Source: Chrysiogenes arsenatis DSM 11915
GTDB taxonomy: Bacteria > Chrysiogenota > Chrysiogenetes > Chrysiogenales > Chrysiogenaceae
Assembly (NCBI RefSeq): GCF_000469585.1
Contig: NZ_AWNK01000001.1
Coordinates: 310,731-374,730, forward strand
Length of the DNA: 64,000 bases
Reading direction: 5' to 3'
In this document: positions 1 through 64,000 of the stretch, piece by piece
Numbering within the stretch: position 1 is the first letter of the stretch
Layout of the letters: every line of letters starts with the position of its first letter
Position numbers and translations under genes: made by a program
Notes under the pieces: generated by a model
Seen by the model: the letters and a program-made list of their open reading frames with translations, nothing else
What the model was told of the DNA's origin: nothing
Database searches by the model: none

Positions 1-830
1 TCGACAACGAACACCTTGACCACTACGGCACGCTGGAAAATATCAAGCAAGCCTTTCTGCAATTTATCAACAAAACCCCTTTCTTTGGCATGAGTTTCGT
101 CTGTCTCGACGACGAACATATTCAGGGCTTACTGCCACTCATTGAAAAACCTTTTATGACCTATGGTCTGAATGCCAATGCCGATATTCAGGCCGTTAAA
201 ATCGAACGCATCGACGGAAAGTACCACTACAGCGTTAACTATAAAGGCGAAGAGATCGGTCGCTTTACGCAAGCCCTGCCCGGCATGCATAACGTGCTCA
301 ATTCGCTGCCGGTCATTGGTATTGCGATCGAATGCGGTATGGCACCCGAGGCCATCGCCCGTTCCATCGCCAACTTTGGCGGCGTCCATCGCCGCTTTGA
401 AATTGTTGGGCACCGCAACGGTTTTGCCGTGGTCGATGATTATGGACACCACCCAACCGAAATTACCGCCGTCTTGCAAGCCGCGCGCGATAGCTACACC
501 GGAAAAGTGATCGCTATTTTCCAACCGCACCGCTACAGCCGCGTACAGTCGCTCTACGAAGAATTCACCAAATCGTTCTACCATGCAGATGAAGTAATCG
601 TCGCCGACATTTATCCTGCTGGCGAAGCACCGATTGCCGGACTAAACTCGCATCAGATTGCCCTCGATATTCAAGCCCGCGGCCATAAATCCGTACGCCA
701 CATTCCGAGTATCGACGAAATTGCAGACTATTTGCGGGAGCAGCATGGCGAGGATGGGATTATGATTACGCTGGGCGCAGGCAACATCAACCAAGTGTGC
801 AGTGCATTGGTGCCACCAGTCACACCATGA
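1..830 (+). CDS. murC: UDP-N-acetylmuramate–L-alanine ligase, 3' part
   Basis: This is the C-terminal part (about 275 residues) of MurC, which adds L-alanine to UDP-MurNAc in cytoplasmic peptidoglycan precursor synthesis. The reading frame is open from base 3, so the 5' end, including the ATP-binding P-loop, lies outside the window. Visible Mur-ligase signatures are DDYGHHPTEI in the middle, FQPHRYSR soon after, and the TLGAGNI segment near the end. The stop codon overlaps the murB start (ATGA), so the two are translationally coupled, as in many dcw clusters. The methionine at 90 is internal, because the homologous frame continues upstream of it. Identification is firm; only the start is unknown. 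Confidence 0.95.
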   Translation, partial: DNEHLDHYGTLENIKQAFLQFINKTPFFGMSFVCLDDEHIQGLLPLIEKPFMTYGLNANADIQAVKIERIDGKYHYSVNYKGEEIGRFTQALPGMHNVLNSLPVIGIAIECGMAPEAIARSIANFGGVHRRFEIVGHRNGFAVVDDYGHHPTEITAVLQAARDSYTGKVIAIFQPHRYSRVQSLYEEFTKSFYHADEVIVADIYPAGEAPIAGLNSHQIALDIQARGHKSVRHIPSIDEIADYLREQHGEDGIMITLGAGNINQVCSALVPPVTP

Positions 831-1672
831 AAACACTCTACGATGTCCCTTTTTCCCATTACACCACCCTGAAAGCTGGTGGCGTGGTCGGCATCCTGTA
901 TCTGCCAGAATCGCCCGAGGAGTTTGGCGAAGTCGTCACCGCCCATCCCGATGTGCCGATTCTGGGTGGCGGATCAAATACGCTCCTCCTTGCGAGCGGC
1001 ACACACGCACTGATCGTCACCCGAGAGTTGCGCCACTGGGAAGAGAACGGCACGATAGCCCTTGTTGACGCTGGAGTGGCGCTACCGCCCTTGGCGAGCG
1101 CGCTGACGAAGCGGGGCTATGGCGGATTCGCCGCACTCGCCGGCATTCCCGGCACGGTTGGTGGCGCGCTGATGATGAATGCGGGCTGTTTTGGCACAAC
1201 GATTTCCGACCGTTTACTTTGGGTCGAGTGCCTTGAGCATGGCACACTCGTTCGTCGCGAGAAAGCCGCACTTACTTTTGCCTATCGCCAAAGTTCGCTG
1301 GCACATCCCGTGGTACGCGCCGCTTTTGATATTACCCTACAGCGCGACGACATGGCGATCTATCAGGAAAAACTGAGCCTCAAGAAAGCCACACAGCCCT
1401 ATACCGAACCAACACTGGGCTCAAACTTCAAAAATGGCGAAACCTACAGCAGTGCGAAACTACTTGATGAATGTGGGTTGAAAGGAAAGAGCATCGGTGC
1501 CATGAAGGTCAGCGAAGTGCACGCCAATTTCATTGTGAATAGCGCCCCCCATCACGCCAATCCCGATGAGTATCGTGAACTTTCGGAAGTCATGGCAGCA
1601 GCCGTCAACGAACGATTCCAGATTCCCCTCAGCCGTGAAGTCCGTTTCCTTGGGCAAAATGGATGGGAGTAA
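827..1672 (+). CDS. murB: UDP-N-acetylenolpyruvoylglucosamine reductase
   Basis: MurB reduces UDP-GlcNAc-enolpyruvate to UDP-MurNAc with NADPH and FAD. The FAD-binding segment GGGSNTLL sits near residue 48 and the conserved GIPGTVGGAL motif near residue 106. The catalytic serine is in GSNFKN near residue 197, and HANFIVN lies in the C-terminal domain. At 281 residues it matches the shorter type II MurB proteins. The ATG at 827 is chosen because it overlaps the murC stop and gives MKTLYDVPFSHYTTLK, a normal MurB N-terminus; an upstream GTG at 797 lies inside murC. It ends the rightward dcw-type transcript, just before a hairpin terminator. Confidence 0.96.
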   Translation: MKTLYDVPFSHYTTLKAGGVVGILYLPESPEEFGEVVTAHPDVPILGGGSNTLLLASGTHALIVTRELRHWEENGTIALVDAGVALPPLASALTKRGYGGFAALAGIPGTVGGALMMNAGCFGTTISDRLLWVECLEHGTLVRREKAALTFAYRQSSLAHPVVRAAFDITLQRDDMAIYQEKLSLKKATQPYTEPTLGSNFKNGETYSSAKLLDECGLKGKSIGAMKVSEVHANFIVNSAPHHANPDEYRELSEVMAAAVNERFQIPLSREVRFLGQNGWE

Positions 1673-1696
1673 GCAACCCATGTTTTCTGCATAAAA

Positions 1697-1734
1697 AAAG
1701 CGGTAGTCAGCCAAGGCCAACTACCGCTTTTGCC
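1697..1734. terminator. Bidirectional rho-independent terminator
   Basis: An 8-bp stem, GCGGTAGT (1700–1707) with ACTACCGC (1720–1727), is flanked by A-tracts on the left and T-tracts on the right. It can therefore end both the rightward murB transcript (TTTT after the stem) and the leftward mrp transcript (seven T residues on the minus strand). Confidence 0.88.
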
Positions 1735-1742
1735 TTTCGTCA

Positions 1743-2045
1743 TCAACTCTTCGGATCAGCCTCTTTGCGATGCAGTGAAGCTTTTGCAAGAATATGTGCA
1801 CTGATCGGCGCAGTAATGAATAAGAACAGGATGATCAGCACTTCGTGCACACTCACCCCGGAACCATACCAGCTGAAATAAAGCGCTGACGCGAGCGCAA
1901 TACTCCCGACACCAAGGGTCGTCGCCTTCGTTGGTCCATGCAGACGCGTGAAAAAATCCCGCAAACGGTACAGGCCAATCGATCCCGCTAAGGCGAAAAA
2001 GGCGCCAAAGATTATCAGCGCTGACAGTAGTATTTCTCCAAACAT
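1743..2045 (-). CDS. mrpG: Mrp/Pha Na+(K+)/H+ antiporter subunit G
   Basis: This is the small membrane subunit G of the multisubunit Mrp-type monovalent cation/proton antiporter, about 100 residues with three predicted helices. The family signature RLRDFFTRLHGPTKATTLG is clear in the first half. I start at the ATG at 2045 (MFGEILLSAL); it is preceded by a GGGGTGGG purine run, and an upstream extension to 2099 would add non-family residues and overlap mrpF. It is the last gene of the A(B)CDEFG operon, 10 bases after mrpF, and it ends at a strong hairpin terminator. Confidence 0.93.
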   Translation of the reverse strand: MFGEILLSALIIFGAFFALAGSIGLYRLRDFFTRLHGPTKATTLGVGSIALASALYFSWYGSGVSVHEVLIILFLFITAPISAHILAKASLHRKEADPKS

Positions 2046-2055
2046 ACCCACCCCT

Positions 2056-2325
2056 TTATTCCACGATCCGACCGCGTAGCAGGTATCGACCCGCGGCAAC
2101 GGTACTAATAAAACCCATCACCGCTATAATCAAACCAGCTTCAAAATATGCGGCAGAGTTAAAGGTGATCCCAAACAGTAAAAGCATCGCAATTGCATTG
2201 ATGTACATAGTATCGAGCGCTAAAATCCGGTCTGTCATCCCTGGCCCTTTAATCAAGCGATACAAGTTTAACAACTGTGCAACCGTCAAAAGCACCTGCG
2301 CGATAATGATTGAATACGCTAGCAT
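2056..2325 (-). CDS. mrpF: Mrp/Pha antiporter subunit F
   Basis: This is subunit F of the Mrp antiporter: 89 residues with three hydrophobic helices. The conserved stretch LIKGPGMTDRILALDT follows the first helix. The family is essential for assembly of the complex, but its own transport role is not settled. It overlaps the end of mrpE by seven bases, consistent with coupled translation. Confidence 0.94.
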   Translation of the reverse strand: MLAYSIIIAQVLLTVAQLLNLYRLIKGPGMTDRILALDTMYINAIAMLLLFGITFNSAAYFEAGLIIAVMGFISTVAAGRYLLRGRIVE

Positions 2326-2816
2326 CCGAATATCTCCTTCAACGTTGCTTCGTAGCGACTCTTAATCCCATCAATAGCCGCTTGTTTATCAGGCACATGC
2401 AGGTTATGCACGAGCAGCATGGTGCGATCTTCGCTCACGTCAGAAGAGACCGTCCCGGGCGTCAACGATATAACACTCGCCAGAATTGATATGACCAGAG
2501 AGTCAGACGTATCCAGCGGAATTTCGATAAATCCGGGTTGAAGCGTAGAAATATCCGGCTTCAAAATAAGCCGTACCACGGTAAAATTCGACACAATCAC
2601 ATCGTACAAGAATGTTCCCAAGAAAAATCGGAACAGGAGCGGGTAATTCACAATTTTCGGGCGCTCTCGCCAGAAGCGATCGGTAAACCACGGGATCACA
2701 AGACCAAGGATAATCCCCAAAACAATATTTCCCATATCGAGCGAGTTTACGAGGAGCAACCATAAAAGTGTAAGCGCAATGGTCAGCGATGGGTGGGGTA
2801 ACAGACGGTTTTTCAT
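2319..2816 (-). CDS. mrpE: Mrp/Pha antiporter subunit E
   Basis: This is subunit E of the Mrp antiporter, 165 residues. Two N-terminal helices are followed by a soluble C-terminal domain carrying the typical ISLTPGT motif and a VHNLHV segment. The start ATG overlaps the mrpD stop (ATGA). Its length and order in the operon are as expected for the family. Confidence 0.94.
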   Translation of the reverse strand: MKNRLLPHPSLTIALTLLWLLLVNSLDMGNIVLGIILGLVIPWFTDRFWRERPKIVNYPLLFRFFLGTFLYDVIVSNFTVVRLILKPDISTLQPGFIEIPLDTSDSLVISILASVISLTPGTVSSDVSEDRTMLLVHNLHVPDKQAAIDGIKSRYEATLKEIFGC

Positions 2817-4387
2817 GATGCACCTCCAAGAGTCGCAACAGCAAAGTTAGCGTCATTTCCAAGCACCGCACGGATATACTCTAGTGGGTTCATAATCTGC
2901 GCCGCCGTAACCGTAGCAAACTCACTCAGCGCTCCTGCAAAAATCACCAACAGAGGACTGATAATAATTAATACTAGAGCGGGAGCGGCATACCCTGCAC
3001 TAAAACGCGGCGCATCGGCGTATGGGACTTTGGTATAGCCGTCTTTGCCACCCTCGTCGAAGGGGAGTATTTTCCAGAAAATGACACTTCCCGCACGCCC
3101 GATAGCAATCAGTCCGAACAAGCCTGCCACCAAAATAATCGCCCAAATCCACGGAGCGGCCAGATGCGATTGAACCGCAATCAACATCATCGCTTTCGCC
3201 ACAAACCCGCTCAATGGTGGCAGCCCTGCGATTGCAACGGCGCCCGCAAAGAACAACAAACCGAGTAAACGGGGTTGCGCTACTGGCAAGTCAGGGCGTA
3301 ACCCGCTTCGCTCGGTTAAACGCTGCTGTTGAATCATATCGGCAATCAAGAACATCCCTGCGGTGACAAAGGTGGTATGCGGCAGATATACGATCGCAGC
3401 GGCGATAGCAGCCTGATCAAACGTACCTATTACCGCCAAGAGCGTTCCTACCGACACCACTACAAGGTACGCAATAGTCGTCCGCAAATCGCGACTGGCA
3501 AGTGCGCCAATAGCCCCCAGAATCAAGGTGATGAGTGCCACCGGAATCAACCAAGGGTCGATAACGCCAGCGACGACACCGGCATGTTCTCCGAAGATAA
3601 GGGTGTAGACGCGCAGAATAACGTAAATCCCAACTTTGGTCATAATCGCAAAGAGTGCCGCAACCGGTGCGCTTGTCGTACCATAGGCACTCGGAAGCCA
3701 GAAATAAAGTGGCAAGAGCGCCGCCTTCAAAGCAAACACCGTAAAGAGAATCAAAGCGCTGGCCATCAAGAGCGCACGGTTTTCTTCGCTCGCCATACCG
3801 ATGCGAAGCGCAAGGTCAGCCATATTCAAGCTGCCAAGCACACTATACAGCACCCCGACGCCAATCAGAAATAGACTTGACCCTAAGAGATTGAGCACTA
3901 CGTAATGTAATCCCGCCGAGGTACGTTTTTTGCCACCGCCGTGGAGGAGCAACGCGTACGACGCCAGCAACATAATTTCAAAGAAAACAAAGAGGTTGAA
4001 AATATCCCCTGTCAGAAACGCTCCGCCAATTCCAAGAAGTTGAAACTGAAAGAGAGCATGAAAGTTAACTCCTAACGTATCTCCACCGCGTGTCGCATAC
4101 AGTAAGGCAACGAATGCCAGAATCGACGTCATCAAAATCATTAAAGCGCTTAAGCGATCCAACACAAGGACAATACCGAATGGCGGAAGCCAGTTCCCCA
4201 ATACATACACCTGAATCGGCCCAGAAATTGCTTGTACAAAGAGTGCCAACGTAATGACCACCAACGCCGCCGTTCCGAGCAACCCGAGCGAACGATGCCA
4301 CTGTATTGATTGCTTGGCGCAAATCGTCATGACCGCGCCCAGCAAGAGCGGCAAAACGAGCGGTAAAATTATCAAATGGTTTATCAT
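2813..4387 (-). CDS. mrpD: Mrp/Pha antiporter subunit D
   Basis: This 524-residue proton-translocating subunit is homologous to NuoL/M/N of complex I, with about 14 helices. The conserved acidic residue in FFEIMLLASYALLLHG and the lysine in FALKAALLPLYFWLP mark the proton pathway; the LPSAYGTTSAPV segment after it is typical of the family. Start and stop overlap both neighbours by ATGA arrangements. With mrpA it forms the pumping module of the complex, which exchanges Na+ or K+ for protons at the cytoplasmic membrane. Confidence 0.96.
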   Translation of the reverse strand: MINHLIILPLVLPLLLGAVMTICAKQSIQWHRSLGLLGTAALVVITLALFVQAISGPIQVYVLGNWLPPFGIVLVLDRLSALMILMTSILAFVALLYATRGGDTLGVNFHALFQFQLLGIGGAFLTGDIFNLFVFFEIMLLASYALLLHGGGKKRTSAGLHYVVLNLLGSSLFLIGVGVLYSVLGSLNMADLALRIGMASEENRALLMASALILFTVFALKAALLPLYFWLPSAYGTTSAPVAALFAIMTKVGIYVILRVYTLIFGEHAGVVAGVIDPWLIPVALITLILGAIGALASRDLRTTIAYLVVVSVGTLLAVIGTFDQAAIAAAIVYLPHTTFVTAGMFLIADMIQQQRLTERSGLRPDLPVAQPRLLGLLFFAGAVAIAGLPPLSGFVAKAMMLIAVQSHLAAPWIWAIILVAGLFGLIAIGRAGSVIFWKILPFDEGGKDGYTKVPYADAPRFSAGYAAPALVLIIISPLLVIFAGALSEFATVTAAQIMNPLEYIRAVLGNDANFAVATLGGAS

Positions 4388-4719
4388 AACGTGTTCTCCT
4401 TACCATCAACGTGATCATTCCCTGTTTCCGCTTGTGCCTTGATTGCAAGGGTCACGACGTACGCCACCATCCCAAAGCCAATAACAATGGCCGTTAACAC
4501 TAACGCTTGCGGCAACGGGTCGGTATATTCCGCAACTTGACCCTTTTGAATGACTGCCGGAAGATTTGTCGCAAGACGCCCCGTCAGAAACAGGAATAAG
4601 TTCACGGCATACCCGAGTAGCGAAAGACCCACGATGACCGGATACGTGCGCGCACGGAGCATCAAATAGACACCGCATGCCACCAACAGGCCTATACAAA
4701 GCGAGACTAACAATTCCAT
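4384..4719 (-). CDS. mrpC: Mrp/Pha antiporter subunit C
   Basis: This is subunit C, a NuoK homologue of 111 residues with three helices. Family residues include GLSLLGYAVNLFLF and TDPLPQALVLTAIVIGF. I use the ATG at 4719 ([10 protein letters not shown]), which shares one base with the mrpA stop (TAATG) and follows a GGGGGGCG purine run. A start farther upstream would lie inside mrpA. The C-terminus is hydrophilic and short. Confidence 0.95.
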   Translation of the reverse strand: MELLVSLCIGLLVACGVYLMLRARTYPVIVGLSLLGYAVNLFLFLTGRLATNLPAVIQKGQVAEYTDPLPQALVLTAIVIGFGMVAYVVTLAIKAQAETGNDHVDGKENTL

Positions 4720-7523
4720 TAACGCCCCCCTTCCATTCCAGCGGGATTCGCGCGACCGATCGCTCCCAACTTCACCAGCACCACCATAATACACCCGATA
4801 ACGGTTAAATACACCCCAAGGTCGAAGGCAATGGCACTGGCCACCTCAAACTTGCCCACAATGGGCCAAGTTAAGTACGTGAAGGTACTGGTCAGGAATG
4901 GGTGTCCAAAAATCCAACTCGCCAGCCCCGTGAACGCCGCAATCATCAATCCCCACGCCATGATCACGTGATTATCAAATTTCAAACGGGCGCGAGTCCA
5001 ATCAGAACCGCTGGCGATATATTGCAGAATCAACACACACGCGGTAATCAGTCCCGCAATAAACCCTCCGCCAGGCTCGTTATGGCCGCGCAGGAAGATA
5101 TAGACGGAAAACAGCAGCGCGAGCGGCAAAATCGGTCGAGTCAGTGTAGCGAGAATCATCGGGAAGCGATCCTTACTCCACTCTCTGCCAGCATCATCCT
5201 GCTCTGGGCCGGAGATGCGCATTCCATGGAGTAACGCGTAAATACCGAGCGCCGCCATCGCCAGCACCGTGATTTCGCCCATCGTATCAAATCCCCGGAA
5301 GTCGACCAGAATAACGTTGACCACGTTTGTTCCGCCACCACCCGGCACGCTGTTTTCCAAGAAGAATCCAGCAATAGTATCGTACGGACGGGTCAAGAAC
5401 GCCATCATGAGCGCTGTAATCCCACCACCAGCGACGAGTGAAAGCACAATATCACGCCAACGACGAGTCGAAGATGACTCAACCGGCGTTGTGCGCGGCA
5501 AATAATGCAGCGCCTTCAACAGAAGGATAATCGAAACCACTTCGACTGAAAGCTGCGTCAATGCTAGGTCTGGTGCCGAAAAACGGACAAAGGCAAGCGA
5601 AACGATCAAGCCGACGGCGCTGAGCATAATCAGAGCAACAATGCGCTGGCGGTGAAATACCACCGTCGCAACCGCGCAGATAGCAAGAATAGCAGCCATC
5701 ACCAGCGTGGCTAGATCGACAGACGTCATAGGTACATCGCCAAGGAATGGCGCCGAATCGCCAAGGAAAGGGCTAAATCCAAGCACAATCGCTGCGCCGA
5801 CAAAAAGTGCCAAATAGCGTTGCAGCGAACCATTTTCAAGCGTTGCCGTCACCGCCCGAGCGGCACGAATTATGTTTGCAATAATTACTTCAAAGTTATT
5901 TTTTCCATCACAACGGGTAATGAACCACGCATGTGCGTCGAACGCCTTGGCTTTTTGCCAGTACAGGAGCGCACCGCCAACAAGAGCGACAACACTCAGC
6001 AATAGTGCCATATTCAGGCCGTGCCAGATTGCAATATGATAGTCGGGTAGGTCAGCACCAAGAATACTGCCAGCAGCAACATTCACCATCGGCCCAGCTA
6101 ACGCGGCAGGGAAAATACCAACGGCAATACATACTACCATCAATATTTCAGCAGGCAAACGCATACCATGGGGCGGCTCATGTGGTTTCTTGGGCAAATC
6201 ATGCGCCACACCGTTAAAGAACACGTCGTGCACCATGCGAATCGAGTAGGCAACCGCAAAAACGGCTGCCAATGTTGCCCCGAGTGGCACAATCCAACTC
6301 AGTGAACCAAAGAAGTTCGGCATCAATGTTTCAGCAAGGAACATCTCTTTACTCAAAAATCCGTTAAAGAGCGGCACGCCCGCCATCGACGCACACCCAA
6401 TCATAGTGAGCGTTCCGGTTAGCGGCATGTACTTCCAAAGACCTGCCAGCTTTTTCATATCGCGCGTGCCTGTTTCGTGATCAATAATCCCCGCCAGCAT
6501 GAAAAGACCTGCTTTGAAGCTCGCGTGATTCAAAATATGAAAAACAGCCGTGAATGCGGCTAGTGGACTTCCAAGGCCGAAGAGAAGCGTGATAAGCCCT
6601 AAGTGACTCACCGTCGAGTAAGCCAATAACCCTTTAAGGTCATCCTTAAAGAGCGCCATATGCGCAGCGAACATCAGGGTAATCAAGCCGACTGGGGTCA
6701 CAATAAAGAACCATTCCGGTGTTCCCGCGAGTACAGGGAACAGTAAGGCCAGCAAAAAGACGCCAGCTTTTACCATCGTTGCGGAATGAAGATAAGCACT
6801 GACTGGAGTCGGTGCGGCCATCGCGTGCGGTAACCAGAACTGGAAGGGGAACTGTGCTGATTTGGTAAACGCCCCGAGAAGCACCAATATCAACATCATT
6901 AAGTAATGTGGGTGTGACTGAATCAACTCTTTTGATGCCAAAATATCGCTGAGTTCGAAACTCCCTACGATATTACCCAGCACCAAAAACCCAGCCAACA
7001 TCGCAAGCCCACCGCCACCAGTAATTACGAGCGCCATACGCGCCCCTTCGCGAGCATCCGTGCGGTAGCTCCAAAATCCAATCAATAGAAAAGAACTAAT
7101 ACTCGTTAATTCCCAGAACATCATCAGCAAAAGAAGATTCTCGGACAGAACAATCCCAAGCATCGAACCCATAAAAAAGAGTAGATAACAGTAGAAGCGA
7201 CCCATCGGATCACTGGCGCTCAAATAGTAGCGCGCATAGAGCACAATCAGTAAACCAATAAAGAGGATCAAAAAGGCAAACATGAAACCAAATCCGCTGA
7301 CGCGAAAGGCAAAGTTCAGGCCAATCGCTGGAATCCAGCTCCAACTCGCAATCGGCATGGCACCTTGAAAGACCACTGGCGCCTGTCCCAACAAAAGCAA
7401 TAACGATGTAGCGGCAATCGCGCCTGCACTTAGCGCATTTGCATTCCGGTTTTGGAAAAACGCCGGAATAATCGCCCCCAGCAATGGGAGCAACGGGATA
7501 AGAGGAAGAGTTGTCATAGGCAT
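4719..7523 (-). CDS. mrpA: Fused Mrp/Pha antiporter subunits A and B
   Basis: This 934-residue protein joins MrpA (about residues 1–790) to MrpB (about 795–934), as in the proteobacterial Pha/Mrp group. The MrpA part shows the NuoL-like proton path: [38 protein letters not shown] and [13 protein letters not shown]. The MrpB part shows [14 protein letters not shown]. It is the first gene of the operon, preceded by a sigma-70-like promoter at 7576–7604. Two close ATG codons (7523 and 7517) are possible starts, and neither has a strong ribosome-binding site. Likely role: Na+/H+ exchange for pH and salt homeostasis. Confidence 0.95.
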
Positions 7524-7575
7524 CCATTTCCGAAAAAAATATAAGGAACCATCATGATTCCCCGAACGAAGCGGT

Positions 7576-7604
7576 AATTTAGTGTCTCTATTTTCTCAAT
7601 GCAA
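7576..7604 (-). promoter_or_regulatory. Predicted sigma-70-type promoter of the mrp operon
   Basis: On the minus strand, TTGCAT (complement of 7599–7604) and TAAATT (complement of 7576–7581) are separated by exactly 17 bases and lie about 55 bases before the first mrp codon. Sequence match only. Confidence 0.5.
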
Positions 7605-7905
7605 GCAAAATCGAAGACTAATTATCGTCACATGAACATCTTGCTTTAACGATGCATTGGTGCAAATAAATTAGATCGCATTGCATTATTGTCAGCCGTC
7701 ACACCGCATCCATTCGGCACCGGGCCACACTCAGAGAAAATAATTCGCTTTTTGCAAAAAAATATGGTGCATTTTGTGGCTAGTTGAGTTATAAAAATTT
7801 CAGAAAAGAGGTCATCTTTTCTCTCCCTGCCCCAAGGGAGTAACCCCCAAAGGCGTGCAGGATATCCCTCCCCTGCTCGCCGAGCATAACCTCCTATTGA
7901 CCGTT

Positions 7906-7937
7906 GCCCGACCCCTTTGGGGGTCGGGCGTCTTTTT
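7906..7937 (+). terminator. Strong rightward rho-independent terminator
   Basis: GCCCGACCCC (7906–7915) pairs with GGGGTCGGGC (7920–7929) around a very short loop and is followed by GTCTTTTT. The T-tract is only on the plus strand side, so it acts on rightward transcription, whose source gene is not evident. Confidence 0.75.
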
Positions 7938-7978
7938 GGAATCTCTCCTCCTCCAACGAAGAATCAACAAAATCTAGG

Positions 7979-8746
7979 TCAATAGGCGGCGTGGGGTGTA
8001 TGGGAAGGGGGGTTACCCCCTTCCCATAGTAATGCTCGGCACTCAGGCGTATACACATGAGCGTGCGGGTCATCGTAGACAATCAATGGCGGCTCTACCT
8101 TCATGCTAGGCTTGCCGCTTTTTTTTCCTTCAAGGAGAAAGATTCGACTTTCCGCCTGCAGCGTGGAATGAACAAAACGTACCCGCTTCGGCTCAATATT
8201 CGCCCGCCGCAGCAATACCGTTGTTTCCGCAAAACGCTCTGGGATTAACACCAATGATAACGTCCCACCAGAAACGAGCATTGACGACGCATGACGAATC
8301 ATCTGCTCCAGCGTCATCACACTTTCATGGCGTGCATGTTTCCTTTCTCCATCAGCGTGCAGTCCAGCATTGTGACGACGATAGGGAGGATTGCTGAAAA
8401 TGGCATCGAATGGTGGCGCGCTATAATCAAGAAAATTTCCCTCAAAAAGGTCTACCGAAAGACCATTCAATTGAAAGTTTTGTCGTGCCAACGCAGCCAA
8501 AGACGGCTGTAATTCGACAGCACACAGCTCTAGTGGCGCATACAAATAGCTCAGCAGCAAGGGAATTACCCCTGCCCCCGTACCGATATCAAGCACCCGC
8601 TTACCAGAGGCCAGCGGTGTAAAGTGCCCCAGCAAAATGGGATCGATACCAAAACGGTAGCCATCCCGATGTTGCCGAACATGTATTTTCGAAGAATAAA
8701 TCGTGTCAGAGGTGAATAAATCTAGAGGCTCTTCATACTGAATCAC
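7979..8746 (-). CDS. tRNA1(Val) A37 N6-methyltransferase-like protein
   Basis: This 255-residue class I SAM-dependent methyltransferase is related to TrmN6/YfiC. SAM-binding motif I is VLDIGTGAGVIPLLL near residue 50, and the N6-adenine-type catalytic motif NPPY (in FSNPPYRRH) is near residue 119. The HRDGYRFGIDPILL segment before motif I is characteristic of the YfiC group. The start overlaps the purD stop (ATGA), so it is the last gene of the long leftward string. The extreme C-terminus is encoded across a 12–13-bp perfect inverted repeat (7999–8028), so the tail GGNPPSHTP may not be conserved. The exact RNA substrate is inferred. Confidence 0.8.
   Translation of the reverse strand: MIQYEEPLDLFTSDTIYSSKIHVRQHRDGYRFGIDPILLGHFTPLASGKRVLDIGTGAGVIPLLLSYLYAPLELCAVELQPSLAALARQNFQLNGLSVDLFEGNFLDYSAPPFDAIFSNPPYRRHNAGLHADGERKHARHESVMTLEQMIRHASSMLVSGGTLSLVLIPERFAETTVLLRRANIEPKRVRFVHSTLQAESRIFLLEGKKSGKPSMKVEPPLIVYDDPHAHVYTPECRALLWEGGNPPSHTPHAAY
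7999..8028. repeat. Inverted repeat within a gene end
   Basis: TATGGGAAGGGGG and CCCCCTTCCCATA form a near-perfect 13-bp hairpin around GTTA, inside the last codons of the methyltransferase gene. There is no T-tract on either side, so it is not a typical terminator; it could stabilise the 3' end of the long leftward mRNA. Confidence 0.7.
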
Positions 8747-10014
8747 CGTTTTTTCAACCCTTTGGCCCCGATATCACGGCGGCAGAACGCCCCCTCCCAC
8801 GATATCAAATCGACATTCTGGTACGCACGATCAATGGCCTCTTGCAACGAAGCACCACGCGCCGTCACACCAAGTACACGCCCGCCAGTATTGACAATAG
8901 CGCCATCGCGTTTTGCTGTACCAGCGTGGAATACAAAGGCATCAGGGTCACTCACGCGATCAAGCCCGTGAATCGGAAATCCTTTGGTATAGTCGCCGGG
9001 ATATCCGCCGCTCGCCAGAACAACACACACGGCCGGAGCCTCGTGCCATTCGATAGTGATCTCATCGAGACGACCCTCAATACACGCCAGCATAATATCA
9101 ACCAAATCGCTTTTCAGGCGCATCAAAACGGGTTGCGCCTCCGGATCACCAAAGCGAACATTAAATTCCAGCACTTTGATCTGACCATTGTCAATCATCA
9201 AACCACCATAAAGAATCCCAACGAATGGTCGTCCTTCAGCCGCCATCCCGCGAACCATCGGGTCGAGCACCAGTCGCTGCGCCTCGTGCGTCAATGCGTC
9301 TGTCAATACCGGAGCCGGTGAATACGCCCCCATGCCGCCGGTGTTCGGCCCACGGTCACCATCAAAAACCTGCTTATGATCCTGCGACGACACCATCGGC
9401 ACCGCGCGCTTGCCATCGCAAAACGCCAGCAGACTCGCCTCTTCACCTTTCAGAAAATCCTCGATGACCACCTCATCACCACTGGTGCCGAAGATACGGT
9501 TTTCCATGATGTCACGCACGGCAGCAATCGCCTCTTCCTTTGTCTGCGCAACAGTCACTCCTTTGCCAGCCGCAAGGCCACTTGCTTTGACGACAATTGG
9601 AGCACCCTGCGCTTCAATATAGGCAATAGCACTCGCCGCATCGGTAAACGTGCGATGCGCAGCTGTCGGCACGGAGTACTTTTCCATAATCATCTTGCAG
9701 TAGGCTTTTGAACCTTCTAGCTCTGCGGCTCCCTGCGCAGGGCCGAACACCTTCAGGCCATGTGCCTGAAACAGATCCACCACACCAAGCGTCAGCGGCA
9801 ATTCCGGGCCAACAACCGTCAAATCAATCGCCTGCTTCTGGGCAAATGCCAACAACGCTGGCAAATCATCAACCGCAATATTCACACATTCAGCAAGCCC
9901 TTCAATGCCAGGGTTGCCCGGCGCACAATAGAGCGCTGTTACCTTTGGCGACTGGGCAATCTTCCAGACCAACGCATGTTCACGGCCACCGCCACCTATC
10001 ACAAGAACCTTCAT
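8743..10014 (-). CDS. purD: Phosphoribosylamine–glycine ligase
   Basis: GAR synthetase (423 residues) catalyses ATP-dependent joining of phosphoribosylamine and glycine, the second step of purine synthesis. The N-terminal nucleotide-like fold begins [17 protein letters not shown]. The ATP-grasp domain carries [13 protein letters not shown] near residue 145 and the metal-binding stretch [17 protein letters not shown] near residue 287. The start overlaps the cysE stop and the stop overlaps the next methyltransferase start, both as ATGA. Full length and unremarkable in sequence. Confidence 0.97.
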
Positions 10015-10787
10015 TCAGCCACCTCTTTATCATTCCCCTGTTCGGGTGATAATTTTTTTTCCGCTTCGCCTTGTTTGCGAACCGCAACGCAACGCAAGTC
10101 GCGCACCTCTTTTTCCAATTCCATAATCCGATCAATCATACAATGAAAGGCATTGGCCACCGGATCAGGCATATCGCCATGCTCCAGATTGGCTCGTACT
10201 TGACGGGCAAACGACGACTCGTCGCCAAAAGGGAGGTTGACGGGAGCTTCCGATGGCACCGGCTTAGGAACCAACGTCACTACTTTCCCGGGAATCCCTA
10301 CCACCGTTGAATTGGGAGGAACTTCCTTTACCACAACACTATTCGATCCGACTTTTGCGCCATCACCAACCGTGAACGGGCCGAGAATTTTTGCACCAGA
10401 GCCAACCACGACGCCATTACCGAGCGTTGGGTGACGCTTGGTCTTTTCCCATGAAGTGCCACCAAGTGTCACCTGATGATACAGGGTCACATCATCGCCA
10501 ATTTCTGCCGTTTCACCAATCACCACACCCATACCGTGATCGATAAAAAAGCGGCGACCAATTTTTGCGCCAGGGTGAATTTCTATCCCCGTCAAAAAAC
10601 GACCAAAGTGCGATATAAGCCGCGCCAACAAGTACCAGTGATTTCGCCAAAGCCAGTGTGCCACTCGATGAATCCAAATCGCGTGCAGCCCGGGATAACA
10701 TAAAATAACTTCGAGCACATTTCGCGCCGCAGGATCGCGGCTGAAAACCGAATTGATATCTTCTTTCATCGCTTTAAGCAGTTTCAT
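10011..10787 (-). CDS. cysE: Serine O-acetyltransferase
   Basis: CysE makes O-acetylserine from serine and acetyl-CoA, the entry to cysteine synthesis. At 258 residues it has an N-terminal helical part with the conserved SRDPAARN and HRVAHWLW segments, then a left-handed β-helix of hexapeptide repeats. The active-site stretch [17 protein letters not shown] is near residue 90, followed by HQVTLGGT. A charged C-terminal tail of about 60 residues follows. A GGAG ribosome-binding site precedes the ATG. It lies 66 bases after the FNT gene, the widest gap inside the leftward string, so an extra promoter is possible there. Confidence 0.94.
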
Positions 10788-10853
10788 TCTGCACTCCAGA
10801 AAACAACGTCAAAACAGCAAACCATCCTAAGGGCGACAGCAAAAATGTCAAGC

Positions 10854-11636
10854 TTACTCTTTGCCGTACAGCCATCCATACAGCCCGCCGACGAATAATG
10901 CTCCACCCACCAAATTCCCTAGCGTCACTGGAACAAGATTTGTGATCCAAAAACCGCTCCATTCGAGTGGAGCACCTGCAAAAATTCCGGCGGGAATAAA
11001 AAACATATTGGCCACACAGTGTTCAAATCCTATCGCCACAAATGCCATTATCGGAAACCACACCGCTATCATCTTGCTCGTCACATCTTCGGCGGCAAGC
11101 GCCATCCAGACAGCAAGACACACAAGCCAGTTACAACCAACGCCTTTCCAAAACAACTCCCAGAAAGGGGCATTCCCTTTGGCAAGGGCAATAGCTTGAA
11201 TCGCGTCAGCCCATGGCGCAACGGTAATCAACCCAGTTTCAATCGCCAAAAACCACGCGACAAATATCGATCCAATCAGATTACCCACAAATACAATGCC
11301 CCAATTTCGTCCCAGACTCCACCATGATACCTTCTTGCGGAGCAACGGCGATATCCAGAGTGCCATATTGCCCGTTACGAGTTCAGCACCACACATTACC
11401 ACTGCCATGAGCCCGACAGGGAATACGGCACCAAACAGGAATTTTTGCAGTCCCGGTAACGTTTCCTGCCATCCTGGCAGACCGCCACCTACCATCAGTG
11501 CCAGCAAGCTGCCAAGGGCAATGTAGGCTCCCGCAAGGAAGCTTAATACAAGGAGGCGTGAGGTACTGAAAGAGGCGCGAGGTGGAATGGCGGCGTCGAG
11601 CGACAGGACAATCGCAGCAGGAGATTTGAAAGCCAT
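10854..11636 (-). CDS. Formate/nitrite transporter (FNT) family channel
   Basis: This 260-residue inner-membrane protein of the FocA/NirC family has six predicted helices. Family motifs are GAELVTGNM in the broken helix TM2 and GFEHCVANMFFIPAG in TM5, the latter carrying the pore histidine; SMTs of this family usually have Ser, not Cys, after that EH. The PVTLGNLVGGALFVGG segment closes the family pattern. FNT channels pass formate, nitrite, hydrosulfide or lactate; the substrate cannot be read from sequence. Placed directly before cysE and after the ABC-like pair, a sulfur-related substrate is an option, but this is speculation. The start has an AAGGAG box ten bases upstream. Confidence 0.88.
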   Translation of the reverse strand: MAFKSPAAIVLSLDAAIPPRASFSTSRLLVLSFLAGAYIALGSLLALMVGGGLPGWQETLPGLQKFLFGAVFPVGLMAVVMCGAELVTGNMALWISPLLRKKVSWWSLGRNWGIVFVGNLIGSIFVAWFLAIETGLITVAPWADAIQAIALAKGNAPFWELFWKGVGCNWLVCLAVWMALAAEDVTSKMIAVWFPIMAFVAIGFEHCVANMFFIPAGIFAGAPLEWSGFWITNLVPVTLGNLVGGALFVGGLYGWLYGKE

Positions 11637-11651
11637 AACGACGATACTCCT

Positions 11652-12660
11652 TTAGTTTTCCCGTTGTAGCATATGAATTTCACTATACGGCACATTCAAC
11701 ACACACTCTTTGTCGCGTGGCAATGGCCGATACAGGTACACGGTAAATTTTTCAAATTCACTTTGGAACGTCGTATAATAGCCGCTCCCACGGAAGGTAT
11801 TTTCCACGCAATGCACCAGAATGTTCAAACAGCCACGCTCACTGCGATCGCTTACCTGTACCGCTTCCGGTCGAAACATCAACATGCAGGGGGCATTTTC
11901 TCGTACAATGACCGACTCCGGCATACGGATCGGCATGCCGTAGTTACATTGAATATGGTTCTCCATGAGCCCAACTCCGCTGACAAAATTCACTTCGCCA
12001 ACAGCCGATGCGCCATGCACGGTTTCCGGTTCATAGTAGAGTTTTTCCGGTGTTCCTGTCTCCACGATATAGGCTTCACGCACGATCAAAATCTCATCAC
12101 TCAGCTCCAGTGCTGCCTGACGCGAACTGGTAAAGTGTAAAATGGTCGTCCCTAACGTTCCCAGCGATTGCTTGAGCACTTGCAGGCAATACAGTCCCTC
12201 TTCAAAACCAAGGCGATCGACGGGATCGTTCAAAATCAACACTTGCGGTTTGCGAGTTAACGCTCGTGCCATACTGACCCGTTGCTGCAATCCGGCATCA
12301 AGATCTTGGCATTTCCGATGCTGATACGCGCCTAAGCCCATAATGCTCATGGCCTCATTCAATAAGGTGCGATCCTCCGAGCGATAGACCATGACATTGT
12401 CGAGCACCGACTTTTCCATATCAAATGTGGGGTGCGACGTGATTGTTACTAGGCCACGACGTGACGGATGCAATTCGGTGACATCTTTCCCATCAACAAC
12501 TATTTTCCCCGCCAACGGCGTCAATCCCTGTCATCGCGCGATAGATTTCGTTGCGGCCAGAATCGCGATCCCCCAATAACGTGTAGAAATAACTTTTACG
12601 GAACGTATAATCGATCTGCTCTTTGGCTCCATCGACGACAAATTTTCGTAAGCGAATCAT
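11652..12660 (-). pseudogene. Degenerate ABC-type ATPase, frameshifted
   Basis: Frame one starts with ATG at 12660 and runs to a TGA at 12493–12495. The homologous product continues in another frame from about 12520 to 11652. Removing one base near 12515–12525 would join MTGI…PLAGKIVVDGK as in PotA/CysA-type ATPases. Every ATPase motif is altered: the Walker A position reads GDRDSGRNE instead of GxxGxGK(S/T), the signature reads LDAGLQQR, the Walker B region reads LILNDPVDRL, and the switch histidine is replaced in ILHFTSS. A TOBE-like C-terminal region follows (about the last 90 residues). The start is three bases after the permease stop. It is a broken gene, a sequencing error, or a non-hydrolysing relative. 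Confidence 0.7.
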
Positions 12661-12663
12661 GTA

Positions 12664-13767
12664 TTACACCCCCAACGGTGTTGATTTTGGAAAACACCAT
12701 GCGGCCACTGCGCAAAGGCAAATCGCCAGCAGCATACCACCCCACCAGCCAGTAAAGCTGAACGACACGGCACCAAACAATGCGGCCACGCCACCTGCGC
12801 GGTGCCACCGTTCCGTACAAAACGCACCTGCCAGTAGCGCAACGCAGAATGCTACGCTCAGCGAACGCCACACCAACGGTTCCAGTGTCGCCAAGGGATA
12901 ATAGAGGGAAAAGTCGCCCCAACCGGCCACCAAGGCACAGCAGACCGCCAGCGAACGTTGCCATACATTGATCCCGTCCATGACGAGTCCGAGCAGAAAC
13001 AGTACGATAATCCCAGCGCCGGTTGGCACGAATCCCCACCACCACTGCGGAGGAATCACGATTCCATCAGCAAATGCCAGCGGAGCCAGAAAAATAGTCA
13101 GGGTAGCCGCCGCTAAACCTCCAAGGAGCGCATGGCGCATCAACTGACTTTCAAAAGGATCACGCCGCCATATCCCTTGTGTGCGGTGCAATTGCCAAAG
13201 CGCGTATCCCAGCAAAAGGGCATACAACAGACGAACACCCAACGGCCACGGAGCGTCGTGCCAACGCCCTTCGGGGTACAACACAAATATCATCCCAAGC
13301 CCATACGCATGGGGAAGCACACGCAAGGCGTTGGGCAGAAAATGGAGCCGAAACTGCTGTTGCGGCGTGAATCCCAGCAGGTAGAGTTCTTGAATATACG
13401 CGGCTGGGGTCTTCCATGCGCGGAGCAGAAAGGCACTCTGCACCGCTAACGAAACAAGCCAGAGCGACACGGAATGACCCGGTTTTGCCAGAAAAAAATT
13501 GACAAGCACTACAAATGAAAGCACCACGGCCTGTCCACGTGTCAAACTTCGCGTCAGATAGGTGAACCCAAAGGCCAACGGCAATGTGGCAAGTGGAATC
13601 CACACCACTCGACTCCATCCAATCCCCCACCCCGCCAGGAGAAACTCAGCACCATGTTCGGCAAACAGTTTGACCGCAGGGATATAGACAACCAGCAGTG
13701 CCGCAAGAAACAACACAAGATTGCGCAGAAAAGGGAGCGTGCGGGAAAAGAGTTTTGTGCCAGCCAT
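12664..13767 (-). CDS. Polytopic membrane protein, probable ABC permease
   Basis: This is a 367-residue integral membrane protein with about ten hydrophobic helices. Around residues 122–148 it carries IQELYLLGFTPQQQFRLHFLP, which fits the EAA loop of binding-protein-dependent ABC permeases (acidic residue, then G, then a spaced LP) that contacts the ATPase. This and the ATPase-like gene three bases downstream suggest an ABC importer pair; no binding protein is adjacent. The rest of the sequence has no motif I recognise, so the family is tentative. AGGGAGGACGC gives a good ribosome-binding site, and the gene follows the carboxypeptidase by nine bases. Confidence 0.55.
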   Translation of the reverse strand: MAGTKLFSRTLPFLRNLVLFLAALLVVYIPAVKLFAEHGAEFLLAGWGIGWSRVVWIPLATLPLAFGFTYLTRSLTRGQAVVLSFVVLVNFFLAKPGHSVSLWLVSLAVQSAFLLRAWKTPAAYIQELYLLGFTPQQQFRLHFLPNALRVLPHAYGLGMIFVLYPEGRWHDAPWPLGVRLLYALLLGYALWQLHRTQGIWRRDPFESQLMRHALLGGLAAATLTIFLAPLAFADGIVIPPQWWWGFVPTGAGIIVLFLLGLVMDGINVWQRSLAVCCALVAGWGDFSLYYPLATLEPLVWRSLSVAFCVALLAGAFCTERWHRAGGVAALFGAVSFSFTGWWGGMLLAICLCAVAAWCFPKSTPLGV

Positions 13768-13776
13768 GCGTCCTCC

Positions 13777-14853
13777 CTAGCTTCGCGAATAGTGATCGAT
13801 CAGCTTACGCGCCGCGCGGTCGCGCGTATTGCGATCCGTAGCGTTGAGAATCACGGTAATCAAACGACGACCATTTTTATGCGACGTCGCAACCAAACAC
13901 CATCCGGCGCGATTGGTGAACCCTGTTTTCAGTCCGTCAATATAATCAACCCGTACCAGTGGGCGATTGCGATTGACCATCATAAATTCATCCCCCGTAG
14001 GACGGATATAATAATCAAGCTGCGTATTGGCCACGCCGACCATTTCGCCGTGCTCTACTAATATCTTGTACGCCATTTGGGCAACTTCGTAAGCCGTAGA
14101 GATATTATCGCGATTTCCATCTGGCAAGCCCGTTACGTTATATAAACGGGTTTTTTCCAGCCCAAGCGAGTGTGCTTTATTATTCAAGAGCGACAACGCA
14201 CGGCGAATATCGCCACTGCCAATATGCTCGCCAAGTTGGTGTGCTGCGTCATTCGCCGAATGAATCAACGCCCCTTTAATCAAATCACTAATCATGACGG
14301 GGTCATTTTCACGGAGATACATTTTTGACCCTCCGGTCAACGATGCACGCCGAGAGGTTGTCACCACCGTATCCATGCGGAAACTGCCACGCTTCATCTG
14401 ATCATACACTTCATCCATCAGAAACGCCTTGGTAATAGAGGCAATTGGCAATTCCTGACGATGATTTTTGGCATACAAGATAGTCCGGCTATCAGCATCG
14501 ACAACGATAGCAGCGCGAATATGCCGTTCTTCCGCGTAGGTGATAGGGACAGACTTGGCGGTGAATGGAGGTATCCGGCGCATACTCGGAGCTAACGCAC
14601 GGGGAGTTGGCAATATCTGACTTTTAGGCGGTTCATCAAGTACCGCAACGGGAGGTGGAGGAGACGGCGCTACGAGCAAAGGCGGTATGACGGCCTGTTC
14701 TGGCTTACGCTCAGGTATCGCCAATGCAAGCGATGAGCTTTGCCGCAAAATGCGGATATCTTCGTGAGGTATAGTCAGCGCTCCATAGAGCAGATAGGAG
14801 ACATAAAACAAGGGAAAAAGCAGAAATACCAACTTCAGATACAGCTTTCCCAT
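13777..14853 (-). CDS. D-alanyl-D-alanine carboxypeptidase (PBP5 type)
   Basis: This penicillin-binding, low-molecular-mass D,D-carboxypeptidase (S11 family) trims the terminal D-Ala of peptidoglycan stem peptides in the periplasm. A membrane anchor spans residues 5–25, followed by a Pro-rich linker (about 47–95). The active-site triad is complete: SITK at 139–142, SAN at 199–201 and KTG at 309–311. It lacks the usual long C-terminal amphipathic anchor domain and is instead held by the N-terminal helix. The ATG at 14853 shares one base with the upstream stop (TGATG). Neighbours are all envelope genes. Confidence 0.93.
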   Translation of the reverse strand: MGKLYLKLVFLLFPLFYVSYLLYGALTIPHEDIRILRQSSSLALAIPERKPEQAVIPPLLVAPSPPPPVAVLDEPPKSQILPTPRALAPSMRRIPPFTAKSVPITYAEERHIRAAIVVDADSRTILYAKNHRQELPIASITKAFLMDEVYDQMKRGSFRMDTVVTTSRRASLTGGSKMYLRENDPVMISDLIKGALIHSANDAAHQLGEHIGSGDIRRALSLLNNKAHSLGLEKTRLYNVTGLPDGNRDNISTAYEVAQMAYKILVEHGEMVGVANTQLDYYIRPTGDEFMMVNRNRPLVRVDYIDGLKTGFTNRAGWCLVATSHKNGRRLITVILNATDRNTRDRAARKLIDHYSRS

Positions 14854-16106
14854 CACTCACCCGCGCTAGATGTATGCGTTTTTTCAGGCAACAGCGTTCC
14901 CGGAAAACGGGTAATCAACTCACGTGGAGTGATCAACTCAACTTGCTGCCCCCGCGGTGAAGCGAAAAAGAGTTTTATGGCGGTCAAGGTATTGCTACGC
15001 ACATGGCCGATACCAATACCGGAACCTTTCTGGTGCGCTCGATCCACCAGCCGTTCAAGCTGCGTGACAATGGCAGCAACATCATCTTCGTTATCCAGAA
15101 AAATATCGCGGACGCCAAACAGGATCGGAACCGCCTGTGTGGCCGCTGCGACTTGCGAACGGTTCGAGGTATAGCTATCCAGAAAAAACTGGTTATTGTC
15201 TGCCATAACCTGCAATACAACTTCCATGAGTTCCTTTTCTTGCGTAAAGCGCGATCCCATATGGTTATTCACCCCTACCGATCCCGGTAGCGCCAGTAAC
15301 GACGCCTGCGCCGTTTTCCGCACCTCTTCGGGGGTCATCGAAACACGTAAATTCCCCCAACCCGGCTCATGTTCGGGATCAAGGGGCTCCATCGGCAGAT
15401 GCAGCAGGTATTCGCCACCCCTACGGTTCACATAACGCGCAATTTCGCGAGAGTATGGACGTTTCGGGAGAATAGAAAGCGCTAGCCGTACATCGTAGTC
15501 GACAAAAGCGCGCGCTAACGAGAAGTTGTACCCCGCATCGTCGAGCACAATCGTGATTGGTGGACGCCCGTCCGCGCTCTGCACTTGATCGTGCAGTATG
15601 GGAACTTCGGGTAATTTAGCCGCCGCGACCCCTTCGGGGAAGGATGGTGGTGGCGTACTGGCGGTATAGTAAAACAACAGGCTATGACTGATAATATCGC
15701 TCGGGAATGCCAAGCGAACTTTATAGTAAAATTCGTCGCCTTTTTTACCTGACTCACGCGAGTGCGGGGTAATCTTCCACGGGGCGAGTTGCTGCAAGAG
15801 TTCCCGTTCAAAATGGAGGAAATCTATCGTCCCTGATAAGGTAATTTCCTTGTAATAATAGTTCCACTGTACACCATCGCGGAAGGCGAGTTGCAGTTCA
15901 TCTACCAAAACCGCATCGGCTGTAATGTCAAAATCAAGCAAGACACGGCGCAATTCATTTTCCACCGCGATACTGGCCAACGTCAGGTTGCGCACATCGC
16001 GACCTGACGCATACGCGTGGATGTTCATCATCCAACCAACAAGGGCAATCAGTAACAGGAAACTTATTGCCCAGCGGCCAGAGTACGAGGTGATCAGATA
16101 ACGCAT
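14853..16106 (-). CDS. Divergent polysaccharide deacetylase family protein
   Basis: This is a 417-residue protein of the YibQ/divergent polysaccharide deacetylase family (COG2861). An N-terminal membrane segment (residues 12–32) is followed by a variable region of about 150 residues and then the deacetylase-like fold: IVLDDAGYN, ALSILPKRPYS, HLPMEPLDP, GVNNHMGSRFT and GIGIGHVR. These carry the usual Asp and His metal ligands. The substrate is unknown; co-occurrence with envC and ctpA is common and suggests a role in peptidoglycan remodelling at division. The ribosome-binding site is weak. Confidence 0.88.
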   Translation of the reverse strand: MRYLITSYSGRWAISFLLLIALVGWMMNIHAYASGRDVRNLTLASIAVENELRRVLLDFDITADAVLVDELQLAFRDGVQWNYYYKEITLSGTIDFLHFERELLQQLAPWKITPHSRESGKKGDEFYYKVRLAFPSDIISHSLLFYYTASTPPPSFPEGVAAAKLPEVPILHDQVQSADGRPPITIVLDDAGYNFSLARAFVDYDVRLALSILPKRPYSREIARYVNRRGGEYLLHLPMEPLDPEHEPGWGNLRVSMTPEEVRKTAQASLLALPGSVGVNNHMGSRFTQEKELMEVVLQVMADNNQFFLDSYTSNRSQVAAATQAVPILFGVRDIFLDNEDDVAAIVTQLERLVDRAHQKGSGIGIGHVRSNTLTAIKLFFASPRGQQVELITPRELITRFPGTLLPEKTHTSSAGE

Positions 16107-16121
16107 ACGGTGCAGGGTGCC

Positions 16122-17393
16122 TTAGCGCACGACTGCGGAAAGAGCCTGATTCCCTTTAAGCAACTGTATCGCTTTCAGAATATCGAAAGCCCGTTGCAGT
16201 TGCAGGTCGTTAGAGTACGCTTCGCCAGTATCAGAACCTTCTATGCCTTGTCCGTTTTCGGCTTCGCCAATTAGATGGCCGGGCAAATCAGCTTCCTTCA
16301 CCGAATCCATCGCTTCGTCACTACTGACAATTTTTCCCTGCTTGACAATAATGTCGGGTGTAATGCCAACCCCCTGAATACTCCGCCCGAATGGGGTGTA
16401 GTAGCGCGCCGTCGTTAAGCGGATTCCGCTTCCGTCTGAAAGGGGGATAACGGTTTGCACGGAGGCTTTCCCGAATGTCTGGGTGCCGAGTACGAGCGAG
16501 CGTTTATGGTCCTGAAATGCTCCGGCTACGATTTCGGATGCCGATGCGCTCCCACCGTTGACCAACACTACCATCGGATAGCTGCGAGGCTTATCGATAA
16601 TTTTGCGTGAATACAAGTCGGAACGGGCAGCAGTACGCCCTTCGGTGTACACTACCAGTTTATTTTCCGGTAAAAAGATACTTGCCAAATCACTCGCCTG
16701 ATTTAAAAGGCCACCAGGATTATTGCGCAGGTCAAGGACGATACCGTCGAGTTTCTGGTCGTCAATCTGGCCAAGGGCATCAAGTAATTCCTGCGTCGTA
16801 TTTTCTTTAAAATTCGTCACTTTGACATGCCCAAGATTCCCATGGCGGGTCGCTTTGACACTTTTAACACGGATGATATCGCGGATAATCTCAAAATCGC
16901 GTACTTTGGAGAACCCTTCGCGCCACACCGTAATGGTCACTTTTGAACCCGGGGCGCCACGGAGAATTTTCACTGCATCCATGACACTCATCCCCTCGGT
17001 GGTAGCGCCATCAATGCGGACTATTTTATCACCAGCCAGAATACCCACGCGATCAGCTGGAGTATCTTCGATCGGAGCTATAACGGTTAACACCTTATCT
17101 TTAATGGCGATTTGTATACCCAGCCCGCCAAATTCACCTTTCGTTTCGGTGCGGAATTCCTTGTACGTTTCGGGCTTCATAAACGAAGAGTGGGGATCCA
17201 GTTCCGAAAGCATCCCTTTAATGGCACCATGCATAAGTTCCTGTGCTTCGGGAGCTTCAACATAATTGACATTGACATACGAGAGCACTTCCGTAAAGAG
17301 CTTCAACTGCTTGCGCAGCTCGTCGTTGCTCATTGACCAAACGCTCGTGACAAACACACTCATACTGAGTACAGCAATACATACTTTTTTCAC
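16122..17393 (-). CDS. ctpA: C-terminal processing peptidase (S41)
   Basis: This is a periplasmic tail-specific serine protease of the CtpA/Prc group, 423 residues. A signal sequence is followed by a helical N-terminal region, a PDZ domain (about 85–165, GLGIQIAIKD…GDKIVRIDG) and the S41 catalytic core. The nucleophile serine is in GGSASASEIVAGA, and the general-base lysine in GTQTFGKASVQ. I choose GTG at 17393, which overlaps the envC stop (GTGA) and follows a GGAGG box; the ATG at 17414 lacks one. Proteases of this type regulate murein hydrolases, which fits the adjacent envC. Confidence 0.93.
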   Translation of the reverse strand: MKKVCIAVLSMSVFVTSVWSMSNDELRKQLKLFTEVLSYVNVNYVEAPEAQELMHGAIKGMLSELDPHSSFMKPETYKEFRTETKGEFGGLGIQIAIKDKVLTVIAPIEDTPADRVGILAGDKIVRIDGATTEGMSVMDAVKILRGAPGSKVTITVWREGFSKVRDFEIIRDIIRVKSVKATRHGNLGHVKVTNFKENTTQELLDALGQIDDQKLDGIVLDLRNNPGGLLNQASDLASIFLPENKLVVYTEGRTAARSDLYSRKIIDKPRSYPMVVLVNGGSASASEIVAGAFQDHKRSLVLGTQTFGKASVQTVIPLSDGSGIRLTTARYYTPFGRSIQGVGITPDIIVKQGKIVSSDEAMDSVKEADLPGHLIGEAENGQGIEGSDTGEAYSNDLQLQRAFDILKAIQLLKGNQALSAVVR

Positions 17394-18469
17394 AGTTCCT
17401 CCAATTTCATCCATTTGCGGGGGTCAAGTGTCTCTTTGCGGTGGCGTATTTCAAAATAAAGCCGCAATGATGAACCCAATAGTTCGTTGGCATACACCTT
17501 ATCGCCCTCTTGGACGAGAATATCGACAAGGCCGCCGTACACGCTGAAATAACTTCCTCCATGATCGACAATCAAGACACTGCCGTATTTCGGAATAGCT
17601 CCTCTATATACAACTTCTCCATCGAAGATACAATAGACACGACCGTCATTTCTCGGGCTGAAATAGACCCCTTTTCCATCGGCAGCCATCTGCACTTTTC
17701 CTGTAGCAGGGGGTTCAAGCACCCCTTTAAAGCCGGAAAAGTCACGCACATCCTGATAAAGGCGCTTCTTTGTTTCGAATAAAACCGCGATATCTTCTTC
17801 TAAACTCTGCTTTTCTCCATATAGGGCTTTGAGTTGGGTTTCGCTGGCACGGAGCGTCCGCTGATACTGCTGCAGTTTCCCTTCAATCTCCTTGAGCTTC
17901 AGCGCAATTTCTTCCGCGATGTGCAATGATTCATCTAATGAACCGTGATAGTCAGACAATCGCTCACGGTACTCTTTTTCGAATTGCTCTAATTGGCGGA
18001 GATTTTCACGGTTTTCGCTCAGATAGAGCGAGAACGAACCAAGAGCATCGCGCAGGTAGCGTGTTTGTTCGGCAGGAAGGAGTATTTCACGGTAGAGACG
18101 ATCAGCAACCGTGGCAATGCGACGTTCTTGCTGTGCCAACACGACACGACGCGCCATTATTTCACCCTCAATTTCGGCTAAACGCGCTTGAATAGCCTCG
18201 GTACGATTGGACGTATTGCGAAGTTGCGTTTGCTGTTGCTTCAACTCCTCAAGGAGCACTTCGCGCTGTGTTTGCTGCGCTTGCGTGGTTTTTTCCAGCC
18301 GTGCCATTGTTGCAACAATGCGACCAATATCCGCCGAAATGGAGTGCAATCGCCCCGACACCGATTCAAGTCGGTCATCAACGGCGGCGAGTGTCTGTGC
18401 TTGAGAAGGGAGCAACGCGAAACTGCACCACAGTATGAGCGCAACAAAAAACCAGAGATTTCGCCTCAA
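17390..18469 (-). CDS. envC: EnvC-type murein hydrolase activator
   Basis: This is a 359-residue periplasmic protein with a signal peptide ending near SQAQT, two long coiled-coil stretches (about 30–110 and 150–245) and a C-terminal LytM/M23-like domain (about 265–355). The LytM zinc residues are missing: the usual HG…HLSK-type histidines are replaced, as in HGGSYFSVYGGL. It is therefore probably non-catalytic, like E. coli EnvC, which activates amidases when FtsEX hydrolyses ATP. It directly follows ftsX with an ATGA overlap, the expected functional partner. Confidence 0.9.
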   Translation of the reverse strand: MRRNLWFFVALILWCSFALLPSQAQTLAAVDDRLESVSGRLHSISADIGRIVATMARLEKTTQAQQTQREVLLEELKQQQTQLRNTSNRTEAIQARLAEIEGEIMARRVVLAQQERRIATVADRLYREILLPAEQTRYLRDALGSFSLYLSENRENLRQLEQFEKEYRERLSDYHGSLDESLHIAEEIALKLKEIEGKLQQYQRTLRASETQLKALYGEKQSLEEDIAVLFETKKRLYQDVRDFSGFKGVLEPPATGKVQMAADGKGVYFSPRNDGRVYCIFDGEVVYRGAIPKYGSVLIVDHGGSYFSVYGGLVDILVQEGDKVYANELLGSSLRLYFEIRHRKETLDPRKWMKLEEL

Positions 18470-19314
18470 TGCCGACTCCTGAGCGTCCCCATGCTCGAAA
18501 GAATAGAGAGGATTGCCACCAGCGATGTGATAAAAAAGACATGCGTCAACCCAGGGAATATCACTTCGTATCCATCAAGGAGCGCATGCAGTGCTGGTCG
18601 ACTTACGAGCACGTCCAGCAACACCCACGCTAAGGCAACACCGCCCAACACGCTAATAACACCAATAATAAAGGCTTCAATGAAAAAAGGGGCCTTCAGA
18701 AAGAGCGAACTTGCTCCAAGTAAGCGGAGAATTTCTACTTCGTGATGGTACTTGTACCACGCAATACGGATGGCATTCGAAACCATGACGGCCGAAAGAA
18801 AGACAACAAAAATTCCCAGACCATAGCGAACGTGACTGGCCCAGCCCAATGCTTCTTGCAGGCCGGCCACTTCTTGCAATCGGAATTCAATCGACAGTAC
18901 GCCCGGCAACGCACGCAATGCTTCCAGATGCGCTTCATAACGTAACAACGAATGCTCGTTCAAGTGAAGCAGATAGGTTGCGGGTAACGGATTGTTTTCC
19001 ATATCACGCAGGAGTTGCGCCTCGTCGGGATAACGCTCCGCAAAAATATCGAGCGCATCAGCCCGAGTAAACTCGGCAATGCGCAATCCGGCTTTCATAG
19101 CATACTCACGCACCCCACGATTTTCATCGCCACTCACATACACCGCAATCGCGCTGCGAGAAATCCGATAGTCGATATAGCCAGCAAGGTTATCGTTTAC
19201 CGCTTGGTACATCACCAACGACGCAATCGCACTGCTGAGGGTAAAAATCGTCACAAGTGTCACGATCGGCGTGGCAAAGATATTGCTGATAGCGCGTTTA
19301 AGGTGAAACCACAT
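18466..19314 (-). CDS. ftsX: Cell division protein FtsX
   Basis: This is the four-helix membrane subunit of the FtsEX complex, 282 residues. The first helix is near residues 20–40, a periplasmic domain of about 130 residues follows, and three C-terminal helices carry the FtsX/MacB-like signature EILRLLGASSLFLKAPFFIEA. It transmits ATP hydrolysis by FtsE across the membrane to EnvC. It overlaps ftsE by 17 bases and envC by 4. Confidence 0.95.
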   Translation of the reverse strand: MWFHLKRAISNIFATPIVTLVTIFTLSSAIASLVMYQAVNDNLAGYIDYRISRSAIAVYVSGDENRGVREYAMKAGLRIAEFTRADALDIFAERYPDEAQLLRDMENNPLPATYLLHLNEHSLLRYEAHLEALRALPGVLSIEFRLQEVAGLQEALGWASHVRYGLGIFVVFLSAVMVSNAIRIAWYKYHHEVEILRLLGASSLFLKAPFFIEAFIIGVISVLGGVALAWVLLDVLVSRPALHALLDGYEVIFPGLTHVFFITSLVAILSILSSMGTLRSRH

Positions 19315-19963
19315 AGCGCACTACCCCCCCTGAAATGACGTACGCGGCACGCCCGGACTGATGCACCATATCCAGATCGTGCGTTGCGACAAAAACAGTC
19401 GTACCCATTTCCTGTATTTTTGTGAAAATCCGGAAGATATCCTGTGTTTGACGCGGATCAAGGTTGCCGGTTGGCTCATCCGCAATCAGCAGTGGCGGGT
19501 GATGCACTAACGCACGCGCAATGGCGACTCGCTGCTTTTCGCCACCGGAGAGACGATGCACGTTAGCACCCAACAAAGAACGTATCCCCAGCAATTGCGC
19601 CACGGCTTGGATACGGCGGTCGATCTCCTTCACATTCGAGATACCACAGATACGTAACACCAAAGCAATATTGTCATACGCACTCAAGCGGTCAACCAAA
19701 CGGTAATCCTGAAATACCATTCCGATATGGCGTAAATGTTCCGCCAGTGCATTCCCCTGTAAACGGGGCACATTGCGGTTATTCACCAGAATATTCCCCT
19801 CAGTTGGCTTTTCGGTACCCAGAATCATATTGATAATCGTGCTTTTTCCCGACCCGCTTGGGCCACAGAGAAAACAAAGCTCTCCACGCCCGACCCGCAA
19901 ACGGATGTTATCGAGCGCAAAGTGCTCGCCAAAACTTTTGGTGACATTGCTAAACTGGATCAA
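19298..19963 (-). CDS. ftsE: Cell division ATP-binding protein FtsE
   Basis: This is the ABC ATPase partner of FtsX, 221 residues. Walker A GPSGSGKST is near residue 35, the Q-loop is in GMVFQDYRL, the signature is LSGGEKQRVAIARAL, Walker B is LLIADEPTGNLD, and the switch histidine is in VATHD. All motifs are intact, in contrast to the ATPase-like gene at 11652–12660. It is placed three bases after mlaD, joining the lipid-transport and division parts of the string. Confidence 0.96.
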   Translation of the reverse strand: MIQFSNVTKSFGEHFALDNIRLRVGRGELCFLCGPSGSGKSTIINMILGTEKPTEGNILVNNRNVPRLQGNALAEHLRHIGMVFQDYRLVDRLSAYDNIALVLRICGISNVKEIDRRIQAVAQLLGIRSLLGANVHRLSGGEKQRVAIARALVHHPPLLIADEPTGNLDPRQTQDIFRIFTKIQEMGTTVFVATHDLDMVHQSGRAAYVISGGVVRYVVSP

Positions 19964-19966
19964 GCG

Positions 19967-21619
19967 TCAATTCCCCATGGGGATCATCCCTGCTAGGTAT
20001 TTGAGGTTTTCATCGCTAAAGGTAAACGCCACTCCGGCAAAGGGACTACGGCGAGCTGGATTTAACGGGTCATCGAATCCCGCCGTGAGGTAGAACGCAT
20101 TTGAGATATGGTAGTCCGTGGTGAACTTGAGATGCGTGTTATTATTTTTTGAATCATTGCTTTGCGGGTTAAAGTCAAATGCTTCCATCCCGACGCGGAT
20201 ATTCTTGCCAAACCACGGCAACACATAGCTGGCACCGACGCCGAAAGAAGTTTCCATCAGCCCAACGCGCAGTTCCAGATCTTCGTAGGGAATAAAACCA
20301 AAGAGGGCGTTGTATTCCAGCGAGTATTTGTTTTCATCTTCGATCGTACTGATATCACTCACCAGCCCAGCGGCCTGATGGTCATAGGTAAGCGTCCGGC
20401 GTTCCGTGCGCGAGTTGCGCCCAAACGGGGTACTGACAAAACCAATTTCGTAGAATCGACTCCGCTGCGGCGGCGTCACGCGGACGGACAATGTCCCTCG
20501 CGTTTCGCTCACGGCAGTCAAGAATTCACTGCGTAACGTGACATCTGTTTTGAATTGCTCAATTTTTCCGGTAAGGCTTTCAATCCCTTTTGCCGCACCA
20601 ACTAAGCTTTCGTGAAGCACATCAGAGTTCACCAGCTTCCCAAGCGTTCCATCGCCGTGGTTTATTTTCCCGGTGATATCCTGAATATCGACTGACGCAC
20701 GATTCAATTTTGCGGTCAACGCATTCACATTGCGCGTTACTTCGCGCAGATCTTCACGATTCTCAATCAGAATCGTATCAAGCCCACTGAAGGCACTATC
20801 AGCAGAGCGGAGCGTCCCTTCCAGATCATTCACGACGCCGGCACCACGATCGCGCAGTATACTGCTAAAAATTTCGAGATTGGAAATCAGCGCATTGATC
20901 TTCTCTTCATTACTCAACGTAATCCCTTTTACCGCGTCGGTGATTTGCGTCAAATTACTCATCGTTTGGTCGACACGCGACTCGTTGCGCTCAATAATGT
21001 GTTTTAGCGCATTGGTGATATCGGAGAGATTCTCCATCGTCGCATCCACACTTTGCCGATTGGCAACAACCAAGGCGTTCAGATTGGTGCTTAACTCTTT
21101 AAATTGATAAATCAGTTCATTGATATTGTCGTTTGTCTGCGGATTCCCTAACGAACGCTTGAGGTTACTGGTGATATCGGAAACATCATCGGCAACTTTG
21201 CCAAACGCGCCCATCAGATCGTCACTGGTGGCACGATTGACCACACGAGCGGTAGCACCATCGTCCAGAGGTTCACCATCAAGACGATACTCCAACTCTA
21301 GGAATTTTTCACCGAGCACCCCTTCGGTACGAATTTCCGCACGTACGTCATCAGGGACGCGATAGACACGCTGAATAGAGACGGTAACGAGCACACGACC
21401 TTCTTCCAGCGCAATCTCATCGACAGAACCGATTTTCACCCCCGCCATTTTAACACTGGCACCGCGATTTAAGCCGCCAACACTTTCAAATGGCAACCGC
21501 ACTTGATAGTAGTTGCGGCCATCAAGCCGTAACGTTCCAAGCTGCACACTCATATACACTAAGAAGGCAAAACTCACGATAATGAGCACACCCACTTTGG
21601 CTTCGGCATTAAACCTCAT
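19967..21619 (-). CDS. mlaD: MlaD-type MCE protein with β-rich C-terminus
   Basis: This is a 550-residue, membrane-anchored MCE protein. One N-terminal helix (residues 8–28) is followed by an MCE domain (about 38–115, with GVKIGSVDEIAL and GEKFLEL), then about 220 residues of predicted helix with polar, Asn-rich repeats (DITNALKHI, LTQITDAVKGI). The C-terminal part (about 365–550) has alternating β-strand patterns ending FAGVAFTFSDENLKYLAG. E. coli MlaD is only about 180 residues. The C-terminal part resembles outer-membrane β-barrel strands, so a trans-envelope lipid conduit is plausible but inferred. The start overlaps mlaF by 11 bases. Confidence 0.85.
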   Translation of the reverse strand: MRFNAEAKVGVLIIVSFAFLVYMSVQLGTLRLDGRNYYQVRLPFESVGGLNRGASVKMAGVKIGSVDEIALEEGRVLVTVSIQRVYRVPDDVRAEIRTEGVLGEKFLELEYRLDGEPLDDGATARVVNRATSDDLMGAFGKVADDVSDITSNLKRSLGNPQTNDNINELIYQFKELSTNLNALVVANRQSVDATMENLSDITNALKHIIERNESRVDQTMSNLTQITDAVKGITLSNEEKINALISNLEIFSSILRDRGAGVVNDLEGTLRSADSAFSGLDTILIENREDLREVTRNVNALTAKLNRASVDIQDITGKINHGDGTLGKLVNSDVLHESLVGAAKGIESLTGKIEQFKTDVTLRSEFLTAVSETRGTLSVRVTPPQRSRFYEIGFVSTPFGRNSRTERRTLTYDHQAAGLVSDISTIEDENKYSLEYNALFGFIPYEDLELRVGLMETSFGVGASYVLPWFGKNIRVGMEAFDFNPQSNDSKNNNTHLKFTTDYHISNAFYLTAGFDDPLNPARRSPFAGVAFTFSDENLKYLAGMIPMGN

Positions 21620-22352
21620 GATCCCCCCTTACATCGTAGCGCAGAAACTCCTGAATCGTTTCATTCTCCGATGCTAATATTTCCGCAGGCGTTCCCGCCT
21701 GGAGTATCGCTCCAAAATGCAACATAACCAATTGATCTGCAATTCGTAGTGCCCCGCGAATATCATGCGAGATCACTACCGAAGTCAAGCCCAGTCGATC
21801 ATTGGTCTCCCTGATCAGCGCATTCACCTGATGGCTCATAATAGGATCAAGCCCAGTCGTTGGTTCATCATAGAGGATAATCTTCGGGTCAATTGCGATG
21901 GCTCGCGCTAAACCGACCCGTTTGCGCATGCCCCCAGAAAGCTCCGCCGGAAATTGATGTTCTATCTCTCCTAACCCAACCATATCAAGTTTTTCACGAA
22001 CACGCCGCTTCCGTTCGGCCACATTCCATGGGGTATGTTCCACCATCGGAAAGGCAATATTTTCGGCCACGCTCAGGGAATCGAAAAGTGCCGCTTCCTG
22101 AAAAAGCATCCCAAAACGCTTGCGGAACTCAACCAATTCGCGACCGCGCAATCCCGTCAACTCTATCCCATCGACGGTTATACTCCCGCTATCAGGCTTA
22201 ATTAAGCCAAGCAGATGTTTGAGAAATACCGACTTCCCCGAGCCGGAACCGCCGATCACCACCGTGATTTTTCCGGCAGGAATATCAAGGTTAATGCCCC
22301 GCAGCACGTGTTTTTCGCCAAATGATTTCTGAAGATTGCGAATGTGAATCAA
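21609..22352 (-). CDS. mlaF: Mla lipid transport ATP-binding protein
   Basis: This is the ABC ATPase of the MlaFED-type phospholipid transporter, 247 residues. Walker A is GGSGSGKSV near residue 34, the signature is LSGGMRKRVGLARAI (the Met after GG is typical of MlaF), Walker B is IILYDEPTTGLDP, and the switch histidine is in VISHD. It lies between mlaE and mlaD, in the conventional order E–F–D. No mlaC or mlaB gene is adjacent. Confidence 0.95.
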   Translation of the reverse strand: MIHIRNLQKSFGEKHVLRGINLDIPAGKITVVIGGSGSGKSVFLKHLLGLIKPDSGSITVDGIELTGLRGRELVEFRKRFGMLFQEAALFDSLSVAENIAFPMVEHTPWNVAERKRRVREKLDMVGLGEIEHQFPAELSGGMRKRVGLARAIAIDPKIILYDEPTTGLDPIMSHQVNALIRETNDRLGLTSVVISHDIRGALRIADQLVMLHFGAILQAGTPAEILASENETIQEFLRYDVRGDHEV

Positions 22353-22374
22353 GTGTCCCTCTCGCTAAAAGCTG

Positions 22375-23145
22375 CTAAAACATCAGAGCCGTGAGTAGAT
22401 AGTCTGCCACCAAAATCAGCGTTGACGAAAGCACCACCGCAGACGTCGTCGAACGCCCAACACCCACTGCCCCTTGCGAAGTTTGCAGCCCGATGCCGCA
22501 ACTTACCGAACTGACAATGACGCCAAACACCGCCGCTTTCACCAGACCGCTGGTGATATCGCTTATCTCAACGAGCGCCACCATTTTATCCATATACACA
22601 ACGGGATTGATGCCGAGCAGATGCACCCCGACCACATAACTGCCAAGAATCCCCATGAAATCAGCCACAATCGTCAGCAACGGAAACATCAAAAATGCCG
22701 CAACAATTCGTGGCGTCACAAGGTACTGAATCGGCTCCACCGCCATCGACTCCAGCGCGTCAACTTGCTCCGTTACCTTCATCGTCCCGAGCTCGGCGGC
22801 CATGGCACTCCCAGCACGGGCAGTGATCATCAGAGCGCTCAACACTGGCCCTAACTCACGCGTAATCGAAATAGCGGCGACCGCCCCAACCAGATATTCG
22901 GCATGAAATTTACTAAAGCCAATATAGAGCTGAAGTGCCAACACCATTCCGGTGAAAGTCCCCGTCAGGATCACCACAAACAGCGAGCCAAAACCAATGA
23001 ACTCAAACTGGCGTATAAATTCCCGGTAGCGGAACGGTGGACGGAACAACCACAGCATGGCGTTCCAGAAAGTAAAAAAGATTACTCCGGAAAGATACGC
23101 CGTGCGATATCCTTGCGTTCCCAACGATTCGAGAAGTTTACCCAT
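22375..23145 (-). CDS. mlaE: Mla lipid transport permease
   Basis: This 256-residue permease of the MlaE family has five or six helices. Family-specific stretches are TGMVLALQLYIGFSKF, ITRELGPVLSALMITARAGSA and AELGTMKVTEQVDALESM, which form the coupling region to MlaF. There is no N-terminal STAS extension. The start lies inside the end of alr (eight-base overlap), so it is cotranscribed with alanine racemase. Confidence 0.95.
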   Translation of the reverse strand: MGKLLESLGTQGYRTAYLSGVIFFTFWNAMLWLFRPPFRYREFIRQFEFIGFGSLFVVILTGTFTGMVLALQLYIGFSKFHAEYLVGAVAAISITRELGPVLSALMITARAGSAMAAELGTMKVTEQVDALESMAVEPIQYLVTPRIVAAFLMFPLLTIVADFMGILGSYVVGVHLLGINPVVYMDKMVALVEISDITSGLVKAAVFGVIVSSVSCGIGLQTSQGAVGVGRSTTSAVVLSSTLILVADYLLTALMF

Positions 23146-24229
23146 TGATATACACCCGTTCTACACGCTGCGAAATGCCGCAAAAAATTTCATAATCTAT
23201 CGTGCCGCAGATATCTGCCAACTCCTGCGCATGGAGCACCTGCTCTCCTTGTGTACCAAAGAGAACCACTTCATCGCCACGGCTAACTGGGCGACCCGTC
23301 ACGTCTATCATCGTCATATCCATACACACATTCCCGAGCACCGGCGCAAAACGGCCTCCGATAAGGACGCGCGCTTTATTTGAAAGCAACCGCGGGTAGC
23401 CATCAGCATAGCCGACCGCAATCACAGCTATCTGCATAGGACGTGTCGCCCGAAAATTATGCCCGTAGGAAACCCCTTCGCCAACTGCCAGTCTTTTTAC
23501 CTGCAACACACGTGTTTTTAACGTCATAACTGGCTGCAGAGGAATGGAAACTTCTGGGACGGGATTGCCGCCATAGAGCATAATCCCTGAGCGCACTAAC
23601 GAAAAATCTTCGGCGCGATGAAAGTGAAAGAGCGTCGCACTATTGGCAATATGGCACAGCGCTGGACGTTCGGCAGCCGGAAGTGATGCCAATGCGACTT
23701 GAAACCGATCCAACTGCAGCTGATTCACCGGCGATTGAATTTCGTCAGCACACGCCATGTGACTCATCAAGCCTAAAAGAGTAAAACCACTTTGACGCAA
23801 TGTATGAACAACCCCACCCAAGTCATCGCTATGGATACCAAGGCGATTCATCCCCGTGTCTACCTTCAAGTGGACGCCGAGTCCGCGCAAACCAGCTGCT
23901 ACCATTTCTTCAAGGTTTTCACGACACGACACGACCGGCGTAAGCGAGAAGCGGCACATATCTTCAAACTCGCCAGGAAACGCACCACCCATAATCAGGA
24001 TATTTCTCCCGACACCCGCTTGGCGCAACTTTACCCCTTCATGCACCCGTGCCACAGCAAAGTACTGGCAACCGGCTTGCTGCAGAGCGAGCGCAACCTG
24101 GTAATCACCGTGCCCGTATCCATCCGCTTTCACCACCGCTACGACCGCAGATCTCCCCGCTTGATCTTGCAAAAGGCGATAGTTATGGGTCAGCTTGGCT
24201 AAATCAATTTCGCAGTAAATAGTACGCAC
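23138..24229 (-). CDS. alr: Alanine racemase
   Basis: This PLP enzyme interconverts L- and D-alanine for peptidoglycan; it has 363 residues. The PLP lysine is K34 in VVKADGYGHG, the second catalytic residue is the tyrosine in GVSYGHNF, and VDTGMNRLGI and GNVCMDMTMIDV are conserved. It is the first gene of the long leftward string; the 140 bases upstream contain no clear promoter match. With the downstream D,D-carboxypeptidase it frames a cell-wall cluster. Confidence 0.96.
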   Translation of the reverse strand: MRTIYCEIDLAKLTHNYRLLQDQAGRSAVVAVVKADGYGHGDYQVALALQQAGCQYFAVARVHEGVKLRQAGVGRNILIMGGAFPGEFEDMCRFSLTPVVSCRENLEEMVAAGLRGLGVHLKVDTGMNRLGIHSDDLGGVVHTLRQSGFTLLGLMSHMACADEIQSPVNQLQLDRFQVALASLPAAERPALCHIANSATLFHFHRAEDFSLVRSGIMLYGGNPVPEVSIPLQPVMTLKTRVLQVKRLAVGEGVSYGHNFRATRPMQIAVIAVGYADGYPRLLSNKARVLIGGRFAPVLGNVCMDMTMIDVTGRPVSRGDEVVLFGTQGEQVLHAQELADICGTIDYEIFCGISQRVERVYING

Positions 24230-24369
24230 AGAACATTCACCCTATTCGACCGGAATAAAAAACATGAAGAGGCTGACGGGGACGCAGGGAAAAACCTCGC
24301 GTCCAAACCGCCAACCAAAGTTGGCAACATATAGCACACCCTCGCCCCACAGGTCGATGAACTTTTATT

Positions 24370-25539
24370 TTAACGCGGAGACCACGGACAGGAAACCTGC
24401 GACTGACAACGGCGGCGGCATGGCAGGGTTTCCCATGTGAAATTGTGGTGTAAATAGGGGGAAACCAAATCGTAATCGGCGGCTAGGTGCATCTCTTCAC
24501 GGCGCCACTCTCCCTCGGGTGGCGTGCGGTACGCTTTCCAACTACCACAAGGCAACTCGCACGCTTGTCCCTGACAAACCGTACGCAAGTTGTGCTCGGG
24601 AAAGAAATACACCCACGCCAAACGACGTGAAAAGAGCGCATTGCCCTCCATATCAACACTCAGCACTTTGACGGGTTGCAGCACGCGACGATACATCCCA
24701 CGCCCCGGATCTTCTGCGACACACTCTTCGAGACGATCGAGCACCCGCATCGTACGATACGGGTCATGAAACGTCATCACCTCGCCGGAAATCATCGTCC
24801 CCGCACCCTTCTCACACTGTACCATCCCCGGATATCCCATCGGCAACGCGTACAGTATACCGGCACAAAACGCAGGCTCTACCGTCACCACCTGCTCGCG
24901 CAGATAGCGACGAAAGTTGCTGTAACGCGCCATCAAGCTCCCGTAAAAAAAGAAATATGGTGTTTTGGCGGTATCAACCCGCTGAATTTGCGCCCGCTCC
25001 TGCCCTTTCGGGAGCAGCGTAGGCCAGAGAAAGGTACCTGGCTCAAAAATTCGCCGTTGCGGTTGACGCCAACGAACAACCAGAACGCGATACCCATCAT
25101 GCACCTGCTCGGCCACCATTTCGCACTCGCGAAACGGTAGAAAAAAACGGTTCCCCAAACGCTCTAGCGCCGTTTTTTCCCCAGCAATAAGGTACACGCC
25201 TCCGTAGCGGAGCAACCGCAATATCTCCCATAACGCTTCGGAAGGGCGCACAAAGGTATGAAAACAATCAACCGCGCAAATCACGTCAAAAGAGCGATCC
25301 GCAAAGGGAAGTGGCTGTTGCGGGTAACTACCAGTCGTGAAAAACTCCAACTGTTCAGGATGGGGAAGTATCGTATGCGCGTTCGGAAAAAAATCATCAA
25401 TCTCCGTCGCCTGTTGTGGACTGAGCGATAATACCTGAAAAATTTCTTCCGGCGCGATCGGCAAAAGTTCAAGGAGTGTTTGTATTCGTACCATGGAGAG
25501 AGCATCCTCGCTATCAAGCAGCTCAAAATCACCTTTCAC
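24370..25539 (-). CDS. Methyltransferase-like / γ-glutamylcyclotransferase-like fusion
   Basis: This is a 389-residue protein with two parts. Residues about 20–160 look like a class I methyltransferase: PLPFADRSFDVICAVDCFHTF and EALWEILRLLRYGGVYLIAG match motifs II–IV. The first glycine-rich SAM loop is not recognisable. Residues about 190–370 match the AIG2/γ-glutamylcyclotransferase fold, with the substrate-loop motif FFFYGSLM and the catalytic acidic motif LDRLEECVAED…YRR. The C-terminus is rich in Cys and Arg (ETLPCRRRCQSQVSC). I cannot name a substrate. It is a lone leftward gene between alr and cydA. Start choice among in-frame codons is uncertain; the downstream methionine in DALSMVRIQ (about residue 16) is an alternative. 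Confidence 0.7.
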   Translation of the reverse strand: MKGDFELLDSEDALSMVRIQTLLELLPIAPEEIFQVLSLSPQQATEIDDFFPNAHTILPHPEQLEFFTTGSYPQQPLPFADRSFDVICAVDCFHTFVRPSEALWEILRLLRYGGVYLIAGEKTALERLGNRFFLPFRECEMVAEQVHDGYRVLVVRWRQPQRRIFEPGTFLWPTLLPKGQERAQIQRVDTAKTPYFFFYGSLMARYSNFRRYLREQVVTVEPAFCAGILYALPMGYPGMVQCEKGAGTMISGEVMTFHDPYRTMRVLDRLEECVAEDPGRGMYRRVLQPVKVLSVDMEGNALFSRRLAWVYFFPEHNLRTVCQGQACELPCGSWKAYRTPPEGEWRREEMHLAADYDLVSPYLHHNFTWETLPCRRRCQSQVSCPWSPR

Positions 25540-25758
25540 TTGAGCTGCTCGCGTATCATGCGTCTAATCATAGGAATATCTATTGGAAAATGGAAAGGAA
25601 AAAGCAGATGCAAAAAAAATTCTCGCAGGTGCTTTGCTCCATAATTTTATCAGAAAAGCACTTACGTTTACCAAGTCAGTATTCAATGCAAGGCGGGCAC
25701 ACGGCTGACACTTTCCCCCCCTTTTCATTTGAGAATTAAAGTGCTATCAGTCTTTCAT

Positions 25759-25788
25759 CGGGTGTCTTGATACCCGTAACGATTTTTG
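25759..25788 (+). promoter_or_regulatory. Hairpin in the cydA leader
   Basis: CGGGTGT (25759–25765) pairs with ATACCCG (25770–25776) around a four-base loop and is followed by TAACGATTTTTG just before the cydA ribosome-binding site. It resembles a small terminator or attenuator. I found no convincing promoter in the 262 bases before cydA. Confidence 0.35.
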
Positions 25789-25801
25789 TAAGGAGTTTGC
25801 T

Positions 25802-27340
25802 ATGGATTTGGCAACCGGGTTGGCGCATGTCGATTGGTCGCGTCTTCAATTCGCTGTTACCGCCATGTTCCACTTCATCTTTGTTCCATTGACGCTTGGC
25901 CTTGCTTTTATTGTAGCGTTCATGGAAACGATTTATGTCAGAACGGGCGATGAGTATTGGAAGCGCGTGACAAAGTTTTGGATGAAGCTTTTTGCCATCA
26001 ATTTTGTTGTCGGGATCTCAACCGGCCTCATCATGGAATTCCAGTTCGGCATGAACTGGTCAAACTACTCATGGGTCGTTGGCGATGTTTTCGGGGCACC
26101 ACTGGCGATTGAAGGGATTGTCGCGTTCTTTCTGGAAGCAACGTTTTTTGCAGTCATGTTCTTTGGTTGGGATAAAGTCCGCAAAGGAACACACCTTTTT
26201 GCCACATGGATGGTGGCCATCGGCTCCAACCTATCGGCACTCTGGATTTTGATTGCCAATGGCTGGATGCAGTATCCGGTCGGGTCGCACTACAATCCTG
26301 ACACGGCTCGCCTTGAGATGCTCAACTTCTGGGAAATTCTTTTTTCACCTATGGGAATTATCAAGTTCTTGCACACGGTTGGCAGTGGATACGTCGTGGC
26401 GTCACTCTTTGTCGTGACCGTCAGCGCGTGGTATTTGCTGAAAAAGCGCGATACGGTTTTTGCCAAACGGAGCATTGCCGTCGCGGCGGCATTTGGTTTG
26501 ATCACATCGATTTTCCTTGCGGGAACTGGCGACCAGTCTGGCTACATCATTGCGCAAAAGCAACCAATGAAGCTGGCAGCCATGGAAGGCTTGTACGATG
26601 GCGAACGTCAGGCAGGCGTGGTAGCAATGGGCATCCTCCGTCCCAATGTCAAGCCGGGTGACGGGCAAGATCCATTCTGGCTTGAGATTAAAATCCCCTA
26701 CGCGCTCTCGTTTATGGGATATCGTGACGTGAATGCCTTTGTCCCTGGCATTAACGATTTAGTCTACGGGAATGCGGCGGAAGGGATTATTGGCGCAGGC
26801 GAGCTAATGGAACGCGGCGCACTAGCACAAATTGCTCTGGCCGCCTACAAGGAATCGGTCAAAGCTGGCGACCGGGCAGGCAGCGAGTTTCATCGTATGA
26901 CGGTCGCCGAAAATGCTCCATATATCGGCTACGGTTCACTCGAAAAACCGGAAGATATTGTGCCGCCAGTCGGCATCACTTTTTACAGCTTCCGCATCAT
27001 GGTAATGCTGGGCATGTTCTTTATCGCCCTTTTTGGCGCGATCCTCTTCCTCTTGCACCGTGGGCAAATCGAAAAATATCCGCCATTTTTGCGCCTCTGT
27101 CTGCTCGGGCTCCCACTCGGTTACATTGCCGCTCAGGCAGGCTGGGTGGTCGCAGAAGTGGGGCGTCAACCGTGGGCGGTGCAGGATCTTTTGCCAGTTC
27201 ACACGGCGGCAACTTCGATTGGTGCAGGAGCCATCCAGATATCATTCTGGATCTTCGTCTTTATCTTTGTTGTGTTTTTCATGGCGGGACTAAAGGTTAT
27301 GCTTGAACAAATCAAGATTGGCCCAGAAGGGGGAAAATAA
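25802..27340 (+). CDS. cydA: Cytochrome bd ubiquinol oxidase subunit I
   Basis: Subunit I (512 residues) carries hemes b558, b595 and d and oxidises quinol to reduce oxygen to water. The heme b595 histidine is H24 in LQFAVTAMFHF, the acidic proton-path residues are in LAIEGIVAFFLEATFF, the second heme histidine is in KFLHTVGSGY, and the GRQPW motif lies near residue 448. The quinol loop contains KQPMKLAAMEGLYDG, as in E. coli-type CydA rather than cyanide-insensitive oxidases. AAGGAG lies eight bases before the start. The stop shares a base with cydB (TAATG). Confidence 0.97.
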   Translation: MDLATGLAHVDWSRLQFAVTAMFHFIFVPLTLGLAFIVAFMETIYVRTGDEYWKRVTKFWMKLFAINFVVGISTGLIMEFQFGMNWSNYSWVVGDVFGAPLAIEGIVAFFLEATFFAVMFFGWDKVRKGTHLFATWMVAIGSNLSALWILIANGWMQYPVGSHYNPDTARLEMLNFWEILFSPMGIIKFLHTVGSGYVVASLFVVTVSAWYLLKKRDTVFAKRSIAVAAAFGLITSIFLAGTGDQSGYIIAQKQPMKLAAMEGLYDGERQAGVVAMGILRPNVKPGDGQDPFWLEIKIPYALSFMGYRDVNAFVPGINDLVYGNAAEGIIGAGELMERGALAQIALAAYKESVKAGDRAGSEFHRMTVAENAPYIGYGSLEKPEDIVPPVGITFYSFRIMVMLGMFFIALFGAILFLLHRGQIEKYPPFLRLCLLGLPLGYIAAQAGWVVAEVGRQPWAVQDLLPVHTAATSIGAGAIQISFWIFVFIFVVFFMAGLKVMLEQIKIGPEGGK

Positions 27341-28458
27341 TGGAACATCTTCTGCTCCAACAATATTGGTGGGTTATTCTTTCGCTCCTCGCGGGTTTGC
27401 TGGTATTTATGTTTTTCGTGCAGGGCGGGCAAACACTCCTTTTGACTTTAGCGAAGGGCGAAGAGGAAAAGCAGCTGATTGTAAACTCGCTTGGCCGAAA
27501 ATGGGAACTGGGCTTTACCACGCTGGTACTCTTTGGTGGTGCCTTTTTCGCTGCGTTCCCACTGTTCTACGCGACCAGCTTTGGCGGCGCGTACTTTGTG
27601 TGGATGGCGATCTTGCTCTGCTTTGTACTGCAAGCGGTATCGTATGAATTCCGCAAGAAACCGGGCAATCTCCTTGGCGCGAAAGTCTATGAAGCGTTTT
27701 TATTCCTGAATGGTTCGGTCGGCGTTATTCTGATCGGCACCGCTGTTGCTACGCTCTTTAGTGGCGCAGCGTTTTCACTGAATGAATACAATCTTTCGCA
27801 ATGGCACAACGATTTGCGCGGCCTTGAAGCGGCTTTCAGTCTCTTTAACGTCTCGCTCGGCGTGGCGGTTTTCTTTTTAGGCAGAATGCTCGGTGCCCTG
27901 TATTTTATCAACCATATCGACGCTCCCGCGTTGGTTGAGCGTGCGCGCCGTTCGGTCTTAATCAATACCGTTTGCTTCCTCCCCTTTTTCCTCTACTTCG
28001 TCGTGGCACTTCTGATGCGTGACGGGTATGCCTACGATCAAGTAACGGGGCTAGTAACACTCGAAAGCTTCAAATATCTGGATAACTTCCTTGCCATGCC
28101 GATTGTACTCGCGATGTTTTTGGCTGGTGTCATTTGTGTCCTCTACGCCGTGTACCTCGGTGCTTTTGCCAAATCGAGTGCCGGAATTTGGAGTGGCGGC
28201 GTCGGCTCGGTGCTGGTCGTCATGAGTCTTTTCCTAAACGTTGGATTGAACGGCACTGCTTTTTACCCGTCGTACCACGACTTGCAAAGCTCGCTGACTA
28301 TTGTCAACAGCTCTTCAAGCCACTACACCTTGATGGCCATGACCATCGTATCGATCACCGTGCCGGTTGTGCTGGGCTACATCATTCTGACGTGGAGAGC
28401 AATGGATAAAAACAAATTGCACCATGATGAAATTAAAGATTCGAAAGAAGCGTACTAA
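27340..28458 (+). CDS. cydB: Cytochrome bd ubiquinol oxidase subunit II
   Basis: This is subunit II of the bd oxidase, 372 residues with eight or more helices. Family features include the N-terminal WWVILSLLAGLLVFMFFVQGGQ stretch (broken here by normal variation), GRKWELGFTTLVLFGGAFFAAFP and EFRKKPGN. It stabilises the hemes of CydA and lacks its own catalytic residues. It is followed by 13 bases, a strong ribosome-binding site and a very small gene. Confidence 0.93.
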   Translation: MEHLLLQQYWWVILSLLAGLLVFMFFVQGGQTLLLTLAKGEEEKQLIVNSLGRKWELGFTTLVLFGGAFFAAFPLFYATSFGGAYFVWMAILLCFVLQAVSYEFRKKPGNLLGAKVYEAFLFLNGSVGVILIGTAVATLFSGAAFSLNEYNLSQWHNDLRGLEAAFSLFNVSLGVAVFFLGRMLGALYFINHIDAPALVERARRSVLINTVCFLPFFLYFVVALLMRDGYAYDQVTGLVTLESFKYLDNFLAMPIVLAMFLAGVICVLYAVYLGAFAKSSAGIWSGGVGSVLVVMSLFLNVGLNGTAFYPSYHDLQSSLTIVNSSSSHYTLMAMTIVSITVPVVLGYIILTWRAMDKNKLHHDEIKDSKEAY

Positions 28459-28471
28459 GGGAGGAAGAACG

Positions 28472-28591
28472 ATGAACGAACAACTCAGCTCTGCGCTGCT
28501 GCTCCTTCTCTGGCCACTTGTTATTTTTGTTGGATACAAAGTCAGCGTCTGGAGTTTAACACGGTATACCTCTCAAGAAGATAAAGGGTAA
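28472..28591 (+). CDS. Probable small third subunit of bd oxidase (CydX-like)
   Basis: This is a 39-codon gene (ATG at 28472, TAA at 28589–28591) preceded by GGGAGGAAGAACG, a strong ribosome-binding site. The product begins MNEQLSSALLLLLW, has one hydrophobic helix of about 20 residues, and ends with a charged tail SQEDKG. The size, single helix, hydrophilic C-terminus and position directly after cydB are those of CydX/CydS-type accessory subunits that stabilise the oxidase. Sequence similarity to E. coli CydX is low by eye, so the name is positional. A terminator follows 56 bases later. Confidence 0.72.
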   Translation: MNEQLSSALLLLLWPLVIFVGYKVSVWSLTRYTSQEDKG

Positions 28592-28646
28592 CCACCGCAC
28601 CACATTTGACCACGCACTGATTGCAAACGCTTTCTATGCCGACATA

Positions 28647-28688
28647 AAAGGCACCCGCCCAGAAATTTCAGGCGGGTGCCTTTTTTTC
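28647..28688 (+). terminator. Terminator of the cyd operon
   Basis: GGCACCCGCC (28650–28659) pairs perfectly with GGCGGGTGCC (28671–28680), extended by AAA/TTT, and is followed by a run of T residues. Confidence 0.93.
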
Positions 28689-28779
28689 TTTCGGTTTGAT
28701 ATTAACGCCATCACTATGCTACATTTCGGAATCATTCAGCCTCTGAGGAAACGCATTGAGACCATTAGGAGGAATACGC

Positions 28780-29595
28780 ATGAAAAAATCAAGACCTCTC
28801 CTTTTACACCTGTTACTCCTCTGTGTTCTTTTTGGATTTCACCCCGCATTGGCTGCTGGCAACGAAGCGAAAAGTCGCCTTGATATCATCAAGGAAACAA
28901 AGCAACTTCGCGTCTGTTTCTGGCCTGACTATTACGGAATATCGTTCTTTGACCGCCGCACACAGACGCTAAACGGAATTGATACCGATATGGCGCGTGA
29001 GTTTAGTAAAGACCTCGGTGCAACCGTAGAATTTGTCGAAAGCTCTTTTGCCACACTGATTGACGATCTCCTGCAATCGCGTTGTGATATCGCCATGTTT
29101 GGCATTGGCATCACCTCTGCGCGCGCGCAACACCTCCGCTTTACCTCGCCACATATGGCAAGCGATATTTATGCGATTACCACCGCCAGTAACCGCCGCA
29201 TCCAAACTTGGAACGACATTGATCAACCGGGGCGGATTGTAGCCGTCAGTAAAGGGACGCTACATGAACCCGTGATGCGCGATAAACTGCGACACGCCGA
29301 GCTTGCCGTGTATGACTCACCACGCGCCCGTGAAGTAGAAGTGGAAGCAGGTCGCGCCGATGTTTTTATGACCGACTTCCCGTACACACGCCAGATGCTG
29401 GCATTTTCCGACTGGGCGCGCCTGATTACTCCGCCTGAACGTTTCCATGTCACGCCGTATGGTTGGGCAATCGCCCCCGGCGATGACCCTTGGTACGAAC
29501 GCACCGAACGCTTTATGCAGCAAGTAAAGCGAGACGGCAGACTGCAGGCGGCGGCCAGACGCTATGGATTAGAGCCGATATTGGTTCTTGAGTAG
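28780..29595 (+). CDS. Periplasmic solute-binding protein, family 3
   Basis: This is a 271-residue extracytoplasmic binding protein of the amino-acid/opine type. A signal peptide runs to about residue 26 (HPALAAGNEA). The fold then starts with LRVCFWPDYYGISFFD and continues with LNGIDTDMAREFSKDL, DIAMFGIGITSAR and the hinge-region VAVSKGTLHEPVM. The start is the ATG at 28780 with AGGAGG seven bases upstream. No ABC permease or ATPase is adjacent. Instead a sensor kinase begins three bases after its stop, so this protein probably presents a ligand to the kinase rather than feeding an importer. Confidence 0.88.
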   Translation: MKKSRPLLLHLLLLCVLFGFHPALAAGNEAKSRLDIIKETKQLRVCFWPDYYGISFFDRRTQTLNGIDTDMAREFSKDLGATVEFVESSFATLIDDLLQSRCDIAMFGIGITSARAQHLRFTSPHMASDIYAITTASNRRIQTWNDIDQPGRIVAVSKGTLHEPVMRDKLRHAELAVYDSPRAREVEVEAGRADVFMTDFPYTRQMLAFSDWARLITPPERFHVTPYGWAIAPGDDPWYERTERFMQQVKRDGRLQAAARRYGLEPILVLE

Positions 29596-29598
29596 TTT

Positions 29599-32124
29599 AT
29601 GCTTTGGCGCATTCTCCAACTGCCAGCGAGCCGTATTTTTCTGACGTGCACCCTGATATTTGCGGTGGTGGTATCGGGGATACTTTTTTATGCAATGTCG
29701 CGTCTGCGCCAAGAAGCTATCTCCACCAACGTGCAAATCGCCGCCCTGCATGCTCATGCCTTTGAGGATCACCTGACGCAAAACCTTGAAGGGACAGAAA
29801 ATCTTTTTCGCAATTTCGCCACGTTAATCGACACGAATCCTGACGATACCACGCTCCTTGCTGTATTCCTGGGAGCCCTGCGCAGTGCTCCCTATCTTCG
29901 TTCCCTTTCATATCTGAACAGTGATGGCGAAGTGATTATCAGCACCTATACGCCTAATATCGGTTTAAAAGTCGATACTTCCCGTTTTTTCCCTATCCCA
30001 TTTCACAGCGATACCGTCTTACGCATTGACGTACCTTGGATTGGTCGCGACCTCGCCGGTGCACTGTGGGCAACACCCGAAATGCCCGCCAAAAGTGAAG
30101 ATTTACTCTTTGTTCCGGTTATTCGAAGTTTTACTATGCGCAATTCCAGCTTCACCCTGCTGGCCAGTTTGAATGTTGATTACTACCTCAATTATTACCT
30201 AAAGAACATGGTCGTGTCCGGCGGCGAAGTTTCCATCAAGCGGATGGATGGCATCACGATGTTTTCCACCGATCCCCGCAATCAAGCTGGTGCACACTTT
30301 AACAACCATCGCGTGCATCAAAAAATGGCTGTAATGGGAGCAGGAGAATTTATCGATCAACACGATTCTCATGCCGAAAAAATTTACGCTTTTCGCGCCT
30401 CGCGCCATTTCCCGCTGGCGGTCATTGTTGATTTTGACCTTGAGGCTATCCTCATTCAATGGCACGCGGAACGGCGACAAGTAGTCGGCATGAGCGCCGG
30501 GTTGGCGCTGTTGTGTATTGTTCTCGGGCTGGCACTGGTATATCGCCATCAAAAAATGAAACTCGAACTGGCGGATACTGAAGAAATGGAAGCCAACCTT
30601 CGCAAAGGGCTTCTGGAAAGTATCCCTGATGCGATTCTTATGCTCGATGCAAACGGCAACATTATCATGACAAATGAACGGTGGAACAAATTTTGCGAAC
30701 GCCATATAGCACCACGACCAACACGCTTTGCGATTGGCTGGCCCTACCGGAAAGTTGCCGAAACCCTCTTTGGCGATGCACCTGACTATCAACCATTCAT
30801 CGTGCAGGTCGATGCGATTATTACGGGCAGCGATGATATCGCAACGAAAGAATTCTCCCTCGGCGCCGACAGCCACACGTTTTACTTCCAGCTGGAAATC
30901 CATCCGCTCCATGAATCGAAACGGAACGGTGCAATTGTCGTACAACGTGACATCACCACCCAGCGACGCTCTGATGAGAAGATGAAAACGAATGAAATTC
31001 AGTATCGCTCCGTCGTAAATGCCCTTTCAAGCGGGATCATCGTGCAACAGTTCAGCGGCGAAATAACCACGTGCAACTATGCCGCGCGTCAAATACTTGG
31101 CATAGAGTGCGCGAACACTATCAGTTGCGGCGCTCCTCACGGATGTTGCCTCAGGGAAATCCTCCAGACAGCGACCACCGAAGATGGTGTGCTTTTGAAG
31201 CCCCACCAGTTCCCCAGCCAGAAAACACTCGACACCGGTAAACCACAACGCAACCGTATCTTAAAAGTACAGCGCCATGATGAAGGAATCGTTTGGCTCT
31301 TAGTCAATACCGAACCATTGATCCTCAATGACGCAACGCAACCCTTTGCGGTCGTCACGTCGCTAGCCGATATCACTCTCCTAAAAGATCTCGAAAACGA
31401 AAAAGAACAACAACAAGCCATCATGATTCAACAGGCAAAACTTGCCGAACTTGGGGGCATGATCGGAGTGATTGCCCACCAATGGAAGCAACCACTCAAT
31501 GCCATCTCACTACTGACAATGTACCTGCCCACCCTCTACGCCGAAGGGGCGCTCGGCAAAGAAGAGCTTGACGAACACGTCACAGACATGATGGAACAAC
31601 TGCGCTTTATGAGTCAGACGATTGAAGACTTCCGCAATTTCTACAAACCCTCACTCACCAGCGAAATGTTCGACATTCGCGAAGCCTGTTCTTCCGTACT
31701 GAAACTCTGTGAAAGCCAACTGCGGATGATCAGTGCGGATGTCGACGTAGAGCCGGGCTCACCGCTCTATACACCGGGCTATCGCAGTGAATTTCAGCAG
31801 GTGATGCTGAACCTCTTTGTCAACTCACGAGATGTATTTACCGAGCGTTCTATCCCGCAAGGACTCGTCAAAGTATCGTTTCAGCAGACAACTCAAGCCA
31901 CCATTATACGTGTCCACGATAATGGCGGTGGCATTCCTGAGCATTTATTGCCCGATGGGATCTTCCAGCCGTTCGTTTCAACCAAAGGCGAAAAGGGAAC
32001 TGGTATCGGGCTGGCGGTAAGTCGAAAAATCATTATGGACAAAATGAAAGGGAAAATCTGGGCAGAAAACATTGGTAATGGAGCCTGCTTTACCATCGAA
32101 CTCCCGCGCGAAACCATCGGCTGA
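29599..32124 (+). CDS. PAS sensor histidine kinase
   Basis: This is an 841-residue membrane kinase. A helix at residues 13–33, a periplasmic sensor of about 260 residues (double-Cache-like in pattern) and a second helix near 298–318 are followed by two PAS domains (about 335–460 and 465–600). The kinase core has H-box AELGGMIGVIAHQWKQPLN, N-box QQVMLNLFVNSRD and G-boxes NGGGIPE and GTGIGLAV. No receiver domain is fused and no response regulator is next to it. It follows the solute-binding protein by three bases. Confidence 0.92.
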   Translation: MLWRILQLPASRIFLTCTLIFAVVVSGILFYAMSRLRQEAISTNVQIAALHAHAFEDHLTQNLEGTENLFRNFATLIDTNPDDTTLLAVFLGALRSAPYLRSLSYLNSDGEVIISTYTPNIGLKVDTSRFFPIPFHSDTVLRIDVPWIGRDLAGALWATPEMPAKSEDLLFVPVIRSFTMRNSSFTLLASLNVDYYLNYYLKNMVVSGGEVSIKRMDGITMFSTDPRNQAGAHFNNHRVHQKMAVMGAGEFIDQHDSHAEKIYAFRASRHFPLAVIVDFDLEAILIQWHAERRQVVGMSAGLALLCIVLGLALVYRHQKMKLELADTEEMEANLRKGLLESIPDAILMLDANGNIIMTNERWNKFCERHIAPRPTRFAIGWPYRKVAETLFGDAPDYQPFIVQVDAIITGSDDIATKEFSLGADSHTFYFQLEIHPLHESKRNGAIVVQRDITTQRRSDEKMKTNEIQYRSVVNALSSGIIVQQFSGEITTCNYAARQILGIECANTISCGAPHGCCLREILQTATTEDGVLLKPHQFPSQKTLDTGKPQRNRILKVQRHDEGIVWLLVNTEPLILNDATQPFAVVTSLADITLLKDLENEKEQQQAIMIQQAKLAELGGMIGVIAHQWKQPLNAISLLTMYLPTLYAEGALGKEELDEHVTDMMEQLRFMSQTIEDFRNFYKPSLTSEMFDIREACSSVLKLCESQLRMISADVDVEPGSPLYTPGYRSEFQQVMLNLFVNSRDVFTERSIPQGLVKVSFQQTTQATIIRVHDNGGGIPEHLLPDGIFQPFVSTKGEKGTGIGLAVSRKIIMDKMKGKIWAENIGNGACFTIELPRETIG

Positions 32125-32138
32125 AACACCTAAAGCCG

Positions 32139-33152
32139 TTAGAGTATTGCCATCGCATCGCCATAACTAAAGAAGCGAAACCGCTGCGCCACCGCATATT
32201 CATACGCACGTTTGATGTGCTCTTTGCCATGAAACGCACTGACCAGTAAAATTAACGTGGAATCGGGCAAATGGAAATTCGTTATCATCTGATCGACAAC
32301 ACGAAAGTGATACCCCGGGTAGATAAAGATTTCGGTTCGCCCATTCGGAGCCAATCTGTCCGGCACGGCAAAGCAACTTTCGAGGGCACGCACCACCGTT
32401 GTGCCAACCGCAATCACGCGACCGCCTTGCGCCTTCACTTCTCTGATCGCATCAATTGTCGCCGCTGGAACGTCATAATATTCGGCATGCATGGTGTGCT
32501 CGCGTATATTTTCCACCTTGATCGGCAGAAATGTCCCCAGGCCAACGTGTAACGTCGTGAACGCGACGCGAATGCCGCGCGCCTGCATCCGTTCCATAAT
32601 CTCTGGCGTAAAGTGGAGCGATGCCGTTGGTGCCGCCACTGCCCCCTCGTGACGCGCAAAAAGCGACTGATAGCGCTCTTGATCGTGCTGATTCGCAGCG
32701 CGCCGAATATAAGGCGGCAGCGGAATCGATCCACACTGCAAAAGTTGCGCGTCGTCAGCATCGAAATGAACGACTTTGGTTTGCCCTTCATCCGCCGTCA
32801 CTTCCCCGCGAACCTCGCCCTGCTCACCAAAGTGCAGGAGCGTACCGACTCGGATATGCTTGCCACGAACCAGCACCTGCCACGTACCCGCCGCGCGTTT
32901 TTCCAGCAGAAACACTTCGACAGCGCCACCCGTTGTTTTCTTTCCTTGCAGACGTGCCGGAATCACCCGTGTGTCGTTGAATACCAGCAGGTCACCCGCC
33001 TGTACATAGTTAGGAAGCTGCCGAAAAGTCGTTGCCTCGCAGGAGAGTGCTCCCCGCCGACACACGAGCAACCGACTCTGGTCGCGCTGTGCCAGCGGTT
33101 CTTGCGCAATAAGCTCCGTAGGAATGGTGATATGAAAATCAGAAAGAAGCAC
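32139..33152 (-). CDS. queA: S-adenosylmethionine:tRNA ribosyltransferase-isomerase
   Basis: QueA transfers the ribosyl part of SAM to 7-aminomethyl-7-deazaguanine in tRNA, the penultimate step to queuosine. Family signatures are LIAQEPLAQRDQSRLLV near the start, VFNDTRVIPARL, TASLHFTPE, HVGLGTF, and the C-terminal NFHLPDSTLILLVSAF. The start is uncertain. GTG at 33152 lies three bases after the pfkA stop and gives the normal N-terminus LLSDFHI; a TTG at 33170 would overlap pfkA. It is cotranscribed with pfkA. Confidence 0.94.
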   Translation of the reverse strand: MLLSDFHITIPTELIAQEPLAQRDQSRLLVCRRGALSCEATTFRQLPNYVQAGDLLVFNDTRVIPARLQGKKTTGGAVEVFLLEKRAAGTWQVLVRGKHIRVGTLLHFGEQGEVRGEVTADEGQTKVVHFDADDAQLLQCGSIPLPPYIRRAANQHDQERYQSLFARHEGAVAAPTASLHFTPEIMERMQARGIRVAFTTLHVGLGTFLPIKVENIREHTMHAEYYDVPAATIDAIREVKAQGGRVIAVGTTVVRALESCFAVPDRLAPNGRTEIFIYPGYHFRVVDQMITNFHLPDSTLILLVSAFHGKEHIKRAYEYAVAQRFRFFSYGDAMAIL

Positions 33153-33154
33153 CG

Positions 33155-34246
33155 TTACCGACCAAGACAAACGCCCATGGCTTCAGCGGTGTGCACCAAC
33201 TGCCCATCGGGATCAACGAATTTAAGCTGCTCAATTGCCTGTTCAAATGTGACTGAGGTGATATCGTTACCGCGCAGCGCAACCATCCGGCCAAATTGAC
33301 CATTGTGAATCAACTCTACCGCTTCGACCCCAAAACGGGTGGAAAGGATGCGATCGTAGGCCGTTGGCGAGCCACCACGTTGCACATGTCCGAGCACGGT
33401 TGTGCGCACTTCCGCACCGGTCAATTGTTCAATCTCTTCGGCCACTTTTTGCCCAACACCACCGAGTCGTTCAACGATACCCTGTTTTTTTCCAAGTGTA
33501 GTTACCGTTCCCTCCATCGGCTTCGCCCCTTCGGCCACAACGATAATCGTAAACCCTTCTCGTGCCATACGCCGCTTCACAACGCGACACACCGCATCAA
33601 TATCGTACGGAATTTCAGGAATCAAAATAACTTCGGCGCCACCAGCTATGCCACTATGCAGGGCAATCCAACCGGCATAACGCCCCATGAGCTCAAGTAC
33701 CATGACGCGATGATGACTTTGCGCCGTGGTCTGGAGGCGATCCAACGCGTCGGTAGCAATCGAAACCGCTGTATCAAAACCAAACGTGACATCGGTCGAA
33801 AGCAGATCGTTATCAATCGTTTTTGGGACGCCAACAATCGGAATCCCCTTTTTGTAGAGTTCATTCATGATGGCCATCGTGCCATCGCCACCAATTCCGA
33901 CAACGGCGTCGATCTTTTCGCGACGGATATTTTCGATCACCTCGTCAGACATATCGTGAACAACGTCTTTCCCATCAACTTTTTTGACAACACTAAACGG
34001 ATTCCCCGTATTCGTTGTCCCAAGGATGGTTCCGCCCTGACGAATCAGGCCGCCAACATTGTGACGGCTGAGCGGGATCAGTTTGGTTGAATCGCCACTC
34101 ACGCCGCGTAAACCATCTTTAATACCAACCACTTCCCAGCCATACTTTTGATCAGCAGCACGCACAACCGCACGAATAACCGCATTTAATCCGGGACAAT
34201 CTCCCCCACCGGTCGAAATAGCAATCTTGCGAATTTCAATTCCCAT
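33155..34246 (-). CDS. pfkA: 6-phosphofructokinase
   Basis: This 363-residue phosphofructokinase performs the committed step of glycolysis. Motifs are STGGGDCPGLNAVI for the nucleotide loop, GIGGDGTMAI, PKTIDNDLLSTDVTFGFDTA with the catalytic Asp, MGRYAGWIAL and LGHVQRGGSPTAYDRI. The GGDGT pattern, followed here by M, belongs to the group where ATP or PPi preference cannot be decided by eye. ATG at 34246 has GGAGGATGT directly upstream. It is divergent from flgH. Confidence 0.93.
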   Translation of the reverse strand: MGIEIRKIAISTGGGDCPGLNAVIRAVVRAADQKYGWEVVGIKDGLRGVSGDSTKLIPLSRHNVGGLIRQGGTILGTTNTGNPFSVVKKVDGKDVVHDMSDEVIENIRREKIDAVVGIGGDGTMAIMNELYKKGIPIVGVPKTIDNDLLSTDVTFGFDTAVSIATDALDRLQTTAQSHHRVMVLELMGRYAGWIALHSGIAGGAEVILIPEIPYDIDAVCRVVKRRMAREGFTIIVVAEGAKPMEGTVTTLGKKQGIVERLGGVGQKVAEEIEQLTGAEVRTTVLGHVQRGGSPTAYDRILSTRFGVEAVELIHNGQFGRMVALRGNDITSVTFEQAIEQLKFVDPDGQLVHTAEAMGVCLGR

Positions 34247-34395
34247 ACATCCTCCTCGAAGCATCTGGATCCATTTCGCGTCTGGCAAGAGCGGAAACAC
34301 ACTTTTTATCTGCGTTAATACTATACGAAGCACGGTATCACAGCAACAGATGAGCAAAGATATTACGATAATTTTTCACGGCTTAAGGTGGTAGA

Positions 34396-34411
34396 TGGCA
34401 CGTGACATGCA
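34396..34411 (+). promoter_or_regulatory. Sigma-54 promoter of flgHI
   Basis: TGGCAC (34396–34401), five bases, then ATGCA (34407–34411), with the invariant GG and GC separated by exactly ten bases. This matches the -24/-12 consensus TGGCAC-N5-TTGCA except for one base. It lies 39 bases before the flgH start. Flagellar basal-body genes are commonly RpoN-dependent, which supports the call. Confidence 0.75.
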
Positions 34412-34449
34412 AGGTAAGGCACAGATACTGTTTCTGAGGAGGATACATT

Positions 34450-35163
34450 ATGAAAATACTTCCCATCTTACTGGCGAGCATCGCCGTCGGCATTGCCGGT
34501 TGTGGCGCACGTTCGCAACACCCCATCCCTGATTTGGGATATATCGAGGATTACAATGTTCGAGATGAAAATCGCGCCCGTGAGACTGGTAGCTTATGGG
34601 AAGATTCGCAAACGACGAGCATCTATTTTCTTGATAAAAAAGCACGACGCGTCAACGACATTATCACCGTGCGCATTGTCGAATCAAGCTCTGCTTCCAA
34701 CAGCGGCACCACCTCTACTTCCCGTTCTAGCAACGTTAATATGGGTGTAGACACCTTCTTGGGTCAGGAAGACACCCTCTTTGGCGCCAGTAAAGCAATT
34801 GGCAAAGTAACAGGTGCGGCCTTCACGCCATCGGTCGGCGCTTCATCCAATAACAGCTTTAGTGGTGCGGGAGCCAAACAAAAATCAGATACCATCACCG
34901 CTACCATTTCCGCACGTGTGGTTAAAGTACTCAGCAATGGCAATCTTGCCGTACGCGGCAAACGAGAGCTGGTCATAGATGACGAAAAACAAACCATTTA
35001 TATTAGCGGCATTGTCAGACCAGAAGACGTTGACGCGCAGAACACCATCCCTTCAACCCTGCTGGCCGACGCACAGATCATGTATACCGGCAGTGGATCA
35101 ATTGCCACTTCGCAACGCAAAGGGTGGGCAACCCAGTTGGTCGAATACGTTTGGCCGTTTTAA
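34450..35163 (+). CDS. flgH: Flagellar L-ring protein
   Basis: FlgH is the outer-membrane lipoprotein forming the L-ring around the flagellar rod. It has 237 residues. The lipobox is GIAGC, with the cysteine at residue 18, followed by GSLWEDSQTTSIYFLDKKARRVNDIITVRI, here including the family's typical SLW and VNDIITV segments. GNLAVRGKRELVIDDEKQ and the ending VEYVWPF are also typical. GGAGGATACATT precedes the ATG. It forms an operon with flgI; flgA, flgG and flgJ are not next to it. Confidence 0.96.
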   Translation: MKILPILLASIAVGIAGCGARSQHPIPDLGYIEDYNVRDENRARETGSLWEDSQTTSIYFLDKKARRVNDIITVRIVESSSASNSGTTSTSRSSNVNMGVDTFLGQEDTLFGASKAIGKVTGAAFTPSVGASSNNSFSGAGAKQKSDTITATISARVVKVLSNGNLAVRGKRELVIDDEKQTIYISGIVRPEDVDAQNTIPSTLLADAQIMYTGSGSIATSQRKGWATQLVEYVWPF

Positions 35164-35188
35164 TTTCATCGGGTAAGGAGTGCGAAAT

Positions 35189-36250
35189 ATGCGACACGCG
35201 TACCATGCGATAATTTTTCTGATACTGTTGATTTTTCCGATCGCTCACGCTGCAATGCCGTCGGTTGCGATTAAGGATCTCACTGACATTCAAGGCGTCC
35301 GCTCCAACCAACTTATCGGATACGGACTGGTTGTTGGGCTTGACGGCACGGGTGATGGTAACGGAACGGGATTTACCACACAGAGTTTAACTAACATGCT
35401 GAGCCGTATGGGCATTACCTCTGATGCCAATGAGGTAAAAGTCAAAAACGTTGCTTCGGTGATGGTAACGGCTTCGCTCCCGCCCTTTGTCCGCCCGGGC
35501 GCAAAGATAGATATTACGGTTTCATCACTGGGCGATGCAACGAGCCTAGAAGGAGGCACATTGCTGCTGACACCACTGAGCGCTCCGAATGGTGAAGTAT
35601 TTGCCGTCGCCCAGGGACAAATTACCATTGGTGGCTTTAACGCTGGTGGCGGTGGTGGTGGCGCCCAGAAAAATCATAGCACCTCCGGTCGTATCAGCAA
35701 TGGCGCGCTCGTGGAGCGTGAGCTGGGATTTGAACTTACTGGTCGCGAATCGATTACGTTACTCCTGAAACAACCGGACTTCACCACAGCCGATAATATT
35801 CGTCGCGCCATCGAAAGTGTCTATGGCTTCGGCGTTGCCCAGACGAACTCATCTGGCGCTATCGATGTTATTATTCCAGCAAATCATCAACGTGACATTA
35901 CCGGCTTTATTGCAGGGATGACCAATCTGCAAGTCGATCGGGGGAATTCGGGCAAGATCGTGATTAACGAAAAAACCGGTACGATCGTTGTAGGGGCAGA
36001 TGTCCGTATCGGGCCAGTTGCTATCAGCCATGGGAATCTGAATGTACAAATCGCCCCTCCCGTGAACGAGGATGGCGAACCGGTAGGTGCCGGAAGGAAT
36101 GATCGGCTAATTATGATGGATGGCAACGTGGGGATTGGTGCGGTGGTCGAAGCACTGAACCGCATGGGCGTTTCGCCACGCGACCTGATTGCAATCATCC
36201 AAGCGATTAAGCATGCGGGCGCACTCAGCGGTGAACTCGAGTTCATTTAA
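35189..36250 (+). CDS. flgI: Flagellar P-ring protein
   Basis: FlgI builds the periplasmic P-ring, 353 residues with a signal peptide ending near AHAAM. Conserved stretches are IKDLTDIQGVRSNQLIGYGL, GLDGTGDGNGTGFTTQSL, NVASVMVTASLPPF and, near the end, GVSPRDLIAIIQAIKHAGAL. A glycine-rich loop (AGGGGGGAQKN) in the middle is longer than usual. I start at 35189, where AAGGAG lies at good spacing, rather than the GTG at 35180. A hairpin terminator follows. Confidence 0.96.
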   Translation: MRHAYHAIIFLILLIFPIAHAAMPSVAIKDLTDIQGVRSNQLIGYGLVVGLDGTGDGNGTGFTTQSLTNMLSRMGITSDANEVKVKNVASVMVTASLPPFVRPGAKIDITVSSLGDATSLEGGTLLLTPLSAPNGEVFAVAQGQITIGGFNAGGGGGGAQKNHSTSGRISNGALVERELGFELTGRESITLLLKQPDFTTADNIRRAIESVYGFGVAQTNSSGAIDVIIPANHQRDITGFIAGMTNLQVDRGNSGKIVINEKTGTIVVGADVRIGPVAISHGNLNVQIAPPVNEDGEPVGAGRNDRLIMMDGNVGIGAVVEALNRMGVSPRDLIAIIQAIKHAGALSGELEFI

Positions 36251-36281
36251 CAGCAACACAAGAATCGATTCACGAACCATT

Positions 36282-36312
36282 GCCCGAAACAACCCGCTTG
36301 TTTCGGGCTTTC
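36282..36312 (+). terminator. Terminator of flgHI
   Basis: GCCCGAAACAA (36282–36292) pairs with TTGTTTCGGGC (36298–36308) around a five-base loop, followed by TTTCT. Confidence 0.85.
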
Positions 36313-36434
36313 TCTTCGTGCAACAGTTGCTTTTTTCCCAAAAATTCCTTTCTTTTCCACGCACTTTTGTTTATCATCCGCCCACAACACCATCACGCAT
36401 ACATGCGCGTTCCGGCGCATATCAAGGAGGTCGT

Positions 36435-36506
36435 ATGGTAACGCACAAATGGCTCCCCCAGTGGGGGGATAGGCTTACAACCAATCTGACACAGGTCACA
36501 CGATGA
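36435..36506 (+). CDS. Leader peptide coupled to psd
   Basis: A 23-codon reading frame starts at ATG 36435, seven bases after AAGGAGG-type sequence (AAGGAGGTCGT), a far stronger ribosome-binding site than psd itself has. Its stop (TGA 36504–36506) overlaps the psd start as ATGA. The peptide begins MVTHKWLPQWGDR and has no known motif. A short GC hairpin, CCCCC (36455–36459) with GGGGG (36463–36467), sits inside it, and a second hairpin, ATGCGC/GCGCAT (36403–36420), lies just upstream. Likely function: translational coupling or control of psd. Confidence 0.55.
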   Translation: MVTHKWLPQWGDRLTTNLTQVTR

Positions 36507-37174
36507 AACAACCACTCTGGGGCATTGCTCGTGAAGGATATTCACTCATTTTGATTCCACTCGCACTGGGGATACTTGCCAGCGCATTTGGCTATAAAGT
36601 GACATCAACGGCGCTTATCGCTACGGGGCTTTTTTGCCTCTTCTTTTTTCGTGATCCGGAGCGGCGCGGTTCATTTACGGCGCAGCAAATTGTTTCTCCC
36701 GCCGACGGAAAAGTGATCGCCATAAAACGGCACGCCACCCATCCCGTAGGACAACAAGCACCGGAAAGCGAAAAAGATCAGGAGTGGCTGCAAGTCTGCA
36801 TTTTCTTGAACATTTTTAACGTCCATGTCAATCGCTCCCCTTTTGCGGGAAAAATTGTCCAGTATCAGTACCGCCCAGGGCGGTTTCATGCGGCGGATAA
36901 AGACGAGGCGGCACTCGAAAACGAGCACAACCTTGTTGCCGTACAAACCGACTTTGGCCCGCTCGTTTACTTTAAACAAATTGCCGGACTCGTCGCACGG
37001 CGTGTGGTGTTTTGGGGCAAGAACGGAGATCGGTTGGAGCCAGGGATGCGCATTGGTCTGATGAAATTCAGTTCGCGCATGGATCTTTTCCTGCCAGTCG
37101 ATACCGTTCTTTCAGTCAAGGAAGGCGATAAAGTAGTCGCTGGCAAAACCGTATTGGGAGAATTTCATGCATAA
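36503..37174 (+). CDS. psd: Phosphatidylserine decarboxylase, short type
   Basis: Psd converts phosphatidylserine to phosphatidylethanolamine; this is the short form (223 residues). Two N-terminal helices are followed by FFRDPERRG, VSPADGKVIAI, IFLNIFNVHVNRSP and the C-terminal processing region. In this family the proenzyme is normally cut before a serine in a (F)GSR motif to create the pyruvoyl group. Here the motif reads FSSR (S190–S191), so the residue before the pyruvoyl serine is Ser instead of Gly. The start overlaps the leader peptide stop. The end overlaps pssA by eight bases. Confidence 0.93.
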   Translation: MKQPLWGIAREGYSLILIPLALGILASAFGYKVTSTALIATGLFCLFFFRDPERRGSFTAQQIVSPADGKVIAIKRHATHPVGQQAPESEKDQEWLQVCIFLNIFNVHVNRSPFAGKIVQYQYRPGRFHAADKDEAALENEHNLVAVQTDFGPLVYFKQIAGLVARRVVFWGKNGDRLEPGMRIGLMKFSSRMDLFLPVDTVLSVKEGDKVVAGKTVLGEFHA

Positions 37175-37913
37175 AGGGATCTACATAATCCCAAATATGA
37201 TCACCCTCGGGGGGCTCTTTTTTGGCTTTTATTCGATCATCGCTTCGGTGCGTGGCGACTTTAGTGTGGCCGCGTTTGCCATTCTGGCCGCCGCCATCTG
37301 CGACATGCTTGACGGAAAAATCGCCCGCCTCATAAAAGCCGACAGTAAATTTGGCATGGAACTCGATTCCCTGGTTGATTTGGTGGCTTTTGGCGTCGCT
37401 CCGGCAATCCTGATCTACATGTGGGATTTGCAGCAATATGGCCGCGTTGGCTGGATGGCCGCATTCCTCTATGTCGCATGTGGTGCGTTGCGTCTGGCGC
37501 GGTTTAATATTCAGAGTTCGGGGCTTTCGCGGTATTTCAACGGCCTCCCGATTCCCGCCGCAGCAGGGATCGTCTGTTCGTACGTTATTTTCCAAGAGCA
37601 CTATTTCCTCGACTACTCTTCTCCCATACTGGTAGCCGCCCTTGGGTATACCCTCGCATTTTTGATGGTCAGTAATGTAAAGTACTATTCTTTCAAGGAT
37701 ATGAGCATTTTCCGCCGCAAACCGTTCAACATACTCGTTATGGTGTTGCTCGTGTTTGTCCTCGTCGGTTCGTACCCTGAACTAATGATTTTTGTCCTCG
37801 CTGCCGCCTATGGCCTCAGCGGAATAGTCGGGCTGATTTTTCAGGTCGGCACTCATCACCCTGTAACCAAACATGAGGAAAACGAATATGAACAGAAAAA
37901 TACTCGTCTTTGA
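37167..37913 (+). CDS. pssA: CDP-diacylglycerol–serine O-phosphatidyltransferase
   Basis: PssA makes phosphatidylserine from CDP-diacylglycerol and serine, supplying Psd. It has 248 residues and about eight helices. The CDP-alcohol phosphatidyltransferase motif D-G-x2-A-R-x8-G-x3-D-x3-D is visible as CDMLDGKIARLI…SKFGMELDSLVD. It overlaps psd and is overlapped by leuA (its last 26 bases), so the three form one transcript with coupled translation. Confidence 0.95.
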   Translation: MHKGIYIIPNMITLGGLFFGFYSIIASVRGDFSVAAFAILAAAICDMLDGKIARLIKADSKFGMELDSLVDLVAFGVAPAILIYMWDLQQYGRVGWMAAFLYVACGALRLARFNIQSSGLSRYFNGLPIPAAAGIVCSYVIFQEHYFLDYSSPILVAALGYTLAFLMVSNVKYYSFKDMSIFRRKPFNILVMVLLVFVLVGSYPELMIFVLAAAYGLSGIVGLIFQVGTHHPVTKHEENEYEQKNTRL

Positions 37914-39462
37914 TACCACCTTGCGCGACGGCGAGCAGTCGCCGGGCTGTTCGATGAATATTGAAGAAAAAGTTGCCTTGGCGAAACAATTAGAAAAATT
38001 GAATGTCGACGTTATTGAAGCCGGCTTCCCAATTGCTTCTATCGGCGACTTTGAAGCGGTTAAAGCCGTTGCCGAAGCCGTGTCGCGCCCTATCGTTGCC
38101 GGGCTTTCCCGCGCCAATGAAAAAGATATTTATCGCTGTTATGAGGCCGTTCAACACGCCAAGCAAGGGCGCATTCATACGTTCCTTGCGACCAGCGACA
38201 TTCACTTGCAAGCCAAGCTAAAAATGAGCCGTGAACAGGCGCTGGAACGGGCGATTTCGGCGGTGAAGTACGCCAGAAACTTGATTGATGACGTCGAATT
38301 TTCGCTGGAAGACGCTGGCCGTACCGACCGCGATTATATGTGTCAAGTGGTTGAAGCGTTGATCAACGCCGGTGCGCGCACGATCAATCTGCCCGATACC
38401 GTTGGCTACACGATCCCGTCTGAGTTTTACGATATGATCACCTCGGTCATGAACCGCGTGCCAAATATCGACAAAGCGGTTATCAGCCTGCACTGCCACA
38501 ACGACCTTGGCTTAGCCGTCGCCAACTCGCTGGCAGGCATTCAGGCCGGTGCTGGTCAGGTTGAATGCACCATCAATGGGATTGGCGAACGGGCGGGGAA
38601 TGCCTCACTGGAAGAAATAGTGATGTCACTGAAAACACGCGCACCGTATTTTGGTGTCGATACAGGTATCGTGACAGAGGAAATCTACCGCACAAGCAAG
38701 CTGCTCAGCTCCATTATCGGCGTCGATGTGCAGCCCAATAAAGCCGTTGTCGGCAAGAATGCCTTCGCGCACGAAGCGGGAATTCACCAGCACGGCATGC
38801 TGGAAGATAAGCGGACGTATGAAATTATGACGCCCGAATCTATCGGGTTGCCGAAAAACGAGCTCGTACTTGGCAAACATTCAGGCCGCCATGCCTTTAA
38901 AGCGCGTTTGGAAGAGATGGGCTACACCATTGACGACGAGCAACTGCAAGCCGCCTTTGTCAAGTTCAAGGATTTGGCCGACCGCAAGAAAGAGGTCTTC
39001 GACGAAGATCTAGAACTGATCGTGAACGAAGGGCTGAAAGAATATAAAAGCGGGTATACGTTGGCGTATGTCGGCACCACCGCCGGTTCTTCGATCATCC
39101 CCACCTCCTGCGTCACCATCATTGCGCAAGGGGAAAATGGTGAAACGTCTATTACCGAAACCGCCATCGGCGACGGCCCCGTCGAAGCGTCCTACCACGC
39201 GATCAACAAAGCGACGGGACTACCCGGCAAACTGATTGAATATCAAGTAAAAGCCGTTTCAAAAGGTGAAGACGCTGTTGGCGATGTCACCGTAAAGATT
39301 CAGTTTGAAGGGCTTGATCGCTTAGTGACCGGCAAAGGAGCCAGCACCGACGTTCTGCATGGCAGTGCGCTGGCGTATATTGACGCGGTCAACAAAGCAA
39401 AAGTTCGCCTTGATATGAAAAAGCACGATGCTGGACAAGAGGTTATCCGCGAGCGGATTTAA
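37888..39462 (+). CDS. leuA: 2-isopropylmalate synthase
   Basis: LeuA condenses acetyl-CoA with 2-oxoisovalerate, the first step of leucine synthesis. It has 524 residues. The TIM-barrel catalytic part carries FDTTLRDGEQSPGCSM, the metal-binding LHCHNDLGLAVANS, and INGIGERAGNASLEE. The C-terminal regulatory domain (about 390–505) includes GDGPVEASYHAI and binds leucine in the family. ATG at 37888 (GAGG nine bases before) is chosen over 37873. Linkage psd–pssA–leuA is seen in several anaerobic lineages. A terminator follows. Confidence 0.96.
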   Translation: MNRKILVFDTTLRDGEQSPGCSMNIEEKVALAKQLEKLNVDVIEAGFPIASIGDFEAVKAVAEAVSRPIVAGLSRANEKDIYRCYEAVQHAKQGRIHTFLATSDIHLQAKLKMSREQALERAISAVKYARNLIDDVEFSLEDAGRTDRDYMCQVVEALINAGARTINLPDTVGYTIPSEFYDMITSVMNRVPNIDKAVISLHCHNDLGLAVANSLAGIQAGAGQVECTINGIGERAGNASLEEIVMSLKTRAPYFGVDTGIVTEEIYRTSKLLSSIIGVDVQPNKAVVGKNAFAHEAGIHQHGMLEDKRTYEIMTPESIGLPKNELVLGKHSGRHAFKARLEEMGYTIDDEQLQAAFVKFKDLADRKKEVFDEDLELIVNEGLKEYKSGYTLAYVGTTAGSSIIPTSCVTIIAQGENGETSITETAIGDGPVEASYHAINKATGLPGKLIEYQVKAVSKGEDAVGDVTVKIQFEGLDRLVTGKGASTDVLHGSALAYIDAVNKAKVRLDMKKHDAGQEVIRERI

Positions 39463-39476
39463 GCATTTTGAGCATA

Positions 39477-39516
39477 AACCGTCATTCTGCGGATCGGCAG
39501 AATGGCGGTTTTTTTA
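39477..39516 (+). terminator. Terminator after leuA
   Basis: AACCGTCATTCTGC (39477–39490) pairs with GCAGAATGGCGGTT (39497–39510), with one G·U-type mismatch position, followed by a T-run. Confidence 0.9.
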
Positions 39517-39541
39517 TTTCCCCTGAAAATGGAGCCTAACG

Positions 39542-40501
39542 ATGCGCGCCGTATTTGTAGCGATAACTCAGACTTTTCGTGATGCCGTCAGCATCAGCAA
39601 AATTTTATTTAAAATCCTGATCCCCGTTGTCATCATCATGAAAGTGCTCACCGAACTCGGCTTGGTTACTTGGCTCGGGACACTCTTCAGCCCATTTATG
39701 GCACTCGCAGGATTACCAGGAAATCTTGGCATTGTCTTTGTCACCGCGCTGCTAACCAACCTGTACGGCGGCATTATCGCCTTTGTCACCATCTTTCCAG
39801 AAACCCCGCTGACCGTAGCGCAGGTGACGGTAATTGCCACGATGATGCTTGTCGCTCATAATTTTCCCGTCGAACTGGCCGTCGCACGCAAAGCAGGGAT
39901 GCGCGTGACACTCCATCTGCTCGTCCGACTTATCGGCGCCTTTCTCCTCGGCGCGCTGCTCTTTTACACGTATAAATGGGGTGGTTGGCTGCAACAACCG
40001 GCAACATTACTTTGGACACCACCCACCACTGATGTGGGCTTATTGCATTGGGCATGGGGTGAACTGCAGAAACTCGCTGTGATTTTCGGTATCGTGTTCG
40101 CGATGCTCCTTGGCATGCGCCTGCTGAAATACGCACGCATTAACGACGGTATTGAATGGCTGCTACGCCCAATCCTGCGCCCCGTTGGCATCGGGCGCGA
40201 AGCCACCAGCGTGACGCTGATCGGCATGATGCTTGGGCTGGCGTATGGCGGCGGACTTATTATCCGCGAAGCGCAATCGGGCAATCTGCCTGACCGCGAC
40301 ATCTTTGCGTCAATCACCCTCATGGGGCTCACCCACAGCGTTATCGAAGACACTCTGCTGATGATGCTGATTGGCGGCCACCTCTCCGGTTTACTGTGGG
40401 GACGCATCGCTTTTTCGCTGATCGCCGCGTACCTGATTATGCGCTTCCTCCGCGCTATTCCTACCACCTATTTTTACCGCTACGCCTTTCACGAGAAGTA
40501 G
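39542..40501 (+). CDS. Nucleoside-recognition (Gate) domain membrane protein
   Basis: This 319-residue membrane protein has about eight helices and two repeats of the Gate/nucleoside-recognition domain found in SpmA/SpmB- and YjiG/H-like proteins. GLPGNLGIVFVTALLTNLYGG and GLAYGGGLIIREAQSG are the pore-like glycine-rich segments, and LMGLTHSVIEDTLLMMLIGG is characteristic of the second copy. The physiological substrate is not known. GGAG precedes the ATG. The next gene, recX, begins immediately after the stop. Confidence 0.75.
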   Translation: MRAVFVAITQTFRDAVSISKILFKILIPVVIIMKVLTELGLVTWLGTLFSPFMALAGLPGNLGIVFVTALLTNLYGGIIAFVTIFPETPLTVAQVTVIATMMLVAHNFPVELAVARKAGMRVTLHLLVRLIGAFLLGALLFYTYKWGGWLQQPATLLWTPPTTDVGLLHWAWGELQKLAVIFGIVFAMLLGMRLLKYARINDGIEWLLRPILRPVGIGREATSVTLIGMMLGLAYGGGLIIREAQSGNLPDRDIFASITLMGLTHSVIEDTLLMMLIGGHLSGLLWGRIAFSLIAAYLIMRFLRAIPTTYFYRYAFHEK

Positions 40502-40966
40502 ATGGAAGAATCGTGCCGCGCCCCATTCCAAACCGTGTGCCGCGCTCTTGCCCGCCGCGATTACCATAGTGCCGAACTGCGACAAAAACTCCGGCAAAAA
40601 GAGTACGATGAACAAACTATAGATACCGTGCTGGAAGAAGCCGAACGCCTCCAGTTACTTGACGACAAGCGGTTTTTACAGGGATTCCTGCGCATGGAAC
40701 TCCAGCGTGGTCACGGCTGGTGGTATATCAGCAGCAAACTACGTGGGCGCGGCATCGACACTGCGATTGACGCAGACACGTACGACGAAATACTGGAAAA
40801 CGCTCTCCCCGAAATCGTCCGCCGCCTTGAGCGCTGGGCAGGTGGCAAAGAGCACCTGATAACCGATGCAAACTCACGGCGGCGTGTCTATGGCGATGTT
40901 CTCCTCAAACGCGGATTTCGCAGTGGGGATATAGAAGCCATACTAGGATATGAGGAATGTGAGTAA
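40502..40966 (+). CDS. recX: RecA regulator RecX
   Basis: This is a 154-residue RecX-like protein made of three-helix repeats. Typical features are ALARRDYHSAELRQKL, the acidic turn LDDKRFLQGF, and the middle segment WWYISSKLRGRGID, where R/K-x-L-x2-R/K-G-I recurs; the end reads LLKRGFRSGDIEAIL. RecX limits RecA filament growth in the cytoplasm. recA is not adjacent. It starts at the first base after the preceding stop. It is the last core gene before the accessory island. Confidence 0.87.
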   Translation: MEESCRAPFQTVCRALARRDYHSAELRQKLRQKEYDEQTIDTVLEEAERLQLLDDKRFLQGFLRMELQRGHGWWYISSKLRGRGIDTAIDADTYDEILENALPEIVRRLERWAGGKEHLITDANSRRRVYGDVLLKRGFRSGDIEAILGYEECE

Positions 40967-41041
40967 GACCACAGGTACCTCAACGCCTACCGGAATTTTT
41001 TTGACGATAAAATATCACAGGCCTCTGTACGCATGAGCACG

Positions 41042-41072
41042 TTGAGCGTATAAACATCAAGATGCATACAAT
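41042..41072 (+). promoter_or_regulatory. Possible promoter of the ietAS-like pair
   Basis: TTGAGC (41042–41047) and TACAAT (41067–41072) are separated by 19 bases, slightly wider than the ideal, 51 bases before the ATPase gene. A weak match. Confidence 0.3.
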
Positions 41073-41123
41073 ATCTCACCAGAGACATGACAAGAGAACC
41101 AATAATTTTTGTAAGGGGAAAGA

Positions 41124-42131
41124 ATGGCAAGAGCGGATTTATTAATTCGACTTGTCCAATCCGGTATACGGGGTGACAAGGCCAGTTTTAGAAAGGTCGT
41201 CGAGGCTATTGTCGCCGAAGAGCGAGCCAAACAGCACAAGGTGCTCGCCGAGAAGCTTGAAGAGATGCTCAATGCAGCGCCGATTGAGCGACCCACAACT
41301 AATGGCGGCGGCTCTATGCTGGATCAGCGGATGGGTAACCTGTTCCATGATGTTATGCCCCAGCGAAAGCTGTCCGATCTCATCCTTCCTGATGAAATAC
41401 AACAGATTTGCCAGGGTCTGATCCAGGAACAGCACCGAACCGATTTGCTCAGATCCTACAACTTGGAACCTCGCAACCGCGTACTTCTCATCGGACCGCC
41501 GGGCAATGGCAAGACGTCGTTGGCCGAGGCCATTGCAGAAGCACTGGTAGTTCCACTGCTTGTGGTTCGCTATGAGAGCGTCGTCGGTACATACCTGGGC
41601 GAGACCGCTGTCCGCCTGAAAAAACTGTTTGAGTATGCCTCCACTCGGAAATGCGTCCTCTTTTTCGACGAGTTTGAAACCCTCGGCAAGGAGCGTGGTG
41701 ATCTGCACGAAACCGGTGAGATCAAGCGCGTGGTGAGTTCGCTGCTCATGCAGATCGACAACCTGCCGAGCCATGTCATGGTCATCGGGGCAACCAACCA
41801 TCCGGAACTGCTAGACCGGGCTGTATGGCGGCGCTTCCAGATCCGCATGACGCTGCCCGGCCCGACCCGTGCTCGCCTGACAGAGTGGTTCGAAAAATTC
41901 GAGCGCCGGATCAATATCCCTTTAGGATACGCGCCTAGCACTTTGGCCAAACGTCTCCAGGAATCGAATTTCGCGGAAGTCGAAGAGTTCGGTACGACCG
42001 TGTTCCGGCAGTATGTGCTCGAACAACCGAACGCCGACATGAAGGATATCGTATCCAAAACCCTCCAGAGCTGGTCTGCTAGGTCAGTCACCGTAGCGCA
42101 ACAGGACAAACCGGAGGTGAAGGATGCCTGA
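41124..42131 (+). CDS. ietA: AAA+ ATPase, IetA-like defence component
   Basis: This is a 335-residue AAA+ ATPase. A helical N-terminal region (1–60) precedes Walker A GPPGNGKT (124–131), Walker B VLFFDEFETL (D182, E183), sensor 1 GATNH and an arginine-finger-like DRAVWRRF. It is followed with an eight-base overlap by a subtilisin-like protease. ATPase plus S8 protease in this order is the composition of IetAS, a two-gene anti-phage system first noted as a plasmid stability locus. The family assignment rests on architecture and gene order. AAGGGG lies before the ATG. The ATPase probably controls or feeds the protease. Confidence 0.78.
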   Translation: MARADLLIRLVQSGIRGDKASFRKVVEAIVAEERAKQHKVLAEKLEEMLNAAPIERPTTNGGGSMLDQRMGNLFHDVMPQRKLSDLILPDEIQQICQGLIQEQHRTDLLRSYNLEPRNRVLLIGPPGNGKTSLAEAIAEALVVPLLVVRYESVVGTYLGETAVRLKKLFEYASTRKCVLFFDEFETLGKERGDLHETGEIKRVVSSLLMQIDNLPSHVMVIGATNHPELLDRAVWRRFQIRMTLPGPTRARLTEWFEKFERRINIPLGYAPSTLAKRLQESNFAEVEEFGTTVFRQYVLEQPNADMKDIVSKTLQSWSARSVTVAQQDKPEVKDA

Positions 42132-44706
42132 ACGCCCACTGCTCCTTTTTCCAACGCCCCAAGTGGCGGACAGAACAAAACTTCCACCACCTCGCGGACG
42201 TATTCATAAACCGAATGTTTTCAGGCAAGGTCAACGCCTTTTACCTATGTTCAACCAATTGCAGGCAGCTTTTGAGACCCGCAGGGTAGAACTTCAGCAA
42301 AACACGGCAGGCATTGATCCTGAGCAAGTGTTAGTCATTAAAACCATTGGTAGCGTGGAACACTTTGCCAATGCAGTGAAACGTATCGAGGGACTCGAAT
42401 GGATGGGTGAACTCGAGAGCGACGAGATTGCACCCGACCAAGATTTTTTTGATGTGAATAACCCTGAAAAGGAACTGAATGGGCGTCTGTATCTGGTAAT
42501 GACCAATCAGCGAGCCCTCGACGAGATGCTGTCCCTGTGGCGACGCTACCAGACTGATCCAAACATGCAGTTCGAGCGTGGCCTTACCAAGTTCCGCGAC
42601 GTGTTCCTACACTTGAAAAGCATCCGTCGGTGGGATGTTCAGGACAGACTTTTTGAAACCGGCGTGATTGATATCTGGCAGGAGGATCTTGAATACGACG
42701 GTGATCGGGTCATTCCGTTTGAGGCTGAGCTTTGGTTTCGTGGAAGCAACGAGCTTCGCGCAGTTAGCGCAAGTCAAATCACGAACCTCGTTCAGCAAGC
42801 GGGCGGTCGAATACTGAACCAGTCAGTAATTGAGGGGATCGCCTACCATGGACTCCTAGCCGAACTACCGGCGCATGCCATCCGAGATATCGTGGAGAAT
42901 CCAACAACTGAACTGGTTAAATGTGAGAACGTCATGTTCTTCAGGCCTGTTGGACAAATGGTAGTCGGAGACAAATCTCCAGAAAGTGATCAGGAAATCT
43001 CCCAGATTGAAGAAATACCCATGCCCACTGGTGATCCTGTTATAGCACTTTTGGATGGGGTTCCGCTGGCTAATCACAGTTTATTGGCGGGTCGTTTGAT
43101 TATTGACGATCCAGATAACTGGGAAAATGATTATACAGCCTCGGAGCGGGTTCATGGAAGCTCAATGGCATCACTCATTGTCCATGGCGACCTGAATCGG
43201 TCTCAGCCTCCTCTATCTAGGCTCGTTTATGTTCGACCTATCATGAAGCCATGGCCTCACTCACGCACTCTACAAGAAGCAATTCCAGAAAATTGTCTTG
43301 CGGTCGATCTTATCCATAGAGCGGTAAAGCGAATATTCGAGGGTGATCAGGGGGAAGGACCGGTAGCTCCTCGAATTAAAATAATCAACTTGTCAATCGG
43401 TGACCGAGCCCGCCAATTCACACAGTCTATGAGCCCGATTGCCAGATTACTGGACTGGTTGAGCGTGAAGTATGGCGTGCTGTTTGTCGTTAGTGCCGGG
43501 AATCATCCAACAACAATTTCCTTGGGCGTATCTCGGGAAGAATTCGACTCATTTCAGACTGACGAATTTGAAGCGGCAACAATCAAAGCCCTGTACAGGG
43601 ACGCCCGGAACAGGAAGCTTCTTTCGCCAGCCGAAACGATTAACGGCATCAGCGTTGGGGCAGTACATTTAGATGAGGCACAAGTTGCTTACCAGGGAAA
43701 TAGGATAGACCCATTTGGGCGTCCGTTACCCAGTCCCGTTTCAGCATTTGGCAGCGGTTATCGACGTGCAATAAAACCTGACGTTATTTTCTACGGCGGG
43801 AGACAGTTGTACCGGTTGCCTTTACAGCCAACCGACCCCGTAACCATTGAGCCCGCGATTTTTCGCACAACCCCTGGAAACAAAGTCGCCTCACCCGGAA
43901 GCCTTGCTGGTGAACAAAACGCCACCTCCTACAGTTGTGGAACGAGCAATGCGACTGCTTTGATCAGCAGAGCCGCTGGCATTTGTTACGACTCTCTGCA
44001 GCAGATCTTCAATGAGCACGCGGCCGAAGTCGATCCATCCAATTATGAAGTTCCCCTATTGAAGGCGATGTTGGTTCATGGTTGCTCGTGGGGCGATGTA
44101 GGTTCACGAATTTCCGAGGTGCTTCGTACTCCTGAAAACGGCCGCCAGCTCAGTGGGCTGATTAGCCGGTGGATCGGTTATGGCATACCGGTGGTGGACC
44201 GTGTTCTGGATTGCACAGAACAACGAGCAACAGTCTTGGGCTTCGGGCAGCTTTCCGATGGTGAAGCTCACGTTTTCAGCCTGCCTCTACCTCCATCGCT
44301 GGGATCGCGCCCTGAGTGGCGACGCCTGACCGTCACCTTGGCTTGGTTGTCCCCAATCTCGGCAAGCACTCAAAAATATCGCACTGCAAGCCTTTGGTTT
44401 GAAATGAACAACAACGGCTTAGCTCCAACTCGAAGTGATGCCGATTGGCGAGCAGTGCGGCGCGGAACAGTCCAACACGAAGTGTTCGAAGGCCAGAGAG
44501 CGGAGCCGTTCATCGACGGGGAAGTTATCGAAATCAAAGTGAACTGCCGTGAAGACGCCGGGAAAATCCAGAACCCTGTTGCGTATGGATTGGCCGTGTC
44601 ATTGGAGGTAGCCGAGGGCCTCGATATCGCTGTTTACAACGAAATCAGAACTCGCATTGCACCTGCGATTCAGATTCAGCAGGCAACAGATCAAGGTAGA
44701 AGGTAA
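42124..44706 (+). CDS. ietS: Subtilisin-like serine protease, IetS-like
   Basis: This is an 860-residue S8 protease. The N-terminal 300 residues have no known domain. The catalytic triad is complete: Asp311 in IALLDGVPL, His344 in RVHGSSMASL and Ser608 in SCGTSNATA; the oxyanion asparagine is in VVSAGNHP. A C-terminal β-rich region (about 700–860) follows. There is no signal peptide, so it acts in the cytoplasm, unlike most subtilases. GGAGGTGAAGG before the ATG gives strong coupled translation with the ATPase. The likely role is regulated proteolysis in anti-phage defence; the target is unknown. Confidence 0.82.
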   Translation: MPERPLLLFPTPQVADRTKLPPPRGRIHKPNVFRQGQRLLPMFNQLQAAFETRRVELQQNTAGIDPEQVLVIKTIGSVEHFANAVKRIEGLEWMGELESDEIAPDQDFFDVNNPEKELNGRLYLVMTNQRALDEMLSLWRRYQTDPNMQFERGLTKFRDVFLHLKSIRRWDVQDRLFETGVIDIWQEDLEYDGDRVIPFEAELWFRGSNELRAVSASQITNLVQQAGGRILNQSVIEGIAYHGLLAELPAHAIRDIVENPTTELVKCENVMFFRPVGQMVVGDKSPESDQEISQIEEIPMPTGDPVIALLDGVPLANHSLLAGRLIIDDPDNWENDYTASERVHGSSMASLIVHGDLNRSQPPLSRLVYVRPIMKPWPHSRTLQEAIPENCLAVDLIHRAVKRIFEGDQGEGPVAPRIKIINLSIGDRARQFTQSMSPIARLLDWLSVKYGVLFVVSAGNHPTTISLGVSREEFDSFQTDEFEAATIKALYRDARNRKLLSPAETINGISVGAVHLDEAQVAYQGNRIDPFGRPLPSPVSAFGSGYRRAIKPDVIFYGGRQLYRLPLQPTDPVTIEPAIFRTTPGNKVASPGSLAGEQNATSYSCGTSNATALISRAAGICYDSLQQIFNEHAAEVDPSNYEVPLLKAMLVHGCSWGDVGSRISEVLRTPENGRQLSGLISRWIGYGIPVVDRVLDCTEQRATVLGFGQLSDGEAHVFSLPLPPSLGSRPEWRRLTVTLAWLSPISASTQKYRTASLWFEMNNNGLAPTRSDADWRAVRRGTVQHEVFEGQRAEPFIDGEVIEIKVNCREDAGKIQNPVAYGLAVSLEVAEGLDIAVYNEIRTRIAPAIQIQQATDQGRR

Positions 44707-44975
44707 TTAGCGGATGGAGTCGCTTTGGCAATACAGCACCGTTCATAACAGCGCCTGCAAGTCATCGAAGAACAGATCTTGTGGGGGCGACGGCATGCCG
44801 TATCTGGTTGCCAAGCTAAGACGCGGTGGTGCGCGTGCCCCGCTCCGCCCTGCGGCCGCAGAGTGACGACCTGCAGCTTGAGATTGAAGCCTAGCGCCTA
44901 AAGCCTATGTGGGAGCCGCCGCTGCCGAGGTGCTCGAAGGCTCCACCAGCGTCCAGCATATAAACTCAACTCTAG
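44707..44975. other. Non-coding, GC-rich remnant DNA
   Basis: I see no intact gene between the protease and the winged-helix fragment. The stretch is richer in GC than its surroundings, carries stop codons in the frame leading into the fragment, and includes a TGTGGGAGC-type motif (about 44909) of the kind found in REP elements of pseudomonads. This suggests decayed imported DNA. Confidence 0.4.
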
Positions 44976-45230
44976 TGGGCACCAACGCTGATTACACCTG
45001 ACATCGCAGGGCAAGTCATGAATCTTCTACTCATTACTCAAGGGGAAATGAGCAAAGCTGCGATGATGGAAGCCCTTGGTTTTACCGGGAGAGATAACTT
45101 TGAAAAACTGTACTTAAAACCGGCATTAGAAAAGAAGTTGCTGGAAATGACCCTCCCCGAAAAACCCAAAAGTCGCAATCAGAAGTACTGCCTCACCGCA
45201 GAAAGACGAAAATTACTGTCTGCCACGTGA
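44976..45230 (+). pseudogene. C-terminal winged-helix remnant of a Fic/AlbA-type protein
   Basis: About 84 codons are open in one frame after a TAG at 44973–44975; the ATG at 45018 is only the first available start. The text GEMSKAAMMEALGF, FEKLYLKPALEKKLLEM and KPKSRNQKYCLT closely follows the C-terminal winged-helix domain common to Fic-family and RecG-like/AlbA ATP-binding proteins (GEMSRAELQEALGLK…FRxxYLxPALxxGLIEMTIPDKPxSRxQKYRLT). The large N-terminal part is absent. It is most likely the 3' stump of a mobile-island gene. Confidence 0.65.
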
Positions 45231-45261
45231 GGGGACAAGGAGAATTAATTCTCCGTTCTAT

Positions 45262-45302
45262 GCCACCCGCCAGCCTAAACGCATATTAGAATGACGGGTG
45301 GT
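45262..45302. repeat. Imperfect inverted repeat
   Basis: CCACCCGCCA and TGACGGGTGG pair except for one mismatch around a loop of about 20 bases, between the island and clpB. No T-tract follows on either strand, so it is not a clear terminator; it may mark the island boundary or the end of clpB mRNA. Confidence 0.35.
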
Positions 45303-45345
45303 AAGCAAAACAGATTTGAGTAACATTGCAGAGATTTTACGTCAT

Positions 45346-47946
45346 TTACCGCTCGACTTTCACTGCCAGCGCCCCTTTGATGTCCACATCAACAACAACA
45401 CAATCAAGCTCGCTGACGGTACCGCCAACGATCATCCGCGCAATGGGATTTTCCAGATGGCGCTGCAAATAGCGCTTCACTGGACGGGCACCAAACTGTG
45501 GTTCATACGCCGCGCGCGCCATACTCTCAAGCGCCGCATCGGTGACCCGCAGCTCGATCCGTTGGTTCGCTAAACGTCCGGCCAAACGAGCAATTTGCAA
45601 GCGGAAGATCTGCACTAACTGCTCGGCGGTTAATGGCTCAAAGATTATCGTCTCGTCAACACGGTTCAGAAACTCTGGCTTAAATGATTGACGCAACAGC
45701 GATTCAATATGGCCACGGACATCATCGCCAATCGGCTCCCCTTTTAGCGCTGCGTCAAGCAGCAGTGGCGAACCAATGTTCGACGTCATAATCACCACCG
45801 TGTTGGTAAAATTCACCGTCCGGCCATGACTATCGGTCAACCGTCCGTCGTCAAGGAGCTGCAACAGCAAGTTGAAAACGTCATGGTGCGCCTTTTCAAT
45901 TTCGTCAAACAACAGCACCGCATACGGTTTACGCCGCACCGCTTCGGTCAACTGGCCACCTTCGTCGTACCCAACATATCCCGGAGGCGCGCCGATTAAA
46001 CGGGAAACGGCATGTTTTTCCATGTACTCCGACATATCAATGCGGATCATGTTGTCTTCGCTATCAAATAACGACGCCGCAAGGGCGCGCGCCAACTCTG
46101 TTTTCCCGACGCCCGTCGGTCCAAGGAAAATAAAAGAGCCAAGTGGGCGATTGGGATCCTGTAAGCCACCACGTGCGCGAATGACGGCATCGGCCACCGC
46201 ATCGACGGCATCGTCCTGCCCAACCACCCGCTGATGCAACGTGTCGCTGAGATGCAGCAACTTTTCGCGTTCCCCTTCGACAAGTTTACTGACAGGGATG
46301 CCGCTCCAGCGCGAAACGATGGAAGCGATCTCCTCCGGTGTCACTTCCTCTTTCAGCATCACCGATTCGCCATCACGGTTTTTCTGCAATTCTTCGTGCT
46401 CTTTGAGTTGTTTTTCGAGCGAAACCAGCTTGCCGTATTGCAGTTCGGCCACTTTGGCGAGATTGTACTCCCGTTGATAGCGCTCGATTTCGTGCCGTGT
46501 CCGTTCGATTTCTTCGCGCAGATGTTGCTGTCCACTAATGCCTTGTTTTTCAAACTCCCAACGCGCTTTCATCGTATTGTATTTTTCTTTGAGCTCGGCA
46601 AGTTCGCGTGAGAGCTTTTCGAGACGCTCCTGTGATGCGCTATCCTTTTCCCGCTTCAGCGCTTGTTCTTCAATTTCAAGCTGCATAATACGGCGGTAGA
46701 GATCGTCCATTTGCGCGGGCGAAGAATCGATTTCTGTCCGTACCATCGCCGCCGCTTCGTCGATCAGGTCAATCGCTTTATCGGGCAAGAAACGGTCGGC
46801 AATATAGCGATCCGACAACGTCGCCGCTGCGATAATCGCATTGTCGTGAATCGTTACGCCGTGGTGAATTTCGAATTTTTCTTTTAAGCCACGTAAGATA
46901 GAGATGGTATCTTCCACCGACGGCTCATCGACTAAAATTGGCTGAAAGCGCCGCTCCAGTGCGGGGTCCTTTTCGATATGCTTGCGATATTCTGCCAGCG
47001 TGGTTGCGCCAATACAGTGCAACTCGCCACGCGCCAACATGGGCTTAAGCAAGTTGCCCGCATCCATCGCCCCTTCCGTTTTCCCCGCTCCGACAATGGT
47101 GTGCAGTTCGTCAATAAACAGAATAATCCGGCCATTGCTTTCGCTGACTTCTTTCAGCACCGCTTTGAGCCGCTCTTCAAACTCACCGCGATACTTGGCA
47201 CCGGCAATCAGCGCCCCCATATCGAGCGAAAAGATAATTTTATTTTTCAACCCTTCAGGGACATCGTTATTGACAATGCGGTGCGCTAACCCTTCGGCAA
47301 TGGCGGTCTTTCCAACTCCTGGTTCGCCAATGAGCACGGGGTTATTCTTGGTGCGCCGTGACAGAATGCGCACGGCACGACGGATTTCCTCATCACGACC
47401 AATCACTGGATCGAGCTTGCCATCACGCGCCGCCTGCACCAGATCGCGCCCGTATTTTTCGAGCACGTTGTAAGTCGCTTCCGGCTCTTGCGAATCAACC
47501 GGGCGGTTGTTACGGAGCAACTTGATCGTTTCCGTCGTTAGTTTGACAGTAAGGGAAAGCTCCTGAAAAATCTTTTTTAACGCTCCAGAAGCGGTTTCAA
47601 TCAGAGCAACCCATAAATGCTCCACACTGACAAAGCTGTCTCCCCACTCTTTTTTATACTTCTCGCCAAACGCAGCCACACGGCTGAAATCCTGCGAGGC
47701 GTATACCTGCGCACCAGCACCGGAAACTTTCGGTAATTTGCGCACTTCGGCCTGAACGCGCGACGCAAGCTGCGTCGGGTCAACTCCCATTTTTTGCAAT
47801 ACCGATACGATAAACCCTTGGCGGTCGTCCAGCAGCGCTTGACACAAGTGGAGCGGTTCAAGTTGAGAATTCGACTCTACCAGCGCCAGATTTTGTGCCG
47901 ACTGCAGTGCTTCAGCCGCTTTATGGGTGAAAGTATTCATGTCCAT
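45346..47946 (-). CDS. clpB: ATP-dependent disaggregase ClpB
   Basis: ClpB rescues aggregated proteins together with DnaK. It has 866 residues: Clp-N repeats (1–145), the first AAA+ module with GEPGVGKT near 205, a coiled-coil middle domain (about 405–530) and the second AAA+ module with GPTGVGKT near 607. It lacks the ClpP-binding tripeptide loop. Three in-frame ATGs follow the AGGAGG box; the one at 47946 (six bases spacing) is best, since that at 47952 abuts the box and 47940 is far. Longer upstream readings are not ClpB-like. It probably responds to heat, but only a weak sigma-32-like CTTGTC…GACAT is visible upstream. Confidence 0.96.
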
Positions 47947-48067
47947 AGCCATCCTCCTTATTACATAATGCCTTTTATCAACGCAAAAAAAGCGCCATGT
48001 CGCGCTAACACATTCAGACAAGAGAGTTATGTGAGTTTTCGTATAAAAAAGACAGGGGAAATACACG

Positions 48068-48104
48068 ATAAAAGCCGTGGCATGCAACGGTTTTTGCCAC
48101 GGCT
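48068..48104 (-). terminator. Terminator of htpX
   Basis: On the minus strand AGCCGTGGCA pairs with TGCCACGGCT (48073–48082 with 48095–48104) and is followed by TTTTATC. It lies 33 bases after the htpX stop, separating htpX from clpB. Confidence 0.85.
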
Positions 48105-48137
48105 CAAAACATCAGAATGTGCTCATCACAGCAAAAC

Positions 48138-48992
48138 CTATAGCCGTTGCGCCAAAAGCTGCAGCTTTGCAATCCGATCCTGCGTCGAAGGATGAGTGCT
48201 AAAAAGGTTCGCCATACTCTTGCCAGTTAGCGGATTGATAATAAACATGTGCGCGGTTGCCGGATTCGCCTGCATTGACGCCGCCCCACGTGCGTAGGTT
48301 TCGAGTTTCCCCAGCGCCGAAGCGAGTGCCAACGGTTTGCCACACATCAGCGCCCCACCTTCATCGGCTTGATATTCCCGAGAGCGGGAAATAGCCATCT
48401 GAATCACGCCCGCGGCAATCGGTGCCACAATCGCTACAGCGATCATCGCAATCGGGTTGCTCCCCTGCCCATTATCGCGGTTTGAACCGAAGATAGCCGC
48501 AAACTGTGCCATGGTCGCAAGCATGCTGATAACCGAAGCAAGTACCGCGGCAATGGTTTGAATCAAGATATCGCGGTGCTTAATGTGAGCCAATTCGTGG
48601 GCAATTACCCCTTCGATTTCATCGCGGTTCAAAATCCGCAGCAGCCCTTCCGTGAGTGCCACGACCCCGTGTTCAGGATCGCGCCCTGTGGCAAAGGCAT
48701 TCGGCGTCTGCTCAGGGATAATGTAGAGCTTCGGCATCGGCAAATTGCCACGCTGCGTCAAGCGAGCCACCATATCGTAGATTTCCGGTGCCTGTTCGCG
48801 AGTAATCGGTTGCGCCTTGTACATTTTGAGCACAATTTGATCGCTAAACCAATACGAGCCAACATTCATAATCATGGCAAAAACAAAGGCAACCATCACT
48901 CCACTTTGTCCGCCGATAGCTCCGCCGATGGCGATGACCAGCATACTGAGCAAACCCATCAGCACAATAGATTTCAACGTATTGAAGTTCAT
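48138..48992 (-). CDS. htpX: Membrane zinc metalloprotease HtpX
   Basis: This M48 family protease of membrane-protein quality control has 285 residues. Two N-terminal helices (about 5–50) are followed by the zinc motif HELAH in VIAHELAHIKHRD near residue 135, two further helices, and the third ligand region SREYQADEGGA. The start is the ATG at 48992 with GAGG upstream; in-frame codons farther up lack a ribosome-binding site. With clpB next to it, the pair forms a protein-stress cluster, though each has its own transcript. Confidence 0.95.
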   Translation of the reverse strand: MNFNTLKSIVLMGLLSMLVIAIGGAIGGQSGVMVAFVFAMIMNVGSYWFSDQIVLKMYKAQPITREQAPEIYDMVARLTQRGNLPMPKLYIIPEQTPNAFATGRDPEHGVVALTEGLLRILNRDEIEGVIAHELAHIKHRDILIQTIAAVLASVISMLATMAQFAAIFGSNRDNGQGSNPIAMIAVAIVAPIAAGVIQMAISRSREYQADEGGALMCGKPLALASALGKLETYARGAASMQANPATAHMFIINPLTGKSMANLFSTHPSTQDRIAKLQLLAQRL

Positions 48993-49110
48993 ACTGCACC
49001 TCACTTTCTTGTTTAACGTGTTTCTTTGCAAAAACCTTGCGAATTTGAGGGGACTCTATAGCGAAAAATTGCGAGAGGGGCAAGGAGAATCGGAAACGAG
49101 ACGACGATTT

Positions 49111-49878
49111 TCAGGACGCCTTTTTGAGTCTATAGATTTTCGCCACGTAACGGTGGAATATCTTCCCCGCAGGAAACAATGCCGCGTAGCATTGCATAAA
49201 TGCGTGATAAAAGCGCTTGTTTCCGTGATAGCCATCGCGTGTCGCGGTGACACCGGCATGGCTTAACGCATGGAGTGCTTCACGCGGCGAAGGGTGCCAC
49301 GTAAATCCCTCCCAATCGCTACTATGCTCGATTGCTAAGCCGCTTTGCATGATCGACGCATCCAGTGTTGCCACCGACGGCAACGGGGTCGCTGCGGCCA
49401 CAGGGAGACCGCACTGTGTCAATGCTTCGCGCCGCGCGTCGCCAACTTCGCGCAATGTTCCTTCAACGAGCACGGCCAGCGCCGCCACACCGTGAGGGGC
49501 AAGCACTCGCGCCACTTCGTTAAAAAAAATGACCGGCTCTTCCAGCCATTGCACCATCGCCGAAGAGACCACTGCCGCCACCGAGCCACCGCAAAACGGG
49601 AGTGCTTCAGCATCACCCTGCAAAACGTGACGATAGTACGCCTGCGACCGCTGGCACATGGCGAAGGAGAGATCGACCGCGACCATCGGCGTCGTGGCGA
49701 GTCGTCCCAAAACACCATCGCCCGCGCCAACATCGAGAATAATACCCGACGTCGGCAGTGCCGCGCCGCACCGCTCCAGCAAAGTAGCTGCCAAAGCCTG
49801 TTGCGCCGCGCTGTATTCTTGGTAATGGAGCGCACCACGGTCAAAGTTGTGGCGCACTCTCCCTTTTAATGAATTCAC
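49111..49878 (-). CDS. bioC: Malonyl-ACP O-methyltransferase
   Basis: BioC methylates malonyl-ACP so that it can be elongated to pimeloyl-ACP methyl ester for biotin. It has 255 residues. The N-terminal VRHNFDRGALHYQEYSAAQQ is a BioC hallmark; SAM motif I is ILDVGAGDGVLGRL, followed by VVSSAMVQWLEEP and HFSP-type C-terminal features. I start at GTG 49878, which has AAGGAG five bases upstream and lies within the end of the preceding gene (38-base overlap). A longer reading to 49932 is less likely. Genes bioF, bioA, bioB and bioD are not in the window. Confidence 0.85.
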   Translation of the reverse strand: MNSLKGRVRHNFDRGALHYQEYSAAQQALAATLLERCGAALPTSGIILDVGAGDGVLGRLATTPMVAVDLSFAMCQRSQAYYRHVLQGDAEALPFCGGSVAAVVSSAMVQWLEEPVIFFNEVARVLAPHGVAALAVLVEGTLREVGDARREALTQCGLPVAAATPLPSVATLDASIMQSGLAIEHSSDWEGFTWHPSPREALHALSHAGVTATRDGYHGNKRFYHAFMQCYAALFPAGKIFHRYVAKIYRLKKAS

Positions 49879-50485
49879 AAAACTCCTTTTCGCGCTCCGC
49901 CAAGGTCGCTTCAAGCAGACACGGAGCCGCATGTCCCACGTCAGTCGTATACCAGCTTACTGGACGGGAGAGGTGATACCAGAATTCGCGGCTTGCTTCC
50001 AGCGCTATCACCAGGTCAGCACGATCGGCACTACAACTCACCGGACAGGCCAGTGAAAGAATTTTTTCGTGCCAATCCCAAGTTGCCAGCATGCGTAGTC
50101 CCGCGAGCGCGGTCGCAACATCCATTTGAGTATCTTGCAAATGGGCAGGAACATAAATTGAATCGAGGTAGGCGGCAATAATCGCGTGGTGATCGTGGCG
50201 GCAGCCTCGTTCCATCGCCCGCAAAGGGGGAAGTGGCAAGCCGTGCGCGCCACCAATAAATTGCAGTGTCGGCGCGTAGAGGAAAAGCCCTTTGACGATC
50301 TGTGGATAGCGCAACGCACATTCACAGGACACCATCGCCCCAAGCGACCATCCGAGTACCACCAGCGGTACGGTGCTCGCTGCAATCAACGACTCCGCAT
50401 CGTACCAGTTGCAGACCATATCGCAACGCGCCGCGTGTTCACTATCGGGTCTTGCGCCCCAACCACTAACGTACAGGGTTTTCAT
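49841..50485 (-). CDS. BioH-like α/β-hydrolase (pimeloyl-ACP methyl esterase)
   Basis: This 214-residue α/β-hydrolase is probably the esterase that releases pimeloyl-ACP. The N-terminal TLYVSGWGARP gives the oxyanion segment, the nucleophile is S47 in LGWSLGAM (identical in pattern to BioH), and a late aspartate (CSADRADLV) and histidine (DVGHAAP) complete the triad. It is shorter than E. coli BioH (256) and lacks part of the cap. It sits between bioW and bioC, overlapping both. Confidence 0.75.
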   Translation of the reverse strand: MKTLYVSGWGARPDSEHAARCDMVCNWYDAESLIAASTVPLVVLGWSLGAMVSCECALRYPQIVKGLFLYAPTLQFIGGAHGLPLPPLRAMERGCRHDHHAIIAAYLDSIYVPAHLQDTQMDVATALAGLRMLATWDWHEKILSLACPVSCSADRADLVIALEASREFWYHLSRPVSWYTTDVGHAAPCLLEATLAEREKEFCEFIKRESAPQL

Positions 50486-51237
50486 ACCGTATCAATCCGG
50501 AAAAAATCAGTCGTCGCCAGCATGGGGCGCTCTTCCAGCCACTCGATGATAACGGTTAAAGGTGTTGCGTCGTCGATCAAAAATACGCGCCCGCCGCCGC
50601 TTTGTTCACCTTTCAGGGCTTTCAACCGCACATAGCCCGTGAGGGCTGAAGCAAAATAGCCATGCGGATAGCCACGGTCGTCACTCAGGCAGATCTCCGC
50701 TAACACGCCAGGTGCCGCAAGGGCTTTTGACGTCAAGAGTAACGCTTCCAAAATGCGTTGCGGCTGATCGCTGATTGTCGCCAATTGCTGCGCCAGTTGC
50801 GCCCGTTGTCCACGTTCCAGTCCGAAATGACTGACGCGAACCCCACGGGCATCGCCATGCAGAATCAACTCGCCCGAGGTACGCAAGAGTGCCGCACCGC
50901 GCAGTGGCGGTTGGTTTGCGAGACGCTGGAGGGCGTGCCAGAGAGCCATCACATCGAGCGAAGCACCACAACGCGCGGCAAGCAACGGCAACATATCGTG
51001 TCCCAAAGCAACTGGGTCACACACCGGCAGCAGCGGGAACGTACCCGCAATTTCGACGTGATCGATACGGATATTGATCGACTCTGGCTGACCATTGACG
51101 TGGCCAAAGGCGCGCGCCGCAACGTCTTGCGCAGCACGAGGAATTTCTTCCATCGGAAGAATATCCTCGTACCCAGACAGATGCCGTGCCTCGCAATCAG
51201 CGGCACGCATCCGGAGTGAATACCACTGATCATTCAC
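50482..51237 (-). CDS. bioW: 6-carboxyhexanoate–CoA ligase (pimeloyl-CoA synthetase)
   Basis: BioW activates free pimelate to pimeloyl-CoA with ATP. It has 251 residues, as in Bacillus. The N-terminal YSLRMRAADCEARHLSGYED follows the family pattern YS(V/I)RMRAS…HISGAER; the core has RGAALLRTSG, GVRVSHFGLE, LEALLLTSKALAAPGVLAEICLSDD and the closing VRLKALKGEQSGGGRVFLID (each partial). It starts with an ATGA overlap on trpA. A pathway using BioW normally does not need BioC/BioH, so the combination is unusual. Confidence 0.85.
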   Translation of the reverse strand: MNDQWYSLRMRAADCEARHLSGYEDILPMEEIPRAAQDVAARAFGHVNGQPESINIRIDHVEIAGTFPLLPVCDPVALGHDMLPLLAARCGASLDVMALWHALQRLANQPPLRGAALLRTSGELILHGDARGVRVSHFGLERGQRAQLAQQLATISDQPQRILEALLLTSKALAAPGVLAEICLSDDRGYPHGYFASALTGYVRLKALKGEQSGGGRVFLIDDATPLTVIIEWLEERPMLATTDFFRIDTV

Positions 51238-51977
51238 TCTGCAAGGCTCTCCAAGAAGGCTTTAACCTTCGCCACGTTCGTGCTGAGATCGACGGTGGGG
51301 GATATTTTTTCGATCAACGCCGAGCCAACAATGGCGCCATCGGCGTAATGCAGGGCATCGCGCACCGTGGCGGCATCGCGAATACCAAAGCCAATGCAAA
51401 TCGGCGTCGTAGTCACTTGCCGCGCAACGGCAATTTTGCGGGAAATCGCTTCCAGACTTGATATTTTTGTTCCGGTCACCGCCGCCGAGCTGACGGCGTA
51501 GAGGAAGCCGGTCGCCGATTCCGCAATGGTGCGTACACGGCTATCGTCGCTGCTCGTCGAGATGAAGGAAACGAGATCAATGTTGTGCATACGCGCCGCA
51601 TCGCGAAACGGCGCGGCATGTTCCGGCGCCAGGTCGGGAATAATCGCGCCGCGAATACCAAGCTCACGAAGCATCGCAAAACGATTTTCGGCGCCAACGC
51701 GGGCAAAAAGATTGACATAGGTCATGACGTAATAGTCGGTATTGGAATGGAGTTTCAATTGTGTCAGGTCACGAAAGCGAGTGCCGCGCGACAACGCGTA
51801 GTCGCTGGCCGCCTGAATCACGGGGCCATCGGCCATGGGATCAGAAAAAGGGATACCTATTTCGACACGCTGAATGCCGAGTTCGGCAAAGAGATCGAGC
51901 AATGCTTGGGTCGTCGCACGATCGGGATACCCAAGGGTGACGTAGGGAATAATGCGCGAAAGGGTTGTTGCGTTCAT
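51234..51977 (-). CDS. trpA: Tryptophan synthase α subunit
   Basis: TrpA cleaves indole-3-glycerol phosphate and passes indole to TrpB. It has 247 residues. The catalytic Glu is in RVEIGIPFSDPMADGPVIQ and the catalytic Asp in IIPDLAPEH; the phosphate loop is GFGIRDAATV. Start at 51977 follows the trpB stop by one base and a GGAG box; an extension to 52031 would run inside trpB. The remaining trp genes are not here. Confidence 0.95.
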   Translation of the reverse strand: MNATTLSRIIPYVTLGYPDRATTQALLDLFAELGIQRVEIGIPFSDPMADGPVIQAASDYALSRGTRFRDLTQLKLHSNTDYYVMTYVNLFARVGAENRFAMLRELGIRGAIIPDLAPEHAAPFRDAARMHNIDLVSFISTSSDDSRVRTIAESATGFLYAVSSAAVTGTKISSLEAISRKIAVARQVTTTPICIGFGIRDAATVRDALHYADGAIVGSALIEKISPTVDLSTNVAKVKAFLESLAE

Positions 51978-51978
51978 A

Positions 51979-53148
51979 TTATAACTCCACATGCTGGCGA
52001 ATGATGCCGATATCTTTGTCGCCACGCCCACTCAGGGTAACGACGATATTTTTTCCCGTACCGATTTCTGCAATCACCTGCGGTAAGGCGGCCAACGCAT
52101 GCGATGACTCCAATGCGGGGAGAATCCCCTCGCAACGGGTCAATTCAATGCAGGATGCCAGCGCTTCTTTGTCATCAACAACGATGTATTTTGCGCGACC
52201 AGAATCGGATAACCACGCGTGTTCTGGGCCGACGCCAGGGTAATCGAGCCCCGCCGAGATGGAATGGGTATCGCGAATATTCCCCTCTTCATCGCACATA
52301 AAGTACGAGTAAAAGCCATGTAAAATCCCTTTGGTTCCTTCGTTAATCGGTGCGGCATGTTGGCCAGAAGCGAGGCCATACCCACCCGCTTCGACGCCGA
52401 AAAGCTTAACTTCCGTATCTTTGTAGTAGCCACTGAACATGCCAATGGCGTTGGAACCACCACCAACACTGGCAATTACCGCATCCGGATGGCAGAGATT
52501 GCGCTGATAGAACTGCGCGCGGGTTTCGTTCCCGATGACGGACTGAAAGGCTTGGACAATGCGCGGGTATGGCGATGGGCCAAGTGCCGAGCCGACAATG
52601 TAGTGGGTATCATCAGAGGTCGCAATCCAGTTGCGCAGCGCTTCGCTGGTGGCATCTTTCAGCGTTTTACTTCCCGACTCGACGAGCGATACCTGCGCCC
52701 CAAGGAGTTTCATCCGGAAGAGGTTGGCCTCCTGCCGTGCGGCATCGACACTCCCCATGTAGACCGTACACTCCAGCCCAAGCAAAGCCGCCGCCGTTGC
52801 CGTCGCGACCCCATGTTGCCCAGCGCCAGTTTCCGCAATCACACGTGTTTTCCCCATCCGTTTTGCGAGTAACGCTTGGCCGATGGTGTTGTTAATTTTA
52901 TGTGCACCGGTATGCGCTAAATCTTCACGCTTGAGGTAAATATGGCTGTTATAGATTTTACTGAGCGTTGGTACATAGGTCAGCGGCGTTTGACGCCCGA
53001 CGTACTCGCACATAAGGCGGTCGAACTCCGCCAAAAACTGGCGATCCCGCATTGCGGTTTCAAAGGCGGTTGTCAGCTCTTCAAGTGGACGAATCAATAG
53101 TTCGGGAACATAGGCGCCACCGTATGGGCCATATTGGTAAATCGACAT
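51979..53148 (-). CDS. trpB: Tryptophan synthase β subunit
   Basis: TrpB joins indole with serine using PLP. It has 389 residues. The PLP lysine is in HTGAHKINNTIGQ, the conserved AETGAGQHGVATAT is intact, and the phosphate loop is VGGGSNAIGMF. I start at ATG 53148 (MSIYQYGPYGG), preceded by AGGAG; the in-frame region further upstream is not TrpB-like and would reach the next gene. Only trpB and trpA are linked, and they lead into the biotin genes. Confidence 0.97.
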   Translation of the reverse strand: MSIYQYGPYGGAYVPELLIRPLEELTTAFETAMRDRQFLAEFDRLMCEYVGRQTPLTYVPTLSKIYNSHIYLKREDLAHTGAHKINNTIGQALLAKRMGKTRVIAETGAGQHGVATATAAALLGLECTVYMGSVDAARQEANLFRMKLLGAQVSLVESGSKTLKDATSEALRNWIATSDDTHYIVGSALGPSPYPRIVQAFQSVIGNETRAQFYQRNLCHPDAVIASVGGGSNAIGMFSGYYKDTEVKLFGVEAGGYGLASGQHAAPINEGTKGILHGFYSYFMCDEEGNIRDTHSISAGLDYPGVGPEHAWLSDSGRAKYIVVDDKEALASCIELTRCEGILPALESSHALAALPQVIAEIGTGKNIVVTLSGRGDKDIGIIRQHVEL

Positions 53149-53227
53149 AATACAACGTCTCCTGCAGTATCGTATGCGCACAAAATTGTGTGTTTTTCTT
53201 AGTTTCCGGTGCCACGATGGTGTTCCC

Positions 53228-53584
53228 TTACACGGGCATCGAGCGACCATCGTTCAAATAAATGATCCCTTTAATAATCCGGTAGAGCACCCAAATGGCC
53301 GTTGCCAGCAACACAAAATAGCCAATCGCGATGAGGAAGAGGATCACCCCTAGCGCACCCCACGCCATGCTGTACCAAAACGTCCGCATTTGCCAACGAA
53401 AGTGGGACTCTAGCCATGTCCCACGCACATCGTCAAGTTTGATATAGTTTACCATAATCGCAGCAATGTACGTCAGCCCGACAATGCACGCCAGCGCTTG
53501 CAGCACATACACGATCATCGTGAGTGTTTTCAACGAGCGGATGTCGCGCCCTGGGTCAATATCAATAATTGTATTTGAATCCAT
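53228..53584 (-). CDS. Small membrane protein, COG3671-like
   Basis: This 118-residue protein with three hydrophobic helices resembles the uncharacterised COG3671/DUF4870-like family. The segment WLESHFRWQMRTFWYS followed by a helix and the ending WVLYRIIKGIIYLNDGR are typical. Function unknown. AAGGA precedes the ATG, and it starts nine bases after the GGDEF–EAL gene. Confidence 0.75.
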   Translation of the reverse strand: MDSNTIIDIDPGRDIRSLKTLTMIVYVLQALACIVGLTYIAAIMVNYIKLDDVRGTWLESHFRWQMRTFWYSMAWGALGVILFLIAIGYFVLLATAIWVLYRIIKGIIYLNDGRSMPV

Positions 53585-53593
53585 ACCATTCCT

Positions 53594-55879
53594 TTAGGTT
53601 GCAGTATTGCGAGAACGCGCTTGTGAGCGCACCAAAGCCTCAAAATCTTCACACGGAACCGGGCGCCCAAAGTAATACCCTTGGAAGGTTTCGCAACCGT
53701 AGCGATAGAGATACTCTTTTTGCGCTTCGGTTTCCACCCCTTCGGCTATCGCCTGTAGCTCCAAGCTGTGCGCCATTGCGATAATGGTCTGAACAATCGC
53801 CGCACTGCCACGGTCACTCGTCAGGTCGCGCACAAAGGATTGATCAATTTTCAACTGACACAAGGGTAACTGTTGCAGATAACTCAACGAAGAGTATCCC
53901 GTACCAAAGTCATCCATAGAAAAGCCAACACCTATCGCACGCAACGTTTGCATTTTTTCGATCGCATCGGTGACATTCTCTACCACGAGACTCTCGGTTA
54001 ACTCAAGCTTCAGATGAGACGGATTGATCCCACTGGCCTGCAACAGATCTTCCAACTCAGCCACAAAATCGGTTTGACGGAACTGGCGCGCGCTCACATT
54101 GACCGCCAATTGTAGGTTTTCAAACCCAGCTTGAGACTCCCACGCCTTGAGCTGGCGACACGCTGTTTCAAGTACCATTTGTCCGATAGGGATAATTAAT
54201 CCTGTCTCTTCCGCCAACGGGATAAAGGCGGCTGGCGACACCATGCCCCGTTCTGGATGAATCCAACGGAGGAGCAACTCTGCTCCAAAAATGTCGCCGT
54301 GATAGTTCACTTGCAGTTGGTAAAAAAGGACAAATTGCCCTTCTGGCAATGCCGCCCGCAACTCGGAAGCGAGTTTCAGCCTGTTTTCCAGTTTTAGCTG
54401 CAAACCGGGATCGAAAAAACGGAGGGTATTTCTCCCCGCTCCTTTCGCTTGATACATCGCCGCATCCGCTCGACGCAGCAACTCGTCACCGCGCATATTG
54501 TTATCGTAAAACAAACCGATTCCGATACTTGGCGTGGTCTGATATTCAAGTTCTCCAAGTCGAAATGGCTCATTGATTGACAAGCGAATTTTTTCGGCGA
54601 TCTTCTCCGCCTGTGCCAGCACGGCACTTTCGTCCTGACTTAAATCTTCCGCTAAAATAACAAACTCATCGCCACCCAACCGCGCCACGGTATCGCATTC
54701 CCGCAGAATACTGCGCAAGCGGCGCGACACTTCTATCAAGAGTTGGTCGCCCATCTCATGGCCATGAACATCATTAAGCGTTTTAAAATTATCGAGATCG
54801 ATCAGAAAAAGTGCCCCGTGATGTTTCGTGCGATGACAGGAAGCCAAGGCTTGCTGAAGCCGCTCCTGAAACATACGACGATTGGGAAGTCCTGTAAGAT
54901 AGTCGTAGAATGCTAGGCGGTGAATTTCCGCTTCGGCCTCTTTATTGTAGCTAATATCGGAAAAGGTCGCGACATAGTGAACAGGTTCTCCGGCGTCATT
55001 CAGAACCGCCGAAATACAGAGCCACTCGGGATAGATTTTACCATTTTTACGCCGATTCCATATCTCGCCCTGCCAGAAGTTATTCTGGCGCAGTTGTTCC
55101 CACATCCGTTTGTAGAAAAAGTCGTCATGCCGACCAGATTTAAGGATGCGCGGATTTTTCCCTACCACCTCTTCCGCAGCATACCCCGTGAGTTTACAGA
55201 ACGCTGGATTGACCCGCAAAACGTTTCCCGCAGTATCGGTGATGCACATCCCTTCCTGAGCGTTAAAGGCAATCGCCGCAATTTGCAACTCGTACTGCGT
55301 TTCAACCTGATCTGTAACGTCAATCAAACTTATGAGCACAACCGGCATAGCAGGATTATGCGGTGCCAGTTGAACCCCTGCTTCTTCTGAACGCCCAGCA
55401 ATACGGGCATAAAAAAAAGTTTTATCGTGGCGCATAATCCGTGTTTGCAGAACTTTACCATCGGGATATTTGAAAAATGGTTGATAGCGTGCAAAGAATT
55501 GATCGCGATCGTCAGCGTGCAAAATATGACCAACAGGCTTCCCTAAGAGTTCGGCAAGATCACCCTGAAGCATACCCGCGAATGTCGCGTTAGCTTGCAG
55601 TATCATCCCGTTTCTATCAAGGGTAAGGTACCCAACCGGAGCATGGTGATACAGGCGCGAAAAGCTATTGCGCGCAAGTTCTAACTGCTGCTGCGTCCGG
55701 TGCAATTCTTCGTTTTGCAGTTCCAGCTCAACCTGATGCACCGAAAGATCGTGAATCAGGGTTTTCAGGTCATCGCAAATCGACTGCTCTGTATCAGGAT
55801 TATGCTGCGATAGAATTGTATTGGCTCGTTCTCTGAGTTCCTTCCGGTACCCACCATGGCTGTCGCTGCCGCGAAACAT
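53594..55879 (-). CDS. PAS–PAS–GGDEF–EAL c-di-GMP protein
   Basis: This cytoplasmic protein of 761 residues has a coiled-coil start (about 20–70), two PAS domains (about 70–195 and 200–320), GGDEF (about 325–490) and EAL (about 500–755). The GGDEF motif is intact in RLGGDEFV, and the inhibitory RxxD site is RECD. The EAL site reads GAELLLRW, and SMDDFGTGYSSL with LKIDQSFV is intact, so both synthesis and hydrolysis of c-di-GMP are possible. It lies 15 bases after the histidine kinase. It is a close paralogue of the gene at the window end. Confidence 0.93.
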   Translation of the reverse strand: MFRGSDSHGGYRKELRERANTILSQHNPDTEQSICDDLKTLIHDLSVHQVELELQNEELHRTQQQLELARNSFSRLYHHAPVGYLTLDRNGMILQANATFAGMLQGDLAELLGKPVGHILHADDRDQFFARYQPFFKYPDGKVLQTRIMRHDKTFFYARIAGRSEEAGVQLAPHNPAMPVVLISLIDVTDQVETQYELQIAAIAFNAQEGMCITDTAGNVLRVNPAFCKLTGYAAEEVVGKNPRILKSGRHDDFFYKRMWEQLRQNNFWQGEIWNRRKNGKIYPEWLCISAVLNDAGEPVHYVATFSDISYNKEAEAEIHRLAFYDYLTGLPNRRMFQERLQQALASCHRTKHHGALFLIDLDNFKTLNDVHGHEMGDQLLIEVSRRLRSILRECDTVARLGGDEFVILAEDLSQDESAVLAQAEKIAEKIRLSINEPFRLGELEYQTTPSIGIGLFYDNNMRGDELLRRADAAMYQAKGAGRNTLRFFDPGLQLKLENRLKLASELRAALPEGQFVLFYQLQVNYHGDIFGAELLLRWIHPERGMVSPAAFIPLAEETGLIIPIGQMVLETACRQLKAWESQAGFENLQLAVNVSARQFRQTDFVAELEDLLQASGINPSHLKLELTESLVVENVTDAIEKMQTLRAIGVGFSMDDFGTGYSSLSYLQQLPLCQLKIDQSFVRDLTSDRGSAAIVQTIIAMAHSLELQAIAEGVETEAQKEYLYRYGCETFQGYYFGRPVPCEDFEALVRSQARSRNTAT

Positions 55880-55894
55880 TCGCTCCTCCCAAAG

Positions 55895-57670
55895 TTATAT
55901 CATTGGCAAAGTAATCGTAAATTCAGCACCACCGTCGCGATTCGCCACCGTAAGCGAACCACCCATATTTTTTTCCACAATAACCTTACCCAGCGACAAA
56001 CCGATCCCAGTACCGTTTTCCCCCTTGGTGGAAAAAAACGGTTCAAAAATCGCGTCATCCAAAAACTGCTCTGGAATACCGCCACCGTTGTCGAGAATGG
56101 TAACGACAATGGTATCTGCCTCCGCAAACACCTGAACCTTGATGGTTTTTTCATCCGGTTTTTTTTCCAGCAGAGCATCTTTGGCATTATTCAGGATATT
56201 GAGCATAACCTGCTTAAACTCACTTGAATGCCCAGAAGTATGCAACGCATCATCCCCGTCAATCGTTAGATCAATGTGGCATTTCATCAGTTGCCCCTTC
56301 AGGAGCCGCGCTACTGACTCTATCACCGGCTTCACCGCAAAACGCGACGTCTCTTTACTCGGCAAATAAAAATCTCGAAAGTCGTCTATCGTATTGGCCA
56401 TAAAAGTCACAAGATGCTGCACTTCGGCAATATGTTCGTTCATCACCGCTTGGTCTATTTCGCCATGTTCGAACGCATCGCGCAGGCATTCGTTCAGCAA
56501 ATTGATAGAGTTCAACGGTTGTTTCCACTGGTGGGTAATCGCACCGATCATCCCGCCCAGTTCGGCCATTTTATTCTGTTGAATGAGTGCCATTTGCTGA
56601 ATATCTTTTTCGCGCTGCAACCGTTCAATCCGCAGCATTTCGGCATCGATCCGTTCCTGCAATTTCCGGTTGAAGTCATGCAATAACGCTTCGGATTTCT
56701 TACGAACCGTAATATCTTCGTGCGAAATGACTACTTTACGTTGCGCTTTATCGCACTCGCCTTCGAGAGGAGTAATACGCCCGACAAACCAGTGGTATCC
56801 ATCGTCCAAGAGACAAGGGTATTCCAACTCATGATATTCCGCTTCACAGCACATAACGGAGCGAATGCCAGCGGCAAAGCGCTTGCCATAATCAGAATCT
56901 TCACCGGTTGATCCGTCACAGACCTTCAGGTAGTTAACCCCTTCCCATACGGCTTGTTCTTTGCCATTAGCAGCATTAAAATCACACCACGACTTATTCA
57001 CAGCGAGGATGGTACCGGTTTCATCGAGCACACATATTGTGGCACTCAACGCATCGATAGTCGAACGGGTCAGTTTATGTGCGCTTAGCAAGGCCTCTTC
57101 GGCCTGCTTCTGGCTGGTAATATCGTCCAGCGCAACCAACAGGAGGGTAGTGGAATTATCCTGCCCGCTGCGCTGCACAATGCTACTTGGCTGAATACAG
57201 CCACTCAGCCGGACAAAAATGGCACCTCCCGCGGTCGAAACAAGGCGGAACTCTATTTTTTTCTCCGAGGGTGATTTAAAGAATGTACTATAGCGCCCCA
57301 GAAAAACATCCTGATCGTCTGGGTGAATAAAACGCATCAAAGGTTGATGGATAATTTTTGATTGCAAAGAGTCCAGCATGGTACAAAAACGTTGGTTCGC
57401 CTCGACGATAATTCCCGCCTTATCCAGCACGACAAAGCCGAGTGGAGAAAAGTGATACAGGTGAGCATACCGTGCACGCTCTTTTTCCAGTTGGAGTTGC
57501 GTAGCCCGTAGTTCTTCATTTTGAATTTCAAGTTCTATTTGATGAACGCGCAGATTGTGATTATCTCGATGGAGGTCTTCGGAGGAGGTGTCCATCCGGG
57601 TGCATTCCAAAACCCGTTCCGCTCTTTCCTGAAGCTTCCGTTTGCGCTGTTCCCATTCTTGATGATCCAT
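55895..57670 (-). CDS. Cytoplasmic PAS histidine kinase
   Basis: This is a 591-residue kinase without membrane segments. A short coiled coil (about 40–75) is followed by PAS 1 (75–195), PAS 2 (200–320), H-box AELGGMIGAITHQWKQPLN near 385, N-box FKQVMLNILNNAKDA, and G-boxes NGGGIPE and GTGIGLSL. Its second PAS domain (ATICVLDETG…VNKSW, HWFVGRITPLE) is clearly related to the last PAS of the CheB–CheR protein 21 bases upstream. No receiver domain. It probably acts with the CheB–CheR protein, or was once fused to it. Confidence 0.92.
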   Translation of the reverse strand: MDHQEWEQRKRKLQERAERVLECTRMDTSSEDLHRDNHNLRVHQIELEIQNEELRATQLQLEKERARYAHLYHFSPLGFVVLDKAGIIVEANQRFCTMLDSLQSKIIHQPLMRFIHPDDQDVFLGRYSTFFKSPSEKKIEFRLVSTAGGAIFVRLSGCIQPSSIVQRSGQDNSTTLLLVALDDITSQKQAEEALLSAHKLTRSTIDALSATICVLDETGTILAVNKSWCDFNAANGKEQAVWEGVNYLKVCDGSTGEDSDYGKRFAAGIRSVMCCEAEYHELEYPCLLDDGYHWFVGRITPLEGECDKAQRKVVISHEDITVRKKSEALLHDFNRKLQERIDAEMLRIERLQREKDIQQMALIQQNKMAELGGMIGAITHQWKQPLNSINLLNECLRDAFEHGEIDQAVMNEHIAEVQHLVTFMANTIDDFRDFYLPSKETSRFAVKPVIESVARLLKGQLMKCHIDLTIDGDDALHTSGHSSEFKQVMLNILNNAKDALLEKKPDEKTIKVQVFAEADTIVVTILDNGGGIPEQFLDDAIFEPFFSTKGENGTGIGLSLGKVIVEKNMGGSLTVANRDGGAEFTITLPMI

Positions 57671-57691
57671 GAGGCTTCCCCCTCTGCCTTC

Positions 57692-60600
57692 CTAGGTGTT
57701 TCCGCGTCTCGAAGTAATATCTTCATGAGCAATAACTACGGTTCGCTCCTGATCGACAGAGTGTTTCAGTGGCGTCACGCGCCCGATGAACCACCGTGTT
57801 CCCTCGGGGAGATCGCAGGGGTACTCCATTTCGAAAAAGTCTTTGTCACCACGGATAACGGCGCGCACACCGAGAACGAACTGGTGCGCACTCTGGGCAC
57901 CCTCACCCTGCGCGGCATCGCAAATATCAAGATAGTTCGTCCCTTCCCACTTGCACACAAACATGGTGTCGTAATTCTTGCTAAATTCGCGCCACGATTT
58001 GTTGACGGTCACAATCCGCCCTGCGGGATCAAGCACACAGATCGTGGCGCTCAATGAGTCGATGATCGCTTGTGTCATCTGTCGTTGCACTTCAAATCTT
58101 GCTTCGACCTCTTTGCGTTCGGTAATGTCCAGACACGTGCCAATATACCCTAAGAACTCACCGTTATCGTTTGTTCGAGGATGCCCCATATCGAGTAACC
58201 AGCGGTATTCGCCATCATGACGCAGGAGGCGATACTCCATGCTAAACGGCTCACGCGCATCAAACGAGGTGATAAATACCTTCATGCACATCGCAAGATC
58301 GTCAGGATGCACCCGCTCTGTCCAGCCATCGCCTAATTCTTCCTCCAGTGTCCGGCCAGTAAAGTCGAGCCACGGCTGATTAAACCAAGTGCACTTTTTA
58401 TCACGCCCTGCCAACCAAATAAGCGCTGGTGATGTATTGGAGACTGATACAAACAAGTTCTGCGCTTCGTGGAGTTCATTTTCAGCGCGACGCGCCTCTG
58501 TCACGTCGATAAAAGCCAGAACAGTGCCTGAATAGGCCTTCGGGCCAATCGTATACGGAAGTACCCGCATAAGGTGAATGTGACCATCAATGGTGGTGAC
58601 CTCTTGCTCAACAGTAACCCCAGTTTTTTGCACCTGTTGCACAATATCAACTGGGTTAATGTCAATGAGTTGGTGCGAGATATGCGTTATCGGACGCCCA
58701 ATATCGTTTTCGAGCAATTTAAAGACACTGGTGATGCGACTGGAAAAACGCCGCACCTCAAGATTTTCGTCAAGCAAGAGTTGCCCGATACGGCTGGTGC
58801 TAAGCAGGTTTTCCACATCGTTATGCAGCTCAGTCAGTTCAATAATTTTACTCTGATATTCCGCGTTGACCGTAAAGAGCTCTTCGTTGGTAGACTGCAA
58901 TTCCTCGTTTGTAGACTGCAACTCTTCGTTACTGGCAAGAAGCTCTTCGTTGGTAGCCTGAAGCTCTTCATTCGACGTTTCCAATTCTTCGATAGTGGCT
59001 TGCAGGTTTTCGCGGGTAAACTGTAAGTCCTGCTCTAATACCTTCAGTCGCTCCTCTGCCTCTTTGGAAAGATCGAAAGAGATAGCGGCCTGATCGCCAA
59101 TTTCTGTTACTCCCTTATCTCGTTCAATCAGAAACACGGCGACTAAGGGTTCTTGACCTTTTTTTTCTGGCAACAGCTTAATACGCAACTCTAAATTGCG
59201 CACTTCCGTGCCGAAGAGGATTTTTATATTGGAAAAGCGCAGCTCCTGCTTTTGGCGGAAAACCTTTTGAATGCCAGTAATTAAAGGGATAGAAAGCTCT
59301 TTAATAGCCATCTTGCTGATATCATTGGTTATCTTTCCTTCCGGCAAGCGAAAATAACCGCTTGTATCGCCAACCACATGCAACAGCTCAAGTTGTTCAT
59401 TCACCACCATCGATAAGGGGAGGAATTCGCCAGAAACTGCGCCAACAAATCGTTCGAGTATTTTTTCTTCATCACTCGGGCGCAACGAACGGCGTGCGTG
59501 AGCAAACATCCCTTTGGCTTCACGAAAGCGGGTGTCAGTCGCACCACTCAGCAGCGGGGTATCGGATGGCATGTGCCGCAAGCGCCCTTTAGAGCGATAA
59601 ATCTTGTGTTTCGGCTCGATAAATTCAAAAAACTCATTCATTTCGCCTGTTGTCTCTGAACTTCCCAAAAACATCATGCCGCCTGAGCATAACGAAAAGT
59701 TAAAAAACTCAAGCACTTTGCGCTGCAATATCGGCTGAAAATAGATAAGCACATTGCGACAACTAATGAAATCGATATTGGTAAACGGGGGATCTTTAAT
59801 CAGGTTATGTTGTGCAAACACCACCATTTCGCGAACTTTTCGCGAAATCTGGAAGTTTTCATCTTTGCGGTGAAAATATTTGGCGAGTAGGCGTGGACTA
59901 ATGTCAGCCGCAATACTTTCAGGATAGGAACCCGTTGCGGCATATTGGATCGCTTCACGGTCTATATCGGTTGCAAAAATTTTAATGTCGATGGCACGCC
60001 CAAGACTTTCGACACATTCGCGCGCCAAAATGGCAAGGCTATATGCCTCTTCGCCAGTTGAACAGGCTGCAATCCACATGCGAACTTCATTTTTTTCGGT
60101 ATTGCGGAAAAGTTCGGGGAGCCATTTGTCGGCCAGCAAATCGAACGCCTCCTGATCGCGAAAAAAGCTGGTTACCCCTATAAGCAACTCGCGATAGAGT
60201 GCCGTAATTTCAGCCGGAAAACTAAGCAGATACGACACATATTCGCGTATTTCATCAATTTGGTTGATGGTCATCCGGCGTTCAATACGACGCATGACGG
60301 TGCTGGGCTTGTAGTACGTAAAATCAATTTTACATTTTTCGCGCAGGAGCGCGAACACGCGCAGCAATGCATCTTCGTCGGTTACCATGTTTTCGACTCG
60401 CTCAACATTGGTGGCGGCGTATGGGTGTTTGACAAAGGCGAGAAGTTGCGAGGGCATTTTATCGGGAGGCAGAACAAAGTCGGCCAGCCCAGTAGAAATA
60501 GCGGAGCGAGGCATACCGTCAAAGCGAGCCGAATCTTCGGTCTGCACCATCACCATACCGCCAAATTCTTTCACCGCACGCACACCACGCATCCCATCGC

Positions 60601-61036
60601 TGCCTGTCCCCGAAAGAATAACCGCGATGGCTTTTTCCGCTTGATCTTCTGCCAATGAACGGAGAAAAATATCGATCGGGAGGTTGATGCCTCGATTATG
60701 ATCCTGTTCGGTAAGGAACAATTTCCCGTGGAAAATCGTGAGATTCATTTTCGGAGGGATCAAATACACACAGTTCGCTTGGACGTTCATGGCATCTTCG
60801 GCACGAAAAACAGACATTTGTGTTTTTTTAGATAACAACTCCACCATCAAGCTTTTATAGTCGGGCGACAGGTGCTGAATAACTATGAAACCAAATCCAC
60901 TATTCGGTGGCATGTTTGTAAAAAAAGCCTCTATTGCCTCAAGCCCCCCTGCGGAAGCGCCTACGGCCACGTAATGCGATGGTGGCTGGACTATGACACT
61001 GGGAATTATTGCGGTATCTTTTTCTTGCTTGGGCAT
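57692..61036 (-). CDS. CheB–CheR–PAS hybrid chemotaxis protein
   Basis: This 1114-residue protein combines the CheB methylesterase (about 20–205; S28 in GASAGG, H55 in IQHLSPD, D147 in GTGSDGM), the CheR methyltransferase (about 220–490; LLIGVTSFFRD, ACSTGEEAYSLA, ISCRNVLIYF), a linker with a repeated coiled coil (about 650–740) and three PAS domains (about 745–870, 875–990 and 995–1110). No receiver domain precedes CheB, and no kinase or output domain follows the last PAS. GAGGAGGTTTC precedes the ATG. Methylation targets and the signal are unknown; the family is found outside standard chemotaxis clusters. Confidence 0.93.
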   Translation of the reverse strand: MPKQEKDTAIIPSVIVQPPSHYVAVGASAGGLEAIEAFFTNMPPNSGFGFIVIQHLSPDYKSLMVELLSKKTQMSVFRAEDAMNVQANCVYLIPPKMNLTIFHGKLFLTEQDHNRGINLPIDIFLRSLAEDQAEKAIAVILSGTGSDGMRGVRAVKEFGGMVMVQTEDSARFDGMPRSAISTGLADFVLPPDKMPSQLLAFVKHPYAATNVERVENMVTDEDALLRVFALLREKCKIDFTYYKPSTVMRRIERRMTINQIDEIREYVSYLLSFPAEITALYRELLIGVTSFFRDQEAFDLLADKWLPELFRNTEKNEVRMWIAACSTGEEAYSLAILARECVESLGRAIDIKIFATDIDREAIQYAATGSYPESIAADISPRLLAKYFHRKDENFQISRKVREMVVFAQHNLIKDPPFTNIDFISCRNVLIYFQPILQRKVLEFFNFSLCSGGMMFLGSSETTGEMNEFFEFIEPKHKIYRSKGRLRHMPSDTPLLSGATDTRFREAKGMFAHARRSLRPSDEEKILERFVGAVSGEFLPLSMVVNEQLELLHVVGDTSGYFRLPEGKITNDISKMAIKELSIPLITGIQKVFRQKQELRFSNIKILFGTEVRNLELRIKLLPEKKGQEPLVAVFLIERDKGVTEIGDQAAISFDLSKEAEERLKVLEQDLQFTRENLQATIEELETSNEELQATNEELLASNEELQSTNEELQSTNEELFTVNAEYQSKIIELTELHNDVENLLSTSRIGQLLLDENLEVRRFSSRITSVFKLLENDIGRPITHISHQLIDINPVDIVQQVQKTGVTVEQEVTTIDGHIHLMRVLPYTIGPKAYSGTVLAFIDVTEARRAENELHEAQNLFVSVSNTSPALIWLAGRDKKCTWFNQPWLDFTGRTLEEELGDGWTERVHPDDLAMCMKVFITSFDAREPFSMEYRLLRHDGEYRWLLDMGHPRTNDNGEFLGYIGTCLDITERKEVEARFEVQRQMTQAIIDSLSATICVLDPAGRIVTVNKSWREFSKNYDTMFVCKWEGTNYLDICDAAQGEGAQSAHQFVLGVRAVIRGDKDFFEMEYPCDLPEGTRWFIGRVTPLKHSVDQERTVVIAHEDITSRRGNT
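58850..58990 (-). repeat. Tandem NEELQ-type coiled-coil coding repeat
   Basis: Seven-residue units of the form (S/T)NEELQ(A/S) recur about six times in the linker of the CheB–CheR protein, encoded by imperfect DNA repeats around CTCTTCGTT. It predicts a parallel coiled coil and could be a slippage or recombination site. Confidence 0.7.
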
Positions 61037-61157
61037 GAAACCTCCTCGGATTCAACATACTCAGGTTCTTCCCGTAGGCGTATATTTTTTTTGGCTTTTA
61101 TTTATTTAAATACGTCACAAATATAGACTAAAATTACAGAGAAACGATACAAAAGAA

Positions 61158-64000
61158 TTATTTACTACAGGACGGCGAGTCGATTTTTCCGTTCATTTCA
61201 TAAAGCAACGCTTCAAAATCAACGATTGGTAGCGGCTTACTAAAGAAGTATCCCTGCCAATTATCACAATGATGTTTCTGGAGAAAACACTTTTGCTCAA
61301 CCGTTTCGACACCTTCTGCGATAACTTGCAGCCCAAGACTTTCGGCCATTGCAATAATGGTCTGCACAATAACTGTATCACCCTGACTATGCAAAATATC
61401 GCTAATGAAGCTCTTATCGATTTTCAACTGATCCAGCGGAAGCCGCTTGAGGTAGCTCAGCGAGGAGTATCCCGTGCCAAAGTCGTCCATGGAAAAGCTG
61501 ATACCAATAGCCTTGAGTTCATGCATTTTGCTGATCGTATCGTTGACATCGTCGATCACAACCCCTTCTGTCAGCTCAATTTTCAAGCGGGCAGGATTCG
61601 CCCAGGTCTCTTCAAGCACTTGACGAACTTCTTTGACAAAATTCGCCTGACGGAACTGACGTGGGCTAACGTTAATAGCGACTTGCAGGTGGCGCGCCAC
61701 GGGATCGTTATCCCAACGCTGAATCTGCGAGCAGGCCATCGCAAGTACCCAATGGCCAATGGGAAGAATCAGTCCGGTTTCTTCGGCTAACGGAATAAAT
61801 TCAACTGGCGGAATTAAACCACGCTCTGGATGGAGCCAACGCACCAACAATTCGACCCCGAAGATGGTGCCATCGGCACGAACCTGTGGCTGATAATGCA
61901 GGACAAACTGTTGTTCAATAAGGGCGCGACGCAGCTCAGATTCAAGCGACGTGCGTGCTTCCAGTGCCGCTTGCATCGCAGGATCAAAGAAGCGAACCGC
62001 ATTGCGACCAGACGCCTTCGCTTGATACATGGCAACATCCGCTCGCTTGAGGACATCATCGACACTATCGGAATCTCCACGGAACAGACAAATCCCGATA
62101 CTGGGCGAAGAAACATATTCAAAACCATTGAGATTATAGGGTTTATTGACCGCGCGGCGCAGTTTTTCGGCAACCACTTCCCCTTGCTTGGCCGCTCGTT
62201 CGATATCTTCACTCAACCCTTCCGAAAGGACAACAAACTCATCCCCCCCAAGTCGTGCGACGGTATCACCTTTGCGGACGCACTTCTTTAGCCGCTTAGC
62301 AACTTCACACAAGAGCATATCGCCAACATCATGCCCTTTGGTATCATTCAAGTTTTTGAATTTATCCAAATCCATAAATAACAGTGCATTATAGTGCTTT
62401 TTACGACTACTGGTGGCAATGGCGTGTTCGAGTTCGCGCATCAGCAAGCGACGATTCGGCAGCCCTGTCAGCGGATCAAAAAAGGCCAGTTGATGGATTT
62501 GTTCTTCCGCTGCCTTGCGCTGAGTGATGTCAGTGAAGGCTCCCACATAATTGGTTACTTCGCCTTGCTCATCCATAACGGCACTAATCGTTAACCATTC
62601 CGGGTACACTTCACCGTCTTTACGCTTATTCCATATTTCGCCGTGCCACCCTTTTTCTTCCGCCAGCATGCACCACATTTGGCGATAAAAAGCCTTATCG
62701 TGAATACCTGACTGGAGCAGCGCTGGCGTATGCCCGATCACCTCGTCAGCCGGATATCCCGTCAACGTAGTAAACGCATTATTGACGCGGAGGATAACGC
62801 CATTGGCATCCGTCACCACCATCCCCTCTTGTGATTCAAAAGCGGTCGCGGCAATACGCATTTCCTGTTCCACCCGCTTGCGCTCGGTAATATCTGCCAT
62901 CGTACCGATTATCGACTGAATGCCTCCCTGCTCATCGGTATGCAACGCTGCGTTAATCAGCATCCATGCCCATTGGCCATCCGAACACGCGATGCGAAGT
63001 TCTTCCTGACACGAACCACGCCGATCGCCAGAACAGAGAAAACTCTCGCAATGGCGCAGAATAAGCGCTTGATCATCTGGGTGAACGTGCTCGAGCAGGG
63101 ACGTCCCCAACACCTGCGCAATATTTTTTCCCGTAATATATTCCCATGAAGGGTTGAGGTACGTGATGCGCATATCGGGGCTGGCTTTAAAGACAATGTC
63201 CTTCACATTTTCTGCCAGCTCGCGGTGGAGCTGTTCCGATACTTCAATGGCTTTTTGAAGCTCTTGCTCGTGAGTCACATCGCGAAAAACAAAAACCAGT
63301 CCAAGAAATTGCTTTGTGCGGCTGATAATGGGTTCGGTAGTATCGGAAATGTGAATCTCTTTCCCGTTGCGGGTCACCATCGTCCCTTCAGGGGAAATAG
63401 GGAACACTTCTGCAACGGGTTTCCCCAAAGCGTCCGCTTCACTCCAGCCACACATCTTTTGCGCCGCGATATTGATGCGCGTAATCATGCCATGCTGATC
63501 GGTCGCAATAACACCATCGCCAATAGAGCTCAGTGTGATTGCGGTATTTTCTTGATTTTCTTCGAGTTGCAGCATCGTGCTGGTAAGCTGATCCCCCAAC
63601 TCATTAAAGGCGTCACCAAGGTCGCGCAACTCGCCCGTGCCAGCCAAATAGGAGCGTGCACTCGATTCGCCTGTGCGAAAACGGCGCATAACATCAAGCA
63701 GATGAAGTATGGGCTTTACCATCCAAAGTCCGAGAACAATAACGAGCCCTATAGCAACAAAAAAACTCATTCCCCAAATCGTAAGGTGCTGCAGCACAAT
63801 GTCGTCCCAGAGTTTTTGTTTATCCTGCGATAAATCATACTCAATCAGCAGCATTTTGCGCTTCGCAGCGGTAATAATTGGCTGTATGGCCAAAATACGG
63901 TCACCATTGTGTATCAGACGAATATCGGAGTGCCATGTCGTGATCACTCGCTCCCACACACTCGGCTGTATTTGAGGAAAAACGTGTAAAACAGGCTCAC
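61158..64000 (-). CDS. Membrane sensor PAS–GGDEF–EAL protein, 5' end missing
   Basis: The reading frame is open to the window edge, so the N-terminus is cut off. The visible part (about 947 residues) holds the end of a periplasmic sensor (HVFPQIQPSVWER), a helix near IWGMSFFVAIGLVIVLGLWM, a HAMP-like linker, three PAS domains, GGDEF (RLGGDEFV, I-site RKGD) and EAL (GVELLVRW, SMDDFGTGYSSL). GGDEF and EAL look catalytically competent. It is closely related to the protein at 53594–55879. It ends 121 bases before the CheB–CheR gene. It probably turns over c-di-GMP in response to an external signal. Confidence 0.93.
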   Translation of the reverse strand, partial: EPVLHVFPQIQPSVWERVITTWHSDIRLIHNGDRILAIQPIITAAKRKMLLIEYDLSQDKQKLWDDIVLQHLTIWGMSFFVAIGLVIVLGLWMVKPILHLLDVMRRFRTGESSARSYLAGTGELRDLGDAFNELGDQLTSTMLQLEENQENTAITLSSIGDGVIATDQHGMITRINIAAQKMCGWSEADALGKPVAEVFPISPEGTMVTRNGKEIHISDTTEPIISRTKQFLGLVFVFRDVTHEQELQKAIEVSEQLHRELAENVKDIVFKASPDMRITYLNPSWEYITGKNIAQVLGTSLLEHVHPDDQALILRHCESFLCSGDRRGSCQEELRIACSDGQWAWMLINAALHTDEQGGIQSIIGTMADITERKRVEQEMRIAATAFESQEGMVVTDANGVILRVNNAFTTLTGYPADEVIGHTPALLQSGIHDKAFYRQMWCMLAEEKGWHGEIWNKRKDGEVYPEWLTISAVMDEQGEVTNYVGAFTDITQRKAAEEQIHQLAFFDPLTGLPNRRLLMRELEHAIATSSRKKHYNALLFMDLDKFKNLNDTKGHDVGDMLLCEVAKRLKKCVRKGDTVARLGGDEFVVLSEGLSEDIERAAKQGEVVAEKLRRAVNKPYNLNGFEYVSSPSIGICLFRGDSDSVDDVLKRADVAMYQAKASGRNAVRFFDPAMQAALEARTSLESELRRALIEQQFVLHYQPQVRADGTIFGVELLVRWLHPERGLIPPVEFIPLAEETGLILPIGHWVLAMACSQIQRWDNDPVARHLQVAINVSPRQFRQANFVKEVRQVLEETWANPARLKIELTEGVVIDDVNDTISKMHELKAIGISFSMDDFGTGYSSLSYLKRLPLDQLKIDKSFISDILHSQGDTVIVQTIIAMAESLGLQVIAEGVETVEQKCFLQKHHCDNWQGYFFSKPLPIVDFEALLYEMNGKIDSPSCSK

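What the first reader, a model, noticed from the sequence alone, without database searches (positions are those of the whole stretch)
49111..51237. bioW next to bioC and a bioH-like esterase: two pimelate routes in one operon
BioW makes pimeloyl-CoA from free pimelate, while BioC and BioH make pimeloyl-ACP from malonyl-ACP. They are regarded as alternative routes, yet here the three genes overlap in one transcript after trpBA. Possibilities are that the hydrolase frees pimelate for BioW, giving a hybrid pathway, or that the cell uses both routes.
Basis: partly seen in the sequence, partly recalled or inferred. Interest (0 to 1): 0.62.

Follow-up and report, generated by a model that had tools for sequence, protein, structure and literature searches.

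The report
Biotin operon with two pimelate routes
This bacterium carries, in one overlapping gene row behind two tryptophan genes, the enzymes of both known ways to make the carbon chain of the vitamin biotin; the same pairing is common in another bacterial order and was noted there in 2004, so it is a real but not unprecedented arrangement whose purpose is still untested.

Summary
On the minus strand, trpB-trpA-bioW-hydrolase-bioC overlap end to start. The 50482-51237 product is a BioW (PF03744, E 1.4e-47) that keeps the substrate-contacting residues. The 49111 product is the only full-length BioC match in the genome (98 bits; next best 44). The 214-aa hydrolase is a shortened BioH-type esterase with an intact Ser-Asp-His triad. 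bioF, bioB, bioA and bioD lie elsewhere in the genome.

The pairing is not unique. In 136 genomes of the order Desulfuromonadales (my label), 84 have both BioW and BioC, and in 77 bioC lies about 2.06 kb behind bioW (bioW-bioF-bioH-bioC), mostly behind a BirA box. Rodionov et al. 2004 already reported both routes in Desulfuromonas.

A first BioF tree seemed to favour a serial 'hybrid' pathway. A control removed that: BioF of bioF-bioH-bioC operons without bioW is the sister of the BioW-linked ones, and one genome lost bioW exactly while keeping bioF-bioH-bioC. The best reading is two converging routes, with BioW activating free (probably scavenged) pimelate. The hybrid remains possible but has no positive evidence.

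The parts
50482..51237 (-). bioW, 6-carboxyhexanoate(pimelate)-CoA ligase, 251 aa, GTG start overlapping the trpA stop by 4 nt
   Evidence: PF03744 E 1.4e-47, full length; only BioW in the genome; Y190, Y202, R204 match B. subtilis Y199, Y211, R213 (residues named in PMC9544090)
49841..50485 (-). short BioH-type alpha/beta hydrolase, 214 aa, ATG start overlapping the bioW stop by 4 nt; predicted pimeloyl-ACP methyl ester esterase
   Evidence: S47, D157, H185 invariant with 19 bioC-linked BioH homologues and E. coli BioH; model pLDDT 78, BioH structures among the best TM-scores, 0.79-0.81 by query length
49111..49878 (-). bioC, malonyl-ACP O-methyltransferase, 255 aa from the likely GTG start at 49878 (ORF list starts at 49932)
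   Evidence: TIGR02072 98.3 bits over positions 1-228, best in genome by 54 bits; start from sequence
51234..52031 (-). trpA, upstream gene of the same row
   Evidence: TIGR00262 182.5 bits, over cut-off
51979..53250 (-). trpB, first recognised enzyme gene of the row
   Evidence: TIGR00263 571.3 bits, over cut-off

Best explanation
The three genes encode two routes to the pimeloyl thioester that meet at one BioF. BioC methylates malonyl-ACP, fatty-acid synthesis lengthens it to pimeloyl-ACP methyl ester, and the small BioH-type hydrolase removes the methyl group to give pimeloyl-ACP. BioW separately turns free pimelate, most likely taken up from outside, into pimeloyl-CoA. The single BioF found (next to dnaA) would use both, and BioA, BioD and BioB finish biotin. 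Shown: the genes, their overlaps, conserved catalytic residues, and the rest of the pathway in the genome. Inferred: every activity, the source of pimelate, and that BioF takes both thioesters.
For: Full gene set: bioW, bioF, bioB, bioA, bioD, BioC. The same pairing is conserved in Desulfuromonadales: 84 of 136 genomes with both, 77 in one operon; BirA boxes lie ahead of bioW there. Class-mates outside that order, 20 of 20 sampled loci, have bioF-bioH-bioC with no bioW within the fetched stretch, and their BioF is sister to the BioW-associated ones (99 SH-aLRT). So this BioF lineage works with BioC-BioH alone. Genome G135 keeps bioF-bioH-bioC at the same site (ccs genes ahead) with bioW missing. 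Other genomes keep both routes at separate loci: Halalkalibacterium halodurans (with a BioF for each), Pelosinus fermentans JBW45, Ectobacillus funiculus.
Against: In Desulfuromonadales BioW almost never occurs without BioC: of 5 apparent cases, 3 are contigs that end early. A pure salvage gene might be expected to outlive BioC in some lineages. B. subtilis BioF does not use pimeloyl-ACP (PMC7645780), and the donor used by this organism's BioF is unknown; its place in the BioF tree is unresolved. No pimelate transporter was looked for.
Confidence: 0.66

Rival explanations
1. Hybrid serial pathway: BioC and fatty-acid synthesis make pimeloyl-ACP methyl ester; the hydrolase, alone or with a thioesterase, releases free pimelate; BioW re-activates it to pimeloyl-CoA, the only form BioF accepts. 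bioC and bioW would each be essential.
For: Near-complete co-occurrence and operon linkage of bioW with bioH-bioC in Desulfuromonadales; the source of BioW's pimelate is described as unknown in any strain (PMC11089781); the shortened hydrolase might have a changed specificity. A first BioF tree put these BioFs with BioW-type ones.
Against: With BioC-only class-mates added, the BioW-associated BioFs are sister to BioFs of bioF-bioH-bioC operons without bioW, and G135 lost bioW while keeping the other three. The hydrolase keeps the BioH triad and fold; nothing points to a thioesterase.
Confidence: 0.18
2. Only BioW is active in biotin synthesis; the hydrolase and methyltransferase are diverged genes on their way to loss or serve another pathway.
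For: BioC and the hydrolase score well below the equivalog cut-offs and BioC sits on a long branch; BioC is not found in the two relatives.
Against: Full open frames, tight overlaps, intact triad, full-length BioC match; BioW itself is also divergent (end branch 2.7), so fast change is not limited to these two.
Confidence: 0.08
3. Only the BioC-BioH route is active and BioW is a relic or has another acid as substrate.
For: BioW is below the NCBIfam cut-offs and has a long branch.
Against: Active-site residues conserved, including the tyrosine tied to pimelate selectivity in the BioW domain of CaBioWF; kept as first bio gene in an overlapping row.
Confidence: 0.08

Closest known systems
bioW-bioF-bioH-bioC operon of Desulfuromonas and relatives (both routes reported by Rodionov et al. 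2004, PMC545781)
   Same: BioW together with the BioH-BioC pair in one operon; full set of late biotin genes in the genome
   Different: Here bioF is missing from the row and sits by dnaA; the row follows trpBA; no BirA box found; the hydrolase is about 55 residues shorter and all three proteins are divergent
BioC-BioH route of E. coli (bioH upstream of and overlapping bioC in many bacteria, PMC3494674)
   Same: BioC homologue and BioH-type hydrolase with intact triad in the usual order, overlapping
   Different: A BioW gene precedes them; the hydrolase lacks the N-terminal strands of E. coli BioH
BioW route of Bacillus subtilis
   Same: BioW with conserved active-site residues
   Different: B. 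subtilis has bioWAFDBI with no bioC/bioH in it; its BioF takes only pimeloyl-CoA
Genomes with both routes at separate loci (Halalkalibacterium halodurans, Pelosinus fermentans JBW45, Ectobacillus funiculus)
   Same: BioW and BioH-BioC in one genome
   Different: Two unlinked clusters; H. halodurans has a separate BioF in each

Membership tests
BioW (pimelate-CoA ligase) | Match to the BioW profile over its whole length | tested here: met
   PF03744 positions 1-238 of 239, 162.7 bits, cut-off 25
BioW (pimelate-CoA ligase) | NCBIfam equivalog cut-off | tested here: not met
   159.5 of 226 and 102 of 193.55 bits; so a divergent family member, exact substrate not certified
BioW (pimelate-CoA ligase) | Active-site Tyr, Tyr, Arg (B. 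subtilis 199, 211, 213) | tested here: met
   Y190, Y202, R204 in the alignment; residue roles from PMC9544090
BioW (pimelate-CoA ligase) | ATP-dependent pimeloyl-CoA synthesis | not testable with these tools
   needs enzyme assay
BioC (malonyl-ACP O-methyltransferase) | Full-length match to TIGR02072 clearly above other methyltransferases | tested here: met
   98.3 bits over 1-228 of 244; next in genome 44.3
BioC (malonyl-ACP O-methyltransferase) | TIGR02072 equivalog cut-off (184.95 bits) | tested here: not met
   98.3 bits; 72 of 94 Desulfuromonadales BioCs, most of them in bioW-bioF-bioH-bioC operons, are also below it
BioH-type pimeloyl-ACP methyl ester esterase | Ser-Asp-His triad in a GWS(L/M)G hydrolase aligned with BioH | tested here: met
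   S47, D157, H185 invariant in 21 sequences
BioH-type pimeloyl-ACP methyl ester esterase | TIGR01738 equivalog cut-off (206.95 bits) | tested here: not met
   32.7 bits, partial
BioH-type pimeloyl-ACP methyl ester esterase | BioH fold | tested here: met
   AlphaFold model of moderate confidence; BioH structures at TM 0.79-0.81 by query length, but many other esterases score nearly as well
[quoted passage not shown]
   needs enzyme assay or complementation
BioG | Match to the BioG/DUF452 family | tested here: not met
   no BioG or DUF452 family in the Pfam or NCBIfam scans at E <= 0.001
Desulfuromonas-type dual biotin operon | BirA box ahead of the operon | tested here: not met
   none with 13 or more of 18 matches in window 48001-55000; present ahead of bioW in most Desulfuromonadales loci

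The most novel reading that the evidence does not exclude
BioC and the shortened hydrolase feed BioW: this operon is a complete route from malonyl-ACP through free pimelate to pimeloyl-CoA, which would show one way in which free pimelate for BioW is made.
Probability: 0.15. Interest if true: 0.72.

Novelty: new member of a known kind. Interest (0 to 1): 0.36.

Why it matters
Where BioW gets its pimelate is an open question (PMC11089781). Operons that hold BioW with BioC-BioH allow a direct genetic test of whether BioW only salvages pimelate or is fed by BioC-BioH. The survey shows that this is a stable arrangement in a whole order, kept in 77 of 84 genomes as one operon, and that a natural loss of bioW (G135) and a natural absence (bioF-bioH-bioC class-mates) are available as comparisons. 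The window adds a second, distant lineage with the pairing in a different gene setting.

Tried and rejected
1. First BioF tree: BioFs of the dual operons fell with BioW-linked BioFs and apart from BioC-only BioFs, which seemed to favour the hybrid route. This was a sampling effect: with 20 BioC-only class-mates added they became the sister of the dual-operon BioFs. The reading was dropped. A test that holds BioW-linked and dual BioFs together without those class-mates gave p-AU 0.10, so it is disfavoured, not formally rejected. 2. Placing this organism's BioF: long branch, fits with either side (p-AU 0.73 and 0.68). 3. Placing the window BioW with Desulfuromonadales: neither supported nor rejected (p-AU 0.54). 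4. The BioW tree was contaminated with other proteins by a wrong query and is not used; its BioC AU test is not relied on because the group was badly drawn (Desulfuromonadales BioCs of genomes without a BioW hit nest inside it). 6. Promoter and terminator scans were at chance level. 7. Two papers by Manandhar and Cronan on BioF donors and free pimelate are not held; their results are cited through PMC7645780. 8. A paper search for Chrysiogenes and biotin gave nothing on this pathway by title and abstract.

Full report
What is there. On the minus strand the window reads trpB (51979-53250), trpA (51234-52031), bioW (50482-51237), an alpha/beta hydrolase (49841-50485) and bioC (49111 to about 49878), followed by htpX (families). 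bioW overlaps trpA by 4 nt and the hydrolase overlaps bioW by 4 nt; a GTG at 49878 behind AAGGAG is the likely bioC start, giving a 38-nt overlap. One transcript is likely but not shown.

Organism. The window lies on contig 1 of a 2.8 Mb genome; the whole class holds only three genomes in the collection. From that and the genome sizes I think it is Chrysiogenes arsenatis, with Desulfurispira and Desulfurispirillum as the other two; this is an inference, not a tool result.

BioW. PF03744 matches over its full length (E 1.4e-47), below the stricter NCBIfam cut-offs. The residues that contact pimeloyl-CoA in B. subtilis BioW (Tyr199, Tyr211, Arg213; PMC9544090) are Y190, Y202 and R204 here. It is the only BioW of the genome, and the two class-mates have none.

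BioC and the hydrolase. The methyltransferase matches TIGR02072 over positions 1-228 with 98 bits, under the curated cut-off of 185 but far above the next methyltransferase of the genome at 44; the class-mates have nothing better than 47. The hydrolase has only partial BioH profile matches, but aligns end to end with bioC-linked BioH homologues with S47, D157 and H185 invariant. It lacks the N-terminal strands, as do the 232-247-aa homologues beside bioC in Pelosinus, Ectobacillus, Halalkalibacterium and a Nitrospirae genome. A model (mean pLDDT 78) matches BioH structures at TM 0.79-0.81, the highest TM-scores by query length in the list together with one thermophilic esterase, and other esterases are close.

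Rest of the pathway. bioF follows dnaA on contig 12; bioB follows a FabMG-type enoyl reductase on contig 22; bioA-bioD are on contig 22. The genome therefore has one apparent bioF. No BirA box was found near any of these, while boxes with 13 to 16 of 18 matches lie ahead of bioW in nine of eleven Desulfuromonadales loci tested; two more have 12.

How common. A scan of genome contigs with BioW gave 80 loci. Bacillus loci carry bioW-A-F-D-B, Negativicutes bioW-F-D-A, many lineages a bioW-bioF fusion, and none of these has bioC nearby; Desulfuromonadales loci carry bioW-bioF-bioH-bioC. Among 50 BioW genomes, a BioC of at least 143 bits was found in all 13 Desulfuromonadales and in four others. 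In the whole order (136 genomes) 89 have BioW and 94 BioC: 84 both, 5 BioW only, 10 BioC only; in 77 of the 84 bioC lies 2.0-2.4 kb behind bioW on the same strand. Three of the five BioW-only cases are contigs that end inside the operon. Related genomes are not independent, so the Fisher p of 9e-19 only describes the table. Rodionov et al. (2004, PMC545781) already wrote that Desulfuromonas contains both bioC-bioH and bioW, as two pathways, with a BirA site ahead of bioW, and that Geobacter has bioC-bioH.

Hybrid or parallel. If the BioF of dual genomes took only pimeloyl-CoA, as in B. subtilis (PMC7645780), the BioC product would have to pass through BioW. A first BioF tree seemed to say so. 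The control reversed it: in 20 of 20 sampled class-mates outside the order the operon is bioF-bioH-bioC with no bioW within the fetched stretch, and their BioFs are the sister group of the dual-operon BioFs (99 SH-aLRT). Those genomes were not searched whole for BioW. Genome G135, inside the order, has bioF-bioH-bioC directly beside the ccs genes that flank bioW elsewhere, with no BioW hit in its genome. So this BioF lineage functions without BioW, and bioW is best seen as an added entry for free pimelate. H. halodurans carries a second BioF beside bioH-bioC. For the window's own organism the argument is by analogy, because its BioF cannot be placed.

Verdict. The arrangement is a new member of a known, little-studied kind. 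The hybrid pathway is a fair hypothesis that the comparative evidence disfavours but does not exclude.

Noticed in passing
L024:5174-12829 (G002:C1, a class-mate): This relative has no BioW or clear BioC, but a biotin cluster bioA - FabA-like - FabG-like - ... - bioF - bioD with a 14-of-18 BirA box ahead of bioA, like the extended Desulfovibrio operon of Rodionov 2004. Three class-mates thus differ in their pimelate route.
   Followed up: partly
G001 (class-mate): No BioD match, no BioA match over the cut-off, no BioW; perhaps a biotin auxotroph.
   Followed up: no
L027:6721-8868 (own genome, contig 22): bioB follows directly a FabMG-type enoyl-ACP reductase gene (PF22046, E 5e-39); possibly linked to chain building for pimeloyl-ACP.
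   Followed up: no
L026:6884-9505 (own genome, contig 12): bioF follows dnaA with 3 bases between the two reading frames, an unusual place for a biotin gene.
   Followed up: no
L104 and L159 (Halalkalibacterium halodurans): Two complete entries to biotin, bioW-A-F-D-B and bioF-bioH-bioC, each with its own BioF, which fall in different parts of the BioF tree.
   Followed up: partly
L148, L149, L152 (G143, G144, G141): Divergent BioWs of about 129-144 bits form a clade of their own in Desulfuromonadales and are not linked to bioF or bioC; function unclear.
   Followed up: no
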